From the IMG/VR virus record IMGVR_UViG_3300032331_004459, positions 1 through 25,023 of that record: 25,023 nt of DNA. One strand, 5' to 3'. The notes below the pieces were generated by a model. That model was not told the DNA's origin. It saw only the letters and a list, made by a program, of their open reading frames with translations, and did no database searches. Positions within the stretch are counted from its first letter, which is position 1; every line of letters begins with the position of its first letter. A program made the translations under genes and the position numbers. Positions 1 through 25,023 of the stretch are shown in pieces. The stretch comes from a virus.

Positions 1-513
1 GACAATAACCCCATCAATCCAAGAATGGAAAATGCCAACCTAGGAAATATGCTTTGCAAGCACCGCCGATACAGCTTGGGCGATGAGAACAACATAAGCA
101 TCCAGCAAATATATCATGATGTGTTGGACATGTTGGATGGAAAAAAGAAAGATGTTGTTGCCCTTCCACTTTATCTTTATGACCATAGCGGTATTACCAT
201 GAATACCACTGGGTTTAGTTGTCCTTGGGATAGTGGATTGGTAGGATGCATATATGCTGATTATAATAAAATCCGCAGTTGGTATGGTGTGAAAAAGGTA
301 ACTAAAAACTTAATTGAAAAGGTAAAGGATATGTTTCGCAGCGAAGTGAAAGCGTATGACAATTATATTAGCGGGAATGTGTATAGTTACACAATATTAA
401 AAGATAATGAAGAGATGGATAGTTGCGGAGGTTATCCTTATGAGGATGCATTGAATGAAGCAAAAGCAATCGTGGACAACATGGCAAGCCATAAAAAGAT
501 GGTAACAGCATGA
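1..513 (+). CDS. Small conserved phage/plasmid-type protein, 5' end outside the window
   Basis: The frame is open from base 1. The residues before the first ATG (base 25) read DNNPINPR and run straight into ENANLGNMLCKHRRYSLGD. That segment resembles the conserved start region of a family of small phage and plasmid proteins, which usually reads like 'P..PR..DNLGTMVCFHRRY.LGD'. The ATG at 25 is therefore probably internal and the gene starts upstream of the window. Further along are the family-like motif WDSGLVGCIYADYNKIR, a stretch resembling 'YGVKKVTKNLIEKV', and 'EVKAYDNYISGNVYSY'. I recognise the family by pattern only and know no function for it. The stop overlaps the start of the next small ORF (ATGA), which suggests translational coupling. 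Confidence 0.75.
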   Translation, partial: DNNPINPRMENANLGNMLCKHRRYSLGDENNISIQQIYHDVLDMLDGKKKDVVALPLYLYDHSGITMNTTGFSCPWDSGLVGCIYADYNKIRSWYGVKKVTKNLIEKVKDMFRSEVKAYDNYISGNVYSYTILKDNEEMDSCGGYPYEDALNEAKAIVDNMASHKKMVTA

Positions 514-650
514 CATACGGCGAGTGGCATAAGATTATGCGGGAACAGATTGCAATGGAGAATCTGATGGAACTATTAGGTAAAATAGAAAAACTGGAGA
601 AGATGGAAAAGAGGTGGCATGATGTTGATGATGGAACTGATAGTGTTTGA
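510..650 (+). CDS. 46-residue hypothetical protein coupled to the upstream gene
   Basis: The start ATG at 510 overlaps the upstream stop as ATGA. The product begins MTYGEWHKIMREQIAMENLM and is followed by a charged, probably coiled-coil stretch (ELLGKIEKLEKMEKRW) and an acidic end (DVDDGTDSV). There is no separate Shine-Dalgarno site, so translation would depend on the upstream gene. No family is recognised. The case for it being real rests on the four-base overlap, the absence of any other gene here and the amphipathic composition. Confidence 0.5.
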   Translation: MTYGEWHKIMREQIAMENLMELLGKIEKLEKMEKRWHDVDDGTDSV

Positions 651-938
651 ATAATACTCTTATTGAAAAAATAAAAAAACTTGTCTAATAGACAAACCTG
701 GATGAAGGTCAAACCTTTCCATAACACGCATTCATAAGTCTTCCTTACTTGATATAAAATATGATGAAATGCAAGTGTCTGATTTTTAAAGACTTGCAAA
801 ATCGACATTACCGAAAAATAAGTCTTTGATAATGAAGCATTTGCAGATGTTGAAATTTAACATTCTGCAAATCATTAATTCGTAATGAGTTGCGTTTGGG
901 GATATATGGGGCGTTCATAACTCATTGAACATTAACAT
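651..938. other. Non-coding stretch with several inverted repeats
   Basis: No convincing gene is seen on either strand. The stretch holds four inverted repeats. TTGTCT/AGACAA near 680-695 is followed, read on the minus strand, by a long T-rich run, so it could be a leftward terminator. A bulged hairpin lies at 770-798 (TGCAAG..TCT paired with AGA..CTTGCA). A 13-pair hairpin with one bulge lies at 839-872 (ATTTGCAGA-TGTT / AACATTCTGCAAAT, loop GAAATTT). A wider pair AATGAGTT/AACTCATT lies at 884-926, just beyond the tRNA 3' end. Confidence 0.5.
839..872. other. Strong hairpin (13 pairs, one bulge)
   Basis: ATTTGCAGATGTT pairs with AACATTCTGCAAAT, with one unpaired base and a seven-base loop. 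It has no T-run on either side, so it is not a typical terminator. It lies about 65 bases beyond the 3' end of the minus-strand tRNA and could be a processing site or part of a small RNA. Confidence 0.45.
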
Positions 939-1009
939 TTGCCGGACATGGATTCGAACCATGAAAGGGTGATCCAAAGTCACCAGTGTTACCATTACAC
1001 CATCCGGCA
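939..1009 (-). tRNA. tRNA-Gln (anticodon UUG)
   Basis: Reading the minus strand gives a complete cloverleaf. The acceptor stem is TGCCGGA/TCCGGCA (7 pairs). The D arm contains GGTAA. The anticodon stem GGTGA/TCACC holds the loop CTTTGGA, with anticodon TTG at 975-977. The T arm is CATGG-TTCGAAT-CCATG, and the discriminator base is A. CCA is not encoded, so the host enzyme must add it. It decodes CAA, which fits the A-rich codon use of the surrounding genes. Confidence 0.95.
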
Positions 1010-1036
1010 TCAAATACCGCTGATAACGAATAATTT

Positions 1037-1050
1037 AATGGTACACCATT
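1037..1050. repeat. Near-palindrome AATGGT-AC-ACCATT
   Basis: Six-base arms separated by two bases, about 30 bases upstream of the minus-strand tRNA. It could be an operator or a small hairpin; nothing else supports a role. Confidence 0.35.
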
Positions 1051-1086
1051 CTATTTCTATTCTTTTCTTAATGATATGAAATTGTA

Positions 1087-1156
1087 ATGCTAGGGATTCC
1101 AGCTCGAAGCTTCGAGACTGGCTATTCAGCCACAGCTTATAGTGTCTGCCTAGCAT
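1087..1156 (+). ncRNA. Candidate compact structured RNA, not a normal tRNA
   Basis: The ends ATGCTAGG and CCTAGCAT pair over 8 bases and close a 70-base element. Inside, CCAG-CTCGA-AGCT-TCGAG-A-CTGG (1099-1121) forms a long hairpin with a single bulged A. TGGCT-ATTC-AGCCA (1119-1132) forms a second hairpin that shares bases with the first, so the two are mutually exclusive. The size and closing stem resemble a tRNA, but neither strand offers a T arm (TTCRANNC). It lies about 100 bases upstream of the next gene. Strand and function are not established. Confidence 0.35.
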
Positions 1157-1260
1157 GGCTCAAAGCTATCAGAATTTTTAAAGAATGTAAAGCAAGAAAA
1201 GTGAAATGATATTTCAGTAAACAAGATCGATTCTTTTTAAAAAAAGTGTATGGTGAAAAC

Positions 1261-1527
1261 ATGACAAAAGAAAAAGCACTAGAGATTGTGAAAACCGCAG
1301 AAGCTGAATATGACCAGGACAAAGAGAATCATTTTGGTTTGGCATATCATATACGCATGATTGTTAATTGGAGTTACTATTATAATCACACTTATGAGTG
1401 TAATGCTTGGCAAAGATTTCATGAAGGAATGTGGGCAGATGAAACATGTAGCAGTGATGAAATAGCAGATATTTTAACAAGAAAGATAAATGAAATGGAA
1501 AATCTTTTGTTCAAGTATGGCAGATAA
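1261..1527 (+). CDS. Small hypothetical protein (88 residues)
   Basis: The product begins MTKEKALEIVKTAEAEYDQD, continues through an aromatic-rich middle (VNWSYYYNHTYECNAWQRF) and ends with a helix (EIADILTRKINEMENLLFKY). An in-frame ATG at 1246 would add MYGEN. I prefer 1261 because its N-terminus is more typical and a weak GGTG lies just upstream, but neither start has a good ribosome site. No family is recognised. It sits between the tRNA/structured-RNA region and the DUF932 gene, on the same strand as the latter. Confidence 0.6.
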   Translation: MTKEKALEIVKTAEAEYDQDKENHFGLAYHIRMIVNWSYYYNHTYECNAWQRFHEGMWADETCSSDEIADILTRKINEMENLLFKYGR

Positions 1528-1621
1528 AGCTGATAATTTATGCAAAATAAAGCTGGACAATCCTTGTAAAATCTGCTCATATCAATCCATGAAGATTGGA
1601 ATAGGCAACTGGACGCTAGTG

Positions 1622-1655
1622 GTTTCCTCTAGGAAACTTGGTGGACATTGTTTCC
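1622..1655 (+). promoter_or_regulatory. Two mutually exclusive hairpins in the leader of the DUF932 gene
   Basis: GGAAAC (1632-1637) can pair with GTTTCC upstream (1622-1627, loop TCTA) or with GTTTCC downstream (1650-1655). The two structures cannot form together. The second lies about ten bases before the ribosome site at 1666-1671. This geometry would suit a translational switch, but no ligand or regulator is indicated. Confidence 0.3.
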
Positions 1656-1665
1656 AAAATTCAAG

Positions 1666-1671
1666 AAGGAG
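1666..1671 (+). promoter_or_regulatory. Shine-Dalgarno site AAGGAG fixing the DUF932 start
   Basis: AAGGAG lies six bases before the ATG at 1678. An in-frame ATG at 1648 has no such site and would place AAGGAG inside the coding region, so 1678 is the likely start. Confidence 0.8.
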
Positions 1672-1677
1672 ATAGTT

Positions 1678-2670
1678 ATGGCACATGACCTGTATATACG
1701 AAAAGACGGAACCGCCAGCATGATCAGTGGCAAGGGCATCACCCCTTGGCATCGATTGGGCAAGGTGGTTGAAGGTGCAGTGACAGCACTGCAGGCGTTG
1801 GTGGATGGTGGTCTCGACTTTGTGGTCGAGAAAATGCCCGTGTTTGCACGGGTTGGCGAGCAGATGGTGCGGGTACCTGATGCTTACAGCACGGTGCGGA
1901 CTGACACTGGTGAACCGCTTGGCATTGTGGGTGAACGGTACAGCATATTGCAGAACCGCCATGCCCTTGACTTCTTTGACAAGCTGGTCGAAGAGGGTGA
2001 GGCAACCTACGAAACAGCAGGAGTGCTGGGTCGGGGTGAGCGGGTATGGTTGCTGGCCCGATTGGATGAACTGGGGTACACCATTGGTCAAGGTGACAAG
2101 ATTGAAACCTACCTTGGTTTGTTTAACAGCCACAATGGTAAAAGCCACCTGCAGGTCAAGAGCATAAACACTCGTGTGGTATGCGCCAACACTTGGGCGG
2201 CGGCCATGGGTGAAACTGGCAAGCGGGATCACAAGATTCGTCACAGCGGAAACGTTGAGGGCAAACTGGATGCCGTTGCTGAAGTGATCAGTGAAGCGCG
2301 TTTGAATCAGCAGGTGCTGAAACGCATCTTTGATCGCATGCTTCTTACCAAAATGAGTGAGAAGCAGGGCGTGGAGTATTTTGAGCGGGTGCTCAATATC
2401 CACGAGATCAAGTCGGATGATCGTTCCACAAGGAGCATCAACGAACTGGATACTCTTCGTGGTCTGAGCATTCATGGTCGGGGAGTAGATAGTGCCATTC
2501 GGGGCACACTCTGGGCAAACTATAATGCCGTGACAGAGTATACCACTCATCATCGCACCATCAAAGGTGAGAAGGATGATCCTACCCTGCGCCTGACCAG
2601 CATCCTTGAAGGTCGGGATGCTGAACTGAATAGGCGGGCAATGGAGTTTGGGGAGATGCTACTGAACTAA
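1678..2670 (+). CDS. DUF932 / phage-plasmid primase-like (TIGR03299-type) protein
   Basis: At 330 residues it matches the usual length of the DUF932 (TIGR03299, 'phage/plasmid-like protein') family. Recognisable segments are the N-terminal MAHDLYIRKDGTASM with GITPWHRLG, the mid-region YSILQNRHALDFFD, and the diagnostic SINTRVVCANTW. A helical C-terminal half follows, ending RRAMEFGEMLLN. The family is common on plasmids and phages and is not firmly assigned a function. The start is set by a strong AAGGAG, and a strong terminator follows the stop. By eye its base composition is clearly richer in G and C than its neighbours, with many GGT, CGG and CTG codons, suggesting it was acquired separately. 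Confidence 0.85.
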   Translation: MAHDLYIRKDGTASMISGKGITPWHRLGKVVEGAVTALQALVDGGLDFVVEKMPVFARVGEQMVRVPDAYSTVRTDTGEPLGIVGERYSILQNRHALDFFDKLVEEGEATYETAGVLGRGERVWLLARLDELGYTIGQGDKIETYLGLFNSHNGKSHLQVKSINTRVVCANTWAAAMGETGKRDHKIRHSGNVEGKLDAVAEVISEARLNQQVLKRIFDRMLLTKMSEKQGVEYFERVLNIHEIKSDDRSTRSINELDTLRGLSIHGRGVDSAIRGTLWANYNAVTEYTTHHRTIKGEKDDPTLRLTSILEGRDAELNRRAMEFGEMLLN

Positions 2671-2692
2671 AAGGGTTCAGGAAAGGTTCAGG

Positions 2693-2729
2693 AAGGGGCG
2701 GGGACTAATCATCCCCGCCCTTTTCTTTT
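2693..2729 (+). terminator. Strong intrinsic terminator after the DUF932 gene
   Basis: GGGCGGGGA (2696-2704) pairs with TCCCCGCCC (2712-2720) around the loop CTAATCA, followed by TTTTCTTTT. It lies about 20 bases past the stop codon. Confidence 0.93.
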
Positions 2730-2940
2730 ATTATATAAAGTCTTTTACATTATGGGGTCGTTAATAATAAATGGGGTCGTTATATAAAAGGATGGCACTT
2801 CTATAAAGGGTGGTTGTTTTATATTAGGGGGTCTGTTTTGCAGGGGGTGGCATTAGAATCGCTAATGGGCAAGAACCGATTTTTTTTAAAACCCGGGGCG
2901 CATGCCCACAATTTTTTAAAATTTTTTTTTATAATTTTTT
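2730..2940. other. Non-coding stretch between convergent operons, with direct repeats and G- and T-tracts
   Basis: No gene is seen. ATGGGGTCGTTA occurs twice (2752-2763 and 2771-2782). Five short G-runs follow on the plus strand between about 2754 and 2850. GGGC-GCAT-GCCC near 2897-2908, followed by a T-run, could be a weak second rightward terminator. The last 40 bases before the end of the leftward operon are almost pure T/A. Confidence 0.5.
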
Positions 2941-3126
2941 TTATATTTTTCTTATAATTTTTACACAATATCCAGAATAATCACTTTGCAAGCTTGTTAC
3001 TTCTCCTATCTGAGTCGGCCCCTTAACATCCCTTAACCATGATACTGTAGGGTATTCTACTTTATCTCCTATGTTCACAGACAGATCAGTTTCATATGTA
3101 TATTGTCCATTTACTACTACTTTCAT
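2941..3126 (-). CDS. Small beta-rich hypothetical protein (61 residues)
   Basis: The product begins MKVVVNGQYTYETDLSVNIG and includes GDKVEYPT and a C-terminal YSGYCVKIIRKI. The alternating hydrophobic pattern suggests a small beta-barrel of SH3/KOW type, but I cannot assign a family. It has one of the best ribosome sites in the window (AAGGAG, 3131-3136, about four bases before the ATG). It is the last gene of the leftward operon and is probably translated independently of the endonuclease genes before it. Confidence 0.75.
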   Translation of the reverse strand: MKVVVNGQYTYETDLSVNIGDKVEYPTVSWLRDVKGPTQIGEVTSLQSDYSGYCVKIIRKI

Positions 3127-3162
3127 ATATCTCCTTTTTGTTTGTTTATTTTTACAAAATAT

Positions 3163-3747
3163 TTAAAACAATTCCAGTTGCACAAGTTCTTTATTATTTT
3201 GTAAAATCTCTGGAAAGTTAAGAGGCGGGAGAAAGCCTGTCTCCTTCATTTCCTTTTCATATAATTTTATCATCCCTCTATCCCTGGCAACCGCCGCTTC
3301 TTTCACATCCCCGTAAAGTCCAAAACTATATTTCTTTCCGCATTTGCCTACCAAAGCTTCAAATTTTTTCCTATCTTTTCTAAAACAAACTCCCATGTAT
3401 TTTGAAGATCCTTTTGTGCTTTTCTTTTTTTTTGCAGAATTTTGTTGATTGCTAAGAATTTGCAAATTTTCTATTCTGTCATTTGTTTTGTCTCCATCAA
3501 TATGATCAATACACATTTTTGCAGATGGCATTTTTAGGTACTTGCCCCACCATATGACATTGCTTCTTTTCATGCTGTAATCTTTTCCATTCGCCCATTT
3601 ACTAATGCGTACATAACCAAGCTTATGAAGTACTCCCATACTCTTGCCTGTTTTTCTAGAGTATACAATTCCGTTTTCCGTATCTACCCGCCACTCCTTT
3701 AGCATCTCATCCCTGCTTCCCCATGCTTTTTCTATACTTCTTTTCAT
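3163..3747 (-). CDS. HNH endonuclease with AP2 domain
   Basis: This is a 194-residue protein. A central HNH core reads CIDHIDGDKTNDRIENLQ (about residues 79-96), with the Asp-His pair D81-H82 and the conserved Asn/Arg. An AP2/ERF-like DNA-binding domain follows (about 117-178), with SKYMGVCFRKDRKKFEA, KYSFGLYGDVKEAA and the typical closing LNFP. The protein would nick or cut a specific DNA site and promote its own spread as a free-standing homing-type endonuclease. It lies next to a second gene of the same architecture. The start has no Shine-Dalgarno site but has ATAAAATA six bases upstream. Confidence 0.9.
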   Translation of the reverse strand: MKRSIEKAWGSRDEMLKEWRVDTENGIVYSRKTGKSMGVLHKLGYVRISKWANGKDYSMKRSNVIWWGKYLKMPSAKMCIDHIDGDKTNDRIENLQILSNQQNSAKKKKSTKGSSKYMGVCFRKDRKKFEALVGKCGKKYSFGLYGDVKEAAVARDRGMIKLYEKEMKETGFLPPLNFPEILQNNKELVQLELF

Positions 3748-3777
3748 AATTGTTATTTTATATATTTTTACAAAATA

Positions 3778-4353
3778 TTATACCAATTCCAAGTTTAATA
3801 ACAGTTGCACCATATTATTGTTAATATCATTTGGAAAGTTAAGATGTTGGCGACTATATTCTCCCCATAATTCAAAAGCTGCCTTGTCATATGCACGGGC
3901 TGCCTGTTCCTCCGTGTCATAATAACCGAAACTCAGATGTTTTCCTTTGTGTTGAAGACTGGCCCTCCATTTTTTGCTTTTTTTATGCGCATAATAACAA
4001 ACTCCTTTGTATATGCTGCTAGTTCCATTTTTCTTAGGCATGTTTACTTGTTGCAGGATGTGGTCACTGGGTTGCAGATTAACATCCCGGTTATCATTTT
4101 TAACGTGATTAACATGATCTATCTCTTCAGGCAACCAACCGTATTTCATGTAAAAAATAATGTCATGAATATAATAAGGTTTATACTTTCCATTCGTACC
4201 ATCTTTAATTCCTACTCTTAGATAACCGTCTTTGTTAGGCTTGTTTAATATAGCCCTTCCGGTTTTTTTACAATATAATATGCCATTACTGAAATCTGGT
4301 TTAAACAAATTTTTCAAATCATCCACACTGAATCTTCGCTGCAATACTTTCAT
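3778..4353 (-). CDS. HNH endonuclease with AP2 domain (second copy)
   Basis: This is a 191-residue protein. The N-terminal part includes FKPDFSNGILYCKKTGRA and GYLRVGI, typical of the region before HNH_3 cores. The HNH core is EIDHVNHVKNDNRDVNLQ (about residues 77-94). The AP2 domain (about 113-173) contains SIYKGVCYYAHKKSKKWRAS, LSFGYYDTEEQAARAYD and QHLNFPND. It is too divergent from the 3163-3747 protein to be a recent duplicate. It is probably a homing-type endonuclease inserted between operon genes. Confidence 0.9.
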   Translation of the reverse strand: MKVLQRRFSVDDLKNLFKPDFSNGILYCKKTGRAILNKPNKDGYLRVGIKDGTNGKYKPYYIHDIIFYMKYGWLPEEIDHVNHVKNDNRDVNLQPSDHILQQVNMPKKNGTSSIYKGVCYYAHKKSKKWRASLQHKGKHLSFGYYDTEEQAARAYDKAAFELWGEYSRQHLNFPNDINNNMVQLLLNLELV

Positions 4354-4377
4354 AATCCATATATTATATTAAACGGT

Positions 4378-4398
4378 TGCTTATTCAATAAGCTTTTT
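4378..4398 (+). terminator. Possible weak rightward terminator
   Basis: GCTTA-TTCAA-TAAGC followed by TTTTT on the plus strand, at the end of a leftward gene. It could block antisense transcription. The stem is short and AT-rich. Confidence 0.25.
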
Positions 4399-4708
4399 AA
4401 TTATGGTTAAAACATTCGTATAACACACCAGGACGCGTCAGGCATGGCACAAGGGCTATTCTTACCTTTTCTGCATCCTCCACCTTGTATATGCCAACAT
4501 AAAGCTCGTCAGGAAGGCTGTGTTGATATTCGCCTTCCAGTTTTATCATTTTTTGCAATATAATATAATGCTGTATGTTTTGTTCCTTTGTTTTAGGTTG
4601 GATTGGTTGATCAAATTGCAGCAGCAGCTCTTCTAGGCTGTTTGGACCGTTTTTTACTTTATTATCCTGAAAATATTTTGTAAAAAATGAAACAAGTTTA
4701 TGTAACAT
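4397..4708 (-). CDS. Hypothetical protein (103 residues)
   Basis: The product begins MLHKLVSFFTKYFQDNKVKN. Helical residues (SLEELLLQFDQ, NIQHYIILQKMIKLEGEY) are followed by a C-terminal beta-like part (ELYVGIYKVEDAEKVRIALV, GVLYECFNHN). A longer reading would have to start at a TTG at 4756. I take the ATG at 4708 because the upstream stretch codes in another frame for a membrane peptide. GGAG lies only one base before the ATG. No family is recognised. Confidence 0.6.
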   Translation of the reverse strand: MLHKLVSFFTKYFQDNKVKNGPNSLEELLLQFDQPIQPKTKEQNIQHYIILQKMIKLEGEYQHSLPDELYVGIYKVEDAEKVRIALVPCLTRPGVLYECFNHN

Positions 4709-4800
4709 ACTCCGGCAATAAAGCCAATAATAATTAGTGTTAATCCAATGCTGCAATCATTCACAAAAGCTTTAAAGGCAATGTAAAACCATTTTTTCAT
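4654..4800 (-). CDS. Small single-span membrane protein (48 residues)
   Basis: ATG at 4800 opens a frame that begins MKKWFYIAFKAFVNDCSIG, has one clear hydrophobic helix (GLTLIIIGFIAGVCYI) and ends in a basic tail (FRIIK). It overlaps the next gene by 55 bases in a different frame. It fills an otherwise empty gap between two genes of the leftward operon. There is no Shine-Dalgarno site; the sequence before the ATG is TTTTAATATAAT. Small inner-membrane proteins of this kind are common in phages, but the function is unknown. Confidence 0.5.
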   Translation of the reverse strand: MKKWFYIAFKAFVNDCSIGLTLIIIGFIAGVCYINLFHFLQNIFRIIK

Positions 4801-4801
4801 A

Positions 4802-5287
4802 TTATATTAAAATCATTTGGCTCAATGGCACAATATAATTAATTGGATGATGACCGTCTCCGTATTTTTTCTGCACTTTCTTTTTGTCAAAATCCTTCCG
4901 GGTTATCTCTCCCAACACTTCTACCCTGTTAGGTTTTTTCATATCTACCCGGCAAAGCACATATAAAAGGGGCGGTTTGCGTTTGTTATATTCTTTCAAA
5001 GGTATTTTCAGTTCAGGCTGGCCCGGTCCAAAATAGGTTAAGGTTTTCACTTCAATATTTTTAAAATCTTCTCCACCATCCCGAACAGGATATATAACTG
5101 TGTTCACTTTTAATCCTTTAAGTTTTGCATAGGCCACTTCGCCAAACAGTCCCACGGTGTGCGGTTCATATTCATCTCCGGAATGAAAACGGCGAGCATT
5201 GCGAAAGCTTTTGTCTTTGCTGTCATGCCGTTTTTTAGCATGCAGTTTCACTGCACTTACCAGTTTGTCAGAAAGCTCAATTACCAT
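4802..5287 (-). CDS. Putative PD-(D/E)XK-type nuclease
   Basis: This is a 161-residue protein. The pattern GLFGEVAYAKLKGLKV (E50), then RDGGEDFKNIEVKT (D70/D74, E79 and K81), then a beta-strand-rich C-terminal half (PLLYVLCRVDM, VEVLGEITRKDF) matches the layout of small PD-(D/E)XK fold proteins: a helix with a Glu, then D, then ExK. The likely activity is metal-dependent DNA cleavage. The target is unknown, and homology to a restriction, repair or packaging nuclease cannot be settled here. The start overlaps the end of the upstream cytidylyltransferase gene by 11 bases, so the two are probably co-translated. Confidence 0.6.
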   Translation of the reverse strand: MVIELSDKLVSAVKLHAKKRHDSKDKSFRNARRFHSGDEYEPHTVGLFGEVAYAKLKGLKVNTVIYPVRDGGEDFKNIEVKTLTYFGPGQPELKIPLKEYNKRKPPLLYVLCRVDMKKPNRVEVLGEITRKDFDKKKVQKKYGDGHHPINYIVPLSQMILI

Positions 5288-5765
5288 CGTTGTGTTTGTT
5301 TACCAGTTCCGGCGAATATTGAGGTATGATTATGTTGCTTTCGCCTTTTTTACTTTCCAATGAGGATACTCTTTTTCTCAGATCGCTGCTGCTATAATCA
5401 TGTCGTCGTTTGTGATAATAAAGCTCAATGCCATTTTGCATGCAATATTGTTTGCCAGTAAAGTCCCGATCCCGATATTCCTCGCTAAGAAATCGAATGT
5501 TTATTTTCTGTGTCATGAGCATTTGCAGCAGATCATATTCAGTATCATATACCAATATCTCATCCACATATTTGCAAGCTTGCAGTTGCACATACCTTTC
5601 ATAAATGCTTTGCACCGGTTTATTTTTTATTCCAGGCCGATCAATGGTGGGATCCACTTGCAGTGCAGATATGAGATGATCGCACATTTGTTTTTCCATT
5701 TTCAGCATGGTCACATGACCTGCATGCAAAAGATCAAAGCTGCTGCAATTAAAACCAATCTTCAC
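5277..5765 (-). CDS. Cytidylyltransferase-like nucleotidyltransferase (TagD-like)
   Basis: This is a 162-residue protein of the HxGH nucleotidyltransferase superfamily. The nucleotide-binding motif HAGH is at residues 14-17 in FNCSSFDLLHAGHVTMLK. The TagD-like segment KPVQSIYERYVQLQACKYVD with EILVYDTEYDLLQ follows, and the second signature is SSSDLRKRV. Family members join CTP to a phosphorylated small molecule such as glycerol-3-phosphate; the substrate here is unknown. In a phage it could modify a surface polymer or a nucleotide pool. ATAAAATA lies 11 bases before the ATG, and there is no clear Shine-Dalgarno site. Confidence 0.8.
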   Translation of the reverse strand: MKIGFNCSSFDLLHAGHVTMLKMEKQMCDHLISALQVDPTIDRPGIKNKPVQSIYERYVQLQACKYVDEILVYDTEYDLLQMLMTQKINIRFLSEEYRDRDFTGKQYCMQNGIELYYHKRRHDYSSSDLRKRVSSLESKKGESNIIIPQYSPELVNKHNDGN

Positions 5766-5804
5766 AGTTTTATTTTATAGATAAAAACGTTTTTACAATA
5801 TCTT

Positions 5805-6542
5805 TTAAAAATCCGGACCGCCCCATTTGTCCACAGCATCAATAATGATACGAGGAACTGGTATCTGTTTTTCTATCAAATCCCTATAAAATGACATGGT
5901 GCCCTGTTTATGATTGGCTATTGCTTGCAAAATTATTTCTGGAACCACTCGATATTCCTTTTTCAAATAAATCAAAGCAATCTGAATGCTGTAAACAATG
6001 CTTTCTGTTAATTTTTTTAATGTGGACTCTGGAACTTTCTTGCCATTGTCCAAACGATCCTGGGCATAACTATATGCTGTGGCCATTTCTTGATTGATTG
6101 ATTTTAGTATAATGCCAGGAATCTCTGGAACATTCAAAGAATGATATTGCATCAATTTTTTAGATAATGCCGGATCGTTGCTGATGCCTTTGTATAATGA
6201 ATATAAAAATGCATTTTTATCTTTTATTAATTGCTTTAATTTCTCCATATGATGATGAACCAAAAACTCAAACAACTCATAGGCCATATTTTCATTTTCT
6301 TTCACTATTCTTTTAATAATAGGATGATTCAGCATCTGCCAATCCGCATATGCAATCATTTGTTCCAAAATTGGATGAATGTATATCGGATCTTCCAACA
6401 TCACATTCCACAAATCATCTGGTATGGGCCGTTTGTTTAGCCAAAGCTTTTCCAGCAATTTTCTTGCATAATACGGATTCTTTTTTATTTGATCATATAA
6501 ATTCTGCTTCACGTCCTCAATAAAGAACCGGTAGGTTTTCAC
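5805..6542 (-). CDS. Helical-repeat (alpha-solenoid) protein, paralogue A
   Basis: This is a 245-residue protein made of repeats of roughly 30 residues, each looking like two helices ending in '..G..VP..I'. Examples are KRPIPDDLWNVMLEDPIYI, GISNDPALSKKLMQYHSLNV and SINQEMATAYSYAQ followed by KKVPESTLKKL. It shares this repeat with the gene just upstream (6539-7285) and with 12087-13187. The start codon is GTG, overlapping the upstream stop as GTGA. I know no Pfam name for the repeat. A scaffold or protein-binding role is inferred only from the solenoid-like pattern. Confidence 0.7.
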   Translation of the reverse strand: MKTYRFFIEDVKQNLYDQIKKNPYYARKLLEKLWLNKRPIPDDLWNVMLEDPIYIHPILEQMIAYADWQMLNHPIIKRIVKENENMAYELFEFLVHHHMEKLKQLIKDKNAFLYSLYKGISNDPALSKKLMQYHSLNVPEIPGIILKSINQEMATAYSYAQDRLDNGKKVPESTLKKLTESIVYSIQIALIYLKKEYRVVPEIILQAIANHKQGTMSFYRDLIEKQIPVPRIIIDAVDKWGGPDF

Positions 6543-7285
6543 AAAAATGTTCCGCCCTTTCCTCCTCGTTTCTTTTTGTTTGCAACAGCATTTTGCAATT
6601 GTTTGCTGGTGCTAATGATTTGATGCAAACTGTCTGGTGCACTTAAATTTAAATTGCGGTAATGCTTTTCCAAATCGATTGCCAAATCAGGGCGACTTGC
6701 CAAACCTTTTATCAAAATTTCTGGAGCTTTCTTTTTGTCATATTTTATAATATAATATAAAAATCCATATGCCACTTCTGGATCACCTGCTATTCCATTC
6801 AATATGATTTCAGGAATAGGCACTGCTTTGGCCCTGCGTATGCTCACCTCTTTTCCATCCACATTTTTATGATACTGGCTTACATTGCTCATGCTCAAAT
6901 GACTTGCAAAACGTTCTGAAGTTTTTGGATCGTTGCTTATGCTTTGTAAAATAACTTCTGGTACTTTATCTCCTTTATCCACCACCAATTTGGCATATTG
7001 CTCGGATTTGGATGGTTGAAGGGCAATAACCTTTAGATATTTTTCTTCTGGTTCCACATCATTCATTTTCAAATTATATGCAAAAACAGTACTTTCAAAA
7101 GGAGAGGATAATATAACGTCCTGAATTTGTTGAGGCACAGGACGACCTCTTAATGCCAGCTTTGTTGCATAAATCAAACGATGATTTCGGCTGGTTTCTC
7201 CTGGTTCCAGCAATTTACCTAGATATTGCTGTTGAAAGCCACCTTCTTCACCCAACAATAGTTTTTTGTAAAAAGCAAATGTCAC
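6539..7285 (-). CDS. Helical-repeat (alpha-solenoid) protein, paralogue B
   Basis: This is a 248-residue protein starting at GTG (7285), with TGTAAATA five bases upstream. The repeat is clearest in its second half: VPEVILQSISNDPKTSERFA, then IPEIILNGIAGDPEVAYGFL, then APEILIKGLASRPDLAIDL. It ends in a basic, glycine-rich tail (KKKRGGKGGTFL). Neighbouring 5805-6542 has the same repeat and is translationally coupled. The function is unknown. Confidence 0.7.
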   Translation of the reverse strand: MTFAFYKKLLLGEEGGFQQQYLGKLLEPGETSRNHRLIYATKLALRGRPVPQQIQDVILSSPFESTVFAYNLKMNDVEPEEKYLKVIALQPSKSEQYAKLVVDKGDKVPEVILQSISNDPKTSERFASHLSMSNVSQYHKNVDGKEVSIRRAKAVPIPEIILNGIAGDPEVAYGFLYYIIKYDKKKAPEILIKGLASRPDLAIDLEKHYRNLNLSAPDSLHQIISTSKQLQNAVANKKKRGGKGGTFL

Positions 7286-7290
7286 CCAAT

Positions 7291-7298
7291 TATTTACA
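7291..7298 (-). promoter_or_regulatory. Late-promoter-like octamer TGTAAATA, five bases before GTG 7285
   Basis: The octamer differs from the T4 late consensus TATAAATA at one position. It is followed by ATTGG and then GTG. Confidence 0.45.
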
Positions 7299-7300
7299 AT

Positions 7301-7390
7301 TTACCAATGATGCAGAGCATTAACAATCAGCACAATATTTGCAATAACACCCAATATTACAATAAAGTATTCAAACAATTTTGGACTCAT
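7301..7390 (-). CDS. Very small membrane protein (29 residues)
   Basis: ATG at 7390 opens MSPKLFEYFIVILGVIANIV and continues to a TAA at 7301. Almost the whole peptide is one hydrophobic helix, ending NALHHW. It overlaps the end of the upstream gene by 20 bases in another frame and fills the gap before the GTG gene at 7285. It has no Shine-Dalgarno site. The composition argues for a real small membrane protein, but a 29-codon ORF could also arise by chance. Confidence 0.42.
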   Translation of the reverse strand: MSPKLFEYFIVILGVIANIVLIVNALHHW

Positions 7391-7562
7391 GTTTTTTCAA
7401 AAAATGATTTGCAGCTGCCAATGATTCAAATGTAACCAGCAATTTCTTTTTAATATTGATACGTTTTCCCTCTTCCAAAAGCACCTGCTGGGTTTGTTCA
7501 TATATACCCCATAACTGCATAAGATTTCCATATTCGTCTTTTATTTGTTCTATATGTTTCAT
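7371..7562 (-). CDS. Small hypothetical protein (63 residues), first gene of the leftward operon
   Basis: The product begins MKHIEQIKDEYGNLMQLWGI and is rich in charged helix residues, with a C-terminal LAAANHFLKKHESKIV. An AAGGAG site (7573-7578) lies ten bases before the ATG. A sigma70-like promoter lies a further 40 bases upstream, so it is the likely first gene of the operon. No family is recognised. Confidence 0.72.
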   Translation of the reverse strand: MKHIEQIKDEYGNLMQLWGIYEQTQQVLLEEGKRINIKKKLLVTFESLAAANHFLKKHESKIV

Positions 7563-7777
7563 TTTTAGGTTACTCCTTTATATCGTTGTTGAAAGTTTTT
7601 TTTATCATGATTATCGAATTGTATATGTTGTTGATGGTGTGTCAACAGTTGTATTTACTTTTTTACCATCACAAAAAAAATTTTTACGTGTTCAACTCTA
7701 AATAAAAATGTATCGAAAAAAATTCTTTCGAATCAAAAGAAAAAATATTGATTTGACGAATTGTGTGGTACAACTAA
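7563..7777. other. Divergent intergenic region between the leftward operon and nrdA
   Basis: No gene is seen. It holds the leftward sigma70-like promoter, an inverted repeat GTTGA/TCAAC around 7629-7645 overlapping its -35 box, and a TCGAAA/TTTCGA repeat around 7714-7734. For rightward nrdA I see neither a clear Shine-Dalgarno site nor the TATAAATA octamer. TTGACG near 7754 is the nearest promoter-like hexamer, but no -10 box lies at a sensible distance from it. Confidence 0.5.
7618..7645 (-). promoter_or_regulatory. Sigma70-like promoter of the leftward operon
   Basis: On the minus strand a perfect TTGACA (7640-7645) is followed after 16 bases by TACAAT (7618-7623). The inverted repeat GTTGA/TCAAC overlaps the -35 box and could bind a regulator. 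This is host-type early control, in contrast to the TATAAATA-type signals elsewhere in the window. Confidence 0.65.
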
Positions 7778-10051
7778 ATGACTACTCTATCCATGAAACA
7801 AATTCTCGTAAAGAAAAGAAACGGCAAGTCGGAAAAATTTGACCTGACCAAAATCACCAAGGTAATTGAATGGGCAATCAATGGTTATACAGGTGTCAGT
7901 CCCAGCGATATTGAAATCAATGCAAACATAAACTTTCATGATGGCATCAGTACCGAGGAAATTCACAAATTGATCATCGAAAGTGCTGCTAATCTTATCA
8001 GCGTTGAACATCCAAATTATCAGTTTGTGGCAGGACGTTTGCTAAATTATCAACTTCGAAAAGATGTTTGGGGAGGAAAACATCCACCCCGTTTGAAGGA
8101 TTTTATGCATGTCGGTGTAAAAAAGAAAATTTATGATCCGGTCATTCTGGAAAAATATAGTGATATTGAAATCAACAAAATCGGAGAAGATATCGATCAT
8201 GATCGGGATTATCTTTTCACGTATGCTGGCATCAAACAGCTTTGTGACAAATATCTGATCAAAGATCGGGTGAGTGGAGAAATCCACGAAACTCCCCAGT
8301 TTGCTTATATGCTGATCAGCATGACAGCATTTATGAATTATCCAGAAGAAACCCGAATGGAATATGTTCGAAGATTTTATAATGCAATCAGCAAGCACAA
8401 AATCAATTTGCCTACTCCAGTCATGGCTGGTGTTCGAACCACCAGTCGCAATTATGCCAGTTGCTGTCTCATAGGTGTGGATGACACCAAGGATAGCATA
8501 ACCAGCAGTGCCACTGCCGTCAGCATGGCCACTGCTAATCGTTGTGGTATTGGAATTGATGTGAGTCGCATTCGTGCAGCAGGTTCAGCTGTGAAGAATG
8601 GTGAAGTGGTTCATACCGGTCTTATTCCATTTTTGAAGATATATGAAGCCAGTGTGAAGGCATGGCAACAAAACGGTCTTCGGGGAGGAAGTGCCACATG
8701 CAACATTCAATGGTGGCATTATGAGATTGAAGATATTGTTGTTTTGAAAAACAATGCAGGAACAGATGACAATCGTGTTCGCAAATTGGATTATACAGTT
8801 GGCATGAGCAAAATGTTTTATGAAAGGGTACGCAACAATGAGGATGTGACACTTTTCAGTCCGCATGAAGTACCTGAACTTTTTGAAGCTTGGGGAACGG
8901 ACAGTTTTGATAAAGTTTACAAGGAATGTGAAAGTCGTCGATTAAAGATAAAAAAGAAGATCAATGCCAGAAAGCTTTTTGGTACGATTATAAAAGAACG
9001 GGTGGAAACAGGAAGAATTTATATTTTAAATGTGGATAATGCAAATGAACATGGTGCATGGCTGGACAAGATCACCATGAGCAATCTTTGTACAGAAGTC
9101 ATTCATCCCACCATTCCTATGCGGGATTATCATGATCCTGAAGCTGAAATAGGAATGTGTATTCTCAGTGCCATTAACATGCTGGAAATAAAAAACTGGA
9201 ATGAACTGGAAAGGGTTTGTGATTTGACTGTCAGATTTTTAGAGGAGGTTATTGATTTGCAGGATTACTTCAATATTGCTGCCAAGAACTTTGCAAGCAA
9301 ACGCCGGAGTCTTGGTATTGGAATTACCAATCTTGCTGCATTTCTGGCAAAGCATGAAGTGAATTATGATGATGAAAAAGCCATTCCTTTGTTGGATGAA
9401 TGGATGGAATATTTCCAATATTATCTTTTGAAAAGCAGCAACAAGCTGGCAGAAGAACGGGGTTCTTGTGAAAAGTTTAATCACACAAAATACAGCAAAG
9501 GAATATTGCCAATTGATACATTCAAAGACAGCATTAAAAGTTTGACTAAGCGTAAGCTTTCATGTGATTGGGATCGTTTGCGAAAAGACATAGAAAAATA
9601 CGGGTTGCGTCACAGTACACTCAGCAGTTGCATGCCGTGTGAAAGTAGTAGCGTGATACAATCCAGCACAAATGGTGTTGAACCTATTCGTTCATTAATC
9701 ACATATAAAATGAGCAAAATGGGAAAACTGCCTGTGCTTGTTCCTGGAATAGGAAAATATGAAAAGAATTATCAACTGGCTTATGATCTTAGGAGCAATA
9801 AAGGTTTGCTTAACATTAATGCAATTATTCAAAAATACATAGACATGGCCATAAGCACCAATGTTTATTACAATTACAGCCATTATGAAAATAATGTTCT
9901 TCCTGATGCAATAGTCATGAAGGAAATCATGTATGCTTACAGTCTTGGGTTAATCAGTCTTTATTATAACAATACAGATGACGGAGATAAAGAACAGTTG
10001 ATGAATCAAAAAGAAGACCGGGATTGTAGCAGCGGTGCTTGCAAATTATAA
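7778..10051 (+). CDS. nrdA: Ribonucleoside-diphosphate reductase, class Ia large subunit
   Basis: At 757 residues it has the normal NrdA length. An N-terminal ATP-cone (VKKRNGKSEKFDLTKITKVI) offers allosteric control of activity. The catalytic set is complete. Cys229 is in NYASCCLIGVDD, and Asn436, Cys438 and Glu440 are in SNLCTEV. Cys461 is in MCILSAIN, and the radical-transfer pair Tyr729-Tyr730 is in ISLYYNNTDDGD. The C-terminal redox pair Cys750/Cys755 is in DCSSGACKL. It reduces ribonucleoside diphosphates with NrdB to supply dNTPs for phage replication. nrdB follows 23 bases after the stop. No intron or intein interrupts the gene. Confidence 0.97.
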   Translation: MTTLSMKQILVKKRNGKSEKFDLTKITKVIEWAINGYTGVSPSDIEINANINFHDGISTEEIHKLIIESAANLISVEHPNYQFVAGRLLNYQLRKDVWGGKHPPRLKDFMHVGVKKKIYDPVILEKYSDIEINKIGEDIDHDRDYLFTYAGIKQLCDKYLIKDRVSGEIHETPQFAYMLISMTAFMNYPEETRMEYVRRFYNAISKHKINLPTPVMAGVRTTSRNYASCCLIGVDDTKDSITSSATAVSMATANRCGIGIDVSRIRAAGSAVKNGEVVHTGLIPFLKIYEASVKAWQQNGLRGGSATCNIQWWHYEIEDIVVLKNNAGTDDNRVRKLDYTVGMSKMFYERVRNNEDVTLFSPHEVPELFEAWGTDSFDKVYKECESRRLKIKKKINARKLFGTIIKERVETGRIYILNVDNANEHGAWLDKITMSNLCTEVIHPTIPMRDYHDPEAEIGMCILSAINMLEIKNWNELERVCDLTVRFLEEVIDLQDYFNIAAKNFASKRRSLGIGITNLAAFLAKHEVNYDDEKAIPLLDEWMEYFQYYLLKSSNKLAEERGSCEKFNHTKYSKGILPIDTFKDSIKSLTKRKLSCDWDRLRKDIEKYGLRHSTLSSCMPCESSSVIQSSTNGVEPIRSLITYKMSKMGKLPVLVPGIGKYEKNYQLAYDLRSNKGLLNINAIIQKYIDMAISTNVYYNYSHYENNVLPDAIVMKEIMYAYSLGLISLYYNNTDDGDKEQLMNQKEDRDCSSGACKL

Positions 10052-10060
10052 TCCTGCTGA

Positions 10061-10068
10061 TATAAATA
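10061..10068 (+). promoter_or_regulatory. TATAAATA octamer six bases before nrdB
   Basis: An exact match to the T4 late consensus. It lies in the 23-base gap between nrdA and nrdB and is followed by AAACCA and the ATG. There is no Shine-Dalgarno site in the gap. Confidence 0.5.
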
Positions 10069-10074
10069 AAACCA

Positions 10075-11139
10075 ATGAAAAGCGTTCTTAATCTTAAAAA
10101 TGTAGATACCACCAAGCAACCTTTGTTTCTTGGTGAAGATCTGAATTTGCAAAGATATGATCGTTTCAAATATCCCATATTTTTCGAATTGTTTAAAAAG
10201 CAAAATGAAAACTTTTGGTGGCCACATGAAATCACATTGGCCAAGGATCGTAGCGATTACAAGGATTTGACAGACACAGAACGTTTTGTTTTTGATAGCA
10301 ATCTAAGATTTCAAACACTAGGAGACAGCATGCTTTCCAGAAGTATCCATTCATTAAAGGAATATGTCAGCAATCCTGAATTGGAAATATGCATGAACAC
10401 ATGGGCGCAGTTTGAAGGAATACACAGTTATAGCTACAGTTATTTGCTCAATAATGTATATCCAGATCCAACTGAATTCTTTGACAGCATCATGGAAGAT
10501 AAGGAAATTGTATCCCGGGCTGAATTGATCCGGAATAATTTTGATAAAATTCTTGGTGATGATGATAAAAAAGATAATAAACAAAAAATATTTGATTGTA
10601 TTCTTTCAGTTAATGTAATGGAAGGTTTGGTATTCTATGTGAGCTTTGCTTGTAGCTTTTATTTTGGGTACAGGGGAAAAATGGAAGGTAATGCCAAAAT
10701 CATAAAGTTTATTCAACGAGACGAAGCTTTGCATTTCGGCGTTACCCAGAATCTTATTAAAATATTAAGGGATGAAGAAAAGGAAGGATTTACAAGTATT
10801 GTTAAAAAGAGTGAAGATAAAATTTATGCATTCTATGAACAGGCCGCAAAAAATGAAATGGAATGGGCAAATTATCTTTTCAGTAAAGGAAATCTTCTGG
10901 GTCTAAATGCTGAAGTTATCAGTGGATACAGCAAATGGCTTTGTGATAATCGTCTTCGTTCTATAGGATATAAAAAGATTTTTAATCAAAAAGAAAATCC
11001 ATTATCAGGTTGGTTGGATAGTTATATGGATAGCAGCAAGGTTCAAGTGGCCCCGCAAGAAACAGAAATCAGCAGCTACAAGGTTGGTGCCAGGAAAACA
11101 GATGTGAGCGATGACGATTTTGCAGATATTAAACTTTAA
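10075..11139 (+). CDS. nrdB: Ribonucleoside-diphosphate reductase, class Ia small (radical) subunit
   Basis: At 354 residues it is close to the usual NrdB length. The di-iron ligands are all visible: Asp84 (TLGDSML), Glu114 and His117 (QFEGIHSYSYSY), Glu183 (VNVMEGLVFYVSF), and Glu217 and His220 (RDEALHFG). The radical tyrosine is Tyr121, four residues after His117 as in E. coli NrdB, so this is a Tyr-radical class Ia enzyme. The C-terminal tail DDDFADIKL fits the peptide that docks on NrdA. It is cotranscribed with nrdA or read from its own TATAAATA signal. It is convergent with the leftward gene at 11149, with an AT-rich hairpin at the junction. Confidence 0.97.
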   Translation: MKSVLNLKNVDTTKQPLFLGEDLNLQRYDRFKYPIFFELFKKQNENFWWPHEITLAKDRSDYKDLTDTERFVFDSNLRFQTLGDSMLSRSIHSLKEYVSNPELEICMNTWAQFEGIHSYSYSYLLNNVYPDPTEFFDSIMEDKEIVSRAELIRNNFDKILGDDDKKDNKQKIFDCILSVNVMEGLVFYVSFACSFYFGYRGKMEGNAKIIKFIQRDEALHFGVTQNLIKILRDEEKEGFTSIVKKSEDKIYAFYEQAAKNEMEWANYLFSKGNLLGLNAEVISGYSKWLCDNRLRSIGYKKIFNQKENPLSGWLDSYMDSSKVQVAPQETEISSYKVGARKTDVSDDDFADIKL

Positions 11140-11157
11140 TATATAAAGTTATTTTAT
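11132..11157 (+). terminator. AT-rich hairpin terminator between convergent genes
   Basis: AACTTTA-ATATA-TAAAGTT followed by ATTTTATTATTCTTTTT. It overlaps the nrdB stop and the stop of the opposing gene. The stem has few G-C pairs, so efficiency is uncertain. Confidence 0.45.
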
Positions 11158-11337
11158 TATTCTTTTTGAATCAATTATAAAATCCAAAAAAAGATCATAT
11201 ATTTTATTCAAACAATAGTTTGATTTGATGCTGGCTTTGGCATCCCGGTCCACATCCTCAATGGTGGCACTAAAAGCGTTACTGTATTTTTTTATAAATT
11301 CTTTATATTCACTATCTGATTTTTTAAAAAAGCTCAT
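11149..11337 (-). CDS. Small hypothetical protein (62 residues)
   Basis: The product begins MSFFKKSDSEYKEFIKKYSN and ends with a helix (YDLFLDFIIDSKRIIK). Its start overlaps the stop of the gene upstream (11334-11540), so the two are probably co-translated. It is the last gene of the 14244-11149 leftward operon. No family is recognised. Confidence 0.62.
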   Translation of the reverse strand: MSFFKKSDSEYKEFIKKYSNAFSATIEDVDRDAKASIKSNYCLNKIYDLFLDFIIDSKRIIK

Positions 11338-11540
11338 TTTGTATTGAAGGTTTCAAGCATTTCTCCGAATGCTTTATTGAATTTCAGTATGCTTTGTTGA
11401 CCTTTTTCATAAGGTTCTTGGTAATATTTGTTTTTTAAAGAATTCAAATTGGGTTGTTCTTCCATAAGACGTTCCAAATATGATTGTAATAATAGAATCA
11501 CACCATAATCATAATTGTCATATTCAATTGTCTTCTTCAT
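11334..11540 (-). CDS. Small hypothetical protein (68 residues)
   Basis: The product begins MKKTIEYDNYDYGVILLLQS and is predicted to be mostly helical (YLERLMEEQPNLNSLKNKYY, QQSILKFNKAFGEMLETF). Its ATG overlaps the stop of the upstream HNH gene as ATGA, and its own stop overlaps the next start. This tight packing supports translation of all three. The function is unknown. Confidence 0.65.
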   Translation of the reverse strand: MKKTIEYDNYDYGVILLLQSYLERLMEEQPNLNSLKNKYYQEPYEKGQQSILKFNKAFGEMLETFNTK

Positions 11541-12046
11541 TTTTTTATTTTATTAAAACAGTCTCTGGGCATTTTAAACATGCGCAAAGCTTTATTATAA
11601 GCTATATATGCTTCTTTTCTGGTGATAAAACATCCCAGATGATATTTTTTCCTATTAATTTGTATTTGGGATATCCAAATACCTTTTGATTTGTGAAAAT
11701 GTGCTCCTCTTTGTTTTTTTCTATTAATGTTTTGTAAAGTTTTATTAGCAATTCTTAAATTTTTTAATCGATTATCAGATCTATTTCCATTAATATGATC
11801 AATCGTATAAGGCAAACGAGGAAGAAATCCATGCATCATATAAAATGCTACATGATGCGTTTGATAGTTTTGACCACAAACTTTAATGGTTGAATAACCA
11901 GAAGAATTCAATGTCTTAATAGGATACATTATTTTATTATTAAAAAAATTACATATACGACAAATTTTACCTGTATCGGGATTATAAAAATAATTGTTTA
12001 ACAAATAATCCCGATCCACATTCTTTTCCAAAGATAGTCTTTTCAC
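11537..12046 (-). CDS. HNH endonuclease with AP2-like domain (third copy)
   Basis: The frame stays open to a TTG at 12070. I prefer the GTG at 12046 because AAGG lies three to four bases before it; the product is then 169 residues, starting MKRLSLEKNVDRDYLLNNYF. The HNH core is YTIDHINGNRSDNRLKNLR (about residues 80-98). An AP2-like segment follows (about 114-160), with GIWISQIQINRKKYHLGCF and RKEAYIAYNKAL. It is probably a homing-type endonuclease inserted in the operon. The spacing to the upstream gene is about 40 bases, whereas the downstream gene is coupled. Confidence 0.87.
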   Translation of the reverse strand: MKRLSLEKNVDRDYLLNNYFYNPDTGKICRICNFFNNKIMYPIKTLNSSGYSTIKVCGQNYQTHHVAFYMMHGFLPRLPYTIDHINGNRSDNRLKNLRIANKTLQNINRKKQRGAHFHKSKGIWISQIQINRKKYHLGCFITRKEAYIAYNKALRMFKMPRDCFNKIKK

Positions 12047-12086
12047 AACCCTTATTTTACAGGTTGCCAAGGAAAATCAATTTATT

Positions 12087-13187
12087 TTAAATACTTTCTT
12101 TGTCGTATTTGTCAGCACTATCCTGAATTTTTTTATAAATGCTGGGAAGTGTTTTTCCACCTTTTATCATTTTATATCGGGCAGTAAATGCATATGATGC
12201 AGTGCCATTTTTGGCAATTGTATCTATAATTTCCTGTGGAATCTGTTTATTTTGAGACAAAAGCATATTACTGACAATAACAAGAGAGCTTGGATTGGTT
12301 AATTGAAGCACATCTTTTCCAGGCAATTCACCAGTGGAATTCACATAGGCCATAACATATTTTGACGCATTTTCAGATCTTTCTGCATCAACGCTTTTAT
12401 AAGTAGATATTTTTCCTTTTACAATTCCATTCTCCAGGATGTCCAGAATTTTTTTATCTTTTTCGTGTATTTTTATAAATTTTATTCCATATGATGCTGC
12501 GAGAGATGAATCTCTTGCCAATGAATTTATTATTTCCAAAGGAGCAACCTTTTGTGCTGCATCAAGTATACCATTAGCAAAATTAAAACTTTGATCCTTA
12601 TCTTTTTTTATAATATCTAATATTTTTTGTGAAACCTTTCCATCATTGGAGACTACTATTGTTGCATATTCGGTAGCAGCTACAGGAAATTGGGCAAATG
12701 AATCTTCTACACTAGCAGGAATTGGTCTTTCGTTTTGAGCTAGAACCTTTACATATCGAAGGGAATAATTCGGATCGTTTAGAATTTTTTGCAACAATTG
12801 TTTTTTAATGATAGGTTCGTTTGATTGTTCTTCATCTTCATCAAATGATAATCCTGCAAATGGTGATTTTTGTATGCTTTTTAAAACCCTGTCGGGTATT
12901 TGTTGATTATGTTTTTTATAATATTTTGCAATATAATATGAATTTTTAGGATTTGTAACAATTTTATTCAACAATAGTTCAGGCACAGATTGGCCCACCA
13001 AAATGTAATCACCCATGGCCAATTCCAAAGCAAAATTAGATCCTGCCACAGGTTCACTAACAATTGATTTCAGAATAATATCCGGAACTGATTTTCCTTG
13101 GGAACGCATGCGTCGGGCAAAACGCATGGCCACATAAGGATCTTTTGCTATGCTATCAAGCAGATCCTGTTGTGTATCATTTTTCAT
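12087..13187 (-). CDS. Helical-repeat (alpha-solenoid) protein, paralogue C
   Basis: At 366 residues this is the longest of three paralogues. At least seven units of about 29-32 residues can be lined up, for example LLDSIAKDPYVAMRFARRM, then SVPDIILKSIVSEPVAGSNF, then SVPELLLNKIVTNPKNSYYI, then IPDRVLKSIQKSPFAG, then LLQKILNDPNYSLRYVKVL. The consensus is 'hhxxIxxDPxxAxxYAxxh....xxVPxxI'. The start overlaps the end of the upstream WC-domain gene by 11 bases, so the two are translationally coupled and may act together. No known family name or function is assigned. Confidence 0.72.
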   Translation of the reverse strand: MKNDTQQDLLDSIAKDPYVAMRFARRMRSQGKSVPDIILKSIVSEPVAGSNFALELAMGDYILVGQSVPELLLNKIVTNPKNSYYIAKYYKKHNQQIPDRVLKSIQKSPFAGLSFDEDEEQSNEPIIKKQLLQKILNDPNYSLRYVKVLAQNERPIPASVEDSFAQFPVAATEYATIVVSNDGKVSQKILDIIKKDKDQSFNFANGILDAAQKVAPLEIINSLARDSSLAASYGIKFIKIHEKDKKILDILENGIVKGKISTYKSVDAERSENASKYVMAYVNSTGELPGKDVLQLTNPSSLVIVSNMLLSQNKQIPQEIIDTIAKNGTASYAFTARYKMIKGGKTLPSIYKKIQDSADKYDKESI

Positions 13188-14244
13188 CTTTTTCTATCAA
13201 ATCGTCCAAATAAAGAAAATATTGGAATGCAGCTTCAGCACTTTTTTGAATTTGTTTTTCAAAAACCTTTTTTTCATTTTCTTTAAGATCCTGAAATATT
13301 TTCGAATCAAAATCTTCAACAACCTTCAAATATTCATTGCGAAGATTTTTATCAAGAGTTTTCCACGCATCAAAAGGAAGTTTAGCACCACCTTGTTGTA
13401 TGAATTCTTCTTTTTCAGGATATTTCAAACTGTTGAAAGTATTTGCATCAAAGTCATTCGCCAATTCATTAAATTTTTCGATTTTGCTTTTTTCGTCCCG
13501 AGTTAAAGGTTTTGCAGTTATAATTTTGTCAAAAGCAGGTTTCAATTCTGGAAATTCTTTGATTGCCTGTTCTTTGGTAACTCTTGTTGTTCCATGACCC
13601 TGACTACCATTATCTGCCCATGTCCAGTTATATTCACCTTTAGGCAAAGCATCAATGACCATCAAATGTGCAGGATCAATATAATCATTATTCTTTTTTT
13701 CATCAGTGCGTTTTTTCAAACGAACAAAATAAAAACTGGATTGATCTCTTAAACGATAACTCGAATAAAGATTTCCTGATCCGGGACGGCTGATACAAAA
13801 ACTATAATTGCTTCCTAGTTTTACACATTTGGCCCGATTCTCTGCACCAAAAACTTTGATGTTTTCGTCCTCGTAAAGAGGTTTCTCCGCATCACCAACC
13901 TCTTCAGGCATGGAAAGATTGACCTTTGTTTCCATTGCATCAATTGCATGTTCCATTTCGCTGAATGATTTGAAACGAGTTATGTCTTCTATACGGTTAC
14001 GCTTTTTCAGTTCCAAAAACTTTTTATAATATTCGGATAAGACATCCAAATTTTGTGTTTCATTAAAGAATTTTGCCAATTTAAGAACATGTCCTTTGCT
14101 TGTTGTTTTATCCATTTCAAGCAGTTTGGCCGCTATCTTTTCATTTTTATTCTGTAAAAGGTTAAGAATATTTTCCAACGTAACCTTCTCTGTCAGAGTA
14201 AGATATTTTTCAAAAATAAGTTGCTGATCACGACCAAAAGGCAT
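13177..14244 (-). CDS. WC-domain protein (smaller form), function unknown
   Basis: This is a 355-residue protein. The N-terminal ~120 residues are helical (ENILNLLQNKNEKIAAKLLE, LAKFFNETQNLDVLSEYYKK). Then comes a compact domain with KVFGAENRAKCVKLGSNYSF, Cys150 in FCIS, the tyrosines Tyr160/Tyr163 in LYSSYR, and the strand SSFYFVRLKK. This order (Cys-x-Ser/Thr, a short loop, paired tyrosines, then a hydrophobic strand) recurs in the 16267-17970 protein. The C-terminal third is charged and helical. The ATG is preceded by TATAAATA-GTTGT with no Shine-Dalgarno site. It is the first gene of its operon. Confidence 0.65.
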   Translation of the reverse strand: MPFGRDQQLIFEKYLTLTEKVTLENILNLLQNKNEKIAAKLLEMDKTTSKGHVLKLAKFFNETQNLDVLSEYYKKFLELKKRNRIEDITRFKSFSEMEHAIDAMETKVNLSMPEEVGDAEKPLYEDENIKVFGAENRAKCVKLGSNYSFCISRPGSGNLYSSYRLRDQSSFYFVRLKKRTDEKKNNDYIDPAHLMVIDALPKGEYNWTWADNGSQGHGTTRVTKEQAIKEFPELKPAFDKIITAKPLTRDEKSKIEKFNELANDFDANTFNSLKYPEKEEFIQQGGAKLPFDAWKTLDKNLRNEYLKVVEDFDSKIFQDLKENEKKVFEKQIQKSAEAAFQYFLYLDDLIEKDEK

Positions 14245-14249
14245 ACAAC

Positions 14250-14257
14250 TATTTATA
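14250..14257 (-). promoter_or_regulatory. TATAAATA octamer five bases before ATG 14244
   Basis: An exact T4 late-type octamer on the minus strand, followed by GTTGT and the ATG. It is divergent from the equivalent rightward signal at 14298-14305. Confidence 0.6.
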
Positions 14258-14297
14258 AAATAATCAAGCCATAAATCAACAACAGAAACCCATGTTT

Positions 14298-14305
14298 TAT
14301 AAATA
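14298..14305 (+). promoter_or_regulatory. TATAAATA octamer five bases before ATG 14311
   Basis: An exact match, followed by ATATT and the ATG. No Shine-Dalgarno site is present. Confidence 0.6.
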
Positions 14306-14310
14306 ATATT

Positions 14311-14688
14311 ATGCTGAATAACGAAATTGATCTTATTTTGGAAAAATATAAGACAGTTAAAGCTACTGATGAAGATGCTATTGATGTAAAAAAATCCGAT
14401 TTAAACAAAGACGGAAAACTTAGCGATTATGAAATTGCCAGGGGAAAAGCCATAGATAAAGCCACTGGCGGTGATGGAAAGCTTGCAGACGAATCTGAAG
14501 AAACCAAAACAGAAAAAGCTCCTGATTTATTGTCAAAACAAAAAAAGAGATTGGATAGTTTTGAAAAATATAAACTTAGCCAAGCCAAACGTTATTTAAA
14601 AAATATAAAAACTTTTAACAAAATAATGAGTCATATGAGCGGAATCAACGAAAAAGATGCTCGTAAATGTATTAAAAAATACAGTTGA
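14311..14688 (+). CDS. EF-hand calcium-binding protein
   Basis: This is a 125-residue protein with one canonical EF-hand loop at residues 30-41 (DLNKDGKLSDYE). Ligands are at loop positions 1 (Asp30), 3 (Asn32), 5 (Asp34) and 12 (Glu41), with Gly35 at position 6. It is followed by ARGKAIDKATGG, a pattern I associate with small EF-hand proteins of marine and other phages. The second half is lysine-rich and helical (KKRLDSFEKYKLSQAKRYLK). It would bind one calcium ion; the role in the phage is unknown, perhaps structural. Confidence 0.75.
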   Translation: MLNNEIDLILEKYKTVKATDEDAIDVKKSDLNKDGKLSDYEIARGKAIDKATGGDGKLADESEETKTEKAPDLLSKQKKRLDSFEKYKLSQAKRYLKNIKTFNKIMSHMSGINEKDARKCIKKYS

Positions 14689-14703
14689 TAAAGCTGTTGG
14701 TTT

Positions 14704-14711
14704 GATAATTA
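14704..14711 (+). promoter_or_regulatory. Weak late-type octamer GATAATTA five bases before ATG 14717
   Basis: It matches TATAAATA at six of eight positions with the same five-base spacing (TCTAT). Confidence 0.3.
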
Positions 14712-14716
14712 TCTAT

Positions 14717-15013
14717 ATGAATAAAGTACTCACACTCGTATCGGTATTGATGCTTGCAGCCACCTTGTCTTATGCAGACAATGGTACCACCGATTCGGAT
14801 GAAGTGACAGCAGAAGGCGCTTTCTTGGCCACAGCCGATCTTTTGGTTGTGCGTCCTCTTGGCGTTGCAGGAACCGTCGCTGGTTTCGGTCTTTTTGCCG
14901 TTGCATCTCCGTTTCTGGCAATGGCTGATGAAGTAGAATCCGGTTATGATGTTCTGGTTGCCAAGCCCGGTGAATATACCTTTCACCGTGATCTAGGCGA
15001 TTTCAATCAGTAA
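14717..15013 (+). CDS. Small exported or membrane protein resembling a bacterial family
   Basis: The product is 98 residues. An N-terminal signal peptide (MNKVLTLVSVLMLAATLSYA, likely cut after Ala20) is followed by a short acidic linker, then ADLLVVRPLGVAGTVAGFGL with a hydrophobic helix (AGFGLFAVASPFLAM) and the ending PGEYTFHRDLGDFNQ. The 'VVRPLG...GT..G...F....PF' plus 'P..YTF.R.LG.F' layout recalls small envelope proteins of proteobacteria of unknown function. It is richer in GC than neighbouring genes. This suggests capture from a host and a role in the cell envelope, which is an inference. A longer in-frame start at 14657 would destroy the signal peptide and is rejected. Confidence 0.7.
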   Translation: MNKVLTLVSVLMLAATLSYADNGTTDSDEVTAEGAFLATADLLVVRPLGVAGTVAGFGLFAVASPFLAMADEVESGYDVLVAKPGEYTFHRDLGDFNQ

Positions 15014-15026
15014 TATCAGTCTAAAA

Positions 15027-15068
15027 GAAAATACCCAGATGGCAAAAAACCATCTGGGTATTTTTTTA
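15027..15068. terminator. Strong, probably bidirectional terminator
   Basis: AAATACCCAGATGG (15029-15042) pairs perfectly with CCATCTGGGTATTT (15050-15063) around the loop CAAAAAA, followed by T7. An A-rich run on the other side gives a T-rich tail on the minus strand too. It separates 14717-15013 from the convergent gene ending at 15089. Confidence 0.93.
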
Positions 15069-15088
15069 TATAAGGACTATTACAGATA

Positions 15089-15289
15089 CTAGTTTATGCG
15101 TTTGGTACGTTTCTTTTTCTTAGAGGCAGCCGTGAAATTTTCCAATGCTTTTACTGCGCCAATTTCAAAATATTGATCTTCTGTGATTACACTGCGACCA
15201 TAATCAGTGATGGTTTTTTGTTCTTCGGGTGTCACACTATCAAAATCAACCCGATACATTGTTATTTTTTTAATTTTGCCAACTTTCAT
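15089..15289 (-). CDS. Small hypothetical protein (66 residues) with basic tail
   Basis: The product begins MKVGKIKKITMYRVDFDSVT and ends in a lysine/arginine-rich tail (SKKKKRTKRIN). The start is fixed by GGAGG (15297-15301) seven bases before the ATG at 15289. A longer frame from 15364 has no such site and overlaps the upstream gene further. The stop of the upstream gene overlaps this start. No family is recognised. Confidence 0.7.
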   Translation of the reverse strand: MKVGKIKKITMYRVDFDSVTPEEQKTITDYGRSVITEDQYFEIGAVKALENFTAASKKKKRTKRIN

Positions 15290-15567
15290 TTTGCTTCCTC
15301 CAGTTCTTTTATTTTGTTTTTTGCTTCTTCTAATGTTTGGTATGACCATCCAAAATCTCCCCATTGACTGTCACAAGGATAAACTTCAGAAGGTGGAATT
15401 TTTGTTCCCATGATTTCATAACCGTTATGTGATTTTATAATGATGGCTTCATATGTCAAGCTTCCATATTCTACATTTTTTTGTGTATAAATTGCCAAAT
15501 TACCTTTTCGGTAAATTTGATCGTATTGAAATTTCTTACGCTCAAAACTCTTTTCAAGTATTTTCAT
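15286..15567 (-). CDS. Small hypothetical protein (93 residues)
   Basis: The product begins MKILEKSFERKKFQYDQIYR. The core is YEAIIIKSHNGYEIMGTKIP, then PSEVYPCDSQWGDFGWSYQT and the helical end LEEAKNKIKELEEA. The 'IIK.HNGYEI.G...PP.E.YP...QWG..GW.Y.TLE.A' pattern resembles a family of small phage proteins that I recognise only as uncharacterised. It has ATAAAATA five bases before the ATG. It overlaps the next gene start by four bases. Confidence 0.68.
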   Translation of the reverse strand: MKILEKSFERKKFQYDQIYRKGNLAIYTQKNVEYGSLTYEAIIIKSHNGYEIMGTKIPPSEVYPCDSQWGDFGWSYQTLEEAKNKIKELEEAK

Positions 15568-15572
15568 TAGAG

Positions 15573-15580
15573 TATTTTAT
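15573..15580 (-). promoter_or_regulatory. Late-type variant ATAAAATA five bases before ATG 15567
   Basis: It keeps the AAATA core at the same spacing (CTCTA) but differs from TATAAATA upstream of it. Confidence 0.3.
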
Positions 15581-15603
15581 ATAAACAGAAATAAAATCAA
15601 GAT

Positions 15604-16047
15604 TTAATTATTTTTCAAATAATTATCTATTACAATTTCATTGTTTTTTAAAAAAGCACTATCACTAGGAATATCCAATTTGTTTATGGCTTTATTAAAA
15701 GGAAAAAATTCTGCCCTAGGATTGTTTCTGTCCAAAGGTTGAAGTTTTTGATTTTCCACTTGAAACAAATACATAAATACCATTCTCTTTTTTCCTTTGC
15801 GTGTGGGTCGATAATATTGTCCTAAAGATCTGATAGGATAAAGAGAACGTATGCCCGTTTCTTCTTTTATCTCCCGCACAGCCGCACTCATAGGTGATTC
15901 ACCATCATCTATTCCACCTTTAGGAAAACTCCACGAACCATCCCGTTCTTGCACAAGAACGATGTTTTTGTTCTTATCGAAAAGAATACCACCGGCACTC
16001 CGGCGTTTTGCAATTTTAACAACTTCCGAAAAATTCGGAAAATTCAT
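15604..16047 (-). CDS. Nudix hydrolase
   Basis: This is a 147-residue protein with a complete Nudix box (Gx5Ex7REUxEExGU) at residues 44-66: GGIDDGE, then the seven-residue spacer, then REIKEETGI. The catalytic metal-binding residues are Glu59, Glu62 and Glu63. Before the box lies the expected SAGGILFDKNKNIVLVQ strand pair with WSFPKGG. It hydrolyses a nucleoside diphosphate linked to another group; the substrate (ADP-ribose, dinucleotide polyphosphate, capped RNA or damaged nucleotide) cannot be told. The start immediately follows the stop of the upstream gene. Confidence 0.92.
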   Translation of the reverse strand: MNFPNFSEVVKIAKRRSAGGILFDKNKNIVLVQERDGSWSFPKGGIDDGESPMSAAVREIKEETGIRSLYPIRSLGQYYRPTRKGKKRMVFMYLFQVENQKLQPLDRNNPRAEFFPFNKAINKLDIPSDSAFLKNNEIVIDNYLKNN

Positions 16048-16254
16048 TTATTTCTTGCTTTTTTTAGTTTTCTTTTTTGTGGACTTTTTGACTGTCTTTT
16101 TAACAGGTGCTTCATCAATGAAATAATCATTGTCGATTAATTCTTTTTTAGAAGGAATCAGTGCGAGAACAGCATTTTTCAGATCTTCGATCTTCCAAAC
16201 GATAGTCCAACGAACTGTGTCAGCAAGATTAGCCAAGTCATTTAATATTTTCAT
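16048..16254 (-). CDS. Small protein with lysine-rich C-terminal tail (68 residues)
   Basis: The first part is helical (MKILNDLANLADTVRWTIVW, KIEDLKNAVLALIPSKKELI). The last 20 residues are almost all Lys, Ser and Thr (KKTVKKSTKKKTKKSKK), which suggests nucleic acid binding. It is directly followed by the Nudix gene with no gap. ATTAAATA lies nine bases before the ATG. No family is recognised. Confidence 0.65.
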   Translation of the reverse strand: MKILNDLANLADTVRWTIVWKIEDLKNAVLALIPSKKELIDNDYFIDEAPVKKTVKKSTKKKTKKSKK

Positions 16255-16263
16255 ATTATATAT

Positions 16264-16271
16264 TATTTAAT
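16264..16271 (-). promoter_or_regulatory. Late-type variant ATTAAATA nine bases before ATG 16254
   Basis: It matches TATAAATA at six of eight positions. It sits over the stop of the upstream gene. Confidence 0.28.
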
Positions 16272-17970
16272 GTTTATCTACCTTTTTAATAATATCATCC
16301 GCAATTTGTTTACGATCAATATTTTGCGAAACAAAATCTATGAAGTTATTCTTTTCTTCTTCAATTTGATCATTGGAAACATCTGGTATCAATTGCCCAA
16401 GTTTTGCATAGTATGAAGGGTTTTCCAATATATTGAAAAAGGTCGCGGTGTCACCTTCTTCAAAAACATCAAGAAGAGAATCGAAAGGAATGATCAATTG
16501 ATTCTTTCTTCCTTTTTTATTGAAAATAATTCCTCGGCTTTTAAAAGTATCAAGCACTGTATTTTTCAAATATTGAGATGCCGTTTTTTTGATATGGCTA
16601 TTCAAAACATTTCTGCAAATACTATAAAATTCATCAGATGATTCTGGATTTTCACCAATATCCGAAAACACTCGTTCTGTATTTTGTTTTTGTTTTGGAC
16701 TTAAAATACTGTTTAAAACAAACGGAACCATTTCTTGATCTTCGTTGCCATCAAAAAATACACTGACAGGGTTGTAAAGAAATCCCTGAATTACCCTGTT
16801 AATTCCATAATTGTAAAAATCTTCAAGAAATTCATCTGTTTCATTTTTGATTATTGTCAATTCCAATCCTTCATCTGTGAATATTGCCTGGTTATCAAAA
16901 GCTTTTGAAAGAATACCTAATCCTTTGTTTAATCTTCCCAGATCCAATTGTCCTTGAACAACCATGGTGATAATGTTTCGAGCAGAAAGATTCTGGAAAA
17001 ATTCATCTGGTTCTTTATCCAGTATATCCAATCCACCTGTTAACAATTTTGCTTTTCTCAAATCGTTTTCATCCGGATCTGTTTTTTCATAATCATCCAA
17101 TATGACTTTTCCTATGACAGGATGATTGCTAAAAAATTCAAAAACATCAATAGATCGATCATCCGAGTCCATGTATTGACCACTGGGAAAATGAAATTGA
17201 TATTTGGTCAATTCACCTTTGTTTTTGATGAATACAATATAAAGAGGACCGTCCTTGGTATATGAATCATAATATGTATTATTATCACTTCGAGCAGCCG
17301 TACACCAACGGGTATTGTTTCCTAGACTTTGTGATGCCGAAAGTGTCAAAGGAACACCTACGAAATATTGGCTATTATCCAAAAGAATTCGCACTTTGCT
17401 TTTGTCTTTAATATCTTCTTCCTGATGTTTTGGAATGAAAGGTTTGATGATATAAAAAAGAGTATTGAAATCAGGAACTTGATTGATATCTCGCACATTC
17501 TTTTTATTCAAGGATACCTTGTTTTTGTTTTTGTCGTAAATTTTCAGATCGCTGTTTAGTTTGTAGAGATCTTCATTCATGAAACGACGAATATGATTGA
17601 TGGTTTTTCCTGCGCCTTCACCTTTTTCATCAAACTTTTTCAAAAATGTTTTAAGAATCCATTCACTATATTGACCGGCATAACCCGCACCCTTTTCAAT
17701 ATCAACTTTACTGAAAGGATCTGCTCCTATCAGATTGTCTATGGTTTCACTCAGAAATTCCAGATAAGTTTTGTATTTGGGATTTGTTTCTGTTCCTTTT
17801 TTGAAGTCTTCATAATTGCTGGGCAGATTGCTTTCTTCTGGCCATATGTGCAAAAGCTTGGCGTAAAATAATGGAAGATATTTGTTTTTTAAGAATTCCA
17901 AACGATCCACATTTTCCCGCAATATGTTTCGCTCATAGCTTTCCTTTATATTTTGTAAATCCCCACGCAT
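16267..17970 (-). CDS. Large WC-domain protein, function unknown
   Basis: This is a 567-residue protein. The N-terminal ~190 residues are helical (NVDRLEFLKNKYLPLFYAKL). The central domain (about 195-290) has VRILLDNSQYFVGVPLT, Trp222-Cys223-Thr in RWCTAARS, Tyr233/Tyr234/Tyr237 in TYYDSYTKDGPLYIVF, KYQFHF, and YMDSDDRSIDVFEFFSNHPV. It shares the layout of this domain with the 13177-14244 protein. The pattern (Cys, tyrosines, then strands ending in an aromatic) superficially recalls the PcfJ-type domain, but I cannot establish homology. The C-terminal half is helical. TATAAATA lies nine bases before the ATG. Confidence 0.68.
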   Translation of the reverse strand: MRGDLQNIKESYERNILRENVDRLEFLKNKYLPLFYAKLLHIWPEESNLPSNYEDFKKGTETNPKYKTYLEFLSETIDNLIGADPFSKVDIEKGAGYAGQYSEWILKTFLKKFDEKGEGAGKTINHIRRFMNEDLYKLNSDLKIYDKNKNKVSLNKKNVRDINQVPDFNTLFYIIKPFIPKHQEEDIKDKSKVRILLDNSQYFVGVPLTLSASQSLGNNTRWCTAARSDNNTYYDSYTKDGPLYIVFIKNKGELTKYQFHFPSGQYMDSDDRSIDVFEFFSNHPVIGKVILDDYEKTDPDENDLRKAKLLTGGLDILDKEPDEFFQNLSARNIITMVVQGQLDLGRLNKGLGILSKAFDNQAIFTDEGLELTIIKNETDEFLEDFYNYGINRVIQGFLYNPVSVFFDGNEDQEMVPFVLNSILSPKQKQNTERVFSDIGENPESSDEFYSICRNVLNSHIKKTASQYLKNTVLDTFKSRGIIFNKKGRKNQLIIPFDSLLDVFEEGDTATFFNILENPSYYAKLGQLIPDVSNDQIEEEKNNFIDFVSQNIDRKQIADDIIKKVDKH

Positions 17971-17979
17971 ACTTGTTAT

Positions 17980-17987
17980 TATTTATA
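17980..17987 (-). promoter_or_regulatory. TATAAATA octamer nine bases before ATG 17970
   Basis: An exact match on the minus strand, followed by ATAACAAGT and the ATG. Confidence 0.5.
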
Positions 17988-18007
17988 AAATTATAGTTTT
18001 GTCAACA

Positions 18008-18142
18008 CTAAAGACTAGGTTGCATGCTTCCACTAGCTGCAGGCAAAAATGCGGTGTTGGGCATGGTGGTTGCATCAAATCCTCTATTCTTTACAAAATA
18101 CTTGAATGGCACGATTTTGCGCTTCTTTTTTGACTTTTTCAC
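18008..18142 (-). CDS. 44-residue protein with GTG start, easily missed
   Basis: GTG at 18142 opens MKKSKKKRKIVPFKYFVKNR, followed by FDATTMPNTAFLPAASGSMQ and PSL before a TAG at 18008. The basic N-terminus and structured-looking composition are unlike random AT-rich DNA. It is preceded by TGTAAATA-GTTGT-GTG, almost the same signal as TATAAATA-GTTGT-ATG before the 14244 gene. It occupies most of the gap between the divergent 17970 and 18172 genes. No function is known. Confidence 0.6.
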   Translation of the reverse strand: MKKSKKKRKIVPFKYFVKNRGFDATTMPNTAFLPAASGSMQPSL

Positions 18143-18147
18143 ACAAC

Positions 18148-18155
18148 TATTTACA
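18148..18155 (-). promoter_or_regulatory. Late-type octamer TGTAAATA five bases before GTG 18142
   Basis: One mismatch to TATAAATA. The spacer GTTGT is identical to the one at 14245-14249. It nearly abuts the rightward signal at 18159-18166. Confidence 0.5.
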
Positions 18156-18158
18156 ATA

Positions 18159-18166
18159 GTTAAATA
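18159..18166 (+). promoter_or_regulatory. Late-type variant GTTAAATA five bases before ATG 18172
   Basis: It matches TATAAATA at six positions and is followed by CAGTT and the ATG. No Shine-Dalgarno site is present. Confidence 0.4.
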
Positions 18167-18171
18167 CAGTT

Positions 18172-19305
18172 ATGTCAGAATCTTATCAGCCATATTCACG
18201 CAGCAATTCTGGATATAATCCATTTAATGCGTTTTATTATTATACCCACAGATTCAAACAGCAACCATTGGTTTTTAAACTCAACAACATATTGGTGGAT
18301 GAAACTATTGTTCAAAAATTGGAAAAGAAAAAGGCTGAAAAAATATTCGATAGTAAAATGGATTATCGTAGCAAAAAAAATGATAAAAGGGACATTTTTA
18401 CAACCCAGATTTACTATGTTTACAAAGATGCATTGGTTTGTTTGGATTGCACAAAAGATGACGATGATGATTATATACCTTCAACTGCAAACAATGAAAC
18501 GTTTGAGGAAAAGATGCAGAACAAAAGTTTTTGGGTGCAGATTTTATATACGGACATTACTACATTGGAAGAAATTAGAGGAATGTTTGAATACAAAGAA
18601 AACATTAAAAAAGGAAATGTGTTTTTGATTTGTCAGGATGGAATTGAAGGAACATATCTGAAAAAATTTGATATTAAACTTCCAAACAATGATATTGATA
18701 TTGAATTGAATTATGGAAAAGAATTTGTAAAAAAATATGATAATATTTTGCAAAAATTAAGAAATGATAAAAAAAGCGGATTAGTTCTTTTTTCAGGAGT
18801 TCCAGGAAGTGGTAAAACAACAATTGTTAAAAATTTGGCAATGAATATTGATAAAAAGATTATTTTTGTTCCACCCGGCACTGTAGATATTATCACAACA
18901 CCTGGATTTTTGAATTTTATGCTGGATCATAAAAACAGCATTTTGCTTATTGAAGATGCTGAAAAAGTGATACGGAGCAGGGAAGGTGAAGGAAGCAATC
19001 CTGAAGGGGTAAGCAATATTTTGAATCTTACAGATGGTTTTCTTGGAGATTGCTTAAATCTCTTTATCATAGCAACTTTCAATACTCCCCGTGAAAAAAT
19101 AGACAAGGCTCTTATCCGAAAAGGTCGTCTTGTGGCAGAACATCATTTTGATGAATTAACAGCAGATCAAGCCAATATTATTTTGCAAAAAATAGGAAGC
19201 AAAAGAAAAGCGGATAAAAACATGACTCTTGCCGAAATATATAATGAAGAGGGTGGTATGGAGGAAAAGTCACAAGAAAAAGAAAAGAAAAGGATTGGTT
19301 TTTAA
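18172..19305 (+). CDS. AAA-family ATPase
   Basis: This is a 377-residue protein. The C-terminal half is an AAA module. Walker A is GVPGSGKTT at 209-217 (Lys215). Walker B is ILLIEDAE at about 257-264 (Glu261-Asp262). A sensor-1-like FIIATFN follows, then ALIRKGRL with arginine-finger-type residues. The N-terminal ~190 residues have no recognised fold and probably bind the substrate. The C-terminus is charged (EEKSQEKEKKRIGF). Such single-ring ATPases remodel or disassemble proteins; the partner here is unknown. It lies just upstream of the tail-fibre block. Confidence 0.9.
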   Translation: MSESYQPYSRSNSGYNPFNAFYYYTHRFKQQPLVFKLNNILVDETIVQKLEKKKAEKIFDSKMDYRSKKNDKRDIFTTQIYYVYKDALVCLDCTKDDDDDYIPSTANNETFEEKMQNKSFWVQILYTDITTLEEIRGMFEYKENIKKGNVFLICQDGIEGTYLKKFDIKLPNNDIDIELNYGKEFVKKYDNILQKLRNDKKSGLVLFSGVPGSGKTTIVKNLAMNIDKKIIFVPPGTVDIITTPGFLNFMLDHKNSILLIEDAEKVIRSREGEGSNPEGVSNILNLTDGFLGDCLNLFIIATFNTPREKIDKALIRKGRLVAEHHFDELTADQANIILQKIGSKRKADKNMTLAEIYNEEGGMEEKSQEKEKKRIGF

Positions 19306-19327
19306 TATAAAATAATGTTGCCGTTGG

Positions 19328-19335
19328 AATAAATA
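19328..19335 (+). promoter_or_regulatory. Late-type octamer AATAAATA eight bases before ATG 19344
   Basis: One mismatch to TATAAATA, followed by ATAAAAGA and the ATG. Confidence 0.42.
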
Positions 19336-19343
19336 ATAAAAGA

Positions 19344-20714
19344 ATGGCACTCAAAAATTTTACCCAATTTACCCCCCAAACAGTCCTATCCGCAACTGAC
19401 TTTGTCGTAGGTTATCGTGCACTAGATGAAATTCGTACAGATCTGGACAGTTTAACAGTTGCTATAAGCGGTCTTCTCATAAGCAAAGGATTCACACCAG
19501 GTGGAAGTTTGGGTAGTGTTCGCCGTGTAAGTTATCGTTATACAATTGGAACTGGAAGTCCGGTAAATGCAGTCAGCGGTGCAGATGATTTTGGTTTAAC
19601 ACTAACATATTCTCCTGGACAAATTGAAGTTTATCGGAACGGTGCTCACCTTATTGAAGGTTTAGACTTTCTCGCCACTAACAGCACACAAGTAAGAAAT
19701 CTTAGCACATTGAATGTCGGGGACAGCGTTGAAATTGTTGCTCTCAGTGCAACTGGTGTATCAGTCAATCAAACATTAACCGGTTCTGGTGCTATCATTC
19801 AATCAAATTATCGTTATACAGTTCCCACAACCATTGCCAACGGTGCAACAATAATAACAGGAAATGATGATTTCGGTTCATCTCTTCGTTATGCTGCACC
19901 TAATCTTGCAGTGTATCTTAACGGTTCTCATCTTGTAAACAGCTATGATTTTACCGCTACTGATGGTTTCAATATCACATTGAATGAACCAGTTGCCACA
20001 GGCGACGTGGTGGATGTGCAAACACTCAGTTCAGTTGGTACCGGTGCTGTTTATGGTTTGAGTGCTTTTGCAGGAGTGAGCCGTATTGTTGCTCAAAATG
20101 GTGTGGCCACAAGTTCAACAGGTGGTCTTGGTGTTGTAACACTCAGTGCAGATATTCAAGGTCGTACTCTTAAAGCATCACCTGCAGCAGGCGATGAAGT
20201 AATGATTTATGATTCGGTTGCAAAAGACAATAAAAAGACAACAGTAGCCACACTCACAAGCTTGGCTGCTTATGTTTCAGAAGGTGTTATTGCCACACGT
20301 CAAAACAATCAATATATAAGTTATGGAGCCGGAGTATTCGCAACCATAGCTCTTACAGGTGCAGATCTTTTTGATAGTGCTGGATATCATGATCCTGCTT
20401 CCAATAATTCCCGTATAACCATACCATCCGGAAAAGCAGGTAATTATCTTATTGTTGCTAACGCAGCAACATTAAACAATCAAGCATATTATCAATCAAA
20501 TCTTAGAATTATCAAAAATGGAGTAACAGCAGTTCCTGTTGCTCAATCTTCTTCAACAGTTGCAACTAACGGAATTAATGCTCACATGAGTGTAACTGCC
20601 CTTACAGGATTGGGTGAAGGAGAATATGTTGAAATGCAGGTGAATCAAGAACAAGCTTATAGTGGTGAAAGCAGCCAAGCATTTAATGTAAGATTTGCAG
20701 CATTTAAATTATAA
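19344..20714 (+). CDS. Tail-fibre protein with two beta repeats and a C1q-like end
   Basis: This is a 456-residue protein. Two tandem copies of a tail-fibre repeat are seen: YRYTIGTG with GADDFGLTLTYSPGQIEVY and RNGAHLIEGLDF, then YRYTVPTT with NDDFGSSLRYAAPNLAVYLN and GSHLVNSYDF. This 'ADDxG..L.Y..G...V..NG..L..G.DY' repeat is frequent in phage fibres. The C-terminal ~120 residues (HDPASNNSRITIPSGKAGNY, NLRIIKNG, GEYVEMQVNQEQAY, FNVRFAAFKL) look like a C1q/TNF-like jelly roll, a common trimeric tip. The product probably forms part of the host-contacting tail apparatus. Confidence 0.82.
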   Translation: MALKNFTQFTPQTVLSATDFVVGYRALDEIRTDLDSLTVAISGLLISKGFTPGGSLGSVRRVSYRYTIGTGSPVNAVSGADDFGLTLTYSPGQIEVYRNGAHLIEGLDFLATNSTQVRNLSTLNVGDSVEIVALSATGVSVNQTLTGSGAIIQSNYRYTVPTTIANGATIITGNDDFGSSLRYAAPNLAVYLNGSHLVNSYDFTATDGFNITLNEPVATGDVVDVQTLSSVGTGAVYGLSAFAGVSRIVAQNGVATSSTGGLGVVTLSADIQGRTLKASPAAGDEVMIYDSVAKDNKKTTVATLTSLAAYVSEGVIATRQNNQYISYGAGVFATIALTGADLFDSAGYHDPASNNSRITIPSGKAGNYLIVANAATLNNQAYYQSNLRIIKNGVTAVPVAQSSSTVATNGINAHMSVTALTGLGEGEYVEMQVNQEQAYSGESSQAFNVRFAAFKL

Positions 20715-20719
20715 AATTT

Positions 20720-21076
20720 ATGGACAAAATACTTCTAGCCCTTCAACGCAAATATCCCAACATCAAAGCTGGGGATTATGAACTTGTTTTGTCGCCTTAT
20801 AATAACCAATATATTGTAACAAAATGGTTGCTAAATGATGCACCTCCATCATCTTCGGAAATTTATAATTTGTTATCACAAGATGAAACAAATTTTAAAT
20901 GGGCTGTAATACGGGAAAAAAGGAATCGTCTGTTACAAGAGAGTGATTGGACTCAAAGTGCGGATAGTCCTGTAAATCGCCAGACATGGGCAGAATATCG
21001 TCAAAAACTCCGGGATATAACAGAAGCATTTCCTTCTCCTGATGATGTTGTTTGGCCCACACCTCCTGGTCAATAA
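20720..21076 (+). CDS. Phage tail assembly chaperone-type protein
   Basis: This is a 118-residue protein. The C-terminal half is diagnostic: REKRNRLLQESDWTQSADSP, then TWAEYRQKLRDITEAFPSP and VVWPTPPG. This matches the Phage_tail_APC-type pattern 'R..LL.ETDWTQL.DAP....AWA.YRQALRD......FP....WP..P'. Such proteins often follow a fibre gene and help fold or assemble it. Here the gene begins only a few bases after the stop of the C1q-like fibre and precedes the beta-propeller array. Confidence 0.85.
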   Translation: MDKILLALQRKYPNIKAGDYELVLSPYNNQYIVTKWLLNDAPPSSSEIYNLLSQDETNFKWAVIREKRNRLLQESDWTQSADSPVNRQTWAEYRQKLRDITEAFPSPDDVVWPTPPGQ

Positions 21077-21083
21077 TTATAAA

Positions 21084-21110
21084 AATCCTTCAGTGTTTCT
21101 GAAGCAGGTT
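21084..21110 (+). terminator. Possible weak terminator or hairpin
   Basis: CTTCAG-TGTTT-CTGAAG (21088-21104) followed by CAGGTTTTG. The T-run is short, so read-through into the propeller genes is likely. Confidence 0.3.
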
Positions 21111-21113
21111 TTG

Positions 21114-21121
21114 AATAAATA
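21114..21121 (+). promoter_or_regulatory. Late-type octamer AATAAATA six bases before ATG 21128
   Basis: One mismatch to TATAAATA, followed by AATTAT and the ATG. Confidence 0.42.
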
Positions 21122-21127
21122 AATTAT

Positions 21128-22450
21128 ATGCCTATTACTCTTGCATTATCTGGTGCAAAAATGGCCCGGGATCTGGGCGTTACCCGTGATTTTTTATCAT
21201 CTAACGTAGCTGCAACCAGCAAGATACAACAAGTAGCTAGTGACCGATTTTTGGGTCGTAATATGTCAGCAGGCACTGGCAACTCACAACAAGTACAACC
21301 TTGGTATGATGTACAGGTTCCAGATTGGACAACTGGGGCACATATAACCAACTGGAGTACTTTGCAATATTATCTGAGCAGTGTGGCCGCAACAAATAAC
21401 AAATCAAACACCGACATAACTTTGCGATATTTTGGACCACAAATAACACCCAGTTTGGGTAATGGTGCACTTTACGCAGGAGTGTTGGCTCCTAACGGAA
21501 AAATATATTATCCAGGAACTAACAGCAGTATATTCTGTGTGTTAGACCCAAATACTGAAACATTTTCCACTTATGCTGGATTTGCTGGAGTTGTTGGAGA
21601 ATCATATGGAGGTGTATTGGCTCCCAACGGAAAAATATATTGCACACCCGGAAATAGTTCACTTCTTAAAGTCATTGATCCTTCCAACAATACAGTAACT
21701 GTTATAAACAGCACTTTTCCAAAAGGACCAGATAATACTAATGTTTATTACATTGGATATCAAGGAGGTGTTCTTGCTCCGAATGGTAAAATTTATTTCA
21801 TACCTAATTGGATAAACAGCAATACCAGCACAAGAAACACTATTATGCGGGTTGTGGATCCCACCAATGATACTGTTTCCAGCATAAATGGTGTGTACGG
21901 TGGTCATATATCAGGTTGTGTGGCTCCTAATGGTAAAATCTATTGTGCTCCAACCAATTATAGCGTCATAAGCATCATAGATCCTTCCACGTCAACTGTG
22001 AGCAGTATTTTTGCACCAGGCACAAGTGGAACAGGATTTGCATTAGCTCCTAATGGAAAATTATATAGCATATCATCTGTTACTGGTAATAGTTTTCTGG
22101 TGGTGAATCCTGCCACAGACACATGTACAACTTATCCTGCTGTTGTGGGTTATATTGGACAAGTGTTGGGTCCGGATGGAAGAATATATGGAGTAAATTA
22201 TAATGCATCAACTGGAACATTTGTTGGTATAATTGATCCAGACACAGACACATTCACGACCCTTTCCAATGTGGGAATCAGCATGGTAAATGCCAGCTAT
22301 ACAACTGGGTTGCTTCATCCTAATGGAAAAATTTATTTTGGACCTCATGTTTCTGCATCATCGTCTCTCCCGTTTTTAAGTTTAAATTTTAATACAAACA
22401 ATAATTTTAATAAAAACGTTTGCGTTAGTCCATTTTATAACAAAGCTTAA
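21128..22450 (+). CDS. Tail-fibre adhesin with seven-bladed beta-propeller, copy 1
   Basis: This is a 440-residue protein. The N-terminal ~50 residues (GAKMARDLGVTRDFL, SKIQQVASDRFLGRNMSAGT) match the 'VTT.KI..I....LGR.S.GTG' attachment segment common in phage fibres. A linker with VPDWTTG and LRYFGPQ follows. Seven repeats come next, each of the type 'GVLAPNGKIYxxP...V..IDP..NTV'; later ones drift to ALAPNGKLYSIS, VLGPDGRIYGVN and LLHPNGKIYFGP. Seven units fit one closed propeller. The end is NNNFNKNVCVSPFYNKA. It probably binds a host surface receptor. The propeller type is read from repeat count only. Confidence 0.78.
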   Translation: MPITLALSGAKMARDLGVTRDFLSSNVAATSKIQQVASDRFLGRNMSAGTGNSQQVQPWYDVQVPDWTTGAHITNWSTLQYYLSSVAATNNKSNTDITLRYFGPQITPSLGNGALYAGVLAPNGKIYYPGTNSSIFCVLDPNTETFSTYAGFAGVVGESYGGVLAPNGKIYCTPGNSSLLKVIDPSNNTVTVINSTFPKGPDNTNVYYIGYQGGVLAPNGKIYFIPNWINSNTSTRNTIMRVVDPTNDTVSSINGVYGGHISGCVAPNGKIYCAPTNYSVISIIDPSTSTVSSIFAPGTSGTGFALAPNGKLYSISSVTGNSFLVVNPATDTCTTYPAVVGYIGQVLGPDGRIYGVNYNASTGTFVGIIDPDTDTFTTLSNVGISMVNASYTTGLLHPNGKIYFGPHVSASSSLPFLSLNFNTNNNFNKNVCVSPFYNKA

Positions 22451-22456
22451 TAAGTA
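22449..22456 (+). promoter_or_regulatory. Weak late-type octamer AATAAGTA five bases before ATG 22462
   Basis: It matches TATAAATA at six positions, with spacer ATTTT. Confidence 0.3.
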
Positions 22457-22461
22457 ATTTT

Positions 22462-22620
22462 ATGCATATAACCCCCGAATTATCCGCTGCTAAGATGAGA
22501 CGCAATTTAGGTGTAACCACCGTAAAATTCGCGAATATTAGTGTCACCACTGATAATATACAATTAAATAATAATTGGAATTTAAACGTAGCCACAAACC
22601 CCAATTTCAATAAAAATTAA
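22462..22620 (+). CDS. Miniature fibre ORF (52 residues) lacking the propeller
   Basis: It begins HITPELSAAKMRRNLGVTTV and KFANISVTTDNIQ, nearly the same as the start of the gene at 23936; by eye about 14 bases differ in the first ~100. It then passes directly to an Asn-rich end (NNNWNLN..NFNKN) reminiscent of the Asn-rich C-terminal region of the propeller genes. The propeller body is missing. It could be a remnant of an internally deleted copy or a working short protein. It has its own octamer five bases upstream, and the frame is intact. Confidence 0.6.
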   Translation: MHITPELSAAKMRRNLGVTTVKFANISVTTDNIQLNNNWNLNVATNPNFNKN

Positions 22621-22623
22621 ATA
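22616..22623 (+). promoter_or_regulatory. Late-type variant ATTAAATA five bases before ATG 22629
   Basis: It matches six positions, with spacer AAAAC. It overlaps the stop of the miniature ORF. Confidence 0.35.
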
Positions 22624-22628
22624 AAAAC

Positions 22629-23927
22629 ATGAGCAACGCAACAGATCTGGCAAAAATGGCACGAGATAACGGAATAGAAACCCGTAAACTCGCGGATAAT
22701 TCTTTTAGCACCGACAAAATTTTTCAAATAGGGCAAGGAGAATTTATAGGCCGGAATAATCTGCAAACTGGAAATGGAAACGTAACCCCTACACAAAGCT
22801 TTCCAGATATTAGTCTGACCAGTCCTCTGAGCGCACCCTTCAATGCTACCACAGCATGGAGCAGTTTGAGTGCATATATTAATCAGGTTGTTGCTACGAA
22901 TACAAGTCCAGCCACTGCAGTTTATTTTGAATATTTTGGTAGTTTTTCTGGTACTCAATCTCTTAATGGTGGTGTATTGGCTCCTAATGGAAATATATAT
23001 TGTGCTCCTTATGATGGAAATGTTTGTGTCATTATAAATCCAAATAATAACACAACAAGTACATTTGGTTCTTTCCCTGCTGCATTTGTAGGAGGAAATA
23101 AATATAGTGGTGGTGTATGTGCTCCTAACGGAAAAATATATTTTACTCCTGGAAGAAATAGTATTGCAGTTGTAATAGATCCATCAAATAATACTGTAAC
23201 AAATTTTGGAACTTTGCCTCCTGCGGTAGCATCAGATAATTATGTTACAAGTGTCGTTGCACCCAACGGAAAAATATATATGATTCCTTATGATGCAACC
23301 GTGTTTGCTTATATTGATCCATCAAACAATAGCGTAACAACATTTGGAAATGCACCAGCTACCGGAAATAAATTTGCAACAGGTGTTTTGGCTCCTAATG
23401 GAAAAATTTATTGCATTCCTAGAAATTTAACTGTTGTATATATTATTGATCCAAGTAATAATACAGTTTCTAGTTTTGGAACTTTTATAAACTTAGCAGA
23501 CAGTTATGGAGCAGCTGTATTGGCACCTAACGGAAAAATTTATTGCATTCCTACAGCTACCACAATATGCACTTTAATAGATCCGAATAATAACACAATA
23601 ACAACATTTGGAAATTTTTCAGCGAGTGGCGGTACTCTTAAGTTTGGTGGTGGAACTTTAATGTCTAATGGCAAAATACTCTGTGTACCTTATTACGCAA
23701 CATTAGCTTCTGTAATTGATCCGTCAAATAATACAATTTTAACTTTTGGATCATTTGCTGGAGGATCCACACCTACAAATGCAGATTATATAGGAGGTAT
23801 ACAGGCTCCGAATGGAAAAATATATCTGATTCCTCATAATGCATCACAAGCATTAGCATTGATTCCTCAAGTAAATAATAATTTTAATATAAATTTTTGT
23901 CTTAGTCCTTTCTATAACAGAAGTTAA
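22629..23927 (+). CDS. Tail-fibre adhesin with seven-bladed beta-propeller, copy 2
   Basis: This is a 432-residue protein. The N-terminal segment (AKMARDNGIETRKLADNSFS, TDKIFQIGQGEFIGR) corresponds to the attachment segment of its neighbours. Seven regular repeats follow, such as VLAPNGNIYCAPYDG, VCAPNGKIYFTPGRN, VVAPNGKIYMIPYDA and VLAPNGKIYCIPRNL, separated by IDPSNNTVTTFG-type strands. The sixth drifts to TLMSNGKILCVPYYA. The end is NNNFNINFCLSPFYNRS, matching copy 1. Repeats here are the most uniform of the three copies, which may reflect recent repeat exchange. The product is a likely receptor-binding fibre. Confidence 0.78.
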   Translation: MSNATDLAKMARDNGIETRKLADNSFSTDKIFQIGQGEFIGRNNLQTGNGNVTPTQSFPDISLTSPLSAPFNATTAWSSLSAYINQVVATNTSPATAVYFEYFGSFSGTQSLNGGVLAPNGNIYCAPYDGNVCVIINPNNNTTSTFGSFPAAFVGGNKYSGGVCAPNGKIYFTPGRNSIAVVIDPSNNTVTNFGTLPPAVASDNYVTSVVAPNGKIYMIPYDATVFAYIDPSNNSVTTFGNAPATGNKFATGVLAPNGKIYCIPRNLTVVYIIDPSNNTVSSFGTFINLADSYGAAVLAPNGKIYCIPTATTICTLIDPNNNTITTFGNFSASGGTLKFGGGTLMSNGKILCVPYYATLASVIDPSNNTILTFGSFAGGSTPTNADYIGGIQAPNGKIYLIPHNASQALALIPQVNNNFNINFCLSPFYNRS

Positions 23928-23930
23928 ATA
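23923..23930 (+). promoter_or_regulatory. Late-type variant GTTAAATA five bases before ATG 23936
   Basis: Identical octamer to the one before the ATPase gene at 18172, with the same five-base spacing (ATTTT). Confidence 0.38.
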
Positions 23931-23935
23931 ATTTT

Positions 23936-25023
23936 ATGCCAATAACCCCCGCACTTTCCGCTGCCAAGATGAGACGCAATTTAGGTGTACCCACCGTCAA
24001 ATTGGCGAATAATAGCGTCACAACCGATAAGATTCAGCAATTACAGGACAGCCGTTTTCTGGGTCGTACCAGCAGCGGAACAGGAAATGCAGAACAGGTA
24101 AACCAGTTTCTACACATGCAAGTTCCGGGTTGGACAAATGGTGCATCATATACAAATTTTTCAAGCATAAGTTCACACATTAAAGGTTTGCAATTAAGCA
24201 ATAAAAATATTTCTATTAGTGCCGCAACATTTGAAATTTATGGTTCTGGTGCATTTCCAGGAACAAGTGCATTTACTGGTGGAACAATTGCACCGAATGG
24301 AAAAATATATCTTGCACCTTATACGGCTACAGTTGGTTATGTTATAAATCCTTCAGATAATACCATAGGTACGTTTGGACCTATTCAAGCAAATGCTAGT
24401 GGGAAATATCAAGGAAGTGTGTTGGCACCTAACGGTAAAATATATTGTATTCCTGATGGTAATACAGCTGTAGCAATATTGGATCCAAGTAATAATACAG
24501 TCTCAAGCATAATAGGACCTGTAGGATCCGACAAATGTGCAGGAGGTGCATTAGGTTCAAGCGGAAAAATATATTGTTTTCCTACAAATATTAATAATTT
24601 TATATTTGTTATAAATCCCGCGAATGACACAATCAGTAGCATTTCATTGCCATCAACAGGAGGATATGCTCGAGCAATTACATTACGAAATGGAAGAGTA
24701 TTTAGCTCTCCTATTCCAGGATACGGAATAACTTTGATGCGGGTTGTTGATCCTTCTGATGATAGTGTCAGCAGTTATGCCATAACAGATACTTCCTTAA
24801 TTGCAGGTTCCTTTACATCTGAACAAGCACAAAATGGAAAAATACTACTTGTTCCTAGTAATGGTAATGTAATAGGTGTCATTGATCCCGATAATAATTT
24901 TGCAATAAGCACTTATTCAACTGGAGGATTGAATGGTTGCCAACATCCAACAAAATTAGCTAATGGAAAAATTTTCACAACATCTGGTTCTCAAACATTG
25001 ATTGCTTGGATCGATCCAGATGA
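23936..25023 (+). CDS. Tail-fibre adhesin with beta-propeller, copy 3, cut by the right edge
   Basis: The frame is open from ATG 23936 to the last base, 362 codons without a stop. The N-terminus (PITPALSAAKMRRNLGVPTV, VTTDKIQQLQDSRFLGRTSS) is the clearest version of the attachment segment. The linker has VPGWTNG and FEIYGSG. Six repeats are visible, from TIAPNGKIYLAPYT and VLAPNGKIYCIPDG to more divergent ones (LRNGRVFSSP, QNGKILLVP, LANGKIFTTS). A seventh blade and the conserved C-terminal tail would be expected just outside the window. The product is a likely receptor-binding fibre. Confidence 0.78.
   Translation, partial: MPITPALSAAKMRRNLGVPTVKLANNSVTTDKIQQLQDSRFLGRTSSGTGNAEQVNQFLHMQVPGWTNGASYTNFSSISSHIKGLQLSNKNISISAATFEIYGSGAFPGTSAFTGGTIAPNGKIYLAPYTATVGYVINPSDNTIGTFGPIQANASGKYQGSVLAPNGKIYCIPDGNTAVAILDPSNNTVSSIIGPVGSDKCAGGALGSSGKIYCFPTNINNFIFVINPANDTISSISLPSTGGYARAITLRNGRVFSSPIPGYGITLMRVVDPSDDSVSSYAITDTSLIAGSFTSEQAQNGKILLVPSNGNVIGVIDPDNNFAISTYSTGGLNGCQHPTKLANGKIFTTSGSQTLIAWIDPD

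Follow-up and report, generated by a model that had tools for sequence, protein, structure and literature searches.

Capsid-targeted proteins of T4 and helical repeats of other large phages

The internal proteins of phage T4, IPI, IPII and IPIII, enter the prohead core by means of N-terminal capsid-targeting sequences (CTSs) of 10–19 residues, which are cleaved after L/I-X-E (PMC9026906). In IPIII, residues 4 and 7 control targeting, and residues 8 and 10 control processing; an aspartate at position 10 allows targeting but inhibits processing (PMC9026906). IPIII also affects assembly of the T4 head (PMC9026906), and the injection of diverse CTS-tagged proteins is an established strategy of this phage (PMC3012670; PMC9026906). 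The T4 record shows the same ten residues, MKTYQEFIAE, at the start of both IPII and IPIII.

Short helical repeats of the DUF4116 type (PF13475) occur in proteins of large phages, and in gp45 of the Salicola phage SCTP-2 they are fused to a WC domain (the name 'WC' is that of the original prediction on the locus described here). A WC-domain relative in phage PA5oct, gp205, is annotated as a 'structural protein, ESI-MS/MS', an annotation that carries no assignment to head or tail. The gp205 gene lies downstream of the tail sheath gene. A depolymerase role has been suggested for the protein (glycosidase, 66.5% model confidence; PMC6950013).

The locus compared here with these systems lies in a 25-kb virus fragment from IMG/VR, analysed as a whole and referred to as the window. 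It encodes three repeat proteins, for all of which the original prediction had given the correct reading frames:

5805..6542, minus strand: R1, a 245-aa alpha-solenoid repeat protein (unit HMM E = 1e-31), kept in contigs L006, L023 and L027
6539..7285, minus strand: R2, an alpha-solenoid repeat protein of 248 aa whose gene comes first in the R2-R1 pair (unit HMM E = 6e-35)
12087..13187, minus strand: R3, a 366-aa alpha-solenoid of about 9–10 units (unit HMM E = 7e-49)

A repeat family common to R1, R2 and R3

R1, R2 and R3 form one repeat family, which is unnamed. All three contain a 29-residue unit whose consensus, with the units of two further lineages added, is DPKEAYRYAKLLVSNNKEVPEIILKSIAK. 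Pairwise Smith–Waterman comparison gives z scores of 7.0 for R1-R2, 10.0 for R1-R3 and 12.7 for R2-R3 against 300 shuffles, none of which scored as high, and a z of about 0 between the R proteins and the WC-domain proteins of the window. When the unit HMM is trained with one family left out, it recovers R1 (E = 3e-10), the R1 orthologue (2e-14), R2 (1e-9) and R3 (1e-7), the best WC protein in scans of the same small set reaching 0.01–0.3. No family in Pfam or PHROGs matches R1–R3. The claim of three paralogues sharing one consensus unit, with no match to a named repeat in Pfam or PHROGs, is borne out, as a single profile is common to them all. The suggested unit length of about 30 residues holds in part: autocorrelation of the R proteins peaks at 29 and at 58–63, but insertions in several units mean that the period is not strict, and the clear units in R1 number only about three, all in its C-terminal half (residues 152–239).

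The alpha-solenoid fold, likewise anticipated from the sequence, is what AlphaFold2 predicts for R3, as a continuous solenoid of 23 helices (mean pLDDT 82, pTM 0.64). Foldseek gave no match at E <= 0.001; the fold searches returned only generic solenoids and no close solved or viral relative. VIA-align scores the model at Z of about 7–9.5, with rmsd of 5–12 Å, against HEAT/ARM solenoids of two families. The overall superhelix is similar to that of the PP2A scaffold subunit and importin alpha, but a Z in this range is common among helical repeats and does not imply kinship with R3. The model of WC2 (pLDDT 58) was too poor for a fold search. DUF4116 was considered as the identity of the R unit and rejected, since R1–R3 have no Pfam match, hhalign against a DUF4116 protein gives a probability of 0.1%, and the unit sequences are unlike.

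Gene arrangement and rate of change

The R2 stop codon overlaps the GTG start of R1 in GTGA, and R3 overlaps the gene for the WC-domain protein WC1 by 11 bases (13177–13187). Both couplings, as originally described, are present in the window and in a sister contig, L006, in which R1, R2, R3, WC1 and WC2 keep the same arrangement. Genes for NrdA, NrdB and a NUDIX protein surround the R genes, and no head genes occur within the 25-kb window.

Between the window and the sister contig, identity is 61% for R1, 75% for R2 and 67% for R3, and 88% and 85% for WC1 and WC2. The corresponding dN/dS values, which are rough because some dS exceed 1, are 0.25, 0.31 and 0.46 for R1, R2 and R3, 0.20 for WC1, 0.12 for WC2, and 0.065–0.136 for NrdA, NrdB, NUDIX, an AAA gene and a 125-aa gene. 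Within the unit, positions 16 and 18, in the loop between the helices, are the most variable, and P20 and I23 are invariant. Positive selection on the R genes was considered and rejected, as gene-wide dN/dS is below 0.5. R1–R3 evolve faster than their neighbours yet under constraint, a pattern consistent with changing binding loops but not proof of them. The original suggestion of a varied binding surface is weakly supported: the faster change and the loop positions favour it, whereas dN/dS stays below 1.

WC-domain proteins and their neighbours

The remaining features of the locus are the following:

13177..14244, minus strand: WC1, a 355-aa WC-domain protein with N-terminus MPFGRDQQLIFEKYLTLTE (WC HMM E = 1e-22, WC1 being in the training set)
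13510..13902, minus strand: WC-domain region of WC1 (residues 115–245)
14311..14688, plus strand: a 125-aa protein diverging from WC1, with N-terminus MLNNEIDLILEKY and an EF-hand/dockerin-like DLNKDGKLSDYE motif (weak match to Dockerin_1)
16267..17970, minus strand: WC2, a 567-aa WC-domain protein with N-terminus MRGDLQNIKESYERNILRE (phrog_17056, E = 3e-7; PA5oct gp205 as relative, E = 7e-13)
17092..17430, minus strand: WC-domain region of WC2 (residues 181–293), with TRWCTA
7291..7296, minus strand: TAAATA box, 5 nt ahead of the R2 start
14250..14257, minus strand: TATAAATA box, 5 nt ahead of the WC1 start, conserved in L006
14298..14305, plus strand: TATAAATA box, 5 nt ahead of the 125-aa gene, conserved in L006
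17980..17987, minus strand: TATAAATA box, 9 nt ahead of the WC2 start, conserved in L006

Judged by the profile around the W/F-C motif, which both match, WC1 and WC2 are WC-domain proteins, similar to phrog_17056. The one line of evidence for WC1 that is independent of the WC model is its single-sequence match to a protein of LR756511, a 595-kb phage (E = 8e-14). The 125-aa protein is a possible further member of the R/WC set. The TATAAATA boxes were considered as T4 late promoters and rejected: at 5–9 nt from the start codons they leave no room for a promoter and a leader, and late expression is therefore not claimed from them.

Some relatives of the WC proteins lie in head or neck gene modules. 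In LR756511 the portal, a T4-type head maturation protease (gp21-type; phrog_207, E = 3.5e-46) and the major head protein are encoded within 15 kb upstream of the WC1 relative. The protease gene comes first, followed by the T4-type major head protein gene, and the WC1 relative lies about 3.4 kb further on; between the latter two is a gene for a protein with the CTS-like start MLTWTEFLEAR (phrog_1017; NADAR-like by inspection). In L043 the WC genes come after a head-closure Hc2 gene and before a baseplate wedge gene.

It had been proposed that the repeat protein and the WC protein work as a pair, which could be followed through co-occurrence and fusions in other genomes. The coupling of WC1 to R3 in the sister contig speaks for the pair; an R-type repeat beside a WC domain was not found outside the window's own lineage, so that the association does not extend to this repeat elsewhere. 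It does extend to solenoids in general. Besides the DUF4116 units of SCTP-2 gp45, a WC motif (CKARWCTA, by eye) in L043:6593-8836 is joined to a helical, LRV_2-like tail that scores below the Pfam cut-off, and in the WC1 relative of LR756511 the long C-terminal region matches the helical domain MgtE_N weakly, also below cut-off. These fusions indicate that WC domains do go together with solenoids, although the DUF4116 and LRV_2-like classes differ from the R repeat.

Spread of the repeat beyond the window

A survey of the viral collection with a degenerate DNA pattern and HMM scans confined the repeat to three lineages: the window group (L006, L023, L027 and L040), L044 with L032, and L035. 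L044 (IMGVR_UViG_3300002220_000764) carries five coupled paralogues at L044:10001-14934, whose starts (MR[IL]FKNL[VM]E[SD]) and C-termini are near-identical and whose middles diverge strongly. Two members contain the R-type unit at E = 6e-30 and 1e-17 under a model built from the window only; a model that includes L044's own units scores them higher. The array differs from R1–R3 in a conserved C-terminal domain of about 80 aa, which R1–R3 lack, and in a second repeat type (FPAGEPAI) in some members; one member passes from the R-type repeat into another kind, SIPATACNYAVEVIKDRFPAGEEAI. An hhalign match of alignment A7 to an L044 paralogue was set aside as circular, since A7 contains L044 relatives.

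L035 appears to read TGA as tryptophan. Under table 4 its repeat gene becomes a single open reading frame of 233 aa, starting MKKIENYILNQLFE, and two further frames open fully, that of the terminase and a long one which on inspection is portal-like. The repeat gene lies near the terminase gene, the portal-like gene and a gene for an ART-PolyVal protein.

Named phages and plasmids gave no real tblastn match for R3, R2, the L044 repeat protein (run against both collections) or a second L044 paralogue, the sole match for R2 having E = 4. In the bacterial genomes searched, the exact DNA pattern matched three contigs, none of which is recognised by the unit HMM. The searches behind these negative results were by tblastn and exact DNA patterns only.

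N-terminal sequences

The first ten residues of R1 resemble the CTS of T4 IPII and IPIII:

6513..6542, minus strand: R1 codons 1–10, MKTYRFFIED, identical to the IPII/IPIII CTS at 6/10 positions, including Y4, F7 and I8, with D10 in place of E10

Among 432 gene N-termini ranked by similarity to the CTS, R1 comes first with a score of 26; its orthologue (MKTYRFFLED) scores 24 and the next unrelated gene 15. L/I-x-E occurs near the start of R2 (LGE13, within LLLGE), WC1 (IFE12) and WC2 (IKE10). The canonical repeat proteins of L044 all have CTS-like starts, of the form given above, and the start of the L035 repeat protein (MKKIENYILNQLFE) is counted as evidence alongside them. Within 22 residues of the start, L/I-x-E is found in 21 of 27 repeat/WC proteins and in 63 of 291 other genes (Fisher p = 7e-9), and a stricter motif, in a pattern written after the sequences had been read, in 16 of the 27 and 6 of the 291; as the 27 include many paralogues and orthologues from about seven independent lineages, p-values overstate the evidence. 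The enrichment may be taken as supportive, not conclusive.

Several observations run counter to reading these proteins as cargo: R3 has neither a CTS-like start nor L/I-x-E, R1 lacks L/I-x-E at the IPIII position because of D10, and six controls match the stricter motif. By eye, the DUF4116 proteins of podoviruses, a Herelleviridae phage and Atu_ph07 have no CTS-like starts, so being a solenoid does not in itself make a protein packaging cargo.

Proposed virion-borne cargo and its alternatives

The best explanation, to which we give slightly less than an even chance, is that R1–R3 are virion-borne binding scaffolds made with the WC proteins and resembling the T4 internal proteins. A large phage, probably T4-like to judge from its relatives, would make the three solenoids together with WC-domain proteins and carry them in the virion, most likely inside the head. 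CTS-like N-terminal peptides, clearest on R1 and represented by the L/I-x-E starts of R2, WC1 and WC2, would load the proteins into the prohead core, and R3 would be brought in by binding to WC1, with which it is translationally coupled. Upon infection the proteins may pass into the host with the DNA, where the solenoids would use their faces to bind host proteins, in a way that resembles the diverse internal proteins of T4. Packaging, cleavage, injection and bound partners are all inferred here by analogy. The likeness to IPI, IPII and IPIII lies in the R1 start, in the combination of a short conserved N-terminus with diverse bodies and in the position of WC-relative genes close to T4-type head genes; the T4 proteins are small, whereas the bodies here are alpha-solenoids and WC domains of 245–567 aa. 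Membership in the class is not established, as R3 has no tag, R1 has no processing residue and annotation as detected by mass spectrometry is limited to a WC2 relative, PA5oct gp205.

Unlikely, though the strongest competitor, is that the solenoid and WC proteins are intracellular, non-virion adaptors with host or phage factors as their binding partners in the cytoplasm, their CTS resemblance being coincidental or otherwise used. The untagged R3, the untagged solenoids of other phages and the position of the R genes among nucleotide-metabolism genes would all suit such a role, but it leaves aside the first rank of R1 for CTS similarity, the enriched N-terminal motif, and the occurrence of WC relatives in head and neck modules, one of them annotated as detected by mass spectrometry.

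We regard as less probable again that the proteins enter the prohead as scaffold-core or inner-body components which shape or fill the head and are not injected effectors. The fast evolution of R1–R3 and the paralogue arrays with variable middles suit cargo better, even though identical N-terminal signals would serve in either case and IPIII itself has an effect on head assembly. An association with the tail or baseplate, in which the proteins would be structural components or enzymes and WC a hydrolase-like domain, is very improbable: the PA5oct gene position and suggested glycosidase and the L043 genes between neck and baseplate point that way, but the suggested gp205 fold is of low confidence and head genes form the LR756511 and L035 contexts.

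The cargo reading can be extended beyond the window, although we consider the extension doubtful. Giant T4-like phages of several lineages might share a modular cargo system, in which a CTS-like tag precedes interchangeable bodies (the WC domain, several alpha-solenoid repeats, ART/NADAR-type enzymes), expanded into tandem paralogues, that would be packaged in the head, injected and bound to varied host targets.

Significance

The majority of giant-phage proteins are without an assigned role. Should a short motif at the N-terminus mark cargo packaged in the head, many unknown proteins of T4-like giant phages could be sorted, by sequence alone, into those delivered to the host and those that are not. 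Each delivered protein would then be a candidate anti-defence or takeover factor, and solenoid repeats would offer these phages a natural route to new binding targets.

Repeat proteins and genome arrangement

In the window, the interval between NrdB and the gene for the alpha-solenoid repeat protein R3 (11149-12070) contains two small ORFs and an HNH endonuclease gene.

11537-12070, HNH endonuclease gene, between R3 and NrdB

The corresponding gap in L006, the sister contig, is only ~270 bases, which suggests insertion or loss in this interval. At the end of the window (21128-25023), in a putative tail-fibre region, two proteins encoded in full are built from a 'LAPNGKIYxxP...VIDPSNNTVTTFG' repeat, and so is what appears to be a third, the frame of which runs to the window end (25023).

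Two other viral lineages carry the R-type repeat. In one (IMGVR_UViG_3300002220_000764, positions 10001-14934), five coupled paralogues lie in tandem. Their N- and C-termini are conserved and their middle parts differ greatly; it looks as though recombination had exchanged the repeat modules in the centre. In the other (IMGVR_UViG_3300013126_000066), TGA appears, from the reading frames, to be read as Trp: only under table 4 do the terminase gene, several further genes and a portal-like frame open in full.

A box upstream of start codons

A TAAATA/TATAAATA box lies 5-9 nt upstream of the start codon in 10 of the 29 window genes, as in these examples:

7291-7296, box preceding repeat protein R2
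10061-10068, box
14250-14257, box preceding WC-domain protein WC1
14298-14305, box preceding a 125-aa gene
17980-17987, box preceding WC-domain protein WC2

The expected count is 0.25 from the box frequency in the window and 2.3 with the upstream letters shuffled. A Shine-Dalgarno-like core is found at only three of the 29 genes. L006 keeps five start-codon boxes, those of WC1, WC2, R2 and two others. The box may act as a promoter that gives rise to leaderless mRNAs; alternatively, it may be a start signal of a non-SD type.
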